Shown one piece after another: positions 1 through 64,000 of a stretch of 64,000 nucleotides of DNA. Source of the stretch: Candidatus Izemoplasma sp. GTDB lineage: Bacteria > Bacillota_I > Bacilli_A > Izemoplasmatales > Izemoplasmataceae. Position 1 is the stretch's first letter. Every line of letters begins with the position of its first letter. The notes under the pieces were generated by a model, which worked only from the letters and a program-made list of their open reading frames with translations, had not been told where the DNA came from and did no database searches. The position numbers were made by a program, and so were the translations under genes. The stretch covers positions 1-64,000 of the forward strand of contig JAIPGF010000001.1 in assembly GCA_021736205.1 (NCBI GenBank), read 5' to 3'.

Positions 1-879
1 ACACAAGCCATTTATGATTTAGCCATTCAAAGTGGGAATATTGGCATTTATTATTATAACTTTCAAAAATATTCAGAGGATAGATTTCATGCCAACGATA
101 TCTATGCCAACATGTTTGGCTTAGAACCAGATGACAATGGCCTTTATCTAACAAAGGATTTTGTTAAGGCTGTCCTTGAAATCGAAGATGAAATCACTGA
201 TGAAAATCAAACGCTTGAGATTTTACATGAACTTTTTTCAGGATCTATTAAAGGGACAACAGATGACGTTTTAAAGATTAAGCACTTAAAGACTGGTGAA
301 ATTAAGTATCTACTCAGTTCCGCGAAAGTGGAAGCGCGATATTCTAATGGTAAACCCAAAGTCTTTGGTGGTGTTGTTATAGATATTACTGAGCGAATTA
401 AACGTGAAAAAACAGAACGCCAAAAATCTCTTTATGATCCCTTAACATCTATAGGAAATAATCGTAAGTTATTAAACGATCTTGAGACGGCAAATGATGG
501 TGTTGGTATTTTCTTTGATCTAGATAATTTTAAAAAAATCAATGATACACATGGTCATTTAGTTGGTGATGAAATGATTAAGCTATATAGTGAAATCCTT
601 TCGAGCACTGATTCAGACATTGATGTCTATAGATTATATGGCGATGAATTCTTTGTATTTGCAGAAGGTAAAGATGAATCTTGGGCTAAAAGTTATATTG
701 CAAAAATCACAGATATATCAAAGAAAAAAAGTAAAAATTTAAACTATGATTTTGTCTTAAGTGGCTCGTCCGGAATGGAAAGTTTTTCTAAAGGTGATGA
801 TATTAACGATTTTATTAAAGAATGTGATTATGAAATGTATCGTGAAAAAATTAAAAAACACGACAAACAAAAAAGGTAA
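1..879 (+). CDS. PAS-GGDEF protein (putative diguanylate cyclase), 5' end outside window
   Basis: The frame is open from base 1, so the gene starts upstream of the window; the internal ATG at 112 is not a convincing start. The first ~400 bases encode a PAS/PAC sensor region ending in a typical PAC tail (GGVVIDITER). The C-terminal half is a GGDEF domain with the FFDLDNFKKINDTHGH stretch (metal and substrate binding) and the signature read as YGDEF at about 637-651. Such domains make cyclic di-GMP from two GTP. The first G of the signature is Y here; other single changes at this position are tolerated in some active cyclases, so activity is likely but not certain. No EAL domain follows. Confidence 0.85.
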   Translation, partial: TQAIYDLAIQSGNIGIYYYNFQKYSEDRFHANDIYANMFGLEPDDNGLYLTKDFVKAVLEIEDEITDENQTLEILHELFSGSIKGTTDDVLKIKHLKTGEIKYLLSSAKVEARYSNGKPKVFGGVVIDITERIKREKTERQKSLYDPLTSIGNNRKLLNDLETANDGVGIFFDLDNFKKINDTHGHLVGDEMIKLYSEILSSTDSDIDVYRLYGDEFFVFAEGKDESWAKSYIAKITDISKKKSKNLNYDFVLSGSSGMESFSKGDDINDFIKECDYEMYREKIKKHDKQKR

Positions 880-898
880 GAATTTACTTACCTTTTTT
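869..898. terminator. bidirectional Rho-independent terminator
   Basis: AAAAAAGGTAAG and CTTACCTTTTTT form a stem with a six-base loop between the convergent GGDEF and plsC genes. Both strands end in a T-run. Confidence 0.8.
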
Positions 899-1717
899 CA
901 TTTGGCTAAACCTTGTTAGTTGTTGTTGTATAATATCTTTAACTTTTGCACTCAGTTCTAAAGTGTTCAAATTTTTATAGTCTTCATATTTTAATAATGG
1001 ATGAATATGGACATATACTTTGTATTTTGGTATTGGAAAGCGTTTAAAAATTTTACATACATTATACAGTGTCACAATTAAAATATCTGCTTTTGGTTTT
1101 GTTGCTAATTTAAAAGCCCCTGCTTTAAAGTCGATTAGCTCATTTTGAAAACTACGTTTCCCTTCTGGAAAAATCGCCATAGGATGACCATTTTTGTATT
1201 CTTTTATCCCTCTAATGATAGATCTAGCAGCACTTCTGTCTGCTTGTCTTGAGATATAAATATTACCGAGCAATGTAATCCAACGACCAATGATTGGCAT
1301 TTTGCGCAATGATTCCTTTGCGATAAAGTTGAGATTATGCTCTTTGAAAATTGGTTTTAAAATAAGAATGTCATAATTTTCTTGATGATTCGATACTAAA
1401 ATAAACTTATGTTTTGGAATATTCTCTTTGCCTGAAACAATGATTTTTGTTCTTGTTAAATGCATTGCGAAACGTAGTAATGAATTAGCAAAATTATGGT
1501 TTAAGCGACTGTCTTTTGCTGTGTTTTTACGAATTAGACCAAGTATTTCAACAATAAGTAGTTGTGTTATAAACGATAATATAAAAGCTATAATAATAGC
1601 AGCAATCAATAAAGCATAAAAGCTTACTTGAGTCACTAATGAGAAATCTAAATTAAATAGATTAAAAAAGATATATCCATATCCAATCCAAAAAAGGTAA
1701 AAACTAATAATAAACAT
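884..1717 (-). CDS. plsC: 1-acyl-sn-glycerol-3-phosphate acyltransferase (PlsC family)
   Basis: This membrane enzyme adds the second acyl chain to lysophosphatidic acid to make phosphatidic acid, the precursor of membrane phospholipids. Two hydrophobic segments occupy residues ~1-60. The acyltransferase domain follows with the NHx4D catalytic motif (His111, Asp116) and the FPEGKRS motif (~184-190), which binds glycerol phosphate. Length (277 aa) suits the family. It begins one base after the dfrA stop, with an AAGGA site, so it is the last gene of a thyA-dfrA-plsC run. Confidence 0.9.
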   Translation of the reverse strand: MFIISFYLFWIGYGYIFFNLFNLDFSLVTQVSFYALLIAAIIIAFILSFITQLLIVEILGLIRKNTAKDSRLNHNFANSLLRFAMHLTRTKIIVSGKENIPKHKFILVSNHQENYDILILKPIFKEHNLNFIAKESLRKMPIIGRWITLLGNIYISRQADRSAARSIIRGIKEYKNGHPMAIFPEGKRSFQNELIDFKAGAFKLATKPKADILIVTLYNVCKIFKRFPIPKYKVYVHIHPLLKYEDYKNLNTLELSAKVKDIIQQQLTRFSQMKKGK

Positions 1718-1718
1718 T

Positions 1719-2192
1719 TTATTTTATCCTTTCATAAACAGCAAACGTTAAATCTCCATTCGTTTCTTTTTTTATTGTTTTATACTTACTATAATCAATT
1801 TCTCTAAAGAATACATCTCCATCAAATTCCTTATTTATATGGGTGATATATAAACGGTCCGCTAGATCAAGTGTGATATCATATATTGTTTTACCACCAA
1901 TGATAAAAATTTCTTGGTCTTTAGGAAAGCGTTTTAAATAGTCAACAATGTTATCTGTGGTTTCACAATCTTTATGCGCATAATGTGTTTTTGATGCGAT
2001 GACACTTGTTCTATTTGGTAACGGTTTTTTTAAATAAGCTAAAATGGACTCAAAGGTCTTTTCCCCCATAATAACTGTTTTATTCATAGTTGTTTTTTTA
2101 AAATATTGTAAATCTTCTTTATAATGCCAAGGGAGTTTATTCCCTTTCCCAATGCATCGATTTTTGTCCATTGCTACGATTAAAGAAATCAT
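1719..2192 (-). CDS. folA: dihydrofolate reductase
   Basis: This enzyme reduces dihydrofolate to tetrahydrofolate with NADPH and so recycles the folate oxidised by thymidylate synthase. The N-terminus shows the family pattern: IVAMDKNRCIGKGNKLPW with Trp22, and the substrate-binding acidic residue at Asp27. Later IMGEKTFESI and FIIGGKTIYD correspond to the NADPH-binding segments. At 157 aa it is typical. Its start overlaps the thyA stop by one base, so the two are translationally coupled. Confidence 0.95.
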   Translation of the reverse strand: MISLIVAMDKNRCIGKGNKLPWHYKEDLQYFKKTTMNKTVIMGEKTFESILAYLKKPLPNRTSVIASKTHYAHKDCETTDNIVDYLKRFPKDQEIFIIGGKTIYDITLDLADRLYITHINKEFDGDVFFREIDYSKYKTIKKETNGDLTFAVYERIK

Positions 2193-3082
2193 TAGACACT
2201 CACCTTTCCTCTTATAGCCGGGTGAGGATTATAATTTTTTAACTCAAAATCGGCATATGAGAAGTCATCAATTGTTTTTTGATTGCCCTTAATAACCATT
2301 TTTGCTAACGTTCTAGGGGTTCTTTTCAACTGCTTTTTCACTTGTTTTAAGTGGTTAGTATATAGATGTGTATCACCTAGTGTATGCACAAAATCACCTA
2401 ACTCTAGATTGGTAATTTTAGCAACCATCATCGTTAATAATGCATAACTTGCAATATTAAATGGCACCCCTAAAAAGGTATCTGCACTACGTTGATATAA
2501 TTGACATGAAAGTTGATTATTACGAACATAAAACTGAAACATCATATGACACGGCGGTAACGCCATTTTATCTAATGCGGGTGGATTCCAGGCATTAACA
2601 ATTAGTCGTCTTGAATTGGGATTAGTCTTAATTTGTTCGATTACTGTTTGTAGTTGATCAACAAATGTGTCATTAGGTCCATCAAAATGACGCCATTGAT
2701 GACCATATACAGGTCCAAGTTCTCCATGCTTCTTAGCAAATACATCATCTTCCTTTATTTTTTGAACAAATTCTTTCATTGATTCACCAGAAAAATCAGA
2801 TGATGATTTAAACGTTTGATATGGCCATTCATTCCATATACGGACATTGTGATCTACCAAGTATTTAATATTTGTTTCCCCATTAATAAACCACAGTAAT
2901 TCGTGAATAATCGATTTTAAATGAACTTTTTTTGTTGTTAAAAGGGGAAACCCTTTTTGTAAATCAAAGCGCATTTGATAACCAAAAGTTGATAATGTTT
3001 TTGTATCAGTACGATTGGCTTTTTCTTCCCCATTGTTTAATATGTGTGTTAATAAATCTAAGTATTGTTGCATATTACTCAT
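2192..3082 (-). CDS. thyA: thymidylate synthase
   Basis: ThyA methylates dUMP to dTMP using methylene-tetrahydrofolate. The catalytic cysteine is Cys178 in [12 protein letters not shown]. The [10 protein letters not shown] (phosphate-binding Arg) and QLYQRSAD segments are present. The insert after residue 80 ([17 protein letters not shown]) gives the longer ThyA form seen in many Bacillota. The gene overlaps the upstream small membrane-protein gene by 8 bp and is followed directly by folA. Confidence 0.96.
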
Positions 3083-3332
3083 CCTGCTTTCTAATTTTTT
3101 GAACGATTTTTTTTAAAAACACTGCAATAGCTAAAATTACAGGGATTGTTGGTGTAAAAGGGCCTGCCCAAATAAGAACGTAAGCCGTTCCAAACCCCAG
3201 GTATATAGGATTTGCAAGAACATAACTAATAACACCTGTTAACCACAGTGGCGTATAAAAAATAAATGCTGCCACAAGTATATATATAAACATATCTTTT
3301 ACAAATATGTTTTCTTTAAGCCATTTTTTCAT
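3075..3332 (-). CDS. small membrane protein, unknown function
   Basis: An 85-residue protein with three likely membrane segments (about residues 10-30, 33-55 and 57-75) and a short basic tail ([10 protein letters not shown]). I do not recognise the family. It overlaps thyA by 8 bp and so is probably co-transcribed with thyA-folA-plsC. Nothing in the sequence ties it to folate metabolism; the link is positional only. A site resembling AAGGTGG precedes the ATG. Confidence 0.7.
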
Positions 3333-3398
3333 AAAACCACCTTCAAATATTGCTACAATTATTATACCAAAAAAAGTTATAAATAAAAATGATTTTCC

Positions 3399-3434
3399 AA
3401 AAAACTAAAGACACAAGTCTCCTTGTGCCTTTAG
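3399..3434 (-). terminator. Rho-independent terminator after ssb
   Basis: CTAAAG and CTTTAG flank CACAAG/CTTGTG with one mismatch, and on the reverse strand the stem is followed by six T. It lies 15 bp past the ssb stop. Confidence 0.8.
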
Positions 3435-3448
3435 AATTTAGGGGATGA

Positions 3449-3781
3449 TTACGATTCTTGTTTGGAACTGATAAACGTAATTTTCTCTGCGATAATTTCA
3501 GGATAGGTAAAGTTTTTATCATTATCGTATTCAAAGTAGCGTTGTGAAAGTCTAGCTCTTACGCCTACAGTTGATCCCTTCTTACAATACTTCACAGTGT
3601 TTTCGGCAATGCCACTCCATAGTGTACATTTTAAGAAATCTGTATCATATTCTCCTGATTCAGCATTCTTATATGGTCGTTGGATTGCCATAGTGATGGT
3701 TGTTACTTTGCGATCATCATCTAGTGTTCGTAATTCTGGATCATAAACCAAACGTCCGACGAGAATTACTTGATTTAGCAT
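3449..3781 (-). CDS. ssb: single-stranded DNA-binding protein
   Basis: An OB-fold protein of 110 aa. The N-terminus MLNQVILVGRLVYDPELR and the block FLKCTLWSGIAENTVKYCKKG are characteristic of bacterial SSB. The usual flexible linker and acidic DDxPF-type C-terminal tail, which recruit repair partners, are absent. This suggests a secondary SSB (compare YwpH/SsbB of Bacillus) rather than the main replication SSB. It stands alone, with its own terminator. Confidence 0.9.
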   Translation of the reverse strand: MLNQVILVGRLVYDPELRTLDDDRKVTTITMAIQRPYKNAESGEYDTDFLKCTLWSGIAENTVKYCKKGSTVGVRARLSQRYFEYDNDKNFTYPEIIAEKITFISSKQES

Positions 3782-3952
3782 TCGATACCTCCTTTGACAC
3801 TAGTTTATCAAAATAAAGAAAAGTATGCGAATGCGAGAATAGAGGGGATTAATCTCTTTTCTATAGCTTTTTATAAAATAGGTTTAATTGTTTAGATTTT
3901 TGTGTATTATAGGCTTACTTTTATCATCATTTTAGAAAAATAACCCTAAAAA

Positions 3953-3975
3953 GAAAAAAGCTCAAAAAGAGCTTT
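3953..3975 (-). terminator. Rho-independent terminator after the LemA gene
   Basis: AAAGCTC-loop-GAGCTTT, with a T-rich tract on the reverse strand. The stem overlaps the stop codon of the LemA-family gene. Confidence 0.7.
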
Positions 3976-4528
3976 AAAAAGAAATATCGATATCTTTTCG
4001 TTTGGTAAGTTCTGCTTCAAAGAATGGTTTTTTAGTCATCTTAATACGATGTGCTACAAAACTTGTTGGGAAAGTTACAATCTTTGAATTTAGCGCTGAA
4101 ACATTAGAATTATATAAGCGTCTTGCCGCTTGCAGGTGTTCTTCTACATCCGTAATATTTCGTTGTAGATTTAAAAATGACTGATTTGCTTTTAATTCAG
4201 GATAATTTTCAATCGCAACATTAATACCACTTTGTACATCATTCATTTTAGACATAAATACCTGCTTTTGTTCAACAGATAAGTCATCTGGTAAACCAGC
4301 ACGCCATTTAGTAACTTTTTCAAATGTGTTTGCTTCATGTTTTGAATAGCCTTTAACGGTCTCAACTAATTTCTTTAATGTATCAAATCGTTTGGTTAAT
4401 GCAACATCAATTCCTGAGTCTGCTTCTGCAATTTTAACTTCTAATTGTCGTAATCTGTTCATTGTAGCAATATACCAAAAAGCAGGTACAACTACAATAA
4501 ATAAAATAATGATAATAGCAATTTCCAT
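3974..4528 (-). CDS. LemA family protein
   Basis: 184 aa with one N-terminal membrane anchor (residues ~2-20), then the all-helical LemA domain: RLRQLEVKIAEADSGIDVALTKR, a central helical hairpin and NSNVSALNSKIVTFPTS near the end. LemA proteins are common membrane-anchored proteins of unclear biochemical role. It lies 3 bp after the DUF3137 gene and is surely co-transcribed with it; LemA-DUF3137 pairs are recurrent in this part of the tree. Confidence 0.9.
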   Translation of the reverse strand: MEIAIIIILFIVVVPAFWYIATMNRLRQLEVKIAEADSGIDVALTKRFDTLKKLVETVKGYSKHEANTFEKVTKWRAGLPDDLSVEQKQVFMSKMNDVQSGINVAIENYPELKANQSFLNLQRNITDVEEHLQAARRLYNSNVSALNSKIVTFPTSFVAHRIKMTKKPFFEAELTKRKDIDISF

Positions 4529-4531
4529 AGT

Positions 4532-5416
4532 TTACTCCTTCTTAAATATGTTTTTGTTTAATTTTAGTTCACGGACTAATTTTTTTATGATTAAAATATC
4601 ATTTTCGAATTCCTTCATGATATGATTATCAATTTTTCTGAAAAGTTTAAGTTCAAAGGTGTCTTTTTGATTATTAATTCCGACATATAAGTGATTATTA
4701 ATAAACGAGAAAGAAATATCACCAGGGTTTTGATGTTCAAATTCTACCAATTCTTCCATAAGGTGCGGTGTTAAAACATAAAATGTTGTATGTTCATTGG
4801 TTGAATAAGTTTTAAAACATTTGTTAAAGGCAATACTTTCAAGTTTTTGCTTTTTATAATGTAATCTATTTCTTGGCCAACCTTTTTCTAAAACTTGAAG
4901 GGACCCTTGAAACGACTTATTGAAATCAAACTTAAATAATCGTCCTAAAAAGTAAGTGACGTATTTTGTTCGTGTCCCATTTTTTGTGTGGGTGGTTCGT
5001 CGTTCTTGAAGTTTAATATCGCTACTTATAAATGTTACATTATTAATTGTTCCCTGAATATAATCTTCACTTTTAAACCGATCAGGTCTTTTTAAAAACC
5101 CTGAATCCAAGACTTGTGACTGTGTGAGACCATTTTGTGGTTTATAGGTCGCATCTTCTAATACAGAATTTACCAGTTTTGGAATAATATGGTGTTTAAA
5201 ATCTGAATTAACTTTTGAGTACTTGGTTAAGCCTATTAAAACGATTATAACTCCAATAAAACCTGGTATAAAAAGTAACTGTATTTGGTTACCATTAATA
5301 CTAACATGATCTTTCATTAAAAAGAACAAGATAACCGTAATAACGAGTAAAACTCCACCAATAATAATAAATTTTTCTGCTTTTTGTTTTGGTTCTTGAA
5401 ATTGTGTAATGTCCAT
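4532..5416 (-). CDS. DUF3137 family membrane protein
   Basis: 294 aa. Two hydrophobic segments (about residues 17-35 and 47-65) are followed by a soluble domain with the SGFLKRPDRFKSEDYIQG and VTYFLGRLFKFDFNKSF blocks typical of DUF3137. Its function is unknown, but the family is repeatedly found next to LemA. Here it is the first gene of the two-gene unit. Confidence 0.85.
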   Translation of the reverse strand: MDITQFQEPKQKAEKFIIIGGVLLVITVILFFLMKDHVSINGNQIQLLFIPGFIGVIIVLIGLTKYSKVNSDFKHHIIPKLVNSVLEDATYKPQNGLTQSQVLDSGFLKRPDRFKSEDYIQGTINNVTFISSDIKLQERRTTHTKNGTRTKYVTYFLGRLFKFDFNKSFQGSLQVLEKGWPRNRLHYKKQKLESIAFNKCFKTYSTNEHTTFYVLTPHLMEELVEFEHQNPGDISFSFINNHLYVGINNQKDTFELKLFRKIDNHIMKEFENDILIIKKLVRELKLNKNIFKKE

Positions 5417-5428
5417 AAATACCTCTTA

Positions 5429-6919
5429 TTATCTGAATTTTCTTGCTGCAGCAACTGCTTGTTGCCATTTTTTATATTTATTTGCTCTTGTAGAATCATC
5501 CATAATTGGATAAAATGTTTTTTTAGTTGTGTTTAAGTCTTTAATTTCTTTGATGCTTGTAAAAAAGTTTGTTGCAAGTCCACTAATATATGCAGCACCA
5601 AGCGCTGTTGATTCATTCACGTCAGGTCTAAATATTTCTGTATTTAATATATTTGCTTGGAATTGCATTAAATAATCATTGTTAGACGCCCCACCATCCA
5701 CTTTTAAGAATTTTGGTCGGATACCGGATTTATTAGACATCACATCAATAATATCTTTTGTTTGATAAGCAAGAGCATCTAATGTTGCCCGGGTGATATG
5801 GGCTTTCGATGTACTCCTTGTTAATCCGAAAATTGCGCCTTTTGCTTCACTATCCCAATATGGTGTTCCTAACCCAACAAAGGCGGGAACAACATAAACA
5901 CCATTCGTGTCTTTAACTGAATTAGCTAATTGTTCACTATCACTGGCCTTTTCAATAAACATTAATTCATCTCTTAACCATTGAATAGCACTACCTGCAA
6001 CAAAGACACTCCCTTCTAAGGCATATGTTAGTGTATTGTCAATGGAATAGGCGATGGTTGTCAGTAGTCCTTTATCACTTTTAACAGGGCTTGTTCCTGT
6101 ATTCATCAACATAAAACAGCCTGTACCATATGTGTTTTTAATCGTCCCTTTATCAAAACACTTTTGACCGAAAAGTGCTGCTTGCTGGTCTCCTAAGATA
6201 CCTGCAATTGGAACCTCGTGTCCAAAGAATGTTTGTTTTGTTGTGGACCCAAACACACTTGAAGAAGCACAAACTTCTGGTAAGATAGCTGAATCAATTC
6301 CCAAAATATCTAATAATTCTTGATCCCATTGTTGCTCATAGATGTTATAAAGTAATGTTCTAGAGGCGTTGGTATGATCAGTTTTATGAATTTTCTCACC
6401 ACTTAGTTTGTATAATAACCAGGTATCTACAGTGCCAAACATTAACTGTCCTTTGTCCATTAATGCTTGTGCACCATCCACATGTTCAAGCACCCATTTT
6501 ATCTTAGTTGCACTAAAGTAGGGATCAATTAATAGTCCTGTTTTATCTTTAAAAAGGTCTTCATACCCTTGATTTATTAAATCTTTACAGATAGCATCTG
6601 ATTGTTTTGATTGCCAAACAATCGCGTTATAGATTGGTTCACCTGTTCTTTTGTCCCAAAGAACAGTGGTTTCACGTTGATTGGTAATGCCAATACTAGC
6701 AATCTCTAAAATATCAATCTCTGCTTGCATGATACTATCAGCAAGTGTTGTTAAGACGCTTGTCCAAATGTCATATGCTTTTTGTTCAACGGCATTTTCA
6801 CGTGGATAAATCATATCAATCTCGCGCTGGCTTTGAGAAATTATTGCTCCGTTTTTATCAAAGATGATAGATCGAGATGAGGATGTTCCTTGATCGATGG
6901 CAACAACATATTTTTTCAT
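5429..6919 (-). CDS. glpK: glycerol kinase
   Basis: GlpK phosphorylates glycerol to glycerol-3-phosphate for glycolysis and phospholipid synthesis. The first ATP-binding loop (VAIDQGTSSSRSIIFD), NQRETTVLWDKRTG, ILGDQQAALFGQ and the VDGGASNNDYLMQ block are all intact. I place the start at the ATG at 6919, ten bases after GGAGG; an upstream TTG at 6928 lies only 2 bases from that site. No glpF or glpD is adjacent. It is divergent from the hydrolase at 7014. Confidence 0.96.
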   Translation of the reverse strand: MKKYVVAIDQGTSSSRSIIFDKNGAIISQSQREIDMIYPRENAVEQKAYDIWTSVLTTLADSIMQAEIDILEIASIGITNQRETTVLWDKRTGEPIYNAIVWQSKQSDAICKDLINQGYEDLFKDKTGLLIDPYFSATKIKWVLEHVDGAQALMDKGQLMFGTVDTWLLYKLSGEKIHKTDHTNASRTLLYNIYEQQWDQELLDILGIDSAILPEVCASSSVFGSTTKQTFFGHEVPIAGILGDQQAALFGQKCFDKGTIKNTYGTGCFMLMNTGTSPVKSDKGLLTTIAYSIDNTLTYALEGSVFVAGSAIQWLRDELMFIEKASDSEQLANSVKDTNGVYVVPAFVGLGTPYWDSEAKGAIFGLTRSTSKAHITRATLDALAYQTKDIIDVMSNKSGIRPKFLKVDGGASNNDYLMQFQANILNTEIFRPDVNESTALGAAYISGLATNFFTSIKEIKDLNTTKKTFYPIMDDSTRANKYKKWQQAVAAARKFR

Positions 6920-7013
6920 TTCTTTCAAACCTCCAATTTCATTTTACCAAATCTATTATTGTTTTGAAATAAGAAATTAAATATATTATAATTAAATGTG
7001 AGGTGATGCAGCA

Positions 7014-7943
7014 ATGAAAAAAGATGTAAGAATCAAAGATCCATATGACCATGAGTTATATACTCAAGTTTGGGAATCTGATGCTGATGAAATTAAGGGA
7101 GTTATTCAAATTATTCATGGAGCAAGTGAATACATGGAACGGTATGATGAGTTTGCGACGTTTTTAAATCAATATGGATATCATGTTGTTGGGCATGACC
7201 AAATTGGTCATGGTAGAACATCCAATAATAAGGAGAAAGTATTTTTTGATTATGAAATGGGTCATCATATGCTATATGAAGGCGTTAAAACAATTCGTGA
7301 ATATATCGAAGAAACATATCCTGATTTAGAAATTATTATGTTCGGGCATTCTATGGGCTCATTTATTGGTCGATATGACTTATTTTATAGCCGTACAGCT
7401 TACAGAGGTGCTATTTTTGCTGGCACCGGCCTTTATAAAGGGTATAACTTGTTTTTTGCAAAGGTTATCGCTAAACTTATTGCGCTTTTTAAAGGGAAAG
7501 AACATGTAAGTAGATTTTTCAATAAAAACATTGCACGAGGTCACATTAATAAAATGATACAAAAAGGACTTATTAACAAACCAAGTGAATGGACCACCCA
7601 TGACGTTACAATCAGGCGCCAATGTGAAGAATCAGAGTATTGTACACAACCTTTTACCATTGGAGCTAATCTTGATTTACTTAAAATTTTACCTCAAGTT
7701 CAAGATAAAGAAATCATTACTGAGAATGCGTCTTCTACTGGTATATTGTTTATTAGCGGTGATCAAGACGGTCTAGGTAACTTTGGCGAAGATGCGAAAA
7801 AGTTACATAAGTTATACCGTGTTTCAGGGTATTCTAATGTTGAGTATAAAGTTTTTAATAATTGTCGTCATGAAGTCATTAATGAATTAGATCGAGAAAA
7901 TAATTATAAAATGATATTAACATGGATTGAAAAAAATATATAA
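7014..7943 (+). CDS. alpha/beta hydrolase, monoacylglycerol lipase or lysophospholipase type
   Basis: 309 aa. Residues ~30-60 carry the oxyanion-hole region IQIIHGASEYMERYDEF, with VVGHDQIGHGRT after it. The nucleophile elbow is GHSMGS. A late acidic residue (SGDQDGLG) and His (NNCRHEV) complete the triad. The layout fits the Hydrolase_4 family (PldB-like lysophospholipases and monoacylglycerol lipases), which release fatty acids from mono-acylated lipids. The substrate is inferred from the family only. GAGGTGATGCAGCA precedes the ATG. Confidence 0.88.
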   Translation: MKKDVRIKDPYDHELYTQVWESDADEIKGVIQIIHGASEYMERYDEFATFLNQYGYHVVGHDQIGHGRTSNNKEKVFFDYEMGHHMLYEGVKTIREYIEETYPDLEIIMFGHSMGSFIGRYDLFYSRTAYRGAIFAGTGLYKGYNLFFAKVIAKLIALFKGKEHVSRFFNKNIARGHINKMIQKGLINKPSEWTTHDVTIRRQCEESEYCTQPFTIGANLDLLKILPQVQDKEIITENASSTGILFISGDQDGLGNFGEDAKKLHKLYRVSGYSNVEYKVFNNCRHEVINELDRENNYKMILTWIEKNI

Positions 7944-7970
7944 AAATCACTCAATTGAGTGATTTTTTTT
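7942..7970 (+). terminator. Rho-independent terminator
   Basis: AAAAATCACTCAATTGAGTG continues as a near-perfect palindrome into ATTTTTTTT, just after the hydrolase stop. Confidence 0.85.
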
Positions 7971-8003
7971 GAAAAACTATATAAAATCTGTTGTTTTATA
8001 AAA

Positions 8004-9260
8004 TTAGTTATTTTTTTCAGGTAATAATGTGAACATGCTGTATCTAGTTTGTTTGGTGAAGTTTGTTAGATAGTTATTTATTTCATCAAGCGTTAACTGG
8101 TCGGCAACGTCTAATATTTCAAAGAGATTACTGTTTAAAAAGTGATATTTAGTAAATTGGTTGGCGATATATTCTAAGCCATTTAATGATTGAATAAAGC
8201 CTCCAAGAATTTGTTTTTTTGTTTTGATAAATTTTTCTTGTGTTATTTTATGGGTACTTAGTTGTTTAAAAAATGTGTTAAAAAATGTTTTAAATTCTTG
8301 GTAATTTTGCGTATCACAACTAAGAATTATATGAGAAAAAGTTGTTTCAACTGAGACATCAATATAAAATGAGTCATTTATAATATCTTGTTCAACTAAT
8401 TGGTTGTATGTTTTAGAACTTTTTCCTAACAATACATCAAAAATAATTGATAAGATTAATTCATCTTTCATGACAGATTTGGAAGGGTCTAATTTAATTG
8501 CAAAGGTTTGTTTTGGAATACGAATGTCCCCATACCCGACACCATCTTGTTTGATGACATTTTTAGGCTCGTTAATAACATCAGCAATGTTTAAGGGATT
8601 AGACGAGCTTTTTAAAGCATGATTCGTTAAAAAGGATACAAGGTTATCTAATTCAAATTTTCCTGTAATGAATAATACCATCGCTTTGGGTTGATAAAAT
8701 GCTTTATGAACTGTTTTTAATAGGTTTTTATCAATTGTGTTTATGGTCTCTTCTGTCCCTAAGATATCATCTTTGACGGGGTGGTTCTTATATAACTGTT
8801 TTAAAAGTGCGTAATAGGTATCGTAGTCTGGATTATCATCATACATGTTAATCTCTTCTGTAATAACTTTAATTTCTTTTTCAATTGTTTTTTTACTAAA
8901 TTTAGGATGAAAGACAAAATCTAGCAATAATGCTAAATTGTCTATTAATTGTCTGGTTGTCGAGAATAAAAAAGTTGTTTTAGTATGTTGCGTAAATGCA
9001 TTCACTGACGCATTTTGCTCACTAAATTCTTTAGATATATTACGCTCATCTAAGGAAAACAACGTGTGTTCTAAAAAGTGAGCGATTCCTTTGGGAAGCA
9101 CAGTATTATTAAAATTAGTGTTGAGCGAACCAAGTTTAGAGGATAATGTAACATAGGTTTTATGAAATCCTTTTTTGGGTAATAAAAACACCTGCATTCC
9201 TGATTTGAGTGTTAATTCATAGAGAGTTTCATTGATGCGCTTGTGGTTATGTTTTATCAT
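8004..9260 (-). CDS. M16 family zinc peptidase, YmfH-like (catalytic member)
   Basis: The inverted zinc motif HxxEH is present as HFLEH near residue 65, with the downstream Glu in TEEINMYDDNPDY. The fold is the pitrilysin/processing-peptidase type. The start is taken at 9260, nine bases after AAGGA; the ATG at 9269 is immediately against that site. It overlaps the neighbouring M16 gene, as in the Bacillus ymfF-ymfH pair, where one subunit carries zinc and the other does not. Substrate unknown. Confidence 0.9.
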   Translation of the reverse strand: MIKHNHKRINETLYELTLKSGMQVFLLPKKGFHKTYVTLSSKLGSLNTNFNNTVLPKGIAHFLEHTLFSLDERNISKEFSEQNASVNAFTQHTKTTFLFSTTRQLIDNLALLLDFVFHPKFSKKTIEKEIKVITEEINMYDDNPDYDTYYALLKQLYKNHPVKDDILGTEETINTIDKNLLKTVHKAFYQPKAMVLFITGKFELDNLVSFLTNHALKSSSNPLNIADVINEPKNVIKQDGVGYGDIRIPKQTFAIKLDPSKSVMKDELILSIIFDVLLGKSSKTYNQLVEQDIINDSFYIDVSVETTFSHIILSCDTQNYQEFKTFFNTFFKQLSTHKITQEKFIKTKKQILGGFIQSLNGLEYIANQFTKYHFLNSNLFEILDVADQLTLDEINNYLTNFTKQTRYSMFTLLPEKNN

Positions 9261-10506
9261 TAGGATCATTCCTTAATAGGCATGTTGTATCTTTTTTTAT
9301 TTTGTTGGCAACACGTTTGATATCTTCTTTTGTAATGGCATTAATTTTTTGTTGGAACAAATCTGGATCAAACGGTTTATCAAATAAGCTCAGATTAAGT
9401 AGTCTTGATGCGAGTGAGCCACTTGAATCTAAACTTTGTAAAAAGTCATTAATAATGGACTTTTTAGCAATATCTAAATAAGATGCATCAACCGTTGTTT
9501 TTAGTGAATTAATCATCTGATCAATATCGTTTGTTGTGTCTTTTCTGTTTTTCTCGTCTAATCCTAAAAAGATATAAAGTGTGCCTTTAAAATAATCATA
9601 GTGACTACTAATATAATAAGCATAGCCTTTTTCTTCTCGAATGATATCGAATAACAAACTATTACTTCCACCACCCAGCAACGTATTAAAAACAACAGCT
9701 GCGTAGTAATCATCATCACCGTAATAGATTGGAAATCGGTACCCAATAGCAAGTTTTGCTTGTTTTACATGTTTGTGTTTAATAATAAGTTGTGGATCAT
9801 TAAACGTTCTATAAAAATGATCAATGAGCGTTAGTGTTTTTTGTCGTGGTTTAAATTTAAAGGTATCATTAAGGACCTGTGTTATTTCTTCTTCATCAAT
9901 ATCACCGATTACATTAATATTAATTAAGTCATCGGTTAACATTGTTTGGTAAGCGTCTTTAACATCTTTTAATGTAACAGTTTTAAGGGATTCTTCTGTT
10001 CCTAAAGCATTTTTCCCATAGGGATCATCTTTAAATAAAGCATCTTTTAATTCTTTGATTGTAAATTGCATTTTATCCGCGTATAAGCGATCAAAATAAT
10101 TTGCGAAAAGTCTTTTTTCTTCCTCGAAATAAGCTCGGTTAAAAACGGGGTTAAATAAGATGTCTTTTAAGACTGTTAATCCTTTTAGTAAAAGGGGTTC
10201 ATGATCTAATGTATAATCATCATTTATCATATTTAATTCAAACAGTAAAAAATGGCTTAAACCAGATTTTGCTGCTTTTACATGGATGCTTGATTGATAC
10301 AACCCTTCTAAATAGTCTGCGAGTTTCTCTTTTGTTGGATGCGCTTTGGTCGCTTTTTCTAATAAATAAGGGACGAGCGCTCTAGGTGTGATATTTTCTT
10401 TAGGAATATCATTGGCTAATACGAGTTGTATTTTTGTTGTTTTAAATTTTGACGTTGAAATGATGTTTATATTAAATGTGTCTTGTTTAATTTTTTTAAT
10501 TTTCAT
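9247..10506 (-). CDS. M16 family peptidase-like protein, YmfF-like (no zinc motif)
   Basis: 419 aa. Same fold as the neighbour, with LVPYLLEKATKAHPTKEKLADYLEGLYQ at the position of the first active-site helix but no HxxEH. The later blocks (FNTLLGGGSNSLLFDIIREEKGYAYYI) match the C-terminal M16 domain. It is probably the non-catalytic partner of the adjacent peptidase. AGGAGACAACA precedes the ATG. A terminator separates it from deoD upstream. Confidence 0.88.
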   Translation of the reverse strand: MKIKKIKQDTFNINIISTSKFKTTKIQLVLANDIPKENITPRALVPYLLEKATKAHPTKEKLADYLEGLYQSSIHVKAAKSGLSHFLLFELNMINDDYTLDHEPLLLKGLTVLKDILFNPVFNRAYFEEEKRLFANYFDRLYADKMQFTIKELKDALFKDDPYGKNALGTEESLKTVTLKDVKDAYQTMLTDDLININVIGDIDEEEITQVLNDTFKFKPRQKTLTLIDHFYRTFNDPQLIIKHKHVKQAKLAIGYRFPIYYGDDDYYAAVVFNTLLGGGSNSLLFDIIREEKGYAYYISSHYDYFKGTLYIFLGLDEKNRKDTTNDIDQMINSLKTTVDASYLDIAKKSIINDFLQSLDSSGSLASRLLNLSLFDKPFDPDLFQQKINAITKEDIKRVANKIKKDTTCLLRNDPNDKT

Positions 10507-10517
10507 TGTTGTCTCCT

Positions 10518-10543
10518 AAAAAAAGTGCGTTGAGCACTTTTTT
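10518..10543 (-). terminator. Rho-independent terminator of the deo operon
   Basis: On the reverse strand AAAAAGTGC-TCAAC-GCACTTTTTTT immediately follows the deoD stop. Confidence 0.85.
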
Positions 10544-11249
10544 ATTCTGCTAATTCTAATGCGATATCCATCATGTTTGTGAATGCACGCTCTCGTTCTT
10601 TGCTTGTTGTCTGGTTGGAATTAACTAAGTTGTCACTGACAGTTAATAAGCAGGCAGCGTTTTTATGTAATACATCTGCATTATGAAATAACGCAAAAGC
10701 TTCCATTTCAACCGCAATACACCCATATTCATCTCTAATACGTTTAAAATCTTCATGATTTTGACGATAAAATACGTCGCTTGAGTGAATGCATCCTTTG
10801 GTGACTGGAATATCTAAGTTATTAGCAATTGTTTCTAATTTAGTATTTAGTGCTTTTGTCGGATATGTGTATTTTTTTTTCTGATTAGACTGTGTTTCAG
10901 GGAATGTTGATTCACTCCATGCCTTATCAGCAAGCAAAACATCATAAAGACTTAGTTCATCTGTATAAGCTCCACAACTACCAATACGAATAATATTATC
11001 AACATCGTAAAACTTATAAAGTTCATAACTATAAATACCAATGCTTGCCATCCCCATACCACTGCCCATGACACTAATCTTTTTACCGTTAAATGTGCCA
11101 GTAAAGCCAAACATATTTCTAACTGTATTAAATTGATGCACATTGTCTAAATAGGTATCTGCGATAAATTTTGCACGAAGGGGATCACCGGGCATTAAAA
11201 CAGTTTTTGCGATTTCATCTTTTTTTGCTTCAATATGTGCTGTAGCCAT
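10542..11249 (-). CDS. deoD: purine nucleoside phosphorylase, DeoD type
   Basis: DeoD splits purine (deoxy)nucleosides with phosphate to the free base and (deoxy)ribose-1-phosphate. The N-terminus TAHIEAKKDEIAKTVLMPGDPLRAK and the MGSGMGMASIGIYSYEL phosphate-binding loop are typical of the hexameric enzyme; VEMEAFALF and TVSDN (catalytic Asp) follow. The start is the ATG at 11249 with AAGGAGAG upstream, not the TTG before it. It is the last gene of an operon with deoC and two membrane proteins. Confidence 0.95.
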   Translation of the reverse strand: MATAHIEAKKDEIAKTVLMPGDPLRAKFIADTYLDNVHQFNTVRNMFGFTGTFNGKKISVMGSGMGMASIGIYSYELYKFYDVDNIIRIGSCGAYTDELSLYDVLLADKAWSESTFPETQSNQKKKYTYPTKALNTKLETIANNLDIPVTKGCIHSSDVFYRQNHEDFKRIRDEYGCIAVEMEAFALFHNADVLHKNAACLLTVSDNLVNSNQTTSKERERAFTNMMDIALELAE

Positions 11250-11260
11250 CAAATCTCTCC

Positions 11261-11920
11261 TTAGTAGTCGTTTGTTGATGTTTCCCCTTTAACGAGTGAG
11301 ACACCACGACTTGTTCCAATGCGGGTTGCGCCGGCATCAACCATTGCTTTAACATCTTCTGCTGAGCGAACGCCTCCTGCGGCTTTAACTTCTTTATCTT
11401 TTGCAACGTGTTTCATTAGTTTAACATCTTCAATTTTTGCGCCATCAGTGCCAAATCCAGTAGATGTTTTAACAAAATCAGCATCAGCATCAACCACTGC
11501 TTGAGAAGCTTGTTTGATTTCATCTTTGGTTAAATAGCACGTTTCAATAATAACCTTTAGAATATTTTTAGGGCATGCTTCTCTGACTGAACGCACTTCT
11601 TTTTCAATATAGTCAAAATCGCCCATTTTAATTTTTCCAATATTTAACACCATATCAATCTCATCTGCTCCATTAGCCAGTGCATCTTTTGTTTCAAAGA
11701 CTTTGGTTTTTATGGTGTTTGCACCAAGTGGGAACCCCACAACAGTGCAAACAAGTACAGGAGAGTCTTTTAAGGTATCTTTGGCATACGCTACCCAATA
11801 AGGATTAACACAGACACTTTTAAATTCATATGTTTTTGCTTCTTCTAATAATGTGTTTAGTTCTTTATCCGTCCCAAATGCTTTTAGATACGTGTGATCA
11901 ATTAATTGATTAATACTCAT
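11261..11920 (-). CDS. deoC: deoxyribose-phosphate aldolase
   Basis: DeoC cleaves 2-deoxyribose-5-phosphate to glyceraldehyde-3-phosphate and acetaldehyde. The Schiff-base lysine lies in [10 protein letters not shown] and the second active-site lysine in [12 protein letters not shown]. 219 aa is normal for the family. It overlaps the membrane-protein gene upstream by 11 bp and precedes deoD by 11 bp, so deoxynucleoside breakdown is coded in one transcript. Phosphopentomutase (deoB), the linking step, lies elsewhere at 53919. Confidence 0.96.
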
Positions 11921-12551
11921 AAATATTCATCCTTTCAAAAATACGAAGATATAATTTAACTAAATAACCGACTGAAATACCTGATATAAGTGTTCCAATA
12001 TTAATCATACCAAAGTTAATGCCAGCTATAATTCCTAAAATAAGTGCTACTATAACAGCAGATAACTCTATTATAACACGAGTTTTAATAAGATTTGAAG
12101 TGTTTTGTATATCCATGATTACTAACATCAATTCATCAAAGACACCAGCAGGATATTTTGTGATGATTAACGTCGCTCCCCCAAGGGGTAAAAGCAAAAT
12201 GCCACTTACAAATAACAAGACTTGATTTTGCCACGTGTTAACCACAAGATTTTCAAATATAACTAGATTTAATACATCCACTAAAACACTCACAATAACC
12301 ACCGGAATCATCATAAATAAGTAAACCTTTTTCTTTCGCATTATCACAACAATGATGGTTGTGATAAATGCGACCAAAAAGACGGCAGTTCCTAAGGTGA
12401 TATTAAATAAGACATGGATACTATAATGCAGTGTGTCCCACGTGGGGACACCTAAGTGACTTTTCAACATTAGTACAACACCTAGTGCGATAAATACAGA
12501 GCCCAATAGATAAAGCACAACATTCATTAAAACAGAGTTAATTTTTGGCAT
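11910..12551 (-). CDS. YczE/YitT-like integral membrane protein (second paralogue)
   Basis: About 213 aa with five hydrophobic segments. It shares with the neighbouring gene the motifs LGxGVxxLxxxxLGxxxWDT near the N-terminus, [15 protein letters not shown] in the middle and [21 protein letters not shown] near the end, which are typical of YczE-type proteins. Transport function is not established for the family. Being inside a deoC-deoD operon suggests nucleoside or base movement; that is inference. The ATG at 12551 is chosen over a GTG at 12563, but the ribosome site is weak. Confidence 0.75.
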
Positions 12552-13200
12552 GTTCAATAACACCCAATCGTTTTAAATAAAATGTAAGAATCGGTGGTAA
12601 TATAAGAGCCATGATGACACTACCAACATTGACGGCACCAAAGCCAATTCCTGCTAAAAATCCAAAGAGTGTTCCTAAAGAAATTCCTAGGATTTCAATC
12701 CCGATTCGGATTGCTGTAAGATTTTTTGTACTAAAAATATCGGCTATCATAATCATTAATTCATCAAATACAAAGGCGGGAAAATGCGACCTAATAATCA
12801 TCGCTAAGCCAAATGGTAAAAGAATAGCTCCCAGTAAGTAAAATAATAATTTCATGGCGATTGCTTGTGGGTAGTAAGCTCCAAAGATAAGAATATCCCA
12901 AAAATCAAGGGAGACCCCGACTAAAAAGATTGGGAGTAACATGAAGATGAGTTTCAGTTGTTTTGTATAACTTAATATAATAATCATCAAGATAATACTC
13001 ACGGCCCATGATGTAAAGCCTAAGGTGAAGTTAGGGAATTTTAAATTAATCAAAGCTCTTAAGTTGGCTGTAACAGTATCCCATGCCCCAGCACCAAGCT
13101 GTGATCTTAATAGAAAAATAACGCCTAATCCTAATACGAAAAATCCACCTATGTAAAATAAAATGTTTTTAAGTGAAAATTCAACATTTCTTGTTTGCAT
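12538..13200 (-). CDS. YczE/YitT-like integral membrane protein (first paralogue)
   Basis: 220 aa and five predicted membrane segments, paralogous to the next gene: LGLGVIFLLRSQLGAGAWDT, PAFVFDELMIMIADI and GAVNVGSVIMALILPP. It is the first gene after the putative riboswitch and has a strong AGGAGG site 6 bases before its ATG. The gene overlaps its paralogue by 14 bp. Tandem duplication with divergence suggests a heteromeric pair. No substrate can be read from the sequence. Confidence 0.75.
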   Translation of the reverse strand: MQTRNVEFSLKNILFYIGGFFVLGLGVIFLLRSQLGAGAWDTVTANLRALINLKFPNFTLGFTSWAVSIILMIIILSYTKQLKLIFMLLPIFLVGVSLDFWDILIFGAYYPQAIAMKLLFYLLGAILLPFGLAMIIRSHFPAFVFDELMIMIADIFSTKNLTAIRIGIEILGISLGTLFGFLAGIGFGAVNVGSVIMALILPPILTFYLKRLGVIEHAKN

Positions 13201-13220
13201 AGTAACCTCCTAAAATAAAT

Positions 13221-13290
13221 TTATCGTACTAAGTCAATTTCAGGGGACTTGTGGAACTCCTAACCGTATTATAGGATTAGACGACACCAT
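13221..13290 (-). promoter_or_regulatory. purine-family riboswitch aptamer, atypical binding core
   Basis: On the reverse strand the leader folds as a three-way junction. P1 is GUGUCGU with ACGAUA, P2 is CCUA/UAGG, and P3 is AAGUC/GACUU. Loop 2 (UAAUACGGU) and loop 3 (CCCUGAAAUU) carry the GG and CC plus AAAU signatures of the purine riboswitch kissing loops. J1/2 is UAAUC as expected. J2/3 reads GUUCCAC where the family has GUUUCUACC, so one U is missing and position 51 is C. The base at ligand-pairing position 74 reads G rather than C or U. It ends ~20 bases before the first gene's AGGAGG, so control of translation is likely. Identification is by eye. Confidence 0.7.
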
Positions 13291-13308
13291 AATTTTACCA
13301 AATTAAAG

Positions 13309-13345
13309 AAAAAAATCAACAATAACAGACTTGTTATTGTTGATT
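13309..13345 (-). terminator. Rho-independent terminator after ileS
   Basis: A 14-bp stem beginning AATCAACAATAACA with a four-base loop, followed by T-rich sequence on the reverse strand. A TTGATT / 16 bp / TAAAAT promoter-like pair for the deo operon overlaps its distal arm. Confidence 0.85.
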
Positions 13346-13351
13346 GTTATA

Positions 13352-16081
13352 TTATTGGTTCGAAACGATTTCTTCACAACGTTCGCAAAGACCTTCATCT
13401 GTTTCTTCAACGATTTGCCAACAACGTTCACATTTATCGCCTTCTGCTTTTTCTACGTCAATGCTTAAGTTGTCAAATGTATATTTTCCGGTGCCTTCTT
13501 TCATCTCAAACTGACTAACGATGAAAACTTGACCTAAATCAATTGGTAGAGACTGAAGTAATTCTTTGACGTCTCCTTCAGGATAAAGCGTTAATTTTGA
13601 ATCAAAACTTTTCCCAATGACTTTTTCATCTCTAGCTGTTTCTAGTGCTTTTAAGACATTCGAACGAATTGCCATAAATTTATCATATTTTGCTTCTAAA
13701 TCACTTGCTTCTAATGTTTTAACTTCTGGCATATTCTCTAAATAGACATTTTCTTCTTGATGATGTGGTAAATGAGTGTAGGCATCGTCTGTTGTATGTG
13801 GTAAGAACGGTGTTAACAGTTTTAACAGTGTTAAAGTTATGTCATACAACACCGTCTGAATACTTTTACGATCGGTATTTTCTGCATTTTCAATGTATAA
13901 AATATCTTTTGTGAAATCTAAGTAGAACGCGCTTAAGTCGCGTGTGACAAAGTTTGTGATTTCACGGTAAACACTATCAAACTCAAATTGATCATAGCGG
14001 TATAAACATTCTTTAACTAAGTTATTTGTTTTAAGCATCATGTATTTGTCAATATCGTTTAAATCAGCAAATGCAATCGCATCTTTATCAGGATTATAGT
14101 CATTTAAGTTTCCTAACATAAAACGAATAGTATTTCTTATTTTACGGTAAGACTCACTAACTTGACGCATCATGTCTTGTGAAATACGGACATCACTTTG
14201 ATAATCAACACTAGCTACCCAAAGTCGGATAATATCTGCACCCTGTTGTTTCATGATTTTTAAGGGATCAACAACATTACCTAACGATTTAGACATTTTA
14301 CGTCCCTCACCATCTAACACAAATCCATGTGTTAAACAATTTTTATAAGGACTTTTACCGGTAGCGGCAACACCTGTTGATAAACTACTGTTAAACCAAC
14401 CACGGTATTGATCTGATCCTTCTAAATAAAGATCACTGGGGTATGGCAGACCAAAATCTTTCATTCCGCCATGGTGTGATGTTCCACTATCAAACCAAAC
14501 ATCTAAGATGTCTGTTTCTTTTTCAAACCGACCATTGGGACTAGCTGGATTTGTGTATCCGTCTGGAAGTAATTCTTCAGCAGGTAGTTCAAACCAGGCA
14601 TTGGTGCCTTTTTCTGCAATGATACTAGCCACATGGTTAATCACTTCTTTATCTAAAATAGGACTTTTATCTTCGTTATAAAAGACAGGAATAGGAACGC
14701 CCCAAGCTCGTTGACGACTAATACACCATGCTTCACGATCTTTTACCATGTTTTCCATACGAACTTCGCCCCATTTAGGGAACCAGTTAATTGCTTCTAT
14801 TTCTTTAAGCATGGCTTCTTTTAAACTTTCAATTGATGCGAACCATTGATCCGTTGCACGGAAAATAACAGGTTTTTTCGTACGCCAATCATGGGGATAA
14901 CTGTGTTCCATCCATTCTAATTTAAGTAAATATCCTGTTTCATCAAGGTTTTTAACAACCTCTTTTGAACAATCTTCAATAAACAGTCCTTCATATTTTC
15001 CTGCTTCTTTTGTCATGTACCCTTTCGCATCGACTGGACAGAAAGTATCAATGTTATATTTTTGACCAATAACAAAGTCATCTTCTCCATGTCCAGGCGC
15101 GATATGTACAAGTCCTGTTCCACCTTCAGTTGATACGTGGTGTCCTAAAACGATTGGACTAACGCGATCATAAAGTGGGTGTTTATAGGTTGCGCCTTCT
15201 AACTCATATCCTTTGATATCTTTTAGTGTTTCAACATGATTCCAATTTAAATCATGGGTTAATACTTTGATTAATTCAGTTGCGACCAAATAGACTTGAT
15301 CATGATCAACTTTGACAAATGAATATAAGATATGATCTCCTAGTGCAATCGCCATATTTGCGGGAATTGTCCAGGGCGTGGTTGTCCAAATTAAGAACCT
15401 AAAATCGCCATCAAATACTGTTTGATCAACAACGTCCATTCCGACATAAATAGACGGTGATTTTATATCCTTGTATTCAATCTCCGCTTCAGCGAGTGCC
15501 GTTTCACTTGATGGTGACCAAAAGACAGGTTTTAAGCCTTTAAAGATGAGTCCTTTTTCTACCATATCTGCGAATATACGTAACTGCGATGCTTCATATT
15601 TTGGTTTTAGTGTCACATAAGGATTGTCCCATTCTCCTAAAATCCCTAGGCGTTTGAATTGCTCGCGTTGTTTGTCAATTTGTTCATTGGCATAATCTGC
15701 ACACATTTTACGGAATTTCACCTTATCAATAGTAGCACGGTTAACTTTCTTTTGTTTAACTAACGCTGTTTCAATTGGAAGTCCATGCGTGTCCCATCCT
15801 GGTACATAACGGGTATAAAATCCCTGCATGCTTTTATAACGAACAACAATATCTTTAAGTGTTTTGTTTAATGCGTGTCCAATATGAATATCACCATTCG
15901 CATAAGGAGGTCCATCATGTAAGACATACTCTTTGTTGCCTTTGTTTTTGTCTAATCGTTTTTGATAGAGGTCTTGGTCATACCAAGTTGCTTGAATTTT
16001 AGGTTCGTTATTCCCTAAATTTCCTCTCATTTTAAAGTCTGTTTTGGGTAATTGTAAGGTATCTTTATAATTTTTTCCCAT
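13352..16081 (-). CDS. ileS: isoleucyl-tRNA synthetase
   Basis: IleRS charges tRNA-Ile and edits valine. The HIGH motif (GDIHIGHALNK) lies near residue 60 and KMSKS (GRKMSKSLGNV) near 595. The CP1 editing domain contains TTTPWTIPANMA. The C-terminal zinc finger CERCW...CERC is complete. 909 aa is usual for the bacterial type. Expression is controlled by the T-box leader just upstream. It closes the division gene cluster in the same order as in Bacillus, except that divIVA is missing between ylmH and ileS. Confidence 0.97.
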   Translation of the reverse strand: MGKNYKDTLQLPKTDFKMRGNLGNNEPKIQATWYDQDLYQKRLDKNKGNKEYVLHDGPPYANGDIHIGHALNKTLKDIVVRYKSMQGFYTRYVPGWDTHGLPIETALVKQKKVNRATIDKVKFRKMCADYANEQIDKQREQFKRLGILGEWDNPYVTLKPKYEASQLRIFADMVEKGLIFKGLKPVFWSPSSETALAEAEIEYKDIKSPSIYVGMDVVDQTVFDGDFRFLIWTTTPWTIPANMAIALGDHILYSFVKVDHDQVYLVATELIKVLTHDLNWNHVETLKDIKGYELEGATYKHPLYDRVSPIVLGHHVSTEGGTGLVHIAPGHGEDDFVIGQKYNIDTFCPVDAKGYMTKEAGKYEGLFIEDCSKEVVKNLDETGYLLKLEWMEHSYPHDWRTKKPVIFRATDQWFASIESLKEAMLKEIEAINWFPKWGEVRMENMVKDREAWCISRQRAWGVPIPVFYNEDKSPILDKEVINHVASIIAEKGTNAWFELPAEELLPDGYTNPASPNGRFEKETDILDVWFDSGTSHHGGMKDFGLPYPSDLYLEGSDQYRGWFNSSLSTGVAATGKSPYKNCLTHGFVLDGEGRKMSKSLGNVVDPLKIMKQQGADIIRLWVASVDYQSDVRISQDMMRQVSESYRKIRNTIRFMLGNLNDYNPDKDAIAFADLNDIDKYMMLKTNNLVKECLYRYDQFEFDSVYREITNFVTRDLSAFYLDFTKDILYIENAENTDRKSIQTVLYDITLTLLKLLTPFLPHTTDDAYTHLPHHQEENVYLENMPEVKTLEASDLEAKYDKFMAIRSNVLKALETARDEKVIGKSFDSKLTLYPEGDVKELLQSLPIDLGQVFIVSQFEMKEGTGKYTFDNLSIDVEKAEGDKCERCWQIVEETDEGLCERCEEIVSNQ

Positions 16082-16102
16082 TGTTCCACTCCTTTATATA
16101 AT

Positions 16103-16335
16103 AAAAAAACGTCCTTAAAAAGGACGAATGAATTCCGCGGTACCACCTTAGTTCTAGAAATTAATCTAGCGCTCAACCTCTTTAACGCAGAGGAACGAAT
16201 TATCTTACTCAATTCAGATAAAAACTCATAGGGGATATACTAAGAAATGTTTTCCAAGTTCACAGCACCACTTGGTCTCTTTAAAAACATCACTCTTAGG
16301 ATGTGTCCTAGTCATCGCAACATAGTTTCGATAAA
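16103..16335 (-). promoter_or_regulatory. T-box leader controlling ileS
   Basis: The reverse strand contains the T-box core AAGGTGGTACCGCGGAATTC (16133-16150 region) and, after it, a terminator CGTCCTTTTTAAGGACG with a T-run (16103-16126). Upstream a stem I is recognisable: AGAGACCAAGTGGTGCTGTG is the AG-bulge/distal-loop region. A candidate Ile specifier codon AUC lies at 16234-16236. Uncharged tRNA-Ile would pair with the T-box and favour the antiterminator, switching ileS on. Confidence 0.92.
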
Positions 16336-16368
16336 ATTATAACAAATTTTGATTTTTATACAACCTTT

Positions 16369-17049
16369 TTAAATAAATTTTTTATATTTTAAGACTGTAT
16401 TGCCTTTTTTTGTTTGGTGCGGGGTTGATTCGATGAAAAACTTACCTACTTGTCTAATTGAGATCGTATCATCTAAGTTTATCGTTTGGGCAAAATCATG
16501 ACTATATGAATCATTTACTTTTACATAATCATTTAAAATAAGTGTTTTTGCTTTTTCTCTGGCTGTTTCTGCGAGTGTTTTGACAATCACATCAAGTCTG
16601 AGTGATGACACGACTTTTTCAAAATAGAGAAACTCATCATAATATTCAATGATTGGTGTTTGTTCTACTTTCAGTTGCACCTCTGTATTTTTTATACGTG
16701 AAATAATAAGTGCACTAGAACGTACAGCTTTTGTGATAAAAAACAGATTATTTTTAGGTAAAATATCACCAATTTGATTGCGAGGAATGTTTTGTGAAAG
16801 CAATGTTCCTAAAATATCAGGATGTGTAAATTTAGTAGGTGTTTTAGGTATTATTTTTATGGGGATAATTGTAATAGGATGATTAAACGTTGCTACGCGT
16901 TTACGTTTAGCTCGTGAATGTCCGCCTTCAAACCGAATATTCGTTTGACGAAGACGCTCTTTAACAAGAGAAATCTCAGACTCTGATAAAAAATCAGTCA
17001 CGATTGGACGGTCGTCATTTAAGGCATGTTTTAACGTTGTTAAAGACAT
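16369..17049 (-). CDS. ylmH: YlmH-like S4-domain RNA-binding protein
   Basis: 226 aa. The C-terminal ~65 residues form an S4 domain (SLRLDVIVKTLAETAREKAKTLILNDYVKVN), preceded by the YlmH N-terminal region. YlmH proteins act on 50S-tRNA complexes in stalled-ribosome rescue and sit in the ftsZ-sepF-yggT neighbourhood in many Gram-positives. The start ATG overlaps the yggT stop by one base, indicating coupling. Confidence 0.9.
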   Translation of the reverse strand: MSLTTLKHALNDDRPIVTDFLSESEISLVKERLRQTNIRFEGGHSRAKRKRVATFNHPITIIPIKIIPKTPTKFTHPDILGTLLSQNIPRNQIGDILPKNNLFFITKAVRSSALIISRIKNTEVQLKVEQTPIIEYYDEFLYFEKVVSSLRLDVIVKTLAETAREKAKTLILNDYVKVNDSYSHDFAQTINLDDTISIRQVGKFFIESTPHQTKKGNTVLKYKKFI

Positions 17050-17321
17050 TATGACATTAAATAAAGCGCACGTTCTAAGTAACTAAGTCCCCAGTTATAT
17101 AGAATAAAACCTAAAATAGGGGTTAAATCGATATGACCTATGACAAGCAGACCTCTAAAAAGTCGCATGTAGGGATTAGCCAGTTTATAAATAAAACGAT
17201 AAAATGATGTTTTTCTTAAATCGGGTATCCATGATAATAACACATACGCAATTAATACATAATAATAAATACGTAGTACCCAAAAGACTAAAAACATTAA
17301 TGTGTATAGTATGTTATTCAT
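17049..17321 (-). CDS. yggT: YggT family membrane protein
   Basis: 90 aa with two long hydrophobic stretches (about 5-28 and 62-85) and the family patterns LLSWIPDLRKTSFYRF and KLANPYMRLFRGL. YggT proteins are small inner-membrane proteins of the division-gene neighbourhood with unclear function. It lies 6 bp after sepF. Confidence 0.9.
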   Translation of the reverse strand: MNNILYTLMFLVFWVLRIYYYVLIAYVLLSWIPDLRKTSFYRFIYKLANPYMRLFRGLLVIGHIDLTPILGFILYNWGLSYLERALYLMS

Positions 17322-17327
17322 GTTGTT

Positions 17328-17612
17328 TTACTCCTTATATTCCTCTACGAATTTTCTTAATGAATTATCTTTAAAATCTTTTTTTGTTGCGAATAAGAAA
17401 ATACGTTCTTGAATTTGTTCGATTTCTCCATCAATGGCATACGTTACACCACTTAAAAAAGTGAGTGCTTTATTAGATTCAAAATCTTTAAATTCTTCAA
17501 AATTAATCATTATTGGAACACCTTTTAATAATTTATTAGCGAGTTTATAGATATCTGTATCAGATTGAAACATTACAAATTCTAATCGCTTAGCGGCTGA
17601 TCTTCTAAACAT
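17328..17612 (-). CDS. sepF: SepF-like cell division protein, short form
   Basis: 94 aa starting at the ATG at 17612, six bases after AGGAGG; a longer frame from 17678 would run deep into yggS and has no ribosome site. The SepF core is present (DIYKLANKLLKGVPIMINFEEFKD, ALTFLSGVTYAIDG, IFLFATKK). SepF polymerises, binds the FtsZ tail and tethers it to the membrane. The usual N-terminal amphipathic helix and long linker are nearly absent, so membrane tethering may depend on the few basic N-terminal residues or on a partner. Confidence 0.88.
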   Translation of the reverse strand: MFRRSAAKRLEFVMFQSDTDIYKLANKLLKGVPIMINFEEFKDFESNKALTFLSGVTYAIDGEIEQIQERIFLFATKKDFKDNSLRKFVEEYKE

Positions 17613-17613
17613 A

Positions 17614-18252
17614 TTAGGCCTCCTTATCAAATAATACACTACCGAGTCGTAAATATGTAGCGTTATGCTTAAGAGCAATTAAATAGTCATTACTCATGCC
17701 TATAGATAGCTCTTTTAAGTCTATATCTAACTGAGATTTAATCTCTTTTTGTAAGGTATTTAATTGTTGAAACTGACGATGAATTAGTGCTTCATCATCT
17801 GTATGTGTAGCCATTCCCATAAGACCAATAATGTCTACGTTTGGTAGTTTTGTCATTGCTTCTAATGCTGGAATTGCGTCTGCTACTTTAAATCCATGTT
17901 TTGACGTTTCATCTGAAATATTCACTTGCATAAAACATTTTAATGGGGTACTACGTCGTTTATTGATTTCTTTTGCGAGTTTGAGTTTATGTAATGAATG
18001 AAGATAGTCTATTTTTCCAATCATTTTCTTAACTTTTTTTGTTTGCAAAGTTCCGATAAAATGCCATGTAATATCTAGTTCTTTTAATGCAGCTTGTTTC
18101 TCTAGTAAAGCAGACATTCTATTTTCACCAAAATGCTGGATTCCAGTCGTATAAAGCAAGCGCATTTCATGTGGTTTGAAGTATTTTGTTGCAGCAACGA
18201 CTGTGATATCGCTAGGAATGTCTTTTAGTATGTCTCTTGTATTTAATTTCAT
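17614..18252 (-). CDS. yggS: YggS/PROSC family PLP homeostasis protein
   Basis: 212 aa, alanine-racemase-like TIM-barrel. The PLP lysine lies in VVAATKYFKP near residue 24. HFGENRMSALLEKQ, WHFIGTLQTKKV and LSIGMSNDYLIAL are conserved blocks. The protein buffers pyridoxal phosphate and has no established catalytic turnover. Its ATG overlaps the TGA of the 49-residue membrane protein upstream, and sepF begins just after its end. Confidence 0.94.
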   Translation of the reverse strand: MKLNTRDILKDIPSDITVVAATKYFKPHEMRLLYTTGIQHFGENRMSALLEKQAALKELDITWHFIGTLQTKKVKKMIGKIDYLHSLHKLKLAKEINKRRSTPLKCFMQVNISDETSKHGFKVADAIPALEAMTKLPNVDIIGLMGMATHTDDEALIHRQFQQLNTLQKEIKSQLDIDLKELSIGMSNDYLIALKHNATYLRLGSVLFDKEA

Positions 18253-18398
18253 GGTCGCGTCGAGTAAGTGTACATACTAGTAATGATCACTAACAAGCCT
18301 CCTAAAATAATTTGATAGATACTCTCTAAATCAAATAGAATAAACGTTAAGATTGTCATGATGAAAAACCCCCAATAAAATATATGATAGTATTTCAT
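18249..18398 (-). CDS. 49-residue membrane protein between ftsZ and yggS
   Basis: A short frame with a good ribosome site (GAGGTGAAAGT before ATG) encodes 49 residues. Two hydrophobic stretches are separated by an acidic turn: IFYWGFFIMTILTFILF, then DLESIYQ, then IILGGLLVIITSMYTY. Its TGA overlaps the yggS ATG (ATGA arrangement), so it is translationally coupled to yggS. I do not recognise the family. The position inside the division cluster, next to an unusually short SepF, makes a division-related role possible. Confidence 0.7.
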   Translation of the reverse strand: MKYYHIFYWGFFIMTILTFILFDLESIYQIILGGLLVIITSMYTYSTRP

Positions 18399-18420
18399 AC
18401 TTTCACCTCAGTAAACTATT

Positions 18421-18440
18421 AAAAAAGCGCGTGAGCGCTT
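18421..18440 (-). terminator. Rho-independent terminator after ftsZ
   Basis: AAGCGC-TCAC-GCGCTTTTTT on the reverse strand, overlapping the ftsZ stop. Readthrough or a second promoter would be needed to express yggS-sepF. Confidence 0.75.
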
Positions 18441-19545
18441 ATTTAAATCGTGATTTTAACCAAGAAGGAATCGATGATTTTGTTGAGTCATCGTCTTCTT
18501 CATTTTTATCTGACGACTCATCATCTTTATCAATAGGTTTTCTATCACCATCGTAGTCTGTTGCTCCAATATCACTAAATTCGACTGATTTATTTTCGTC
18601 AAATCCCGTTGCAATAACAGTTACGATTACTTCTTCTTGAATATCTTCATTGATGGTTGTACCATAAATAATATTAATTTCAGTACTGCTTGAGTTTTGA
18701 ATTGCTTCAACAGCCTCATTTACTTCCCATAAAGCTATATCAACGCCACTTGAAATGTTAACAACAGCATCGGTAGCACCATCTATATTAGCATCTAATA
18801 ACGGAGAGTGTATGGCCTTTTTAGTAGCGTCAATTGCTCTATTTTCACCACTTGCAATACCAATCCCCATTAAAGCTGTTCCTTTGTCTTTCATGACGGT
18901 TTTAACGTCAGCAAAATCAACGTTGATGAGTCCGGGAACAGTTATTATTTCTGCGATACCCTGCACACCTTGACGTAGCACTTTATCAGCTTCTCTAAAT
19001 GCTTCTAACATGGATGTTGAACGATCAACAATATAAAGTAAACGATCATTTGGCACAACAATTAGTGTGTCAACATATGGTTTTAAGGCATCAAGTCCTT
19101 CAAGTGCTGTCGCAACACGGCGACGCCCTTCAAAACTAAATGGTTTTGTGACAATACCAATTGTTAAACACCCTTCTTCTTGGGCTATGCGGGCTATAAC
19201 AGGTGCAGCACCAGTTCCAGTTCCTCCACCCATACCAGACGTAATAAAGACCATATCTGTACCTTGGAGTAATTCATGGAGTTCATCTTCACTTTCAATG
19301 GCTGCTTTGCGTCCTACATCAGGATCCGCACCAGCGCCAAGACCACGGGTTAATAGTTTACCTATTTGTAGTCTTATGTTAGCTTTTGAAAGTCTGAGTA
19401 CTTGTGCATCTGTATTAATAGCGACAAATTCCACACCTTGAACCTCATTTTCAATCATTCGGTTCACAGCGTTTCCGCCACCGCCTCCAACACCGATTAC
19501 TTTAATTGTAGGCTTTTGGTTAAAATTTTCAGTAGATTCGAACAT
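18439..19545 (-). CDS. ftsZ: cell division protein FtsZ
   Basis: A tubulin-like GTPase forming the division ring. The start is the ATG at 19545, preceded by GGGGGT; a TTG at 19560 is less likely. The GTP-binding loop is [13 protein letters not shown], and the N-terminus [18 protein letters not shown] is canonical. The globular domain ends near residue 315, followed by a highly acidic linker (many Asp/Ser) and a C-terminal peptide [10 protein letters not shown] that matches the conserved tail bound by SepF. No ftsA is adjacent. Confidence 0.97.
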
Positions 19546-19607
19546 GTTTAATACCCCCAATTAATTTCTTCTTATATTATAACACTAATTTTTCAATAAA
19601 TAAATGA

Positions 19608-20726
19608 TTATTTCGCTGTATTGTAGTATTTATTGAAAAATTCTTCTTTAAATTTTAATAACGTATCTGTTTTAATTGCTTGTCTGATATTTTGGGTTAA
19701 TGTTTTTAAGAAATATAAGTTATGATAACTAATAAGACGTGGGCCTAAATGCTCGTTAGCTTTAAAAAGGTGTCTTAGATAACTTTTGGTGTATGTTTGG
19801 CAGACTTTACAGTCACAGTTATCGTCTAACACACTATGATCATTTTCAAATACTTTGTTTTTAATACGCACACGTCCACGACTTGTCATTGCACTACCGT
19901 GACGTGCAAGACGTGTTGGATTAACACAATCAAACATATCAATCCCACGTATGACACCTTCAATGATATCATCCGGTGTCCCAACGCCCATTAAATAACG
20001 AGGTTTTTGCTTGGGTAAAACGTCTTTTAAGTCATCAAGTACATTGTACATTTCAGTTTTAGTTTCTCCCACACTAAGTCCACCAATCGAATAGCCATCA
20101 AAGTCCATATCGATTAAACTTTGTGCTGAAAGGTGTCTTAATTCTTTAAACGGGCCACCTTGAACAATGCCAAATAAGGCTTGTTTGTCGGGTTTTTGAT
20201 GGGCCTTTTTACCACGTTTAGCCCATCTTGTTGTTCGCTCGACACTTTGCTTCATATAGTTATAATCTGCATCAAATGGCGGACATTCATCAAAACTCAT
20301 TATAATATCTGCGCCAAGATTATTTTGAATGTGGATAGAGTCTTCAGGTCGCATAAAGAGACGTTCACCACTTTTATGATGTCGAAACTCGACCCCTTCT
20401 TCTGTGATGGTTCTATTATCGGATAAACTAAAGACTTGGTACCCACCACTATCTGTTAGTAATGCTTGGTCCCATTTCATAAAGCCTCTGATACCACCTT
20501 GCTCCTTCACAATATCATCACCTGGTTGGAGCCATAAATGATAGGTATTTCCTAAGATTAAACCATCGCTTACTTCTTTTATTTCATTGTTTTCTAATGT
20601 TTTTACTGTTGCTTTTGTACCAACCGGCATAAATATCGGCGTCTCAAATACCCCGTGCTCTGTGTATAGTTTACCTAATCTAGCACCGGTGTCTTTTTCT
20701 TCTTTTAGTAATTTGTAGTTAAACAT
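19608..20726 (-). CDS. tgt: queuine/preQ1 tRNA-ribosyltransferase (TGT)
   Basis: Tgt swaps guanine 34 for preQ1 in GUN-anticodon tRNAs. The nucleophile region [31 protein letters not shown] and the zinc site [16 protein letters not shown] are intact. The start is the ATG at 20726 after AAAGGTGAT, rather than the GTG at 20735. Together with queA (45166) and the preQ1-controlled transporter (25129) it suggests a queuosine pathway fed by imported preQ1; no queC-F genes are in the window. Confidence 0.96.
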
Positions 20727-22002
20727 TTTTATCACCTTTTGTTAAGTTTCGTTTGGCGTTGGTAATCATGAGTTTAATGCGGTTCATTTGGTTAATTTCT
20801 GTGGCGCTTGTATCATAATCGATGGGAACTATATTGCTTTTAGGATAAGCTTTTTTTATCTTTTTAATCATTCCTTTACCTGCAATATGATTTGGTAAAC
20901 AGCCAAAAGGCTGTGTACAAATAATATTTGGGGCACCACTGTGAATCAGTTCAAGCATTTCTGCTGTGAGTAACCAGCCTTCCCCTACGTGCATGCCTTT
21001 TTTGATGAACCCCTCAGATAACTTTCGAAGTTCTTTATAGGTAGTAAAGACATTAAATCCATATTTTTTAAGTTGTTTGCGGACTTTATTACGTCTGTGT
21101 TCTATAAATTTAATTAAAAATTTATACGCATATTTACTAATCGTACTTCCACCATAGGTTTCAATATCATAAATAGATGAATCAAAGGTGTATAAGAAAA
21201 AATCGAGGATATTCGGTGTGATGACTTCACAGCCTTCGTTTCTTAATGTTTTTTCTAAATCGTTATTACCCAGAGGACTATATTTAACATATATTTCCCC
21301 CACAATACCAACTTTAGGTTTTTTAACACGTTTGTCCACGTCTATTTGGCTAAAGCGTTTAATAACGCGTTCAAATAATTTTTTAGGATGATAAAACACA
21401 CGTCTAGCAGGTTTGTAAAAGTAGGCATTTAAATACGTGTTGACCTCTTGGTAAACAACTTCTGTTTCTCCTTTATTTTTCTCATAGGGTGCTGTTTCAT
21501 TATATAGTTGCATCAATAAATCACCCATCATTAATGCGGTGATAAGTTTCATTAAAAGTGTGAGACTAACTCTGAATCCAGGGTTTTTTTCTAGTCCAAC
21601 CGCATTGACACTTATAATAGGGATAAACTCTAAATTAGCTTTCTTAAATGCTTTACGAATTAAACTGACATAATTACTTGCGCGACACCCTCCCCCTGTT
21701 TGGGTGATGATAACGGCTATTTTATGTTTATCAATATTATGGCGTTTGATATAATCAATAAACTGTCCAATCACAAGCATCGCTGGGACACAAATATCGT
21801 TATGAGAATATTTCATGCCTTCATGAATCACATCGAAATCAGTTGTTTTAATAACTTCTGCATCATACCCCTCACTTTTTAATGAATGGACAAAATATTC
21901 AAAATGATAAGGTGCCATGGCAGGAATTAAGATTTTATAATCATGTTTCATTTCTTTGGTAAATAATAATCTACCATCTTTATCGTACTTTAAAGTCGCC
22001 AT
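20719..22002 (-). CDS. 2-hydroxyacyl-CoA dehydratase-like protein, COG3581-type partner of the activase
   Basis: About 427 aa. Conserved features are the [20 protein letters not shown] block, [23 protein letters not shown] with a Cys, and [22 protein letters not shown] with a second Cys. These resemble the part of large activase-related proteins that carries iron-sulfur ligands. In many Clostridia this region is fused to the activase; here it is a separate gene overlapping tgt downstream and within 5 bp of the activase upstream. The start is ATG 22002 with AGGTGA. The exact reaction is unknown. Confidence 0.8.
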
Positions 22003-22006
22003 TTTG

Positions 22007-24934
22007 TCACCTAATTTCACTTGAAAGTAAACTTCGGATTCGAATGTTCGCAGATCCTAAGTTGTTTACTTCATCAATTTTAATTTGCGTGTAAAGTTTA
22101 TTGTTTTTATCTAAAATATCTTTTATTTCATCACCAGTAATCGCATCAAGTCCACAACCAAAGGAGACTAGTTGGATAAAGTGGGCGTTGTCTAATGTGG
22201 TAATAAACTTAGCACTATCATATAGTCTTGTGTGGTAAGTCCACTGATTTAAGACCTGTACCTGTGTTTGATTTGCGCGCATATTAATCGCATCTTCTGA
22301 AAGAACCACAACATCTAAACTACGGATGAGTTTGGGGATTCCATGGTTTACTTCGGGATCAATATGGTAAGGTCGTCCTGCAAGTAAGACTAGTGGTATG
22401 TCGTTGTCTTGCGCATATTGAATGGCTCTTGTTCCTTCGTTAAAGATTGATTTTCTATAATCATTATAAGCCGTTAAGGCTTTGTCATAGGCGTTTTTCA
22501 ACGCTTTTTTAGAAACGTATTGTTTTAGTTTATCACAGTTTAAAAAATCTTTGATAAAATATTTTTTATTGTTTAACGACAAATACGGATCGATGAATGT
22601 TTCTTCATTTAATACATCCATGTTGGCTTTGATTAACTCTGGATAAAATGCTACAACAGGGCAGTTGTATTCATTATCTCGGTAATCTTTTTCAATAACA
22701 TTATAGGGCATATTAGGATAAAAAATTAAATCAATGTCTTTTTGTCGTAAATTTTCAATGTGTCCATGGACTAACTTTGCTGGATAACAAGCCGTATCAC
22801 TTGGAATAGAGTTTTGTCCTAGTTCATACAATGATTTTGAAGAACGATCACTATAAACAACGTTAAATCCTAGTTCATCAAACAAGGTGAACCAAAAAGG
22901 AATGTTTTCATACATATTTAAAACTAGTGGTAACCCAATCGTTGGTGCATTGGTGTTTTTAGTAGGTTGTTTGTAGGTCATTAGTTTATCATATTTAAAA
23001 AGATATAAGTTAGGAATATCGTCTTTCGACTGTTTAATCCCAGCGCCTTTTTCACAGCGATTACCACTAATATAGCGTTTATTGTTAAAAATATTGATGG
23101 TTAGTTGACAGTGATTATTACAGAGTTTACAAACAGCATTTTTCTTATCGTAAGAAAAATGTTGTAACTCAGATAAGGTCAATATTGTACTTTTTTTAGA
23201 TGCATGTTTCATCGCGATTTTTGCAGCACCAAATGCGCCCATTAAACCGGCAATATTAGGACGTGTAACAGTGGTTCCAATTTCTTGTTCAAAGGCACGA
23301 AGAACGCCATCATTATAAAACGTTCCCCCTTGAACAATTATTTGTTCACCAAGGTCGCGTTTTACATCGGTTGTGCGAATAACTTTATATAAAGCATTTT
23401 TTACAACACTATACGCCAGACCGGCGCTAATATCGTTTGTTGATGCATTTTCTGCTTGTGCTTGTTTCACACCGCTATTCATAAAGACCGTACAACGGCT
23501 TCCTAAATCAACGGGCTCATCAGCATGAATGGCTAATTTGGCAAATGCTTTGATATCGTGCCCTAAGGATGTCGCAAATGTTTCTAAAAAGCTCCCACAG
23601 CCACTACTACATGCTTCATTTAGTAATATACTTGTAATTACATTGTTCTCTACTTTAAAACACTTCATATCTTGGCCACCAATATCAATGATAAAATCAA
23701 CATCTTTATTAAAATATTTAGCAGCTTCATAATGACAGATTGTTTCAACGTCACTGCCATCAAGATTAAAGGCATTTTTAATCAGTGCTTCTCCATATCC
23801 TGTGGAGAAGGCGCCTTTAATGATAGCTTTTTCAGGTTTTTTCTTGTAAATATCAATTAAAGCTTTCCTAACCAATTCAACAGGATTCCCTTTATTGTGA
23901 GAATAATACTGATATAAAATATCATAGGTTTCACTGAGTAATAATAGTTTGGTTGTGGTACTCCCAGCGTCAATTCCTAAATACATGTTGCCCTCATAAG
24001 TGGTTAAGTCTGCTTCTATTAATGAATTATTTTGATGTCGTTTTTGGAAAGTTTCATACGCTTCTTTATTTTTAAATAGCGGGGGAAGACGTTTTTTGGT
24101 ATGTCTTTTTTTCGACGACTGACGATAATCTTCAATCGTTTTAATAAATTTGTCTAAGTTATATTTAGTGGTTGCTTCTAATGCACAACCATAAGCGACA
24201 AACACTTCTCCATCTTCGGGGATAAAAACGTCTGTTAGATTAAGTGTTTCAATAAATCGTTTTCTAAGTTCACTTGAAAAAGAAAGGGGACCACCTAAGA
24301 AGGCAACTCTTCCTTTAATTGTTTTACCTTGTGATAAGCCAGCAATTGTTTGGTTGACAATGGCTTGATAAATACTAGCTGCAATATCGGTGTGATTTGC
24401 ACCTTGATTTAACAGCGGTTGAATATCACTTTTCGCAAAGACCCCACAACGTGAGGCAATTGGATGTATTTTATCATAGTCTTTAGCTAAGTCATTTAAT
24501 TCTTTTGGACTTTTGTTGATGAGTGTTGCCATTTGATCGATAAAAGCACCTGTCCCACCAGCACATGTTCCATTCATACGTTGTTCAATCGTACCGTTAT
24601 CAAAAAAAATGATTTTCGCATCTTCTCCACCAAGTTCAATACAACAATCGAATGTGTTCGCTTCTGCTTCTAAAGCAGTTGTTGCACTGATGACTTCTTG
24701 GGTAAATGATAGATCATTTTCTTTTGCTAAAAACATTCCGGCAGATCCCGTTATGTTTATATATAAATTAGTTGTTGTTGTTTTTTCTTTCATCGTATAA
24801 AGCAATTGAATTAGGGCATTTGTAATACTGCTTTTATGACGCATATACTCTTTGTGTACAATTGTATTGGTATCATCAAGAAGTACTGCTTTGATTGTCG
24901 TACTACCAATGTCAATTCCAATTTTTTCTGTCAT
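22007..24934 (-). CDS. 2-hydroxyacyl-CoA dehydratase activase-like protein (double ASKHA domain)
   Basis: 975 aa with two BadF/HgdC-type ATPase domains. The first starts KIGIDIGSTTIKAVLLDD and the second, near residue 320, MYLGIDAGSTTTKLLLLSE. Each carries cysteine-bearing nucleotide loops (NGTCAGGTGAFIDQMA; NEACSSGCGSFLETFA with GSRCTVFMNS), as in activators that hold a [4Fe-4S] cluster between subunits. The C-terminal third has a CxxCxxxC element (CKLCNNHCQL) and a domain ending at ARPYHIDPEVNHGI. Known activators use ATP to inject electrons into dehydratases, but no substrate-specific dehydratase is nearby. Confidence 0.85.
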   Translation of the reverse strand: MTEKIGIDIGSTTIKAVLLDDTNTIVHKEYMRHKSSITNALIQLLYTMKEKTTTTNLYINITGSAGMFLAKENDLSFTQEVISATTALEAEANTFDCCIELGGEDAKIIFFDNGTIEQRMNGTCAGGTGAFIDQMATLINKSPKELNDLAKDYDKIHPIASRCGVFAKSDIQPLLNQGANHTDIAASIYQAIVNQTIAGLSQGKTIKGRVAFLGGPLSFSSELRKRFIETLNLTDVFIPEDGEVFVAYGCALEATTKYNLDKFIKTIEDYRQSSKKRHTKKRLPPLFKNKEAYETFQKRHQNNSLIEADLTTYEGNMYLGIDAGSTTTKLLLLSETYDILYQYYSHNKGNPVELVRKALIDIYKKKPEKAIIKGAFSTGYGEALIKNAFNLDGSDVETICHYEAAKYFNKDVDFIIDIGGQDMKCFKVENNVITSILLNEACSSGCGSFLETFATSLGHDIKAFAKLAIHADEPVDLGSRCTVFMNSGVKQAQAENASTNDISAGLAYSVVKNALYKVIRTTDVKRDLGEQIIVQGGTFYNDGVLRAFEQEIGTTVTRPNIAGLMGAFGAAKIAMKHASKKSTILTLSELQHFSYDKKNAVCKLCNNHCQLTINIFNNKRYISGNRCEKGAGIKQSKDDIPNLYLFKYDKLMTYKQPTKNTNAPTIGLPLVLNMYENIPFWFTLFDELGFNVVYSDRSSKSLYELGQNSIPSDTACYPAKLVHGHIENLRQKDIDLIFYPNMPYNVIEKDYRDNEYNCPVVAFYPELIKANMDVLNEETFIDPYLSLNNKKYFIKDFLNCDKLKQYVSKKALKNAYDKALTAYNDYRKSIFNEGTRAIQYAQDNDIPLVLLAGRPYHIDPEVNHGIPKLIRSLDVVVLSEDAINMRANQTQVQVLNQWTYHTRLYDSAKFITTLDNAHFIQLVSFGCGLDAITGDEIKDILDKNNKLYTQIKIDEVNNLGSANIRIRSLLSSEIR

Positions 24935-25043
24935 ACTGTCATCACCACTTTTCTGTCTATCTCTATTTTACACGAATTTTGACTTTTTTTAAGGTTTTAT
25001 CAAGAAAAAATCGTTTAATTAACATTTTTCCATATTGAATAGG

Positions 25044-25072
25044 TTGACAATTCATAGGTCCTCCTATATTAT
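25044..25072 (+). promoter_or_regulatory. sigma-A-type promoter of the preQ1-controlled transporter
   Basis: TTGACA at 25044-25049, 17-bp spacer, TATTAT at 25067-25072. The transcript would start just before the preQ1 aptamer. Confidence 0.8.
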
Positions 25073-25082
25073 TTAAATGCTT

Positions 25083-25122
25083 ACGCAGTTCGAAACCATC
25101 CTGCGATATCAAAACTAGGAGG
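25083..25122 (+). promoter_or_regulatory. preQ1-I riboswitch
   Basis: Stem CGCAG/CTGCG encloses the loop TTCGAAACCATC and is followed by the A-rich tail ATATCAAAACTAGGAGG. This is the minimal H-type pseudoknot of the preQ1-I class, where the loop C pairs with the tail. The tail contains the ribosome-binding site AGGAGG, so ligand binding would block translation of the downstream transporter. Confidence 0.9.
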
Positions 25123-25128
25123 AATATA

Positions 25129-25821
25129 ATGAGTAATGAAATTTTATGGTTTTTGTTTGCCCTGTTAAACTTTATTTTAATTGTTGGGGTGTATAAATTA
25201 TTTGGAAAGACTGGCTTGTTTGCTTGGATTGCGCTTGGTACAATACTGGCGAATATTCAAGTAACAAAAACAGTTGATTTTGAATTTGGTGTTATTGGTT
25301 TTACCGCAACACTCGGTAATATTATGTATGGTACATTATTTCTTGTTACCGATGCACTCGGAGAGAAATATTCATTTAAAGAAGCGAAAAAAGCAGTGTA
25401 TATTGGGTTTTTTAGTTTGATCGCAACAGTATTAATTATGCAAGTTGCTTTATTATTTGAACCAAGTACACTTGATTTTGCGCACGATTCAATTGCAACA
25501 ATATTTGGGTTGCTACCCCGGATTGCAATTGGGAGTCTGACGGCTTATATTATATCACAGTTGTTAGATGTGCATGTGTTTAAGTTTATTAAACATAAAC
25601 TTCCTGAAGACAAATTTTTATTTGTCAGAAATAATGGATCAACACTTATTAGTCAACTTGTTGATACATCTATTTTTGTTCCAATTGCTTTTTTAGGTGT
25701 CTTACCACAAGAAATAATTTTCGATATTTTTTGGACAACCTATGTTATAAAAGTCATTGTTGCATTCATTGATACACCGTTTGTATATTTGATTAAACAC
25801 ATTCAACCACTTGAAGATTAA
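25129..25821 (+). CDS. queuosine precursor transporter, YhhQ/VUT family
   Basis: 230 aa with about six hydrophobic segments. LGNIMYGTLFLVTDALGEKYSFKEAKKAV and the late VDTSIFVPIAFLG and IDTPFVYLIK blocks match the YhhQ (DUF165) family that imports queuosine precursors. The riboswitch directly in front supports preQ1 or preQ0 as cargo. A terminator follows at once, so it is monocistronic. Confidence 0.93.
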   Translation: MSNEILWFLFALLNFILIVGVYKLFGKTGLFAWIALGTILANIQVTKTVDFEFGVIGFTATLGNIMYGTLFLVTDALGEKYSFKEAKKAVYIGFFSLIATVLIMQVALLFEPSTLDFAHDSIATIFGLLPRIAIGSLTAYIISQLLDVHVFKFIKHKLPEDKFLFVRNNGSTLISQLVDTSIFVPIAFLGVLPQEIIFDIFWTTYVIKVIVAFIDTPFVYLIKHIQPLED

Positions 25822-25841
25822 ATGCACTTTTGTGCATTTTT
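25820..25841 (+). terminator. Rho-independent terminator
   Basis: AAATGCAC-TTTT-GTGCATTTTT follows the transporter stop. Confidence 0.88.
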
Positions 25842-25853
25842 CTTTTGTTCTCA

Positions 25854-25882
25854 TTGAAAACGCTAACAATTTTTTGTATAAT
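25854..25882 (+). promoter_or_regulatory. promoter of the tryptophanase gene
   Basis: TTGAAA, 17-bp spacer, TATAAT, ending 43 bp before the ATG. Confidence 0.78.
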
Positions 25883-25925
25883 TAACCTTGAAATGACAAT
25901 TAAACTAGACAGGAAGAGTGATTAG

Positions 25926-27311
25926 ATGAAACAAGATTATGTAGCTCCCCCATATCGTATAAAGATGGTTGAACCCATCAAAATAACAACGCGTGGACAA
26001 CGTGTTAAGTTTTTAAAAGAAGCTGGGTATAACCCCTTTTCATTGCGTAGTGAAGATGTTTATATAGATCTTTTAACAGATAGTGGTACAGGGGCAATGA
26101 GTCATCATCAGTGGGCTGCTTTAATGCAAGGTGATGAAGCATATGCTGGCAGCCGTAGTTTTTATAAATTAGAAAAGACAGTTAAAGAGATTACGGGATA
26201 TAACTATTTTATTCCAGCACATCAAGGTCGCGGTGCTGAACAGGTAGTCTTACCACAACTTGTCACCCAAGAAAAGAGATATTTTATTTCAAATATGCAT
26301 TTTGATACAACGCGTGCACATGTTGAATTAGCAGGTGCTAGAGCAATTGATTGTGTTGTGGAAGCGTGTTTTGATACAGCAACATATCATCCCTTTAAAG
26401 GGAATTTTAATTTAGATAAATTAACGCAACTTATTGAAGAAAAAGGGGCGAAACACATCGCTGGTATTATTATGACAATCACCAACAACAGCGCTGGTGG
26501 ACAACCAGTAAGTTATAAAAATATGCAAGCGGTAAGAAAGATTGCAGATAAATATAATCTTAAAATTATCATTGATGGTGCTCGTTACGCTGAAAATGCT
26601 TATTTTATTAAACAGCGTGAAAAAGGCTTTACCAATATGTCTATTAGAGAAATCGCGAAAAAGACATTTGATTTAGGTGATATCTTCTTAATGAGTGCTA
26701 AGAAAGATGGTCTTTCTAATATCGGAGGCTTGATTGTAATTAAAGCTGATGAAACATTATACAATCAATGTCGCACCTATATTGTACCAATGGAAGGTTT
26801 TCCAACTTATGGTGGCTTAACAGGTCGCGATATGGAAGCGTTAGCTGTTGGATTAAATGAAGCACTTGACGAAAATTATATGCAGCACCGCCTAGACCAA
26901 GTTCGTTTTTTAGGAGATAAATTACAAGCTGCTGGTGTGCCTATTCAACACCCTGTTGGTGGTCATGCAGTATTTGTTGATTGTAAAAAGATTGCACCAC
27001 ATATCCCCTTTAATGAATTTCCCGCACAAGCAGTTACGAATGCCGTTTATATCGAAGCAGGTATTAGACCTGTTGAAATCGGAAGCTTTCTACTTGGGAG
27101 AGATCCAGATACGAATGAAAATTTGGAAAGTCCTCTGGAGTTAATGCGTTTAACAATTCCTAGACGGACATATACTTATAAACATTTAGACGTAGTGGCA
27201 AAGGCCGTTATAGCTGTTTATAAAAATAGGAATAATTTAACAGGACTAACGTTTGAGTATGAACCCCCTGTATTAAGACACTTTACCGCAAGACTAAAAC
27301 CAAAAAAATAA
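25926..27311 (+). CDS. tnaA: tryptophanase
   Basis: A PLP enzyme that splits tryptophan to indole, pyruvate and ammonia. The PLP lysine is in [47 protein letters not shown] and [10 protein letters not shown] are shared with both tryptophanase and tyrosine phenol-lyase. The C-terminal segment [16 protein letters not shown] matches tryptophanase; tyrosine phenol-lyase has an Arg-containing version (GVRSMERG) that binds the phenol ring. No tnaC-like leader peptide or tnaB permease is seen beside it. 461 aa. Confidence 0.9.
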
Positions 27312-27371
27312 AAATAAGTCTTTATCTTTATTCAAAAAAAAATTATAATTAATTTATAAGGAGATGATTAA

Positions 27372-27704
27372 ATGGAAAAATTTACTAGAGAATATGTAGA
27401 AATGTGGCAACGTTGGAGTGATTTTGAAGGACGTTCAGATATTCGAGATTACTGGATGGCTGTCTTAGTTAATTTCATTATTTCACTACTATTGACTTTA
27501 ATAGGCCGTGCAATTGGATTCTTTAATACAATTAATGCATTATATGGATTAGCTGTTTTAATTCCTGGAATTGCATTGTTTATTCGACGTATGCACGATA
27601 TTGGTAAATCTGGGTGGAATATCCTGTGGGTATTTTTACCAATTATTGGCTGGATTTACCTGATTATATTACTTATTAAACCATCACAATCACAATCGGA
27701 ATAA
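27372..27704 (+). CDS. DUF805 family membrane protein
   Basis: 110 aa with a short amphipathic N-terminus (WQRWSDFEGRSDIRDYWMA) leading into three hydrophobic segments, and the family motif FIRRMHDIGKSGW before the last one. Function unknown. It has its own AAGGAG site and a strong terminator downstream. Confidence 0.88.
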   Translation: MEKFTREYVEMWQRWSDFEGRSDIRDYWMAVLVNFIISLLLTLIGRAIGFFNTINALYGLAVLIPGIALFIRRMHDIGKSGWNILWVFLPIIGWIYLIILLIKPSQSQSE

Positions 27705-27721
27705 AGGGAGATTATTTCGCT

Positions 27722-27755
27722 AAAAAGACAAATCGGAGACGATTTGTCTTTTTTT
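27722..27755 (+). terminator. Rho-independent terminator
   Basis: AAAAAGACAAATCG-GAGA-CGATTTGTCTTTTTTT, a 13-bp stem after the DUF805 gene. Confidence 0.9.
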
Positions 27756-27773
27756 CTAGTTTAATCTTTTTTT

Positions 27774-27815
27774 TTGATATTTATCACATACAACGCCTGT
27801 TTTCTTCTGTACAAT
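27774..27815 (+). promoter_or_regulatory. Fnr-type operator and -10 box of hcp
   Basis: TTGATATTTATCAC (27774-27787) fits the TTGAT-N4-ATCAA Fnr consensus with one mismatch. TACAAT at 27810-27815 gives a start site near 27822, placing the operator centre at about -41.5, the class II activation position. No -35 hexamer is evident. The same arrangement precedes the DUF438 operon at 44491. Confidence 0.72.
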
Positions 27816-27847
27816 GAATTCTGGACAACATACAAGGAGGAATAAGT

Positions 27848-28711
27848 ATGACAAACAAAATGTTTTGTTTTCAGTGTCAAGAAGCAGCCAATAATACCGA
27901 GTGTGAAGTTAATGGGAATATGTGGTAAAACACCACTACTTTCATCTTATATGGATACATTCAAATATGTGCTTAAAGGATTAGCCATTGTAGCTAACGA
28001 AACAAAAAAAGAAGGTCAAGATGTGTTAAAGTGAACCCTTTGTAAAGGACATTTTTAAAAAAAGGACAATCAACGCTTGAAGATGAAGTTGTGATATCGT
28101 GGGCTAGTGAAAAAGGCAGTGATTACTTAGAAAAATCATATGACGTTGGTGTCTTGGCAGTTGAAAATGAAGATATTCGTAGTGTCCAAGAAATCATTAT
28201 GACGGGGTTAATGGGACTTTCAGCCTACCATTCTCATGCGTATAAGTTAGGGCATACCGATGAATCTGTTTTTGATTTTACGAGAAAAGCCTTAATGGTT
28301 TTAGCTGATGAAACAAACACGCTTGAAGACTATATTTCACTAATTGATGAAACGGGAGAAATTGGTGTTAAGGCTATGGCAATACTTGATAAAGCCAATA
28401 CCACAACCTTTGGGAACCCTGAGATGTCATCTGTGAATATTGGGGTGGAAAACCGCCCGGGTATTTTAGTTAGCGGACATGATTTAAATGACATTAAACA
28501 ACCACTTGAACAAACCAAAAATAAAAGTATTGACATTTATACACATAGTGAGATGTGCCCAGCGCACTACTATCTTGATTTGAAAAAATATGAACATCTG
28601 TATGGTAATTATGGCAGTGCTTCGTATAATCAGAAAAAAGAATTTAAAGCATTTAATGGACCAATTTTATTTACGAAAATTGTTTAGTACCTCCTAGTGC
28701 TAATGATACCT
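27848..28711 (+). pseudogene. hcp: hybrid cluster protein (hydroxylamine reductase), N-terminal fragment
   Basis: Reads MTNKMFCFQCQEAANNTECE and, after a frameshift near 27914, GICGKTPLLSSYMDTFKYV, which carry the N-terminal iron-sulfur cysteines of Hcp. An in-frame TGA at ~28032 precedes a frame change before EDEVVISWASEKG. The frame from 28091 covers the middle region up to FNGPILFT, and a third shift near 28676 leads into NCLVPPSANDT, where homology stops. The remainder lies at 40248. Intact Hcp protects against nitric oxide and S-nitrosation. An AAGGAGG site and an Fnr-type promoter remain upstream. Confidence 0.92.
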
Positions 28712-28845
28712 GTGAACCTACTCCCACCAGTTAATTAAAATTTGAAGAAGGGGCTTTATGGGTTATGCGAGCTAGTGCTCGCAAGATTACCACGCTATCG
28801 AGGCTGTTCGGTCCTCTATTTGGTTAATTAGGTATGTTTCATACC
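28712..28845 (-). ncRNA. right end of the tnpB element with omega-RNA-like structure
   Basis: After the tnpB stop the reverse strand shows a hairpin GGTATG-AAA-CATACC (28831-28845), a region CCGAACAGCCTCGATAGCG, a hairpin TGCGAGC-ACTA-GCTCGCA (28766-28783) and the terminal GGTGGGAGTAGGTTCA. The first flanking bases, read as the guide, would be hcp antisense AGGTATCATTAGCACTAGG. The assignment rests on known tnpB right-end architecture. Confidence 0.68.
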
Positions 28846-29006
28846 TTAAGTTGCAAGATTAAGCATCTCGTTAAACTCTCTGTTTTTGATATTGCCACAG
28901 TCACACCTGAATACTTTTTGTGATAAGCGTAATATCTTTTTTTTCCACAACTGCTAAAAATTTTACTAGAAGCATAGTACTTATCTACCTGGTGAAATTT
29001 CTTGCC
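28846..29006 (-). pseudogene. tnpB C-terminal remnant
   Basis: Reads GKKFHQVDKYYASSKIFSSCGKK and, after a -1 shift in a run of eight A, ILRLSQKVFRCDCGNIKNRE then FNEMLNLAT and TAA. This is the zinc-finger and RuvC-III end of TnpB. The first zinc Cys has become Phe, and the catalytic Asp of the RD motif is Glu, so it is inactive. Upstream it merges abruptly with the GDPD fragment near 29006. Confidence 0.85.
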
Positions 29007-29322
29007 AGATAACTGTATCACAGTTTGACATTTGTCTTATGTTACCTGTATTGTTTTCACCATGCCTTAATACAAGAACTTTGTCTTTTGTCATTTGTAG
29101 ATCCATCTCAAGGACATCTACACCCACTTCATAACTATGTTTAAACGCACGCATTGTGTTGCCAGGATAATACCCTTTCCCACCTGCATGTGCCATCACA
29201 AGTGGGTTACCATTTTTTGAAAGCCACGGATTTGTTTCCTCATAACGCGGTTTAGGCAAGATTATTAATGTCAAGAACAGGATAAGAACTATACTTGTTA
29301 TGTAAATTAAAAGTTTTTTCAT
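28981..29322 (-). pseudogene. glycerophosphodiester phosphodiesterase, truncated
   Basis: The N-terminal ~105 residues of a membrane-anchored GDPD: one hydrophobic anchor (residues 3-23), then MAHAGGKGYYPGNTMRAFKHS with the catalytic HAGG and N, and VDVLEMDLQMTKDKVLVLRHG with the metal-binding Glu-x-Asp. Homology ends near CDTVIWQE, where tnpB sequence takes over. The C-terminal two-thirds of the TIM barrel is missing, so it is non-functional. AGGAGGTACTTAATG-like sequence precedes the start. Confidence 0.85.
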
Positions 29323-29367
29323 TAAGTACCTCCAAGTGGTGTCTTAAAACGTATTTAAGTATGCAAA

Positions 29368-30762
29368 TTATTCTATCTCAATTTCACGAACTTCTTCCCA
29401 AGCATTAATATCAATTGTATCATAAGTATCTGTTACTAATGTTTGGTTAAAAAAGTCCCTAATCATTGTTGTTAAGATCGTATTTAAATAGCGACCGTTT
29501 ATTTCACCACTAAACCCAATAGGTTTTGTTAATGGGGAATACATATATACCATAGAAAAATCAAAGTGTGTTGTCCCATCAATCTGATAAAGTGTTGCTT
29601 TGGAACTATTATTAATTAACGTATATAAATAGTCATTATTATAGCTTGTTTCCCATTGGCCACTTCTAAGAAATACAGCTGGTATAGTAATGCCTTGTCT
29701 AAGGGTTGGTTCTGTGATTGGTTCTACCCAAGAGTCAAGGCCAAATACGGCATCTATACGATCATCATTAAGCACTGCTTTAGTACCACCCCCACCACCT
29801 GTTGAATGACCAACTAGACCAATTGATTCTAAGTCTAGTTTCTCACTAAATCGTGATGTGCTAGTCGTTTGATTGATATCTTCTAAATAATCAATGGTAG
29901 TCATGATATCTTCACTATATGTTGTCACGAGTTCATTGGCATACTCTAGAAAATTCGATGTGGTTTCTCTATCAGGTAATGCTTCTTCATTAAGATAGGC
30001 AATCTCATCCTCAAATACAGTCGCAACAGAACCATACGTGTGATCAATACCAATAACTATATAGCCATGACTTGAAAGCTCTTCTGCGAAATCTGTATGT
30101 AAGTTTTTAAACCCTCTCCATCCATGAGAGATGACAATAACAGGATATTTCTCTAAAGTTGTACTAATTGGGGCATTCACATAAGAGTTAGATAGGATGT
30201 CTGCGGTATGATCAAGGGCAAAAAAAGGTAGACCAAAATCTCTACTCAATGCTCTTGCTACAGGTTTACCATCTTCTAACCACGGTGCTTTTTCATATCC
30301 CTCTATGGTTTCTGCTGGATACCACACTTGAATTTTTATCTTTCTATGAGCTAAGGGATTATCACCGTACTGTTCATATCTTGTTTCATCTTCAATAACA
30401 AATGATTCGGTTCCTATTAAGTAATCTCCTGTTGGCGTTGGTAGTTCATAAACTGGAAATGCAATAGTCGATAGTAATGATAAAATAATCAACACGCTTG
30501 TCAGTGTAATAATCCCAATACGACTAAACCAATCAAACTCGGTCATTCTAATGACCTTAACTGATAGAACAATAAACGCAATTAAAAAGGACCCATATAC
30601 CATATACAGTTGCCATTTATGATGACCAAAGATACTATGAGCTAGTCCAATTAAAACCGCGATAAAAAGCAAAATAGAAGCATAAGAAAAACTTTCTTTA
30701 TGACTAATGCCTACGACTAATAAAATTGATGTAATGAATAATAAAATTTCAGTTACGCCCAT
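29368..30762 (-). CDS. membrane-anchored alpha/beta hydrolase, PAF-acetylhydrolase-like
   Basis: 464 aa. Four to five hydrophobic segments fill residues 1-115. The soluble domain then shows YPVIVISHGWRGFKNLH (oxyanion region), VIGIDHTYGS and the nucleophile motif GLVGHSTGGGGG, with FGLDSWVEP (acid) and TTHFDFS (His). This pattern fits the plasma/type II PAF acetylhydrolase and dienelactone-like families that cut short ester chains from lipids. It stands alone in the cargo and appears intact. Confidence 0.82.
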   Translation of the reverse strand: MGVTEILLFITSILLVVGISHKESFSYASILLFIAVLIGLAHSIFGHHKWQLYMVYGSFLIAFIVLSVKVIRMTEFDWFSRIGIITLTSVLIILSLLSTIAFPVYELPTPTGDYLIGTESFVIEDETRYEQYGDNPLAHRKIKIQVWYPAETIEGYEKAPWLEDGKPVARALSRDFGLPFFALDHTADILSNSYVNAPISTTLEKYPVIVISHGWRGFKNLHTDFAEELSSHGYIVIGIDHTYGSVATVFEDEIAYLNEEALPDRETTSNFLEYANELVTTYSEDIMTTIDYLEDINQTTSTSRFSEKLDLESIGLVGHSTGGGGGTKAVLNDDRIDAVFGLDSWVEPITEPTLRQGITIPAVFLRSGQWETSYNNDYLYTLINNSSKATLYQIDGTTHFDFSMVYMYSPLTKPIGFSGEINGRYLNTILTTMIRDFFNQTLVTDTYDTIDINAWEEVREIEIE

Positions 30763-30943
30763 GTCAATACTCCTTTTCCTAGTTTCAATATTTATTATAT
30801 CATATTATTAAGCCTCTTTATAATTTTGTTTGTAAATGAATTTTAGTTTATTTATTCTGTATGCTTTTAATACCACAAAAATGAGACTATAATAAAAGTA
30901 GTCATATCTAATGATGGTATATTAAAACAAGCGGGGTAATCTT

Positions 30944-31636
30944 ATGGAAAAAACACTATTTCCACTTATAAAGAACTATTTAGAAGCCCATCAATTTGAG
31001 GTTAAAGCAGAAGTTATGGATATCGATATTGTCGCAAAACATGATGATTTAGTCATTGCTGTTGAAATGAAAACATCATTAAATACCAAATTAATCTATC
31101 AAGGTATCAAACGTACTCACATTACTGATTATGTTTACTTAGCAATACCAAAACCGTCAGACCGTGTGTTAAAATCCGCAAACTTTAAAGAAAAAAAGAC
31201 AATCATAAGACGACTTGAACTAGGTCTTATGTTTGTTGATATAACTAATAACCTAGTTTCTATTGTTCTTGATCCAAAACACTATCATTTTCGAAAACAA
31301 AAAAAGAAAAAGCGTAAGTTATTGAAAGAATTCAACCAACGTAAAACAGCTTATAATATTGGTGGGACTCATAATAAAAAAATTATAACAGCCTATAGAG
31401 AATTAGCTTTACTAGCGCTTGATTACTTAAAAGATGATCCAAAAACAACAAAAGCCTTAAGAACTTATACAAAGCGCAAAAAAGTAGTCAGACTATTGCA
31501 AGATAACTATTATGGTTGGTTTGATCGTGTAGAACGTGGTGTTTATAAAATCACACCGTTAGGTAAAGATGCATTAGAAACCTATCAAGAGGTCATTATA
31601 AAATTAAAAAAACACCATAACAAAGCAGAACTATAA
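30944..31636 (+). CDS. DUF2161-type PD-(D/E)XK nuclease-like protein
   Basis: 230 aa. The N-terminal ~110 residues follow the restriction-endonuclease-like core: EAHQFEVKAEVMDIDIVAKHDD, then VIAVEMKTSLN with the ExK pair, then QGIKRTHITDYVYLAIPKPS. A very basic linker (KQKKKKRKLLKEF) leads to a C-terminal winged-helix-like region (YTKRKKVVRLLQDNYYGWFDRVERGVYKITPLGKDAL). DUF2161 has no proven role. The DxK/ExK layout suggests DNA cleavage or binding. It is followed 41 bp later by a small membrane protein. Confidence 0.75.
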   Translation: MEKTLFPLIKNYLEAHQFEVKAEVMDIDIVAKHDDLVIAVEMKTSLNTKLIYQGIKRTHITDYVYLAIPKPSDRVLKSANFKEKKTIIRRLELGLMFVDITNNLVSIVLDPKHYHFRKQKKKKRKLLKEFNQRKTAYNIGGTHNKKIITAYRELALLALDYLKDDPKTTKALRTYTKRKKVVRLLQDNYYGWFDRVERGVYKITPLGKDALETYQEVIIKLKKHHNKAEL

Positions 31637-31677
31637 ACATTAAACATACTATCTACTTTGATATCGAGGTGATTTAG

Positions 31678-31893
31678 ATGGTATCACAATACATCTATTA
31701 TATAATTGGCGGTTACTTCTTACTCGCCGGTTTTTTAGGTGTCGGTATGTATCTGATATGGATTACACTTCGCTTCCGGATAAAATTTTATGACTTAGAA
31801 GCACTCTATGGTAAAACTGGCGCTAGAATAATCTGTATTATTTTAGGGCTGTTAATTATAGCCATTGGGTATATTTATAACTCTGTATCTTAA
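31678..31893 (+). CDS. small two-segment membrane protein, possibly Imm17-like
   Basis: 71 aa, two hydrophobic helices (residues 7-30 and 48-68). The stretch EALYGKTGARIICIILGLLIIAIG resembles the end of the Imm17 family (GRTGAR followed by a membrane helix), some members of which lie next to toxin genes. The similarity is short and from memory. It has a GAGGTG site and sits just after the DUF2161 gene on the same strand. Confidence 0.5.
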   Translation: MVSQYIYYIIGGYFLLAGFLGVGMYLIWITLRFRIKFYDLEALYGKTGARIICIILGLLIIAIGYIYNSVS

Positions 31894-31925
31894 AAAAAGG
31901 TAGTAGTATCCCTGACCTTTTTTTT
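31892..31925. terminator. bidirectional terminator
   Basis: AAAAAAAGGT ... ACCTTTTTTT with a 13-base loop between convergent genes. Confidence 0.7.
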
Positions 31926-31927
31926 AA

Positions 31928-32377
31928 TTAAAACAATTTTCCTTCTTCTTTTAACTCTTGTTCTTTCTTTTCTCCAATAGATAACCCTATGGCTAATCCT
32001 ATGGGTAATCCTATTGCTATCAAACCTGGATTAATAACAATAAAAGCTGACCCCAGTGCTAAGCCAACTGCAATCCCTAACGCCATGTATTGATTTTTTA
32101 TTGAGTTACGAGGGACTAGATTATGTTTCTCTTTGACAACTTCTAGTAGTTTTTTATAGGTTTTATGATAGTCTTTTTTAGTTGATTTACTACCATTCAA
32201 AATTTCTCTTAACGCCTTTTCAGATACATGGACTAAGTTATTAATCTTTTTATCAGTTATATCTTCTTCCTTTAATTTTTCTAACAATCTTAGGTAAACG
32301 TCAAGCGAATACTTTCTAACTTCTTTACTAGAAAACTCTGATACTAAGTGTTGGGTTCTTTCAATTCTTTTTTTCAT
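31928..32377 (-). CDS. uncharacterised protein with C-terminal glycine-rich membrane hairpin
   Basis: 149 aa. The N-terminal ~90 residues are charged and helical (KKRIERTQHLVSEFSSKEVRK). Residues ~98-133 form two hydrophobic stretches rich in GxxxG-like spacing (GIAVGLALGSAF; GLPIGLAIGLSIGEKK), which would form a membrane hairpin. The end is acidic/basic. I do not recognise the family. It lies 21 bp after the Rieske gene and may belong to the same transcript. Confidence 0.6.
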   Translation of the reverse strand: MKKRIERTQHLVSEFSSKEVRKYSLDVYLRLLEKLKEEDITDKKINNLVHVSEKALREILNGSKSTKKDYHKTYKKLLEVVKEKHNLVPRNSIKNQYMALGIAVGLALGSAFIVINPGLIAIGLPIGLAIGLSIGEKKEQELKEEGKLF

Positions 32378-32398
32378 TTATCCTCTCTATTTATCCTT

Positions 32399-32728
32399 TT
32401 ATATAGATACAAATACGTTATTATCTTTTACACTAACTGGATAAGTAGGGATACTCCTACTATGGTTATCAAGTCTTAAGAAATTTGCTTGCCTCTGATT
32501 TGTTACTTTACCTGTTTTTATAGAGATTGGTAAGCCGTGATCCTTACATCTTATAACATCTTCTTTTATGGTACCATTGACTAAGGATATCCCTCTGTGT
32601 GGACATTTATCCTGTAATGCATAAATGCCCTCTTCTGTATATATCACTAATATATCTCTATAAGCAATCTCTGCTTGGATAACTTTTTTTTCTTTCAATG
32701 TGTTCAAATCTGTAACCAAATACTCCAT
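32399..32728 (-). CDS. Rieske [2Fe-2S] ferredoxin
   Basis: 109 aa, a stand-alone Rieske domain. The two ligand motifs are CPHRGIS and CKDHGLP, giving the expected Cys-x-His and Cys-x2-His. The CKDHG form, with D before His, resembles the soluble NirD/dioxygenase-ferredoxin type rather than bc1 subunits, and there is no membrane anchor. A role as an electron carrier for the neighbouring nitroreductase-like or cupin protein is plausible but inferred from position. Confidence 0.88.
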   Translation of the reverse strand: MEYLVTDLNTLKEKKVIQAEIAYRDILVIYTEEGIYALQDKCPHRGISLVNGTIKEDVIRCKDHGLPISIKTGKVTNQRQANFLRLDNHSRSIPTYPVSVKDNNVFVSI

Positions 32729-32794
32729 ATTTTTCTCCTCAATACGATAGTTATTATTTTATAAACGCAATCGTTTTTTACTTCTGATTTCTAA

Positions 32795-33610
32795 TCAATC
32801 ACCATCAACTGATACACTTAAAATATACTCTGCGCCATCAAATGAGTAGGGGATTTTTTCGCTAAATTGATAGGTAATCTCATCTTCTTTTAAAGTAAAA
32901 ATAAGATGATTTATCGCAATCCCCATATCAATAGCTTGAATATCCATATTGACAGAACTTCCATATCCTTTGGTTCTTTTCAAATAAAAATGAAAAACGC
33001 TATCCTCGATAATAACTCGCCAAGGTTGCTTGTTTGACGCACTTGGTGCGAGTTGAATTGCTTTTAAGTACTTTCGATAGATGTGCGTTTTAGGAACAGG
33101 TTTTTGTTTTTCTCCAACAAAAAACAACGCATCAAATGGTTTTCTATTATTCGCATTAGAAACCTTTCTAATTACTTTTTCTCTCAAAGACATACTTGAT
33201 GCTTCATAGCCTACAGGAGATACACAGGCAATAATCTCTTCTGATTTGTGTTCAATATCAAAATCACTTCTGGTAAATGTACCACCTAGCCAACATGTTC
33301 CAAGGTTTTCTTCAGTTAATTTTAAAATGATTTCTTCAAACAAATACCCAAAATCAATCATACCTTTTGCTGTATTTTCAACAACACCACCAATAAAACT
33401 TGGTGGGTTCTTTATAAATCCATAAGTGCCTATGGTGCCACTTTGGTTTTCTTTATTATCTACATAGAAAAATTTAACTGAATGATTAAATGGGCCAGAT
33501 TTTTTGTCAGCTTTGTTAAGTATAGATACAACTTTATTTTTATCTTTTTCACGCAATGAATCTTTTTTATAATTACGAACAGATCTTCTTTTTGTTATTG
33601 TTTCAAAGAT
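32795..33610 (-). CDS. nitroreductase family protein (TM1586-like), no standard start codon
   Basis: The frame extends upstream of the first TTG (33556) through FETITKRRSVRNYKKDSL, the FMN-phosphate-binding N-terminus of nitroreductases, back to an ATC at 33610, nine bases after AGGAG. No ATG, GTG or TTG is in frame there. Residues ~165-185 contain LKAIQLAPSASNKQPWRVII, the second FMN contact. The two-half layout fits the putative TM nitroreductase family, which reduces unknown substrates with NAD(P)H. Either ATC (a rare start) is used, translation begins at TTG without the FMN site, or the gene has lost its start. Confidence 0.75.
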   Translation of the reverse strand: MFETITKRRSVRNYKKDSLREKDKNKVVSILNKADKKSGPFNHSVKFFYVDNKENQSGTIGTYGFIKNPPSFIGGVVENTAKGMIDFGYLFEEIILKLTEENLGTCWLGGTFTRSDFDIEHKSEEIIACVSPVGYEASSMSLREKVIRKVSNANNRKPFDALFFVGEKQKPVPKTHIYRKYLKAIQLAPSASNKQPWRVIIEDSVFHFYLKRTKGYGSSVNMDIQAIDMGIAINHLIFTLKEDEITYQFSEKIPYSFDGAEYILSVSVDGD

Positions 33611-33650
33611 AGTATCAATCTCCTCATTTTGTTAGGTTTTAATCTTTAAC

Positions 33651-34175
33651 TTATAAAAATTGATCCTTATGTCCTTCTCTAATCACTTCATAATTTCCTG
33701 TTTCTGTATCCAAATCGTAAATGTCAAAATTTCTTTTAATATCACAATCTTCAGTTCTAAAAGCAAAATTTACTACAGCACTACCTTCTTCTTTACTCAC
33801 AACTCTATGGAAAACATTTGGTGGCCACGTTAAAACAGCAGGGTAATCACTAAGTAGTTCACCGTTTTTATAAATCTTTGTTGGTGTCACAATAAACTTT
33901 TCTAATTTACCATGTTCAACATTATATAGTTCCACATGTCTTACGCCATGTAAAACAACTAAGTTATCTGTTTGCCATGGATGCATATACCAAGGACGTT
34001 TTACGTTATCTACCTGACCAGGAGACATCGCGTTAGTTTTATGAATCACACGGTCTACTGCCACAGTGCTATCTAATATTGAATCAGGTAAAATATCAAA
34101 GCGAACACCTTCTGTTTCTCTAAAGTGTACCATCTCAATATTCTTATATAATCCTTTAACTTCCATTTCACTCAT
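33651..34175 (-). CDS. cupin-like hypothetical protein
   Basis: 174 aa. A single beta-rich domain with MHPWQTDNLVVLHGVRHVELY and, ~60 residues later, WPPNVFHRVVSKEEGSAV, spaced like the two cupin motifs; His residues could bind a metal. No catalytic function can be read. It heads the reverse-strand group cupin, nitroreductase, Rieske, membrane hairpin protein. A GAGAGAG-like site precedes the ATG. Confidence 0.65.
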   Translation of the reverse strand: MSEMEVKGLYKNIEMVHFRETEGVRFDILPDSILDSTVAVDRVIHKTNAMSPGQVDNVKRPWYMHPWQTDNLVVLHGVRHVELYNVEHGKLEKFIVTPTKIYKNGELLSDYPAVLTWPPNVFHRVVSKEEGSAVVNFAFRTEDCDIKRNFDIYDLDTETGNYEVIREGHKDQFL

Positions 34176-34231
34176 TTTATCTCTCTCTTATACCCTGATA
34201 GTACCATTTAAAATACAGAATCACAAGTTTA

Positions 34232-34306
34232 AAGGACATCTGGTGAACACTTTCTACTTATGATCTTTTAACACCCTTGAAGAGAGAGTTTTCCTGAACA
34301 TATTAG
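34232..34306 (-). repeat. second copy of the IS left end, isolated
   Basis: About 65 bp aligns at roughly three-quarters identity with the left end at 40185-40247: CACTTATGAT or TACTTATGAT, then CCTTGAA-AGGGAG or GAGAG, then TGAACATATT. The copy ends against ATAAA (reverse strand TTTAT), the same flanking motif as the main left end. No tnpB follows within 300 bp, so it looks like a solo end or a fragment. Confidence 0.6.
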
Positions 34307-34464
34307 ATAAAAGTAGAATAACGTAACAATAAGTTATTTGATTTCTTTAACATTTTTAATACCCAAAAGGTCAATTTTTACAGCTTATACTAATCAGTGA
34401 TTTTGAATATTAATAAGACATCTTTATCAGGCTATGATATACTTAAAGTATCGAGGTGATATGA

Positions 34465-34797
34465 GTGAAAAAATTCATAATAATCATCTTTTTACTAACC
34501 ATATCTTTAACTGGCTGTGGCTTAAGAGAACGGATACTTGCGCCACCAGATGAGGTAACTATTCCAAGTGGCTCTTTTCAAGCAGTTTGTGAGAAAGAAG
34601 ACACTTCATACACTTATATATACCAATTAGATGGTATTTATGCTTTTTATATTGATAATGTTTTACAGGATGAGTCTATCCTTAATGGCGAACAAGAACA
34701 AGCATTTTTACACAGTGAAAGCGTCATTAATTATTTAAGAGCAGAATATAGCGAGTCTTGTGTTATCACTGAGTACTCAAAATCCACACTTGATTAA
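34465..34797 (+). CDS. small lipoprotein
   Basis: 110 aa with a signal peptide KKFIIIIFLLTISLTGCG whose LTGC lipobox would be cleaved before Cys18. The mature part is short and acidic with no recognised domain (SFQAVCEKEDTSYTYIYQLDG). The start is GTG 34465, after a GAGGTGATATGA site. It precedes the GNAT gene by 12 bp, so the two are probably co-transcribed. Confidence 0.72.
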   Translation: MKKFIIIIFLLTISLTGCGLRERILAPPDEVTIPSGSFQAVCEKEDTSYTYIYQLDGIYAFYIDNVLQDESILNGEQEQAFLHSESVINYLRAEYSESCVITEYSKSTLD

Positions 34798-34809
34798 AGG
34801 AGAACAATA

Positions 34810-35259
34810 ATGATTGTAATCAAACACTATGACATGTTAACTAAATCAGAACTTTATGCAATTTTAAAACTGAGAAATGAGGTTTTTATTGTTGAACAAA
34901 CATGTCCATACCAAGATATAGACATGTTAGATCAAAAGAGTTATCATGCGTATTACAAAAAGAATGATGAGATAATTGGATATGCTAGATTAATTGATCC
35001 TAACGTGGTTTATCCCAACAGTTTAGCGATTGGTCGTGTATTAGTTAAACACTCATATAGAAACCAAGGTTACGCCAAAAAACTGATGAGGAAACTCATG
35101 AGTTTTGCCTTTGAAACCTATAAAGAAACGCGCATTACTATTAGTGCTCAATCACACCTTTTAAAATTCTACCAAACGCTTGGATTTAAGAAAATAAGCG
35201 ACCCCTACCTAGAAGATAATATACCTCATGTTAAAATGATAATAGACAAAAAGAAGTAA
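34810..35259 (+). CDS. GNAT family N-acetyltransferase, ElaA-like
   Basis: 149 aa. LRNEVFIVEQTCPYQDIDMLD is the ElaA-type N-terminal signature. RVLVKHSYRNQGYAKKLMRK contains the acetyl-CoA pyrophosphate-binding Q/RxxGxA loop. The end FYQTLGFKKISDPYLEDNIPH is also typical. The acceptor substrate is unknown. AAAGGAGAACAATA precedes the ATG and a strong terminator follows. Confidence 0.9.
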   Translation: MIVIKHYDMLTKSELYAILKLRNEVFIVEQTCPYQDIDMLDQKSYHAYYKKNDEIIGYARLIDPNVVYPNSLAIGRVLVKHSYRNQGYAKKLMRKLMSFAFETYKETRITISAQSHLLKFYQTLGFKKISDPYLEDNIPHVKMIIDKKK

Positions 35260-35285
35260 CCTATTTTATAGGTTACTTCTTTTTT
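35251..35285 (+). terminator. Rho-independent terminator
   Basis: AAGAAGTAACCTA and TAGGTTACTTCTTTTTT form a 13-bp stem right at the GNAT stop. Confidence 0.9.
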
Positions 35286-35328
35286 AATTAATAGTTATTA
35301 GACAATTAAAATCGGTTCAAACGAATAA

Positions 35329-36020
35329 TTAGACGCTAACTGATTTGATAACTTTTGTGCCATCCAACAGGACAACTTCAGCAGTCCATTTTCTATCATC
35401 TTTTTTAATATGCCAAGGTTTTTGTATCCAGGTTGTTTCACGAAACAAAAAATAAGGTTCATCATAACTTCTATATACGAACTTTTCGTTTCTATAAAAA
35501 TCTACATAATTAATTTGTTCTGGGTATTCTGCAGCAAGACGTATCCAGCGTTTCCCTCCCCATGAGGTATGGGTAAGATGTGCGACATCTAATCGAGATA
35601 TACAAGGAGAATCTTCATTGCACACTTAGGTGCCATCTTTTGTACATTTAAGACAAAATCATAATACTCTCCTCTTGTAAGTCCGTTTCCATGAATAAGC
35701 ACATCACTAGCGTCAACTACCTCTTTATCTGCTAAGCCACCGCCACCACTACTACCAACTAGCATCCCACCAGATTCTTTTCGGACGAGATCAATTAATT
35801 TTTTCATGCTTTTTGGATCTTTAATAATTGGTAACTCATCCCACATATCAATATTGTATTCATTAGCAACATCTATAATTACATTGGTATAGTTTCCGTT
35901 TCTTAAAAAAGAAGCTGCTTGCTTTAAGGCAGATACTAAAGCTTCCTCATCTTTAAATTTTTAGAATTATCTAAATTAATAGCTTGTGAGGTTGATAAGT
36001 TACCTAGTCTAACAGCCTAA
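35329..36020 (-). pseudogene. broken glycoside-hydrolase-like gene (cellulase-type TIM barrel)
   Basis: Three consecutive reading frames on the reverse strand make one degraded protein. The first, AVRLGNLSTSQAINLDNSKN, shifts near 35955 into FKDEEALVSALKQAASFLRN and NVIIDVANEYNIDMWDELP. A second shift near 35630 leads to CNEDSPCISRLDVAHLTHTSWG, running to a conserved-looking C-terminal beta domain (WIRLAAEYPEQINYVDFYRNE). The NEY segment recalls the acid/base region of GH5-like enzymes; the family is uncertain. The N-terminal part is missing and stops lie upstream. Confidence 0.7.
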
Positions 36021-36148
36021 TTCTTCTATTATTTATAATAATTAGTTTTAATTTATAAATAAAAACATATCTCTTTTACATCTCAGTGTATAGTTTTATA
36101 ATAGAATTATACACTATTTATAATTAATATAATTTATAAGGAGAGATT

Positions 36149-39100
36149 ATGATGAAACGTTTAGGACTATTAACGCTTTTATTCTTAATGGGATTGGCAT
36201 TATCAGGCTGTGATTTAATTCCCTCTGATATTGTCGACCGTGCAACAGAAGAATTATGTCGAGAAGACCCATCCCATGAGTTATGTACCGTAGATGATGT
36301 TGACGACATCAAAGAGACGGTTGCTGAAGAACTGGTTTTAGAAGCCGTTTCTGTGTTAAATGATGAGACCAACGACAGATGTGATGTGGTCTTTTCTATC
36401 ACGAATACAGACCTTTTAGATTCTTGTAAAGAAGGAACTTTATTACCTGATGATGTTGAATCATTTACAATACTAGAGTTCGAACAGGATGACGATACCT
36501 ATATTTTTAGGGGCTCTACAACCGAAGAAACCTTTTTAGAAATAAAAATTACAATAGGATCAGTAGATGGTGCAATGAGAATTACATCATTCACAACGTC
36601 TTTAATTGATGATCCTATGACTGATACACTCTCACTTGAAACGTTTGAAAGTTTAATCAAAGACTATTTTAATGATTATCTCGATGATACAATAAGTGAT
36701 TCAGTACTTGCTGAGATGTATTATGATTTTGAACTAAAGGATAGCTTTATTAACACAAGAAAAACATATCTATCAAATGAAGTTATGATCAACTTTATCA
36801 GCGCAACAATGATGGATGAAACCCTATTTGAAGTTACTTTTGAGATCGTGGAAAACGAAACAACACGTGTTAGCCAAGATATCAGAATTGAAGTTCAAAA
36901 TAATAAACCTACCACAAGTCTAAAGGTCTTAGATGAAGATTGTGATGACGATACTGTTATCGCCTGTCCTGGAGATGATGATGAACTTGTCACAGGAGAT
37001 GACGCAAATACCTTCATTTATAATTACTTCTTAGATTACCTGGACCCAGATATTTCAGATCAACAGTTTGCTGATATGTATCTAGGTGGCCAACTGGAAG
37101 ATGATTGGTCAGAAACAAGACAATACGATTTAGAAAACGACATTACCATTACAATTAAAGACATATTTTTTAATGATAATAATGAATTTCTTGTCGAATA
37201 TGAATATCAAGACGGGGATGATTTACTCCTAAGAAAACGTCCTGGTAGAATTAGAAAACGTCCTGATATGCTCCAAGCGGAATGGGATAGTCTGATTGAT
37301 GAAAGTTATGTAGTTGATGAAAACTACGGAAAAGAACTCATTCAACAATTTATTAAAGATTATCAGAACTTAGACATATCTAATGAAGACTTGCTCAAAA
37401 CATATGGTCATGGTGATTTAGATGGCGATGGTCTAGATGATTTAGTACTTACTCGCCAAGAAGATCTAAAAAACGGACTAACAATTGAGGTAGATACAAG
37501 CACACCGTATCTTACATTTGGATTGTTTACAGTCAATATTACTTTAACCCAAGGGGATACACAAGTAAGAAAACAACTCTCCTTTATGTTTAAAGAAATA
37601 GACAAAGCATCCCCTAGTATCTACATGGTCTCTGACCCTGAAAACTTAGATTGTGATGACGATGATGATGGTATTTTCACTTGTGAAATTGATGATACAC
37701 TTGACCTAGAAGCTGTTGAAAACTATTTAAATCAATATATCGATGACTTTCTAGATCCCACACTAACTGATCAACAATTAGCTGATAAGTATTTCAATGG
37801 CAATCTGAGACACAATTGGCTTGAATCTATACCAAGACAACACATTATAGAGACAGAAACGTCTCTATTAATAGACACTATTTATTTAAATGATGATAAT
37901 GAGTTTGCCGCTGAAATAATAGATGACGACACAAAAGATATTTTAGTAGTTGTGCCAGGTAGAGGGTATCATAATCACCTATCAATTAAAAAAGGCTATG
38001 ATCACTATCAAGCAAAACAAAGTTCATTGATTATTGATGAAGATTATGCCAAAGAGTTTATAATCCAATTTCTTGAAGATTTTCAAAACCGAGATATCTC
38101 TGATGAAGCATTACTAACAATGTATACAAATGGTGATGTAGATGGTGATGGTTTAGATGATTTAGTGGATACGCGTCAAGAAGATCTAGAAAACGGACTA
38201 ACAATTGATGTAGATACAGACACCCCATACCTTACATTTGGGTTGTTCACAGTCAATATTACATTGAAACAAGAAGATACACAAGAAACCAAACAACTCT
38301 CCTTTGTCTTAAAAGACTTAGATAAAGCATCTCCTTATATCGCAAAAATAATTACCGGTAGTGGCGATTGTGATGACCATGATCCTAGTGCTTGGGTTTG
38401 CGTAGGAGATGACACATTAAATGAAGAAGATGTGAACACCTTTGTAGAAACCTATTATTCAGATTATTTAGACCCAGACCTATCAGATCAAGCATTTGCC
38501 GATAAATATGATGGGACAGAATTTGAAGATGATTGGTCAGAAACAAGACAATACGATTTAGAAAACGACATTACCATTACAATTAAAGACATATTTTTTA
38601 ATGATAATAATGAATTTCTTGTCGAATATGAATATCAAGACGGGGATGACTTACTCCTAAGAAAACGTCCTGGTAGAGCAAAATATGGGGATATAACACT
38701 TAAAAAAAGCTATGTTCTTGATGATCCGATAGATTCAAGTCTTATTCTTGATCAAGCTTATGCAAAAGAATTTATCCAACAATTCTTTAATGATTATCAA
38801 AATCTAGAAATTAGTACTGAAGCATTTCTAGAACAATATTTTTCAGATCAAACAAGGGATGTGCCTACGGTAATTACACAGCAGGGTCGATTAAATGATT
38901 CAGAAATAAATTTAGGGTTTAATACACCTTATGTAACATTTGGACAGTTTACAGTTGATGTAACTATTATCGTAGACAACAAGCAAACAACCAAGCAACT
39001 TTCATTTATGATAAAAGAGATAGATAAGGCGTCGCCTGAACTTTACTTTATTAACCCATCTGGAGAAGATGATTGTAAACTAATAAATGATCGATGTGAA

Positions 39101-39448
39101 GTGATCAGTGACTCTGATATGGTTCTTAGTCATATGCGAAATTTTATAGATAGTTATAATAATCCAACAGTCACAAATGATGAGCTAAACAATCACATAT
39201 TAGGCTATCTCTCTATCTTAAATACGCGTAACGAAGATCTAGATGCAAATTTAATATGGACACTAAGTGAAACGATAAGACCATTAGAAGATGACTTCTT
39301 CTTAATACAACTACAAGCAGAAACATCAGATGGTGTTCTTGTCCACCGTGACTTAGCAGCTAGAGTTTATTTTGATGGTACACATGTATATATCAGAGAA
39401 AATAGATTATTAGATAGTTGCATTTTCAACATTACAGCTTGTGAATAG
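36149..39448 (+). CDS. large repeat-containing lipoprotein (1099 aa)
   Basis: Signal peptide with lipobox LALSGC (Cys at about residue 21). The mature protein is strongly acidic and built from an alternating pair of modules repeating about every 240 residues. Module A has DYLDPxISDQxFADxY, DDWSETRQYDLEND and DDLLLRKRPGR; module B has FIKDYQNLDISNExLLxxY, a DxDGDGLDDL loop, and LTFGLFTVNIT with KQLSF and DKASP. The DxDGDGLDD loop (twice intact) looks like an EF-hand/dockerin-type calcium site. It is probably exposed on the outer face of the membrane. Function unknown. Confidence 0.85.
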   Translation: MMKRLGLLTLLFLMGLALSGCDLIPSDIVDRATEELCREDPSHELCTVDDVDDIKETVAEELVLEAVSVLNDETNDRCDVVFSITNTDLLDSCKEGTLLPDDVESFTILEFEQDDDTYIFRGSTTEETFLEIKITIGSVDGAMRITSFTTSLIDDPMTDTLSLETFESLIKDYFNDYLDDTISDSVLAEMYYDFELKDSFINTRKTYLSNEVMINFISATMMDETLFEVTFEIVENETTRVSQDIRIEVQNNKPTTSLKVLDEDCDDDTVIACPGDDDELVTGDDANTFIYNYFLDYLDPDISDQQFADMYLGGQLEDDWSETRQYDLENDITITIKDIFFNDNNEFLVEYEYQDGDDLLLRKRPGRIRKRPDMLQAEWDSLIDESYVVDENYGKELIQQFIKDYQNLDISNEDLLKTYGHGDLDGDGLDDLVLTRQEDLKNGLTIEVDTSTPYLTFGLFTVNITLTQGDTQVRKQLSFMFKEIDKASPSIYMVSDPENLDCDDDDDGIFTCEIDDTLDLEAVENYLNQYIDDFLDPTLTDQQLADKYFNGNLRHNWLESIPRQHIIETETSLLIDTIYLNDDNEFAAEIIDDDTKDILVVVPGRGYHNHLSIKKGYDHYQAKQSSLIIDEDYAKEFIIQFLEDFQNRDISDEALLTMYTNGDVDGDGLDDLVDTRQEDLENGLTIDVDTDTPYLTFGLFTVNITLKQEDTQETKQLSFVLKDLDKASPYIAKIITGSGDCDDHDPSAWVCVGDDTLNEEDVNTFVETYYSDYLDPDLSDQAFADKYDGTEFEDDWSETRQYDLENDITITIKDIFFNDNNEFLVEYEYQDGDDLLLRKRPGRAKYGDITLKKSYVLDDPIDSSLILDQAYAKEFIQQFFNDYQNLEISTEAFLEQYFSDQTRDVPTVITQQGRLNDSEINLGFNTPYVTFGQFTVDVTIIVDNKQTTKQLSFMIKEIDKASPELYFINPSGEDDCKLINDRCEVISDSDMVLSHMRNFIDSYNNPTVTNDELNNHILGYLSILNTRNEDLDANLIWTLSETIRPLEDDFFLIQLQAETSDGVLVHRDLAARVYFDGTHVYIRENRLLDSCIFNITACE
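37097..37249 (+). repeat. 153-bp repeat within the lipoprotein gene, copy 1
   Basis: Nearly identical (one visible mismatch, GAT/GAC) to 38525-38677. Both encode the DDWSETRQYDLENDITITIK to RKRPGR part of module A. Confidence 0.95.
38525..38677 (+). repeat. 153-bp repeat within the lipoprotein gene, copy 2
   Basis: Second copy of the segment at 37097; the spacing of 1428 bp equals two module pairs and keeps the reading frame. The flanking module sequence is much less conserved. Confidence 0.95.
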
Positions 39449-39577
39449 ATGATATAAAATACACTTTTAAAAAGGATACCTATGTATAAAATGAAACCTA
39501 TAAAATGGACACTTAAAAAAAAGAGTGAAAATTTTATAGGTTTTTACTATACTTAAACTAGAAAGAGGTAATAACAT

Positions 39578-39858
39578 AGGAAAACATTACTTTACTGAAA
39601 AACAAATAGCTAACTTAAAAGCGAATGAATATGTGAAAAAGGTTTCTAAGAAGGCAATTACATACACTGATGCCTTTAAAACACACGTTGTATTAGAACT
39701 AGAAAATGGGAAAAACCCAAAACTAATTTTTAGTCAAGCAGGATTTGATATTAAGGTTCTAAAAGAACGAAGAATTAAGAGTGCCTGCGATCGATGGAGA
39801 CGGCAATATAAAGAAGGTGGACTTGGAAGGTTACGGGATACAAGACGAACACAGCCAA
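39578..39858 (+). pseudogene. IS3-family transposase orfA remnant
   Basis: Reads GKHYFTEKQIANLKANEYVK then KVSKKAITYTDAFKTHVVLE and KERRIKSACDRWRRQYKEGG then LGRLRDTRRT, the helix-turn-helix OrfA of an IS150-like IS3 element. The expected ATG before GKHYFTEKQ is ATA. The sequence stops at about 39850, where it runs into tnpB sequence on the other strand; orfB is absent. Inactive. Confidence 0.8.
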
Positions 39859-39931
39859 ATGTTTTTTTAAACAAGATTTACTGTGTTTTGGTTGGATAAA
39901 TCCTGACTTTATATCCCCTATTCAGTTTCAC
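39852..39931 (-). pseudogene. tnpB N-terminal remnant
   Basis: The reverse strand reads VKLNRGYKVRIYPTKTQ, then a stop codon (TAA), then ILFKKTFG. This is the typical TnpB N-terminus (KGYKVRIYPTKEQ-x-LFKKTFG), preceded by AAGGGGTG as a ribosome site. It is cut at the IS3 remnant after about 27 residues. With the fragment at 28846 it marks the two ends of one tnpB now about 10.8 kb apart. Confidence 0.85.
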
Positions 39932-39935
39932 ATAA

Positions 39936-40247
39936 ATCACCCCTTAACTTATTTATTAGCTTGGGTTTCTATATATTTTTTTATCACTTTAGTAGTGACA
40001 CTATCCAATGTCAGTAAACAGATGATAATACAATTTGAGTACTGTATGATTATTGTCACATTCCAAATGAAAATAGACCTTTCGAAAATGAATACCTATA
40101 CTATTATCATACCATAATTTAACCTTTGTCTCTATCTTATCAAGTTGAAAAAATTCAAAGAAAAGTGAACCGAAAATCGGTTCAATTCATCCCCCACTTA
40201 TGATATACTCAATATCCTTGAACAGGGAGTTTTTTTGAACATATTGG
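39936..40247 (-). other. left end of the tnpB element, no gene
   Basis: 312 bp between the tnpB start and the hcp junction. On the reverse strand it begins CCAATATGTTC beside TTTAT, contains a perfect hairpin TGAACCGA/TCGGTTCA with a 3-base loop (40166-40184), and carries a promoter-like TTGATAAGATAG...TATGATAAT before tnpB. No open frame of note is present, and no tnpA. Confidence 0.7.
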
Positions 40248-40934
40248 ATAAAGATAAAGTATTTACAACAGGCAATACAGGACATGATGAATTCACTTAT
40301 ATTGAAGAAAAAGTTGGCGTTAAAGATTTCAGTAAACTGATTGAAATAGCGAAACAATCAACCCCGCCCAAAGAACTTGAAACAGGGTCTATTACTGGAG
40401 GCTTTGCACATAATCAACTATCCAAATTATCAGACACTATCGCAAATAATATAAATGATGGCAGTATTAAACAATTTTTTGTGATGGCTGGGTGTGATGG
40501 ACGTAGTTCCAAACGATCCTACTATACCAACTTTGCCAAAGGTCTACCAGATGATACCGTTATTTTGACATCTGGATGTGCAAAATTTAAATATAACAAA
40601 CTACATTTAGGAGACATCAATGACATCCCATGTGTATTAGATGCAGGTCAATGTAATGACTCTTATAGTCTTGTTGTTACGGCGTTAAATCTTGCAGAGA
40701 TATACGAGTGTGACTTCATGAACTACCGATTTCATATAACATAGCATGGTATGAACAAAAAGCTGTCATTGTATTATTATCACTGTTACATTTAGGGGTG
40801 AAAAATATTAAATGGGGCCAACATTACCGTCGTTTTTAAGTGAGAATGTTGCATCGTTTTTAATTGATAATTTTAACTTATCTACTATTTCATCTGTAAA
40901 AGAGGATTTAGATAAAATGTTAAACCAACAGTAA
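40248..40934 (+). pseudogene. hcp: hybrid cluster protein, C-terminal fragment
   Basis: Begins ATAAAGATAAAGTATTT and continues as [57 protein letters not shown] and [13 protein letters not shown], the cysteines of which hold the hybrid cluster. A frameshift near 40725 is followed by [20 protein letters not shown]. Another near 40835 precedes [20 protein letters not shown] and the end LDKMLNQQ with TAA at 40932. It has no start or promoter of its own. Confidence 0.93.
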
Positions 40935-40958
40935 AATTATATCATTGCTTTACCAAAT

Positions 40959-40988
40959 AAAAAGTACGGAAAATTTTCCGTACTTTTT
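40959..40988. terminator. bidirectional terminator between hcp and the methyltransferase gene
   Basis: AAAAAGTACGGAAAA and TTTTCCGTACTTTTT form a perfect palindrome serving both convergent genes. Confidence 0.9.
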
Positions 40989-40991
40989 ATT

Positions 40992-42872
40992 TTATTTACT
41001 TGCAACAACAATCAAATGGAACGATGAATCAGATACATAAGGTTTTGTATCAAATGAGCCATAGCTTTTGATTTTTGTATAGCCTATTTGACGCATGAGT
41101 TTAAATAATTCTTTAGATTGAATTGGATAAAGTTGTTGTGTCATGGTAAGTGTTTCTTTGGGCGTTTCTAATTTAGTATTAAAGATGATATTGGTTTCTT
41201 TAAAGTCATAAGATCGCTCAAATGTTATAGAGTCTCTTTTTATGGTTGGTAAGGAGGTTATGTATTGATTTAATATGCGGTCATAATTAATAATTTGAAT
41301 GATTATTTTCCCTGAATCTTTTAGAGCTCTATAACAACTTTCTAAAAGTTGTTTAATCGCTTTTTCATTTTTGGCATGAACTAAGGTATTACCAACTATA
41401 TAAATACCACTGTAGATGTTATTTTCTGATATATCAATCATATTCTGTACAGAGAAATCGATATTATTCATGTCTTTTTTGTTTGCGAGTTCTATCATTT
41501 TTTCATTTAGATCAATTGCTTTAATCGGACGTTTTTTAGCGGCAAGTGCAATGGCTGTTTCGCCAGTGGCACATCCAATATCTAAGATAGTTCCTTCTGC
41601 TTTAAGTTGTGTATCTAAAAATGATACTTTTTCACTATTTAATGGGAATACCTCATCATAATAGTCAGCGAATCGATTATACATTTGGTCCGTTTCATCT
41701 AATAAACGTTTCTCACCAGAGAGTGCATTAATATGTGTAATATCTTGCGACACTTCTAATACACCTTTATATGTTTTTTCTTTATCTCTAACGGCATAAT
41801 ACGTAATGTATAAATAACTTTCCTTAAAGTGAATATAAAACTCAGCAAAATCTCGTCTACCTTGTTTGAAATCATCAACAATTTTTTTAACAATATGAAC
41901 ACTTTTAGGGGGATGACAGTTTTCAACGAGTCTGCCTATGATAGAAGGACTTCGTGGAAAATGACGTTCTTTACGGTCGTTAAAGTATTGGACTTTATTA
42001 TCTTCATTAACATATGTGATATCGAGTGGGATATGATTCAAAATTAAACCAACTTGTTTCATGGATAAATATCCTGTCTTACAATCAAATAAACTGTCAC
42101 TACTTTTTGAATCTTTTGTGCGTGTTTTTTGCGGAGGTTTTGGTGTAATAAAGGCAAAGCCATGATCAAACACTTCTTCTACCATGAGATTTAGTTTTCG
42201 TTTAGTTAGTACTTGATGGGCGATAGGTAAGAGGATTAACTCATGTTTTTGTAAAATCCCATAAATTAAAAAATAATACTCACCAATAAGTGTTTGAAAT
42301 GCATCCTTATCAAAAGGAGATGCATTAATTAGATTAAGTAATTTTTTTCGAATGTTTCTTCCATCATTATGAAGTGACCAAAGCACTTTTAACGGCATGG
42401 AAGAAGGAACAATGTCTTCTAATGATGAAAATAAAATATTTTCTCGTTTTTCAAATAGTAAGTTAATATCGGCTGCTTTTTCTAATGTTTTTTTGATAGT
42501 TGATTTGCTTTTTAAAAGTGTATCTTTTTTTAATGATGATTTGAGTGTGTCTAACAAAGAACGCACGGCGTCATTTTCTTCTATGCATAAGAAAAAATAA
42601 CGATGTGTATATTCAGGAAGTTTACTTTCTAGTGATTGATAAAACAAATTAACAAATTTATCAGCTGTTTGTTTGATATCGGCCATCGATTTAGTTGTTT
42701 TTTGGCCATAAAATTCCGTAAAAAATAAATCAATCGCCGTCACACTTCTAATAGTTTTTTTATAGTCTTCAAACAATGCTTTTTTTTCTTTAGAATTATT
42801 GGCTGCTTCTAGATGTTTCATAAATGTATTTAACTGGTTGATATGTTCCTTATCATAACTAAATGTTTCCAT
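40992..42872 (-). CDS. hemerythrin-like/PAS sensor fused to a SAM-dependent methyltransferase
   Basis: 626 aa. Residues ~1-240 are all-helical and resemble the DUF438/hemerythrin-like region of the neighbouring gene. Residues ~265-385 form a PAS domain with LILNHIPLDITYVNEDNKVQYFNDRK (its start) and a VENCHPPKS motif. It ends in GEKRLLDE, exactly where the neighbour's protein ends. A class I methyltransferase follows (~390-626) with the SAM loop TILDIGCATGETAIAL, AIDLNEKMIELA and IIQIINYDRIL. The substrate is unknown. It is the last gene of an operon with ybaN-like and DUF438 genes. Confidence 0.85.
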   Translation of the reverse strand: METFSYDKEHINQLNTFMKHLEAANNSKEKKALFEDYKKTIRSVTAIDLFFTEFYGQKTTKSMADIKQTADKFVNLFYQSLESKLPEYTHRYFFLCIEENDAVRSLLDTLKSSLKKDTLLKSKSTIKKTLEKAADINLLFEKRENILFSSLEDIVPSSMPLKVLWSLHNDGRNIRKKLLNLINASPFDKDAFQTLIGEYYFLIYGILQKHELILLPIAHQVLTKRKLNLMVEEVFDHGFAFITPKPPQKTRTKDSKSSDSLFDCKTGYLSMKQVGLILNHIPLDITYVNEDNKVQYFNDRKERHFPRSPSIIGRLVENCHPPKSVHIVKKIVDDFKQGRRDFAEFYIHFKESYLYITYYAVRDKEKTYKGVLEVSQDITHINALSGEKRLLDETDQMYNRFADYYDEVFPLNSEKVSFLDTQLKAEGTILDIGCATGETAIALAAKKRPIKAIDLNEKMIELANKKDMNNIDFSVQNMIDISENNIYSGIYIVGNTLVHAKNEKAIKQLLESCYRALKDSGKIIIQIINYDRILNQYITSLPTIKRDSITFERSYDFKETNIIFNTKLETPKETLTMTQQLYPIQSKELFKLMRQIGYTKIKSYGSFDTKPYVSDSSFHLIVVASK

Positions 42873-42905
42873 AAATCCCTCCTTGTAATACTAGGCTACA
42901 GTGAT

Positions 42906-43274
42906 CTAATGTGATTTTTCTTTAATCTTAATGTGTGTTTGAAAATAATAATATTTTATGAGTACAAGTACAACAATCAAGACTTTAAGATAGATACTAT
43001 TCACAGATAAAAATGATATAACCATGATTATATCTACAAAAATAAGCAATGTCCATTTTTTCTTTCTTGTCATAGATTTTGTTTTAATGAACTCTTCTAG
43101 GTGGTTTTTATAAAGCGTTTTTGATTGAAACCAATCAGAAAAACGTTTTGATCCTTTTCCGAAAAAATATGCTGTCAAGAGTAAAAAGGGGGTTGTGGGT
43201 AATACGGGTAATACAACCCCAACTGCTCCAATTGCTAATGTTGTAAAGCCTAAACTAACATATAAAATACGCAT
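42906..43274 (-). CDS. YbaN/DUF454 family membrane protein
   Basis: 122 aa. The N-terminal blocks LGFTTLAIGAVGVVLPVLPTTP and FFGKGSKRFSDWF are the DUF454 signature, with two to three membrane segments. Function unknown; in other bacteria the family is often near Fnr-type or redox genes. The start overlaps the stop of the DUF438 gene by one base, so coupling is certain. Confidence 0.9.
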   Translation of the reverse strand: MRILYVSLGFTTLAIGAVGVVLPVLPTTPFLLLTAYFFGKGSKRFSDWFQSKTLYKNHLEEFIKTKSMTRKKKWTLLIFVDIIMVISFLSVNSIYLKVLIVVLVLIKYYYFQTHIKIKEKSH

Positions 43275-44491
43275 TATTCATCAAGAAGACGTTTCTCGCC
43301 TTCTAGGTCTTTAATGGGCTTTATATCTTGTGTGAGTTCTAAAGTGCCCAAAAAGTTATTATTTTTATCTCTGATGGCATAATATCTAATGTGGGCAAAT
43401 ACCTCACCCATTTTAATCCAAAAGTCTTCGTGGTCTTTTTCCCCTGTTTCAAAACGACGAACTATCTCTTCTACCACATCAACACTTTGTGGTGGATGAC
43501 ACATACTCACATGTCGTCCTAAAATAGTTTTGGGACGATCAAACATACGTTCTTTGCCTTGTGTGAAATATTTTACATGACCCTCTTTATCGACAAATGT
43601 CATATCAAAAGGAACAGTATTTAGTATCGAATTAACTTCTTCTTGGGATAACGTCCCTGCATCGAATAAAACTTCACCAGACGCATTGGTTTCTTCGGTT
43701 GTTGTTTCTTTGTTTTCGGTCATGTCATCATCTTGTTTTGCCCATTTATGTTTAGGCGGTTCTAAGAAATATTTCATCTCTTGACTAGCTTCATCGATTA
43801 AAATAAATTGATACAAGTTAACATTATCAATTAACATCGGAATTAATATATTATTTTCTTTGGTTACCATATCTTTCACTTTTTCAAGTGTGATTTTTAT
43901 ATCGGGATTAAGCGCTTCTAGATCACATTCTTCAGAAGCCAATTCTTTTATAACATCTTTGATGCCGTCTCTAATTTGATTATCTACACCCCACATAACT
44001 TTGGGGACAGACGTAATGCCAGCTTTTTCGATTTGTGGGAAGAAGAGGTTTTCTTTTCGCGCATAATGATAATCAACTTCACTTAAACGTTCAAATCCAA
44101 TTCTTAACATTAGTTGTGCTGTTTTGGATGTATCATCTAAATAGGGGACTATTTCTTCTTCTATCAGTGTTAAAATACGGTCGTTTTCTTCCATTAAAAC
44201 TTGCAGAGGATGTCCTTTTATCTCAGTGATTTCGTTTGTTTTATGGATATCTGAGATTGATCCCTGAAATACGCTTGCGTGAACATCACATAAATTTTCA
44301 ACTTCTTCTATCGGCATACCTTCTTCAATTAAGTTATGCTCCATTTTAGTAATTTCATCTGTTGACACTGATTCAAAGTGTTTCTTAAATTCTTTTTTGG
44401 CTTCTTCTATGGGCATACCATCATGAATCTTTTTGATAATTTCTTTTAATTTTTCTTGTCTTTTTTGACTGTTGTTAATTAGTTCACTCAT
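43274..44491 (-). CDS. DUF438/hemerythrin-like/PAS protein
   Basis: 405 aa in three parts. A DUF438 domain (residues ~10-80: GMPIEEAKKEFKKHFESVS) is followed by a hemerythrin-like helical bundle (~90-215) with HPLQVLMEENDRIL, DYHYARKENLFFP and metal-type His/Glu positions. The PAS domain (~280-395) has NTVPFDMTFVDKEGHVKYFT and RHVSMCHPPQSVD. The family pairs with Hcp and Fnr-type regulators in anaerobes and is thought to sense or handle NO or redox state. It is preceded by an Fnr-type operator at about -41. Confidence 0.9.
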   Translation of the reverse strand: MSELINNSQKRQEKLKEIIKKIHDGMPIEEAKKEFKKHFESVSTDEITKMEHNLIEEGMPIEEVENLCDVHASVFQGSISDIHKTNEITEIKGHPLQVLMEENDRILTLIEEEIVPYLDDTSKTAQLMLRIGFERLSEVDYHYARKENLFFPQIEKAGITSVPKVMWGVDNQIRDGIKDVIKELASEECDLEALNPDIKITLEKVKDMVTKENNILIPMLIDNVNLYQFILIDEASQEMKYFLEPPKHKWAKQDDDMTENKETTTEETNASGEVLFDAGTLSQEEVNSILNTVPFDMTFVDKEGHVKYFTQGKERMFDRPKTILGRHVSMCHPPQSVDVVEEIVRRFETGEKDHEDFWIKMGEVFAHIRYYAIRDKNNNFLGTLELTQDIKPIKDLEGEKRLLDE

Positions 44492-44509
44492 TCTATCACT
44501 CCTAACTGC

Positions 44510-44553
44510 AGTATATCACATTCATAGAAAAAAGCTGTGATTTTTATCACAGC
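44510..44553 (-). promoter_or_regulatory. Fnr-type operator and -10 box of the DUF438 operon, also a terminator stem for the regulator gene
   Basis: TGTGATAAAAATCACA (reverse strand, 44536-44551) lies within the palindrome GCTGTGAT/ATCACAGC. TATACT at 44510-44515 gives a start near 44503, so the operator centre is at about -40.5. The same stem is followed by TTTTTT on the reverse strand and overlaps the regulator's stop codon, so it can also end that transcript. Its core shares 12 of 14 bases with the hcp operator (reverse orientation GTGATAAATATCAA). Confidence 0.75.
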
Positions 44554-45173
44554 TTGTTGTTATAGAGTTTATAGGTGTTTTTATCAATGGTTATTTTTTC
44601 TTGTTTTTTTAATTCAGTCAATTTACGACTAAGTGTTTCTCGTCTAACATTTATGATATTAGCTAGATCCGTTTGATTAAGTGGGATATCAACAGTGTAA
44701 ATATCATCTTTGAAGGTTCCAAGTTGTTGTGCAAGGTGAGTTAAGACGCCAATAATTTTATCATCTGTTGATGCGTTTGAAAGTTGAAATAAATGGTCTT
44801 GAAATAATATTGCACGATTTGATGCGCAATCTATACAGGCTTCTTTGAATGGTTGATTGGTTGTATATGCGTTTAACACATCTGCTTTTGTTGAAACATT
44901 GAGTATTAAATCTGTTAATGCAATAGCACTTGCGGGATAAAGATCTTTCTTCTGCAGAATTGCCAGTAGCGCTAGAAAGTCATTTTTACCGACTATATCA
45001 AAGATTTTTTCCTCGCCATTACTGTGTAATTTTAACACTTTAACAAGTCCGTCTCTTAAATAATACATCATCGTTAAAGGATCACCTTGATGAAAGAGAT
45101 AAGCACCCTTTTTAATTGTTATTTCTCTGTAAGGTAAGGATTTATAGATGCAGACATTACAATAATTAGTCAT
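44547..45173 (-). CDS. Crp/Fnr family transcription regulator
   Basis: 208 aa. A cNMP-like beta-roll ([27 protein letters not shown]) is followed by a dimerisation helix and a winged helix with recognition helix [11 protein letters not shown]. The ExxSR pattern is that of Fnr, which reads TTGAT/GTGAT half-sites, as found in the two operators nearby. Four cysteines in two CxxC pairs (C5/C8 and C113/C116) could hold an iron-sulfur cluster. It is the third gene of ruvB-queA-fnr, overlapping queA by 8 bp. The targets are likely hcp and the DUF438 operon. Confidence 0.9.
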
Positions 45174-46233
45174 CCTGACTCACATCCTTTTTGATGGTAT
45201 TATTAGAAGCGGTGATAAACATACTATCACCAAAACTAAAGAACCGATATCGTTCTTGAATTGCTTCTTGATATGCTTTCATAATTGTCTTCTTATCAGC
45301 AAGGGCACTTACCAACATGATTAAAGTTGATTTAGGTAAATGAAAGTTCGTGATAAGGTGATTAACAATCTTAAATTGATATCCTGGATAAATGAAAATT
45401 TCACTCCAACCACTTGTTTCAGTAAATTTTTCTTGATTTTGCAAAATTGTTTCAAGCGTTCTAAGTGAGGTAGTCCCAACCGGAATAATTCGGTGGTTGT
45501 TTTTGCGCGCTTCATTTAATATCTGTGCATTTTTCTTAGAGACCATATAATATTCTGAATGCATCTTATGATCTTTAACATTTTTCACTTTTACGGGTCT
45601 AAATGTCCCTAGTCCAACATGTAATGTTATATACGTGATTTTAATCCCTTTTTGTTTGATTTTTTTGAGTAACTCTTTGGTAAAGTGCAAGCCCGCTGTT
45701 GGTGCAGCAGCACTCCCTTTATGCCTGTTATAAACTGTTTGGTAACGGTCTGGATCATCGAGTGTTTCATGAATATAAGGCGGCAGGGGCATTTCTCCTA
45801 ATTCATCTAGTATTTCATAAAAAATCCCCTGATAGATCATTTTTAATATACGAATCCCTGCTTCTTTTACAGCAACACATTCAGCTTTCAAACGACCATC
45901 ACCAAAACTAATGATTGTGCCTTGTTTAATTTTCTTGGCTTTTTTGACAAGACATTGCCAGATGTCGTTTGATTCTTGTTTTAATAATAAAATTTCAATC
46001 GCTGCTTTTGTTGTTTCTTTTTCGCCATATAATCTAGCGGGTAAAACAGATGTATTATTTAATACCAATACATCGTCTTTATCTAAGTAATCAACAAGGT
46101 TTTTAAAGTGGTCGTGCATAATTTTTTTCGTATCTTTATTTAAAACAAGTAGTCGAGAATCACTTCTTGTTTTTAAGGGTGTCTGAGCAATTAATTCTTT
46201 GGGTAATGTGTAATCAAAATCTGCTACTTTCAT
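45166..46233 (-). CDS. queA: S-adenosylmethionine:tRNA ribosyltransferase-isomerase
   Basis: QueA transfers ribosyl from SAM to preQ1 in tRNA and forms epoxyqueuosine. The blocks [38 protein letters not shown] and [16 protein letters not shown] are canonical. 355 aa. The ATG overlaps the ruvB TGA, the usual ruvB-queA arrangement in Gram-positives. Confidence 0.97.
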
Positions 46234-47237
46234 TCGAATAACCTCGTATTATGTCTTTTTTTAAGATGTCTATAAGCTTTTTGTGTAGCAATCCTACCAC
46301 GTGGAGTTCGTTTAATGAATCCCAGTTGCAGTAAATAAGGTTCATACACATCTTCTATGGTTGTTGGTTCTTCACCGATGGAAGCAGCTAAACTTTCAAT
46401 TCCCACAGGACCTCCATCAAATTTATCAATAATGCCTTCTAAATAACTATGATCTTTGGAATCGAGACCAATGTGGTCGATATGAAGTTTATCAAGTGCT
46501 ACATGACAAATTTTTTGATCGATGATACCGTCGTTTAACACATCAGCAAAGTCTCTAACGCGTCTAAATAAGCGGTTTGTAATTCTGGGTGTACCACGGC
46601 TTCTCCTAGCAATTTCAAAAGCAGCACTTTCTTTGATATCACTTTCAAATATTTTAGCGGTACGTTCACAGATTTCTTTTAATTCTTCTTCGTTATAATA
46701 GAGTAATTTATGAACCACGCCAAAGCGATCTCTAAGGGGGGCACTTAAATCACCAAAGCGAGTAGTTGCTCCAACAAGTGTAAATGGTGGTAAATCAACA
46801 CGGATTGATTTAGATGTCGAATCACGTCCCACAACAATATCAATCACAAAATCTTCCATTGCCGGGTACAATATTTCTTCAACAATTCGTGGTAATCTGT
46901 GTATTTCATCAATAAATAAAATATCACCAGGTTCTAAACTTGTTAGTATTGCGGCCAAATCACCACTTCGCTCAATTGACGGTCCACTTGTGATTTTGAT
47001 ATTAACACCAATTTCATTCGCAATAATCCCAGCTAAGGTTGTTTTACCCAAACCAGGAGGACCATATAATAATACATGATCAAGTGATTCGTTACGGTTT
47101 TTTGCGGCTTTTATAAACACATTCATCATCTCTTTTACTTCAGTTTGTCCAATAAACTCACCTAGTAACTTAGGACGTAATGAATGACTTTCGATATCTT
47201 CAGGTAGTTCTTCGTTTGTCAATACACTTTCTTCCAT
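46230..47237 (-). CDS. ruvB: Holliday junction branch-migration ATPase RuvB
   Basis: 335 aa AAA+ motor. Walker A is [11 protein letters not shown], Walker B FIDEIHR, and sensor 1 GATTRFG. The C-terminal winged helix contains [21 protein letters not shown]. RuvA, its usual partner and neighbour, is not in front of it; the upstream gene here is the divergent coiled-coil gene. It is the first gene of the ruvB-queA-fnr operon. Confidence 0.97.
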
Positions 47238-47393
47238 ATAAACACCTCATAAAAATTATACTATATTTGTTCAAAAATACAATTGATATATTTGACTGCT
47301 ATTTTTTACAATTTATTGTATAAATAATAATTCTGTGGTAAAATAAATAAAGGGTAATCGCTATATTAAAGCATTTAGAGGAGGTACTTGATT

Positions 47394-50300
47394 GTGAAAC
47401 AGACAGATTTAAAATCATATGACATCTCATCATTTGAAATTGGAAAAGAATATGATAAAGAAATTTCAAAACTAGAAACTAAAATCAAGCAAGCAAAAAG
47501 TCGCCATGAAGAAAAATCAGAACGTGCCCATAATGGATTTTTACGCAAGGAAAAATCAAGTAAACGTAAAATTAGTGAAATCAAGGAACATCATGACAAG
47601 AAACTTGAACAAATAAATACCTCTACTGAAGAAACATTGGCCACACTTAGAGTTAAAGAACAACAACTGAATAAAGAGTTAGAACAAGCAAACAAAGCTG
47701 AAAAGAAAGCCCTAGAAATTGAACTCGAAAAACTCAATGAACAAGAAGCACAAATCAGTGTAGAAATAGGAAAAGAAAAAGCGGAAATTATCGCTAAGTA
47801 TAAAGAAAATAATGAATCTTATCGTGAGAAATTAGCTATTTACAAAGAAAACTTTGTCAAAAACACGGCGGTTTATGAACAACAACTTGATGTCAAAATC
47901 AAAAAACTTGATAAATACAAACAACAAATAAAACAACAAAAAAATCACTTATTAGATGATATAGAATCGCGTCTTAATTCTTTTAAAAAAGATAAAGAGG
48001 CTCTTTTAAACAATCTAGTAAAGAAACTGTCATCGCAAAAAGAACAATCTAATCAATTAAAAACAACAGATGCTAAAATGATTAATGATCAGATTCAAGA
48101 TATTAAAGAATCTTTCTCAGCAAATCAAGCTGATTTGAAGAAACATTTTACTGATCAAATAACCTTTTTAACCAAAGAAATTACCTCTTTAAAAGAAAAG
48201 CGCGCAACTATTATTGAATTAATTGATCAAGATTTATCTGTAAATAATGACAAACTAGATAAGGAAGAAGAATCACTTAGTAACTCAGATAAAGTTTTAA
48301 AGAAGAAGATTTCTAAAAAACGCGCGTTGTTTGAACAACGTGCTACTACTACTAAAAAATATCAACTAGAATTAATTGATCAAGAATTAAAGGTGTATGA
48401 AAACGAAAAAAACTTGGTGTTAAACAGTTTTGACGCGGAACGATTTAGTTATGAACAACTAGAACGCTTTTTAACACTTGATGAAGAAAGCACACTTAAT
48501 TTATCTCATTCATTTGAAAATTATAATAGTCATCTTTGTGATTTACTCAATCAAATTGAAGAGACAAACAACACCTATGAAATAAAACATAAAGAGCTTA
48601 AAACAGCGTTCTTAAAAAACTATGTTGAAATCTTTGATAATATGAAATCTTCTATTACTGACTTAGTTGATACAGAACTTTCAACAGTGGCGGATAATTA
48701 TACAAAAATTGATGAAATTAATATGTATCTAGATACCTCTGATACACATGTTAAAATAGAAGTTAATAACTTACGTAAAAAAATAGAAGTTAACGAAATT
48801 GATGATCGTTTTAGTATTAAACATGCCAAGATTGATCACCAAAAGCGTTTACTTGAAATTAAACACGATTTTAAATTAGAACTTGAAGCATTAGAGACTA
48901 AGGAAAAAATCAGTCATAACAACAAGGCAATCACAAATTTAAAAAACAAAAAATCACATGATATAACTGTTGAAGAAGCAACGTTTAAAAATAAAAAAGC
49001 TGAAGAAATAAAAACATTACGTATTAAAAATACTAAATTAGAACGTCGATTACTCGATAGTAAGTTTGAAACTGAAGTCGAGATTTTTGAGTTAAAAAAA
49101 CAAATAGCTGAATTAGAAACTAAAAAAGATAACGCTCTTTATCGTGCAGAGTTAACCTATAAAATTGACAATTTAAAAAAAGAAGCCTCTTATGAAATTG
49201 AAGTCATCAATCAAACTCTCGAAGACGATTTATTAACACTTACAAAAGATGTCTCTAATCTACGCCTTTTAAAAGAACAAAATAACGCTGAAACAAGCGA
49301 TAAAATCGCCACATATGAAGCAGAAGTTAACCAAACAATTAAACAAAATAATGAACAATTTGATAATCAAATTAAACAAATTGAAAAGGCATTAGCACAT
49401 GAAACAAAGCAATCTAAAAAATATCTTTCAGAAATTAAAAGTAATATAAATGAAAAGAAAACACAATTTGATCACTCAAACAAAGCTTTTTTATCATTTA
49501 TTGATGAACGCATAGGGTTATTTGGAAGCAAACAGTTATCACTAGAAAAAACAAAATCTTTTATTCGTAATAATGCCCGCTTAATGGAACAAAGTAAACA
49601 CTACTTGTCTTCGTTATATGAGATTGTCATAAATACTGTTGAGCAAACACACACGATTAAAAAAGAAAATTTATCGACAAAATACAGTGATGACCAGCGA
49701 AAACTTAACCGTGAGAAAAACGCACTTGATAAAACATATGAGGCTCAGTTAAAAACACTTAAAACAGAACATAAAGATTATATTACGACAATGCGAAATT
49801 TAATTAATGCTGAACTTGATAAACTGATGTCATTCAAAACCAGTAAAGTAACAGATTTTTTAAATCACACCGAACTGATTTTTAATAAAATTTTTAGACG
49901 ACTAAAAACACTTGAAGAAAGCAAGCGTGAATTGATAGAGCAATTATATGAACCACTTGTTAAAAAAGATAGAGCACTAATTGCATACGCTAAAGAAAAT
50001 GCGACAAAAGCTATTGCGAAAGTTGATCAAAAACGAGAAACAGAAAACGGACCATTGATTAAAAAAATCGATAACTTTAAACAAAATCAACAGACTACTT
50101 TAAAAGAGAAAAATAACGAGATTGATGATAAAATTGATCTTTTAACATCACAAATAAACAATAAAAAAACAGTGGCTAACAAAGAAAAAAAATCTATTGA
50201 AAATCGTTTAAACAAGGCTGTTAAGGAAATAAAAGACAAACAAGAAAAACTAGAGACAGAGGAACAACAAACCATCGTTCAAATGTTTGAAAATCTAGAT

Positions 50301-50978
50301 AAGAATAAATCTTATGTTAAAGATTCCTATGATAGACGCTCAAAAGAACTTGATGCTAAAGATGAAGAAGCTAAGCGAATTTTTAGTTATGAAGAACGTA
50401 TCTATAATGTTAGTATTGAAAGTGCTAAATCACGTTTAAATGATGCTAAATTAAAAACAGAAAATGTGCACTTAAGTAATTTAGAAATGTATAAAGACCA
50501 ACGTCGTCAATTAAAACAAGAACGTACCAATAAAGTTAATGAAATCAATAATGCATTAAAAGAAAAAACAAAGAACTTTGAAGAAAGTGTCTTTAGAATT
50601 AGACCAAAACTAGAAGAATCAGATTTAACAGCTAAGAAAAATATTGAACTAGAAATCGAGAAAAAACAGACACGTCTTTCTGATTTAAAAACAGAAAATA
50701 GAAACATCTTAGAAACGGCTAACAACAGAGCGAATATGATTTTTGTTCAATCTGTGAATGATTTGGATAAATCATATGATGTTTATCTTTCTGACTACAA
50801 AAAGCTAAAACGTAACTTCAATCAAGCTATTAAGGAAAATAATCAAGCAATTAGCGATAATATCAATGACATAACAAAAGATCTTTACGCCTTTAGAGAA
50901 CAAAAACATCAAGATAAAACTGCACTACTAAAAAAACTTATGACTAAGGCATATGACGAGGAGGTTCATAATGGATAA
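47394..50978 (+). CDS. giant coiled-coil protein A (about 1194 aa), unknown family
   Basis: Almost the whole length is predicted coiled coil: long runs of Lys, Glu, Gln, Asn and Leu in heptad-like order with scarcely any Pro or Gly. No signal peptide, membrane segment or enzymatic motif is visible. The N-terminal ~25 residues (KQTDLKSYDISSFEIGKEYD) look less regular and might be a head. The start is GTG 47394, nine bases after GAGGAGG; TTG 47388 lies only three bases away from that site. It overlaps the next coiled-coil gene by 8 bp. Structural, SMC-like or cytoskeletal roles are possible; there is no ATPase head, so it is not SMC. Confidence 0.8.
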   Translation: MKQTDLKSYDISSFEIGKEYDKEISKLETKIKQAKSRHEEKSERAHNGFLRKEKSSKRKISEIKEHHDKKLEQINTSTEETLATLRVKEQQLNKELEQANKAEKKALEIELEKLNEQEAQISVEIGKEKAEIIAKYKENNESYREKLAIYKENFVKNTAVYEQQLDVKIKKLDKYKQQIKQQKNHLLDDIESRLNSFKKDKEALLNNLVKKLSSQKEQSNQLKTTDAKMINDQIQDIKESFSANQADLKKHFTDQITFLTKEITSLKEKRATIIELIDQDLSVNNDKLDKEEESLSNSDKVLKKKISKKRALFEQRATTTKKYQLELIDQELKVYENEKNLVLNSFDAERFSYEQLERFLTLDEESTLNLSHSFENYNSHLCDLLNQIEETNNTYEIKHKELKTAFLKNYVEIFDNMKSSITDLVDTELSTVADNYTKIDEINMYLDTSDTHVKIEVNNLRKKIEVNEIDDRFSIKHAKIDHQKRLLEIKHDFKLELEALETKEKISHNNKAITNLKNKKSHDITVEEATFKNKKAEEIKTLRIKNTKLERRLLDSKFETEVEIFELKKQIAELETKKDNALYRAELTYKIDNLKKEASYEIEVINQTLEDDLLTLTKDVSNLRLLKEQNNAETSDKIATYEAEVNQTIKQNNEQFDNQIKQIEKALAHETKQSKKYLSEIKSNINEKKTQFDHSNKAFLSFIDERIGLFGSKQLSLEKTKSFIRNNARLMEQSKHYLSSLYEIVINTVEQTHTIKKENLSTKYSDDQRKLNREKNALDKTYEAQLKTLKTEHKDYITTMRNLINAELDKLMSFKTSKVTDFLNHTELIFNKIFRRLKTLEESKRELIEQLYEPLVKKDRALIAYAKENATKAIAKVDQKRETENGPLIKKIDNFKQNQQTTLKEKNNEIDDKIDLLTSQINNKKTVANKEKKSIENRLNKAVKEIKDKQEKLETEEQQTIVQMFENLDKNKSYVKDSYDRRSKELDAKDEEAKRIFSYEERIYNVSIESAKSRLNDAKLKTENVHLSNLEMYKDQRRQLKQERTNKVNEINNALKEKTKNFEESVFRIRPKLEESDLTAKKNIELEIEKKQTRLSDLKTENRNILETANNRANMIFVQSVNDLDKSYDVYLSDYKKLKRNFNQAIKENNQAISDNINDITKDLYAFREQKHQDKTALLKKLMTKAYDEEVHNG

Positions 50979-53892
50979 AAAGAAAAAAACAAACCTTCCA
51001 ACAACAATCTCTGATGCCAATCGTGATATTTCTACAACCCTGCAATCTGATTTAGAAAAAGAGTCGAAATTATTGAAGAAGTTAGTTGATGAAGTCCTTG
51101 AAGCAAATATGGAAGTCAAAAAGAAAAATGAAGCACGTATTGAAGAAACACAAAATCGCATTTCAGATCTTGAGAACAAAATTGATTCCATTAATATGAA
51201 AATTGACAATATTGATCGTGAAACTGTCTTGAAACAACTTAATGACATGATTCATACAGAAAATCAAATATTTGAAGATCGAAATGAAATGAGGTTTCAT
51301 AGAATTGATTCGCTTGAATCACGCCTTGAAGACATGGACACACTCTTTGAACAATTGCTTGATATCATGAAAACAACCAAAGACGAAGAATCTAATTATG
51401 CGCAACTACTAAACGATAATAATAGTGATCTATTTGATACACAATTATCTGTTAGCAAAAAATTAATCGCTCATGTTGAATCTGTTTTTAAAGAAAAAGA
51501 AACATTTATTATTAATGCTGCTTCTAAGATTGATGCATATAGGGACGATTTAACAACACTTGAAAATGAGTTGTTTCAATCACAACGTAGCCTTATTAAT
51601 AATAATAAATCTTATTTAGATACATCCATGACGGGATTTTCAAAAGAAGATATGTCTAAACAAGACAAAGAAGCTATGATTAAACAACACAAAGAAACGA
51701 TTAACAACTATAATCACAAATTAGACACATTAGAAAGTAAGTACCAAAAAGATAGAAAAGCACTTATTAATGAATTTAAAACATTTAAAACAACGTTAAA
51801 AAATAAAATTGAATCAGAGTTTAAAGGTGATCTCACCAAAGAACAACGAGTCACTAAAGAGAAAGAAGAAACGCTTAAAGAAATTCGCCAACAAATCATT
51901 TCTGCAGAAAAGCTAAATAACTTTGAAAAAGTTCAGTCATTACTTAAAGAGTTTGATCGCATTGAAAAATCTAAACCAAAAGATGCTAATAGCAGTGTTT
52001 CTAGAAGTATCGAACGCGATTTAAATAAGAAAAAAAGCGAGATAGAAACTAAACTTAGTGCCTTACAAGTTAACTATATTACAGAGAAAAACGACTTAAA
52101 AATGAATATTGAACTTGAAAATATTAACTTTGAAGAATCTAAAATACTTTTCAAGATAAAAAAAGATCGCGATAATTTAAAACACGATGTAAAAATCAAT
52201 AAAAAACGGTTTAAAGAAATTGAAACACATCTGTTAACACGAGAAAAGGCATGTAAAAAGCTATTCAAATTACGCTATGATTTACGAAAAAAAGAGTATG
52301 AATTTATCAAAGAATCAGAATTAGACGATATCACATTACTTAAAGAATTTGAAAAACTTATTATCCAACTTAAGAAAAGTGAACATGATCGTATTATTAA
52401 ATTAAGTGAATATATCAGTGATTACGAATTAGAAAATAAAAATCGTCAATTTAAACTTGATAGAATCACTAGTAAACTGCAATTAAATAAACGTCTGAAA
52501 GACATAGATCATACCATTCTTCTGCTTTCTAACAATTCAAAAGTTAATTATAAAAAGAAAAAAGAAGAAAATAATAGTGAAATTATTTATCAAGAGTCGT
52601 TAATTGATATTGCTAAAAAAGAACGTAAACTACAAATTTTAAAAGTGAAGTCCTTATATGAAAACGAACGTAATTTAGCTGAAGAGCAAGTTGAACGCAT
52701 TAATTTAGGTATAAAAGTTAATCAAAAATTTGTAAAAACTACTATGGAGAATCAACTATTATTTGCCAATCAACAAATTGAATGTGCAAAAAATGAGTAT
52801 AATATTCGGTTAGAAAGTATCTTGTTAACAAAAGAGCAAGAAATTGAAGGTGCTAGACGTAAAATTGATTACTACCGTCAAGATTATGATTATGAGATTT
52901 CTCAACTGCAAAAAGAACTTGATTCTAAACTTGAAGACTTAGAATACAAGAAATTGTTATTTACTGACAAGTCAGAAAACGAAAAAATCAAAAAGCGTAT
53001 TCAAAAATTAGAAAATTACTATGCGTCTCAAATTCAAGAAATTGAAAAGAAGAAAAATAATGATGACGGTATTAGACGTTATCAAAAAGTTGTTAAGGAA
53101 GCAGAAAACAGAGCTCAAAAAGCAATTGATGAAGCTAAGCAAATTAGAGATGAAACGGTTGCTTCATTTGAAAAGTTAAGAGACCAAACAAAACACAAAA
53201 TAGATTCCCATGAAGCAACGGGTGCTATGACCTCTTCTGATGATGTGACACCACTAATTGGGGATTCAGCAATTTCATCAGCAGATGAGCGTCTGCAACA
53301 AGCCACCAAAGAAGCAGACGAGTTATTTGAAGAACGTACAAAAATACCAAAAAAACGCATCAAAGAACTTAAACAAGAATTAGACGAATTAGAAACTAAT
53401 ATGTCAAACAACCAGGAAATTGAGACTTTGAACCAAGAAAAAGAAACACTGATTAAGTCTCATAAACAAGATATCAAACAATTAGAAAAGCAACATAAAT
53501 CTGATATAAAAGACATTGAAAGTAATAAACATCGTGCACAGCTTATTAAGGAAAAAGAACTTGAACAGTTACGAAATAACTTAAAAGATGTGGTTGATTT
53601 TAATGATTCCTTAACGATTGAAGCAGATTATGATGCATTACTTGCTACCTCTAAACAAACATATCAAAATCACTTAGAAGATACAGAAACCTTTGTTAAA
53701 AAAACATTAAAGAATCACAAATCTCTTTATAAGAAACAACAGAAATTAATTAAGAAAACATTAAAATCATATAATAAATATATTAAGTATGATTCCAAAG
53801 ATACACGTAAACAAAAACGTGCTATTAAGCGTAAATACAAAAAAAGTTTAAAGAAAAAACTAAAAGTTTTAGAAGCAATTAATCTAGACTAA
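50971..53892 (+). CDS. giant coiled-coil protein B (about 973 aa), unknown family
   Basis: Start ATG 50971, six bases after GAGGAGG; the stop of protein A lies inside the first codons. Residues ~20-720 are continuous heptad-rich coiled coil (LEKESKLLKKLVDEVLEAN and so on). A short, less charged interruption near 745-770 (SHEATGAMTSSDDVTPLIGD) is followed by more coil and a strongly basic tail (KYDSKDTRKQKRAIKRKYKK). No signal peptide, membrane segment or catalytic motif. The shared operon and similar composition suggest it works with protein A, perhaps as co-polymer or scaffold. Confidence 0.8.
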   Translation: MDKKKKTNLPTTISDANRDISTTLQSDLEKESKLLKKLVDEVLEANMEVKKKNEARIEETQNRISDLENKIDSINMKIDNIDRETVLKQLNDMIHTENQIFEDRNEMRFHRIDSLESRLEDMDTLFEQLLDIMKTTKDEESNYAQLLNDNNSDLFDTQLSVSKKLIAHVESVFKEKETFIINAASKIDAYRDDLTTLENELFQSQRSLINNNKSYLDTSMTGFSKEDMSKQDKEAMIKQHKETINNYNHKLDTLESKYQKDRKALINEFKTFKTTLKNKIESEFKGDLTKEQRVTKEKEETLKEIRQQIISAEKLNNFEKVQSLLKEFDRIEKSKPKDANSSVSRSIERDLNKKKSEIETKLSALQVNYITEKNDLKMNIELENINFEESKILFKIKKDRDNLKHDVKINKKRFKEIETHLLTREKACKKLFKLRYDLRKKEYEFIKESELDDITLLKEFEKLIIQLKKSEHDRIIKLSEYISDYELENKNRQFKLDRITSKLQLNKRLKDIDHTILLLSNNSKVNYKKKKEENNSEIIYQESLIDIAKKERKLQILKVKSLYENERNLAEEQVERINLGIKVNQKFVKTTMENQLLFANQQIECAKNEYNIRLESILLTKEQEIEGARRKIDYYRQDYDYEISQLQKELDSKLEDLEYKKLLFTDKSENEKIKKRIQKLENYYASQIQEIEKKKNNDDGIRRYQKVVKEAENRAQKAIDEAKQIRDETVASFEKLRDQTKHKIDSHEATGAMTSSDDVTPLIGDSAISSADERLQQATKEADELFEERTKIPKKRIKELKQELDELETNMSNNQEIETLNQEKETLIKSHKQDIKQLEKQHKSDIKDIESNKHRAQLIKEKELEQLRNNLKDVVDFNDSLTIEADYDALLATSKQTYQNHLEDTETFVKKTLKNHKSLYKKQQKLIKKTLKSYNKYIKYDSKDTRKQKRAIKRKYKKSLKKKLKVLEAINLD

Positions 53893-53928
53893 AAAAAAGA
53901 TATTCCATTTGGAATATCTTATTTTTTT
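53891..53928. terminator. bidirectional terminator
   Basis: AGATATTCC-ATTT-GGAATATCT flanked by A- and T-runs between convergent genes. Confidence 0.88.
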
Positions 53929-55103
53929 AGCATTATATTATTTAGAAAACTAGTTCCATGATCTGGGAAAGTTACCTCGAAATTATCACTAATGGTTGCG
54001 GCAATATCGGCAAATGTTTCTCTGATTGGTAATTTACCACCTTGTAATGTCGGATTAAAAATTAATAGAGGAACATCTTCGCGTGTATGATCTGTCCCTT
54101 TGAATGTTGGATCATTTCCATGATCTGCCGTAATAATAAGTAGATCATCATCGTTAATTTTTTTCATTAATGTTCCTAGTTGTTCATCAAATTCAATTAG
54201 AGCATCCTTATATCCTTCTGGATTACGTCGGTGGCCATATTTGGCATCAAAATCAACTAGATTTAAAAAAGCTAGCCCCGTAAAGTCTTTATTGGTATAT
54301 TCAATATAGTTTTCCATACCCTCTTTATTTGACCCTTGTCGATAATATTCAGTAATACCTTCACCATCAAAAATATCATTGATTTTACCAAAACCAATCA
54401 CATCATATTCTGCTTCTTTAAGATCTGTTAGTGTGGTGTCCTCAAATGGTTTTAAGGCATAATCATGACGATTTGCTGTTCGCTCAAAGTTATCTTTGTT
54501 ATCCCCAATGAATGGTCTAGCAATAACACGTCCTACTTTCCATTCATCTTTTTGTGTTAGTTCACGGGCAATTTCACATGCTTCATAAAGATTGTCTAGT
54601 CCAATTGCTTCTTCATGTGCTGCAATTTGCAAGACACTATCAGCAGATGTATAAACAATTAACTCACCTGTTTCAAGTTGTCGTTCTCCAAGTTCTTTAA
54701 TGATTGTTGTACCACTTTCTGCTTTATTACCAATGATTTTACGACCAGTTTTCTCTTCCAGTTGTTCAATCAGTTCATCAGGAAATCCATTTTCGGTAAA
54801 GGTGATAAAGGGTTTTTCTATTTTTAAGCCCATCAGTTCCCAGTGTCCTGTCATGGTATCTTTACCATTACTGATTTCTTTCATTTTGGTATAATATCCT
54901 AGTGCGTCTTTAACAGGTGGAACCCCTTTAATATCTGTCAGGTTTCCTGCACCTAACAGTTGCATGTTTGGTAAAGAAATGCCACCAGTCACTTCACTAA
55001 TATGTCCAATGGTGTTACTTCCTTCATCGCCAAATTTTGCTGCATCTTCTGCTTCTCCAAAGCCAACACTATCGATAACAATTAAAAATACTCTTTTAAA
55101 CAT
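53919..55103 (-). CDS. deoB: phosphopentomutase
   Basis: DeoB converts (deoxy)ribose-1-phosphate to the 5-phosphate, joining DeoD to DeoC. Metal sites are visible in [14 protein letters not shown] at the start and [21 protein letters not shown] near the end. The phospho-acceptor Thr lies in [12 protein letters not shown]. 394 aa. It is downstream of xerD by 4 bp, not in the deo operon at 10542. Confidence 0.96.
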
Positions 55104-55107
55104 ATTA

Positions 55108-56010
55108 TCACTCCTTTTTATTTGATCTTGGGTGAAATTTATTATAATTATCTTGCAACTCTTTTTGATTAATATGTGTATAAATTTCAGTTGTTGTGAT
55201 GTCTTCGTGACCCAAAAGTTTTTGTACGACTCTTAAATCTGCACCATTTTCTAACAGATGTGTTGCAAAACTATGTCTTAATGTATGTGGTGTAACATTT
55301 TTAGTAATATGTGCTTGTTTCGCTAACTTTTTTAATACTTTATAAAAGCCAACACGTGACAATGCATTTCCTCTAGTGTTTAAAAATATGATGGAACCTG
55401 GTTTTTTCTTTAAATTAGGGCGCGCATCACTTAAATATTGATTCAGCGCAGAAATACCTTCTTCTCCAATTGGTACAATACGCTCTTTATTTCCTTTACC
55501 AGAAATATTTATAAAGCCCATATTAATATGTAAGTCTTCTAGTTTTAAATTAAGCAATTCACTGATTCTTAGTCCACTTCCATAAAGCAATTCTATTATT
55601 GATTTATTTCTGATTTCTAGGGGTTTATCACCACTAGTAACGTCGAGTAAGGCATCAATTTCTTTGATGCTTAAGACAGTTGGTAGGGTCTTTTCTCGTT
55701 TAGGAAGTTTAACACCTAAACTAACATTTTTATCAACGAGTTTCTCACTTAATAAAAATTTATGAAATGAACGAATCGCACTTAATTTTCGACTAATAGA
55801 GCTGTTTGAAGTTTCTTTTCTTTTTAACCGCCTAATAAAATTTCTTATGTGTTCTTTTGTTAGACGATTGGGATCACTAATCTCATAATTTTTAAGTTGA
55901 AACAAAACATATTCCTCTAAGTCAGCGCGATATGAATTAATTGTATTTTGACTTAATCCCTTTGTGATTTTTAAATAGTATTCAAATTCTCTTAAGAGTT
56001 GTTTTAACAT
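55108..56010 (-). CDS. xerD: tyrosine recombinase XerD/XerC-like
   Basis: 300 aa from the ATG at 56010 (GGAGG six bases upstream). The catalytic residues are in place: Arg in [10 protein letters not shown], Lys in [10 protein letters not shown], His-x2-Arg in [24 protein letters not shown] with the final Tyr. The N-terminal SAM-like domain ([22 protein letters not shown]) is typical of Xer proteins that resolve chromosome dimers. The gene order xerD-deoB is common in Bacillota, supporting the chromosomal Xer over a phage integrase. Confidence 0.93.
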
Positions 56011-56011
56011 A

Positions 56012-57127
56012 TTAGTCCTCCAAAAATACTTCAAAAACCTCGTTTCCAAATAAGAGACCGTGTTTCGTTAAATGCAGTCTATTCTTTGTTATGGTGAGTA
56101 AGCCTTTATCAATTAAATCATTAAGCTTAGGAAAATGCTTAAATATATCTGTATTATAAGTTTCATTAATATCGTTATAATCAACACCTTCAATTAGTCT
56201 TAGTCCTAGCATGCACGTGTCAGCTAATGGATAATAAGGATAAGTCTCACAGACCGAAAAATCGTGCTTAGAGATGGTTTTGATATAGCGCGTAACATTA
56301 CTGATTCGGTTAAAACGTTCACCATTAACTTTGGAGTGTGCACCACTACCAACACCTAAATAATCCTTGTTTTTCCAATAGGTTATATTGTGTTGTGAGG
56401 CAAATCCTTCTTTTGAAAAATTACTAATTTCATAATGCTTGTAGCCGTTTTTTGTTAAGAAATCTACAATTATATTATACATCAAATGAACGTCTTCTTC
56501 ACTATTTACACTGATATTTTTCTTGTTTTTTAAATAATATAAAATAGAATTTTCTTCTAAAATTAAGGCATAATAAGAAATATGTGGCACATCGAGTGAT
56601 AAAAAGAGTTCTAAATCACTTTTTAAATCTTTCATTGTTTGATTTGGCAAATCAAATATCAAATCAATGTTGATGTTTGTTATACCTTTCTTTTTAAGTA
56701 ATTTAACCGCTTTAAATACATGGTGATTCTTGTGTGATCTATTTAAGTTTTTTAACTGTGACTCATTAAATGTTTGAACGCCCATACTAACACGGTTAAT
56801 GTGATATTTCTCTAATAATTTAACAAATGATTCAGTAATATCATTGGGATTACATTCAATGGTATATTCGTTGATACTAATTGGCAATATATCTTTAAGT
56901 GTCTTAAATAATTCTTCAAGTAGCTTTAAATCTATATTAGATGGTGTTCCGCCACCAATATAGATAGTTTTTAATTCTTGGAGTTTGTTTTTATAATGGA
57001 TTAACTCTTTTGTTAACGCATTAATGTAGTCTTGTTTCTTAGCCTGTTTGGCTAATTCTTTGTGAAAGTCACAATACGTACAAATTTGTTCACAAAAAGG
57101 AATATGGATGTATAAACTATCAATCAT
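56012..57127 (-). CDS. hemW: HemW-like radical SAM protein
   Basis: 371 aa. The radical SAM cluster motif CxxxCxxC is at residues 12-19 (FCEQICTYCDF). TIYIGGGTPSNID, NRVSMGVQTFNESQLKNLNR and HYEISNFSKEGF-like blocks identify the HemW branch, a heme chaperone often misannotated as coproporphyrinogen oxidase. No other heme gene is in the window. The gene overlaps the XerD leader and precedes it by 1 bp. Confidence 0.93.
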   Translation of the reverse strand: MIDSLYIHIPFCEQICTYCDFHKELAKQAKKQDYINALTKELIHYKNKLQELKTIYIGGGTPSNIDLKLLEELFKTLKDILPISINEYTIECNPNDITESFVKLLEKYHINRVSMGVQTFNESQLKNLNRSHKNHHVFKAVKLLKKKGITNINIDLIFDLPNQTMKDLKSDLELFLSLDVPHISYYALILEENSILYYLKNKKNISVNSEEDVHLMYNIIVDFLTKNGYKHYEISNFSKEGFASQHNITYWKNKDYLGVGSGAHSKVNGERFNRISNVTRYIKTISKHDFSVCETYPYYPLADTCMLGLRLIEGVDYNDINETYNTDIFKHFPKLNDLIDKGLLTITKNRLHLTKHGLLFGNEVFEVFLED

Positions 57128-57144
57128 TTTTTTTCACCTCTAAA

Positions 57145-57170
57145 GAAAAAAAGACTTAGAAAAGTCTTTT
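57145..57170 (-). terminator. Rho-independent terminator
   Basis: AAAAGACTT-loop-AAGTCTTTT between the chromate transporter gene and hemW, with T-run on the reverse strand. Confidence 0.8.
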
Positions 57171-57738
57171 ATCTTATAAAAAATCCACCAACTAATAACG
57201 CCATAACGATTAAAATAGCTGGGTGTACATCAAACCAGGGCAAAAATTCATTCATCAACATAATAATAGTTGCAACCGTAAATATTCCAAGGATTATCCA
57301 CGTTCTAGCAGATGCCATATCTATTTGATGAAAGACACTACTTCTTGCCATACCAAAAGCAACACCAGCAATCAATACAACAACAACTGGTTTGGCTGCA
57401 GCTTGCATTCCTTGAACAAATTCAGAGTCTTTATTTTGTTGTAATAAATTAAATAAGATAATAATTGCGATAGTTGATGGTAAAATCATTCCTAATAACG
57501 CGACAAAGGCACCGAGGTAGCCAGCAACATCAAATCCAACTATAATACTCATCTTTGTTGCGATGGGACCTGGTAATGTATTACTCATCGCAAGAAAATC
57601 AGAAAATTCTGATTCAGTAATCCATCCCTGGTTATTTACAATTTCTTCTTCAATAAGTGGTATAGTGGCTTGTCCACCACCAAACCCAAAAATTCCTGGT
57701 TTTAAAAAAGCAAAAAATATTTTCCAAAGTTCTAACAT
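57169..57738 (-). CDS. chromate transporter family protein, single CHR domain
   Basis: 189 aa, about six membrane segments. The CHR signature is FLKPGIFGFGGGQATIPLIEEEIV and SNTLPGPIATKMSI. Proteins with one CHR domain normally work as a pair of genes of opposite topology. Here no second CHR gene lies beside it (lepA on one side, hemW on the other). Chromate export is family-based; other anions are possible. Confidence 0.88.
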   Translation of the reverse strand: MLELWKIFFAFLKPGIFGFGGGQATIPLIEEEIVNNQGWITESEFSDFLAMSNTLPGPIATKMSIIVGFDVAGYLGAFVALLGMILPSTIAIIILFNLLQQNKDSEFVQGMQAAAKPVVVVLIAGVAFGMARSSVFHQIDMASARTWIILGIFTVATIIMLMNEFLPWFDVHPAILIVMALLVGGFFIR

Positions 57739-57750
57739 ATATCCTCCTCA

Positions 57751-59586
57751 TTAATCATCATCGAGTGATAACACGCTTAAAAAGGCTTCTTGGGGAATTT
57801 CGACACTCCCAACACTTTTCATGCGTTTTTTTCCCTCTTTTTGTTTTTCTAATAATTTTCGTTTACGAGAAACATCTCCACCATAACATTTTGATAAGAC
57901 GTTTTTACGTAATGCTTTTATATTTGTTCTAGCAATGATTTTATTATTGATTGCTGCTTGAATAGGAATTTCAAACATTTGTCTCGGAATAAGTTCTTTT
58001 AGTTTACGCGTCATAGCATTACCGCGTCTGTAAGCAAAGTCTTTAAAGACAATTGTACTTAAAGCATCCACGACTTCACCATTCACTAAAATATCCATTT
58101 TAACAAGGTTACTATCACTGTATCCACTCACTTCATAATCAAAACTAGCGTACCCTTTTGTACTTGATTTAAGTTTATCAAAGAAATCAAACACAATTTC
58201 TAGTAGTGGTAGTTTGTATGTTATTTGCACTCTATTTTCTCCTGCGTATTGCATATCAATAAATTCACCACGTTTATTTTGGCATAATTTCATAATATTA
58301 CCAACATACTCTTCAGGTGACATAATAGTTGCTTTAATGATTGGTTCTTCAATCCGGTCTGTATGATTTGAATCAGGTAATTCAGCTGGATTATCGACTT
58401 CTTTCATAGTTCCATCTGTTAGATAAACATGGTAAATGACACTCGGACTTGTCGCAATTAAGGGAATATTAAATTCGCGTTCAATCCGTTCTTGTACAAT
58501 CTCCATGTGTAAGAGTCCTAAAAATCCACTGCGAAATCCAAAGCCAAGTGCTTGTGATGTTTCTGGTTCATAAGCTAGTGATGCATCATTGAGTTTTAAT
58601 TTATCAAGTGCATCTCTTAAATCATTATAGTCATCCGCATCAATTGGATAGAGTCCACAAAAAACCATCGGTTTTAATTTTCTATAACCAGGTAATGCTT
58701 TTTTTGTCGGATTATTTTTTGTTGTGATTGTATCTCCTACACCAACGTCTTTAACCGTTTTAATTGAAGCACTAATATAGCCAACATCACCCGGTGCTAA
58801 ATAATTCGTTTCTAATTTTTTAGGGGTGAAAATTCCCACATCTGTCACTTCGTATTCCGCATTTGTTGCCATCATTTTAATGATATCCCCTTTTTGGACC
58901 GTTCCTTCCATAATTCTAACAGAGGGAATAACGCCTTTATAAGGATCAAAAAACGAATCAAAGATCAACGCTTTTAGGGGTGCTTCTGAATCGCCTTTTG
59001 GGGCTGGGACTTCTTTGACTATTTGATCTAGTATCTCCTTGATACCAATGCCTTCTTTAGCACTTGCTAAAACAGCATTGTCAGTTTCTAGACCAATAAC
59101 ATCTTCTATTTCTTGTTTGACTTTATCAGGCATAGCGTTGGGTAAATCTATTTTATTTATTAAAGGTAATATTTCTAAATCATTATCAATTGCTAAATAG
59201 ACATTTGCCAAGGTTTGTGCTTCAATACCTTGTGCTGCATCTACCACTAATATTGCACCCTCGCAAGCCGCTAAACTGCGAGACACCTCATAGGTAAAAT
59301 CAACATGACCAGGGGTATCGATTAAATGAAACAAATATTCTTTTTTATCATCGTCTATATATTTAATCGTGACGGCATTTAATTTTATGGTAATACCGCG
59401 TTCGCGTTCTAGATCCATTGAATCAAGTAATTGTTCTTTCATATCTCTGGCTGAGACAGACTTTGTATATTCAAGTATGCGATCAGCTAATGTTGATTTT
59501 CCGTGATCTATATGAGCAATAATAGAAAAATTCCGGATTTGTTTTTGTTTTTCTTTTATTTTTTTGTAATCGAGTTTTTCACTCAT
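57751..59586 (-). CDS. lepA: elongation factor 4 (LepA)
   Basis: 611 aa translational GTPase that acts on stalled or mistranslocated ribosomes. G1 is [18 protein letters not shown]3 DTPGHVD, G4 NKIDLPNA. The LepA-specific C-terminal domain ends with [20 protein letters not shown]. It has an AGGTGA site. Downstream lies the chromate transporter gene after 12 bp. Confidence 0.97.
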
Positions 59587-59668
59587 AAAATCACCTCCGA
59601 TTTCCGCTAGTTTATTGTAACTTATTTTTGTGTTTAATGCAATAAATTGATAATTAATATCCTTAGTG

Positions 59669-59697
59669 TTGACAAGTTTCTTTCAAAACGGTATATT
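59669..59697 (+). promoter_or_regulatory. promoter of the 112-residue membrane-protein gene
   Basis: TTGACA, 17-bp spacer, TATATT, 31 bp before the ATG at 59729. Confidence 0.78.
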
Positions 59698-59728
59698 AAT
59701 ACTTGTTAATAAGACAAGGAGTGATAAA

Positions 59729-60067
59729 ATGTTTGTTCTATATCTAGTTAATAAATATCTTGAACGATTAGATGATTATAAATTTGAGCACGTCTGGGAA
59801 ACAAAAATAACGCGCCATTCAAAACGGCTATTTACCGGCTTAGGTATTTACTATCTAGTTATATCTATGTTGCTAACAACGTTATTAACACTTGGCGAGA
59901 CGTTTTTTCTTTTAGACTTACTGGTGTTTATATTTGTCTTGTTTGTTTATGGTTATTTGTTACTGACACAACTTTTGAAATTTATTGCATTAAATAACCA
60001 ACGATATTTAGAAATAAAAATGAATATGAAGCAAGATGCCTTTGATAAAAACAATGTGGTAAATTAA
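59729..60067 (+). CDS. small membrane protein, unknown function
   Basis: 112 aa from the ATG at 59729 (AAGGAGTGATAAA upstream); a longer frame from 59666 overlaps the promoter and is unlikely. Two hydrophobic helices (about residues 32-55 and 58-82) are flanked by charged ends. I do not recognise the family. It has its own promoter and terminator. Confidence 0.68.
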   Translation: MFVLYLVNKYLERLDDYKFEHVWETKITRHSKRLFTGLGIYYLVISMLLTTLLTLGETFFLLDLLVFIFVLFVYGYLLLTQLLKFIALNNQRYLEIKMNMKQDAFDKNNVVN

Positions 60068-60098
60068 AACAAGAAATCCAAGATTTCTTGTTTTTTTT
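60066..60098 (+). terminator. Rho-independent terminator
   Basis: AAACAAGAAATC-CAA-GATTTCTTGTTTTTTTT. Confidence 0.9.
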
Positions 60099-60106
60099 AT
60101 AAGGTA

Positions 60107-60439
60107 ATGTAGTCTATAAGCCATGTTCTGTACCTTTTCAGGCGACAATCATTTATCTACTTGCGTCTCTCGCAAAATTCATTTCTTCTTTGAGAGTGCC
60201 CCTACCAAATTTGGGTTGCTAACTTATGGGGTTTACCCGTTCCACCAACTTAGTTTCCTAAGCTGCTCGTCTCTGTGGCACTTTTACAGATAATAACACC
60301 AGATTAAAGGTGCGTTCTCAGCCATTACACGCAATGTGTATATAGAGTTATGTTTTCCTCTATCATAAGCACTACAAACATCTCAGTTTGTGCTAGCATG
60401 GACTTTCCTAACCTTACGGCTCGATTGTCCGACTACATT
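60107..60439 (-). ncRNA. rnpB: RNase P RNA (class B)
   Basis: The reverse strand begins with AATGTAGTC and ends with GACTACATT (P1 pairing). It contains the core signature AGGAAAGTCCATGCTAGCAC with the CTGAGATG that follows, and near the 3' end ACAGAACATGGCTTATAG. These are the universally conserved parts of bacterial RNase P RNA, which cuts the 5' leader from pre-tRNA. About 333 nt. The order of the helices fits the Bacillus-type (class B) form. Confidence 0.92.
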
Positions 60440-60445
60440 GTTAAT

Positions 60446-62629
60446 TTATTTTTTCTTTGAATGTTTTTTGTGATGATGTCTTTTTTTAGAATTTTTGTCA
60501 TCTTTTTTACCATCTTTTTTTGGTTTTGGAAGCGTTGCTTTACGAGATAAATCAATGCGTCCTCTATCATCAATACCAATTACTTTTACATTGATGATGT
60601 CACCAATTTTACAAACATCTTGTGTTTTCTTAACATGATTGTGAGCAAGTTTGGAAATGTGGCATAACCCATCAGTTCCTTCCCATAACTCTACAAATGC
60701 TCCGTAGTTTTCTGTTCGAACAACTTTACCAGCATATGTTTCGCCAACTTTAGCTTCTCTGACGATATCTTCAATCATTTCATAAGCAGTATCAATATCA
60801 GCTTGATTGGTATGCATAATTGTTACATTACCATCATCATCGATATCAATTTTAACATCATTAGCCTCTTCAATGATTTTATTAATCATTTTTCCACCAG
60901 GTCCAATAACGTCTCTAATTTTATCAGGATCAATTTGTAGTAATTTAACTTTTGGTGCATATTTACTGACTGTATTACGTGGTTGTTCGATAGCAGCGTT
61001 CATATTTTCTAAAATTTGCAGGCGTGCTTCTCTTGCTTGCATTAACGCTTGAGTCATTATATCTTCACTTAATCCAGCAATTTTAATATCCATCTGTAAA
61101 GCAGTAATACCATCTTTTGTTCCGGCAACTTTGAAATCCATGTCACCATTATGATCTTCCATACCTTGAATATCCGTTAAAATACTATAGTCTTCACCTG
61201 TTTTAACAAGTCCCATAGCAATACCAGCAACGGGTGCTTTAATGGGTACTCCAGCAGCCATTAGACTCATACTACCTGCACAAATAGTTGCTTGTGAACT
61301 ACTACCGTTTGACTCAAGAATTTCTGAGACAACACGTACAGTATATGGAAACTCTTCTTTATCTGGCATAACTTGTGATAGTGCACGTTCCCCTAACATT
61401 CCATGACCAATTTCTCGTCGTCCTGGTCCAACATAACGTCCAGTTTCACCAACACTAAATGATGGGAAATTATAATGCAACATAAACGTTTTTTTCTCAA
61501 TATCTCCCATACCATCAATCATTTTATAGTCTGATAGAGATCCTAAGGTTGTTAATGCAATTGCTTGGGTTTGTCCACGTGTAAATAAAGCACTTCCGTG
61601 TGTTCTATCAAATAAATCAATTTTAGATTCAAGTGATCTAACTTCATCAAGTTTACGACCATCAGGTCTGATTTTTTCTTCACTGATTAAACGGCGAAGT
61701 TCATTTTTAACGATTGTTTTACATACATCTTTTACATCATTAAGTAAACTTTTCAATGCGTCTTTGTCTAAATCCTTATGTGCATCTTCAAAGTGTGCAA
61801 CAACTTCGTTGGTAATCTCACTAATATTATTTTCACGTTCGATTTTTTCTCTAATTTGAACAGCTTTAATTAATTTATCACTTGCGAAATCCACTACGTC
61901 TTGTTTGACAGCCTCATCGACAACTTTTAGAGTATATTCTGCTTTTTCTTCTCCGACTTCTGCGATAATCTCTTCTTGGAATTCACACAATTTTTTAATC
62001 CATTTGTGACCAAAGCTAATCGCACCTATCATAATATCTTCAGCAACTTCTTTAGCACTAGATTCAACCATGTTTACGGCTTCTTTAGTTCCTGCGACTG
62101 TTAATTCAACTTCAGTGATTTCTAGTTGTTCTAAGGTAGGGTTTAAGATGTACTCGCCATCAATATATCCAACGTTTACACCAGCAATTGGTCCTGAAAA
62201 TGGAATATCACTAATGCAAAGTGATAATGAACTACCAAACATAGCAGTCATTTCTGCTGAATAATCTTCATCGGCACTCATTACATTATTAATAACTTGC
62301 GTATCATACTTAAAACCTTCAGGAAATAACGGGCGAATCGGTCTATCGATAAGTCTCGCTGTTAGTGTTTCATTATCGCTTGGTCTTCCCTCTCTTTTTA
62401 AAAACCCACCTGGAATTTTTCCGGCAGCATACATTTTCTCACGGTAAATTACCATAAGTGGAAAAAATGGCAAGGTACTAGGTTCTTTTCCAACTGCTGT
62501 TACACTAAGCACGGCTGTATCTTCATATCTTATTAGTGCCGCACCTGCAGCTTGTTTTGCCATTTCACCAACTTCAACGACTAAATTACGTCCATTGAAG
62601 TCCATCTTAAATGTCTTCACTTCTGACAT
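60446..62629 (-). CDS. pnp: polyribonucleotide nucleotidyltransferase
   Basis: PNPase degrades RNA 3'-5' using phosphate. 727 aa: two RNase PH domains (the second with GPGRREIGHGMLGERAL and SNGSSSQATICAGS), a KH domain (IRDVIGPGGKMINKIIEE) and an S1 domain (GETYAGKVVRTENYGAFVEL) in order. The C-terminal tail is very basic (KKDGKKDDKNSKKRHHHKKH). rpsO, a frequent neighbour, is not next to it in the window. Confidence 0.97.
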   Translation of the reverse strand: MSEVKTFKMDFNGRNLVVEVGEMAKQAAGAALIRYEDTAVLSVTAVGKEPSTLPFFPLMVIYREKMYAAGKIPGGFLKREGRPSDNETLTARLIDRPIRPLFPEGFKYDTQVINNVMSADEDYSAEMTAMFGSSLSLCISDIPFSGPIAGVNVGYIDGEYILNPTLEQLEITEVELTVAGTKEAVNMVESSAKEVAEDIMIGAISFGHKWIKKLCEFQEEIIAEVGEEKAEYTLKVVDEAVKQDVVDFASDKLIKAVQIREKIERENNISEITNEVVAHFEDAHKDLDKDALKSLLNDVKDVCKTIVKNELRRLISEEKIRPDGRKLDEVRSLESKIDLFDRTHGSALFTRGQTQAIALTTLGSLSDYKMIDGMGDIEKKTFMLHYNFPSFSVGETGRYVGPGRREIGHGMLGERALSQVMPDKEEFPYTVRVVSEILESNGSSSQATICAGSMSLMAAGVPIKAPVAGIAMGLVKTGEDYSILTDIQGMEDHNGDMDFKVAGTKDGITALQMDIKIAGLSEDIMTQALMQAREARLQILENMNAAIEQPRNTVSKYAPKVKLLQIDPDKIRDVIGPGGKMINKIIEEANDVKIDIDDDGNVTIMHTNQADIDTAYEMIEDIVREAKVGETYAGKVVRTENYGAFVELWEGTDGLCHISKLAHNHVKKTQDVCKIGDIINVKVIGIDDRGRIDLSRKATLPKPKKDGKKDDKNSKKRHHHKKHSKKK

Positions 62630-62728
62630 ATTTTTTCCTCTTTTCTTCTATTTCTCTTCATTGTTTTATCCAATTAAATATAATACCATAAAAAAGTATA
62701 AATTAATAGTCAGAAAGCTTAAAACTTA

Positions 62729-63250
62729 TTATTTTCTAAAAGAATTATACCCACCATATATTGGGGTCACATTTTTTAGTGTAATAACGGAATTTTGTTC
62801 AAAAGAACGAATCAACTTAATGGTATGGCTAGCGTATTTTCTCCGTGTGTTGATTAATAAAATCTCTCTACTATCTGTCATCCCTTTTGCATCAACTGTG
62901 GTTACACCAATGTTGTTTTCACGAAGGGCATCTGTTAATTCTTGGCCATCTGTTTTACTAACAATTGCTTCAATACTAACATTTCCAATCGCTAGTTTGT
63001 TCTCTAAATAACTACCAACATAATTACCTACTGCAAATGCTAAGGCATAGATAATAATTTGAAAGGGATCTTTCGCTAAATCACTTAAAACTTGGGAAAC
63101 TAAAAACACCCACAGAATCACTTCGAAAAACCCTAAAACAGCTCCTAAGAGACGCTCATTTTTGGTAATTAAAACCATGCGCAACGTCATTAGCGCTACT
63201 TCAAGTACTTTTAAGAAAAATATTACAGCATAAATCATCATATTTGGCAT
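62729..63250 (-). CDS. UPF0316 (DUF2179) family membrane protein
   Basis: 173 aa: three membrane segments (residues ~3-22, 34-53, 60-80) followed by a DUF2179 domain (GNVSIEAIVSKTDGQELTDALR, DSREILLINTRRKYASHTIK). The start is ATG 63250 with AAGGACG about 10 bases upstream; the GTG at 63259 is within that site. Family function is uncertain. Its first 17 bases are one arm of a perfect inverted repeat. Confidence 0.85.
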   Translation of the reverse strand: MPNMMIYAVIFFLKVLEVALMTLRMVLITKNERLLGAVLGFFEVILWVFLVSQVLSDLAKDPFQIIIYALAFAVGNYVGSYLENKLAIGNVSIEAIVSKTDGQELTDALRENNIGVTTVDAKGMTDSREILLINTRRKYASHTIKLIRSFEQNSVITLKNVTPIYGGYNSFRK

Positions 63251-63308
63251 GTGAACCACGTCCTTATTAAATTTTCACAAGGATTATTGTAATGCCAAAT
63301 ATGATGAT
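63234..63308. repeat. 17-bp perfect inverted repeat around the UPF0316 start
   Basis: ATCATCATATTTGGCAT (63234-63250) and ATGCCAAATATGATGAT (63292-63308), 41-bp spacer. In the mRNA the start codon and first codons would be paired, with the ribosome site in the loop. Confidence 0.95.
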
Positions 63309-63346
63309 AGTCAACTCTTTTTTTAATAAATATTTCTATGGCTTCT

Positions 63347-64000
63347 TTAAGCCTTTAATTCAGTAAAATATTCTACAGAAGTTTTAATTGTTCCAACAAT
63401 TGGTATCGCCAGTATAACGCCACTTATTCCAAACAAACTTCCAAAGAAAATAAAACTACTTAAAACGAGTAATGGATGAATTTTTACTTCTTTACCCATA
63501 ATGAATGGTTGTAAAATATTGCCCTGGAATCCTTGTAAAACAAAATTACCTATAATAATAGCAATGAAGGCATAATTCCCAAATAATAATTGTTCAGAAA
63601 CAGTAAATGAATTTAATATAGGAAGTGAGATTGCAATGAATCCACCAATATATGGAATAATATCTAAAAATCCAACTAAAAACCCAAAGAAAATACTTTT
63701 TTGGATACTAAACCCAAAAATAATGAACATAATAGAAAACATGATACTCATAATAAACATCGAAATAAATCGGCCATTAAAATAATTGGTAATAACAACG
63801 TCAGTTCGTTTACCTAGTTCTTTTAAATGACTTTGATATTTTTTAGGAAATACATTCGTAATTCCTTTAAAAATAGTTTTTGAATCATGTAGTAAGAAAA
63901 ATAAAAATACCGGGATTAACACAATGACGACTATAATTCCTATAATATTTCTAAAGACACTTATAAAATTAATAATAACAGGCTCAGCTGTTTCTAATGA
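63347..64000 (-). CDS. AI-2E family transporter, N-terminus outside window
   Basis: The frame is open to base 64000; the GTG at 63922 is internal. About 218 residues are visible with five to six membrane segments. GFLVGFLDIIPYIGGFIAISLPI and the late GKEVKIHPLLVLSSFIFFGSLFGISGVILAIPIVGTIK match the conserved end of the AI-2E/PerM family (YdiK, YtvI and others). Substrates in this family are diverse (autoinducer export or Na+/H+ antiport in some), so none is assigned. Confidence 0.9.
   Translation of the reverse strand, partial: SLETAEPVIINFISVFRNIIGIIVVIVLIPVFLFFLLHDSKTIFKGITNVFPKKYQSHLKELGKRTDVVITNYFNGRFISMFIMSIMFSIMFIIFGFSIQKSIFFGFLVGFLDIIPYIGGFIAISLPILNSFTVSEQLLFGNYAFIAIIIGNFVLQGFQGNILQPFIMGKEVKIHPLLVLSSFIFFGSLFGISGVILAIPIVGTIKTSVEYFTELKA

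Follow-up and report, generated by a model that had tools for sequence, protein, structure and literature searches.

The purine riboswitches (RF00167; guanine-I and adenine) are built as a three-stem junction with two kissing loops, L2 (AAUAYGG) and L3 (CC(N)NAAA). The family is defined by a conserved pocket in J2/3 (UUUCUAC, with U47 and U51) and by a ligand-pairing pyrimidine at position 74 in J3/1. The 2′-dG-I, 2′-dG-II and 2′-dG-III classes are guanine variants that combine this scaffold with an altered core, lie in a deoxynucleoside or nucleoside gene context, and keep a recognisable pocket with C51 and C74-type contacts (PMC9295807, PMC8872408). Xanthine-II and guanine-II use the same scaffold with a J2/3 and a J3/1 of altered length; the alterations are insertions with class-wide junction features, and the gene partners are of other kinds (PMC9295807).

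The window analysed here is a stretch of 64,000 nucleotides from Candidatus Izemoplasma sp. (positions 1 to 64,000 of contig JAIPGF010000001.1). On its minus strand, a leader with a three-stem element of 65 nt separates ileS (13352-16081) from a YczE-like gene whose start codon is at 13200. It has a P1-P2-P3 layout with purine-type kissing loops and precedes the genes yczE1-yczE2-deoC-deoD. Its parts are as follows:

13222..13286, minus strand: three-stem element from P1 to P1′, with UGUCGU (13286-13281) pairing with ACGAUA (13227-13222)
13277..13280, minus strand: J1/2, (C)UAA; the UAA matches the canonical U22-A23-A24 and is retained in 9 of 13 orthologues
13258..13276, minus strand: P2-L2, UCCUAU / AAUACGG / UUAGGA; L2 is a purine-type kissing loop
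13251..13257, minus strand: J2/3, GUUCCAC; variable across orthologues
13231..13250, minus strand: P3-L3, AAGUC / CCCUGAAAUU / GACUU; a purine-type L3 (CCURAAA) with extra conserved flanks
13228..13230, minus strand: J3/1, AGU; the most variable part of the 13-leader family

The preliminary description of this DNA had proposed a purine-family architecture that diverges from the known model, and both points were borne out. In a cmscan search of 301 bases, positions 13207-13304 (minus) aligned end to end with RF00167 at 33.3 bits (E 0.00092), which is 3.7 bits under the gathering score of 37 bits, and the loops read AAUACGG (L2) and CCUGAAA (L3). The sequences it gave for J2/3 and J3/1 were also correct. 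A covariance model built from nine leaders only, termed R1, matches 13219-13289 (minus) at 88.6 bits. The minimum free energy of the window element (z = +0.9) is uninformative and alone would not reveal it. Elsewhere in the same genome there are three canonical purine riboswitches scoring 67-74 bits. Two canonical guanine-type purine riboswitches lie about 1.6 kb apart on contig C51 of genome G000 (16390-16490 and 18018-18118), with like spacings in G013, G014, G017, G019, G025, G027 and G046. A low-scoring purine riboswitch match outside the yczE operon (G015:C52:6856-6953, 42.2 bits) could be another variant.

The genes downstream of the leader are all on the minus strand:

12538..13200, minus strand: yczE1, YczE/DUF6198-type membrane protein (NF052291 and DUF6198, weak)
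11910..12563, minus strand: yczE2, YczE-type membrane protein
11261..11920, minus strand: deoC, deoxyribose-phosphate aldolase (TIGR00126, 270 bits)
10542..11252, minus strand: deoD, purine-nucleoside phosphorylase (TIGR00107, 275 bits; also NF004489)
8004..10506, minus strand: yfmF and yfmH, an M16 peptidase-like pair that also comes next in the gene order of relatives

These family matches agree with the earlier reading of two YczE-type proteins, DeoC and DeoD, and of a deoxynucleoside-catabolic context. DeoC and DeoD together degrade deoxynucleosides. The YczE proteins are, to our knowledge, membrane proteins without a characterised function; that they take part in uptake is a guess based on synteny. 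In four genomes yczE1 and yczE2 form a single reading frame of 443-502 aa (L045:3811-5184, L046:224-1555, L050:2019-3419 and L052:1487-2995), suggesting that the two act as one unit. The gene order in the contexts read is element, yczE1, yczE2, (deoC), deoD, yfmF and yfmH, and the leader is followed wherever read by deoC/deoD or by deoD without deoC. On the 5′ side, the neighbour in relatives is either ileS or an extra ORF of about 335 aa; the element therefore travels with yczE and not with ileS. An ORF of about 335-340 aa is placed between ileS and the element at L039:8153-9175, L042:3826-4842 and L045:5313-6320. The window also holds an ordinary T-box leader 5′ of ileS (16117-16324, minus; RF00230, 121.7 bits) and an ordinary RNase P class B RNA (60112-60436, minus; RF00011, 251 bits).

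Leaders were collected via yczE1 orthologues in 49 genomes of the same Izemoplasma-like family, the named relatives of yczE1 being Mycoplasmatota, Mollicutes and Candidatus Izimaplasma MAGs. This gave 13 orthologous leaders, window included, from five genera, all ahead of the same operon. Since 12 more such leaders precede this operon in other genomes, the element is not a chance occurrence; it is real, conserved and unusual. Within the family, R1 scores the 13 leaders at 48-91 bits and everything else below 28 bits, with a single copy per genome. R1 found no member among 90 genomes from the remaining families of the order, and no further true member in samples of the class (395 genomes) and the phylum (392 genomes); plasmids gave no match. 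Outside the family, its best match (44.7 bits) and all checkable structured matches are canonical purine riboswitches, the remaining weak matches resembling chance. In turn, RF00167 scores the leaders at 26-39 bits, with only G018 (38.8) above the gathering cut-off. The element and the purine riboswitch thus recognise each other's models. A search of all 49 family genomes with RF00167 found canonical guanine-type copies to be common and separate from the leader. The element is rare, and some relatives (G027, G044, G045, G048) have the operon without it.

Several candidates were rejected. At L099, a viral contig matches the P2 pattern by chance: the match falls within an ORF, and P3 is missing. 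The weak R1 matches in G025 (27.6 bits) and at L075, L082, L084-L087 and L089-L092 lack one arm or are chance or coding-like. Literature searches, whose scope did not include the 2017 variant paper (PMC5358364), found no report of this leader. The explanation favoured below with moderate confidence includes the proposal that the element is a cis-regulatory RNA confined to this lineage and derived from a purine riboswitch.

The pattern of conservation is where the leader parts from its presumed ancestor. Mean pairwise similarity among the 13 leaders is 0.91/1.00 for P2 and 0.97/0.94 for P3, against 0.62 for J2/3 and 0.37 for J3/1. For 14 canonical purine riboswitches from the same GTDB family the values are 0.43/0.43 (P2), 0.57/0.57 (P3), 0.94 (J2/3) and 1.00 (J3/1). 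These 14 were chosen by core pattern, which favours fixed junctions, but the same core is what defines RF00167. The loops are conserved alike in both sets. Conservation in the leaders is therefore inverted relative to the canonical riboswitches, with P2, P3 and the loops nearly invariant and the junctions variable. The same contrast is seen when the canonical set consists of orthologous loci from four of the same genomes, in which stems drift and junctions stay fixed. The UCCUA/UAGGA of P2 is invariant in 13/13 leaders, as are the GG of L2 and the CC of L3, the last two predicting L2-L3 kissing with two G-C pairs.

The junctions contain few fixed points. J2/3 ranges between 5 nt (GUUAC) and 8 nt (GAAGUAAC), with GUCAC and GUUAUAG among the other forms, and its only constants are the equivalents of G46 and A52 (13/13). 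The 51-equivalent is U in eight leaders, C in three and A in two. The 74-equivalent can be U, C, G or A, an assignment that depends on the P1 alignment, and J3/1 varies in length as well as sequence. The preliminary description had noted a C at position 51 and a G at position 74 and had taken them to suggest a changed ligand. Both bases are present in the window, but they are not features of a class, as both positions and the junction lengths vary among the 13 orthologues. The window bases are one sample of a variable region, and the ligand reading drawn from them was rejected.

These data bear directly on the alternative that the leader is an ordinary small-molecule riboswitch whose junction binds a purine (deoxy)nucleoside in a relaxed or strain-specific pocket, 2′-dG-like where C51 occurs and guanine- or adenine-like elsewhere. 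Such a pocket would account for the retained UAA of J1/2 (9/13), the constant G46 and A52 equivalents and a pyrimidine at the 51-equivalent in 11/13 leaders. C51 is a determinant of nucleoside preference in the 2′-dG classes (PMC8872408), and 2′-dG-III is an ON switch of a nucleoside hydrolase (PMC9295807). A J2/3 of 5-8 nt, a J3/1 of variable length and a 74-equivalent of any base are nonetheless hard to reconcile with it, and it is just there that L057 (AAU) and L058 (AAC), two almost identical elements, diverge. Described classes each own junction consensus features (PMC9295807), and a junction pocket does not explain why P2 and P3 are so highly conserved. This alternative is regarded as unlikely.

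Judged from sequence, the leader is not filed as a purine or a 2′-dG riboswitch, since the defining pocket features fail. It resembles RF00167 in its three-stem junction, kissing loops, J1/2 UAA and size, and differs in a junction pocket that is unconserved and length-variable, with the stems conserved instead, and in the sub-threshold score of the window member. Neither the UUUCUAC pocket nor a fixed pyrimidine 74 was found. With the 2′-dG classes it shares the altered purine scaffold, the deoxynucleoside gene context and, in the window member, C at the 51-equivalent; the C51 of classes I and II (PMC8872408, PMC9295807) occurs in only 3/13 leaders, and the place of their guanine-pairing C is taken by the variable 74-equivalent. 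Unlike the insertions of xanthine-II and guanine-II, the J2/3 of the leaders is mostly shortened and is unconserved.

The fold itself is supported by covariation, which backs P1 and, weakly, P3. Across the 13 sequences, both partners have changed in 5 pairs of P1; in L017 this stem reads GAAAUUC/GAAUUUC in place of the common UAUCGUU/AACGGUA. P3 has one compensatory pair. P2 has none, since it is never seen to vary, and the case for its pairing is this invariance. The total of 6 compensatory pairs compares with 0.9 in shuffles and a maximum of 3 in slid controls, and the three-stem junction of RF00167 is recovered with 94.7% of cells paired. The preliminary description had pointed to a covariance search and a collection of homologous leaders; these have now yielded 13 leaders with covariation support ahead of the same operon. 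P2 and P3 are each about one pair shorter than usual, and this matched shortening would keep the arm lengths equal for the kiss.

Two further explanations concern the arms. The invariant P2-L2/P3-L3 pair could be read by a trans-acting protein or RNA that controls translation of the operon, and joint sequence-level conservation of stems and loops is what such a partner would require. There is no candidate partner, the element is single copy in each genome, and the match to purine kissing loops is enough to explain the conservation of the loops; this proposal is held to be rather improbable. Similarly given little credence is a ligand-free structural leader, the remnant of a decayed purine riboswitch, which would respond to temperature or Mg2+ or stabilise the 5′ end of the mRNA. 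The degenerate pocket would suit it, as would an RNA that begins at the predicted transcript start. Pure decay would not be expected to leave forty nucleotides of arms and loops near-constant across five genera while the flanks drift.

The position of the element in the transcript is indicated by the promoter:

13292..13319, minus strand: operon promoter found by scan, −35 TTGATT, 16-nt spacer, −10 TAAAAT; start predicted near 13285

TTGATT is present in 12/13 orthologues, and in 11/13 an N16-17 spacer is followed by TAAAAT or TACAAT ending 14-15 nt before P2. As the −10 sits at a fixed distance from P2, the transcript is predicted to begin at or just before P1. The gap from P1 to the Shine–Dalgarno (SD) sequence is about 10-20 nt in most members, and no terminator was found within the leader. 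Because the element spans the region from the predicted start to just before the SD with no terminator between, control of the operon is probably translational. The ileS terminator (13314-13345, minus) overlaps this promoter, its 3′ side holding the −35 TTGATT. A similar promoter (TTGATT ... GTAVAAT) lies 5′ of yczE1 in relatives without the element (L024, L027, L029, L030, L033, L034), which suggests that the promoter and the RNA element each have a history of their own.

A possible means of translational control is found in the SD region:

13206..13218, minus strand: SD region UUAUUUUAGGAGG, of which AUUUUAGG is able to form 8 pairs with L3, or else to pair with the P2 5′ arm

L3 and the P2 5′ arm are alike (CCCUAAAAUU and UCCUAAAAUA), and each is complementary to the SD region AAUUUUAGGAGG. 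This L3-SD complementarity in a probably translational leader also sets the element apart from RF00167. Pairing of L3 with the SD is supported by compensatory changes in divergent members. At position 4, 11 leaders have U-A, L009 has A-U and L014 has G-C; at position 5 the pair is A-U, G-U, U-G (L014) or U-A (L017). L014 has ten contiguous L3-SD pairs (−13.1 kcal/mol), and between L014 and L019, of one genus, L3 and SD differ in step on both sides. Own L3-SD combinations give 69/91 pairs versus 62.5 when permuted (p 0.002) with L014 shifted by one, and 65 versus 61.6 (p 0.06) with L014 in the common register, both permutations ignoring relatedness. In minimum free energy folds, 11/13 leaders have the SD in a helix, formed with L3 in 6 and with the P2 arm in 5; in L009 and L017 only 3-4 contiguous L3-SD pairs are available and neither strand holds the SD. 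The mean probability of a paired SD is 0.75, versus 0.67 in shuffled leaders, from which it does not differ significantly, and 0.56 for other genes of the fetched loci. Such folds are weak as a sole argument, since the SD of a shuffled leader also tends to be paired. Pairing of the P2 5′ arm as the only switch was rejected, as the arm, unlike L3, fails to track the SD changes in L009, L014 and L017.

The same L3-SD covariation could serve an OFF switch, in which the pairing forms an H-type pseudoknot on P3 that is stabilised by a ligand; by geometry, P3 could persist during the pairing. The invariant GG of L2 would then have nothing to pair with, and one would less expect a catabolic operon to be shut down by its own substrate. 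An OFF switch is considered quite unlikely.

The best explanation, given moderate confidence, is a translational switch derived from a purine riboswitch, in which the scaffold is kept, the junction pocket is not, and the folded state frees the SD. The element would act on translation from the very 5′ end of the yczE1-yczE2-deoC-deoD mRNA. With the purine-like scaffold unformed, L3 (CCCURAAAUU) or the P2 5′ arm (UCCUAWAAU) would pair with the SD region. Once P2, P3 and the L2-L3 kiss had formed, both anti-SD strands would be taken up and the SD left free, which would make the folded state the ON state. A signal tied to imported deoxynucleosides would stabilise this state. The putative ligand is, as a best guess, a deoxynucleoside or a deoxyribose phosphate, and induction by either would make sense for a DeoC/DeoD operon. 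For an ON switch on the purine scaffold ahead of such a gene, 2′-dG-III with its nucleoside hydrolase is a precedent (PMC9295807). As the pocket is unconserved, a site elsewhere or a protein partner is possible. A more specific version, tentative and somewhat doubtful, sees here a new class of riboswitch built on the purine scaffold and places the ligand site in the paired P2/P3-loop region instead of the three-way junction; it would sense a deoxynucleoside catabolite, such as a deoxynucleoside or deoxyribose phosphate, with L3 handed between L2 and the SD to switch translation.

The window’s pocket bases, not common to its orthologues, are a warning against assigning a ligand from single positions. 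Known purine-family variants shifted specificity through edits to the junction pocket; here the pocket varies with the arms and loops frozen, which would be a different way of re-using the purine scaffold. Izemoplasma-type bacteria are degraders of extracellular DNA and proposed specialists in sediments (PMC8289736, PMC8397711). Since the leader would govern deoxynucleoside breakdown in these marine bacteria, which lack a cell wall and are proposed extracellular-DNA eaters, a sensor for DNA-derived nucleosides would be directly testable.
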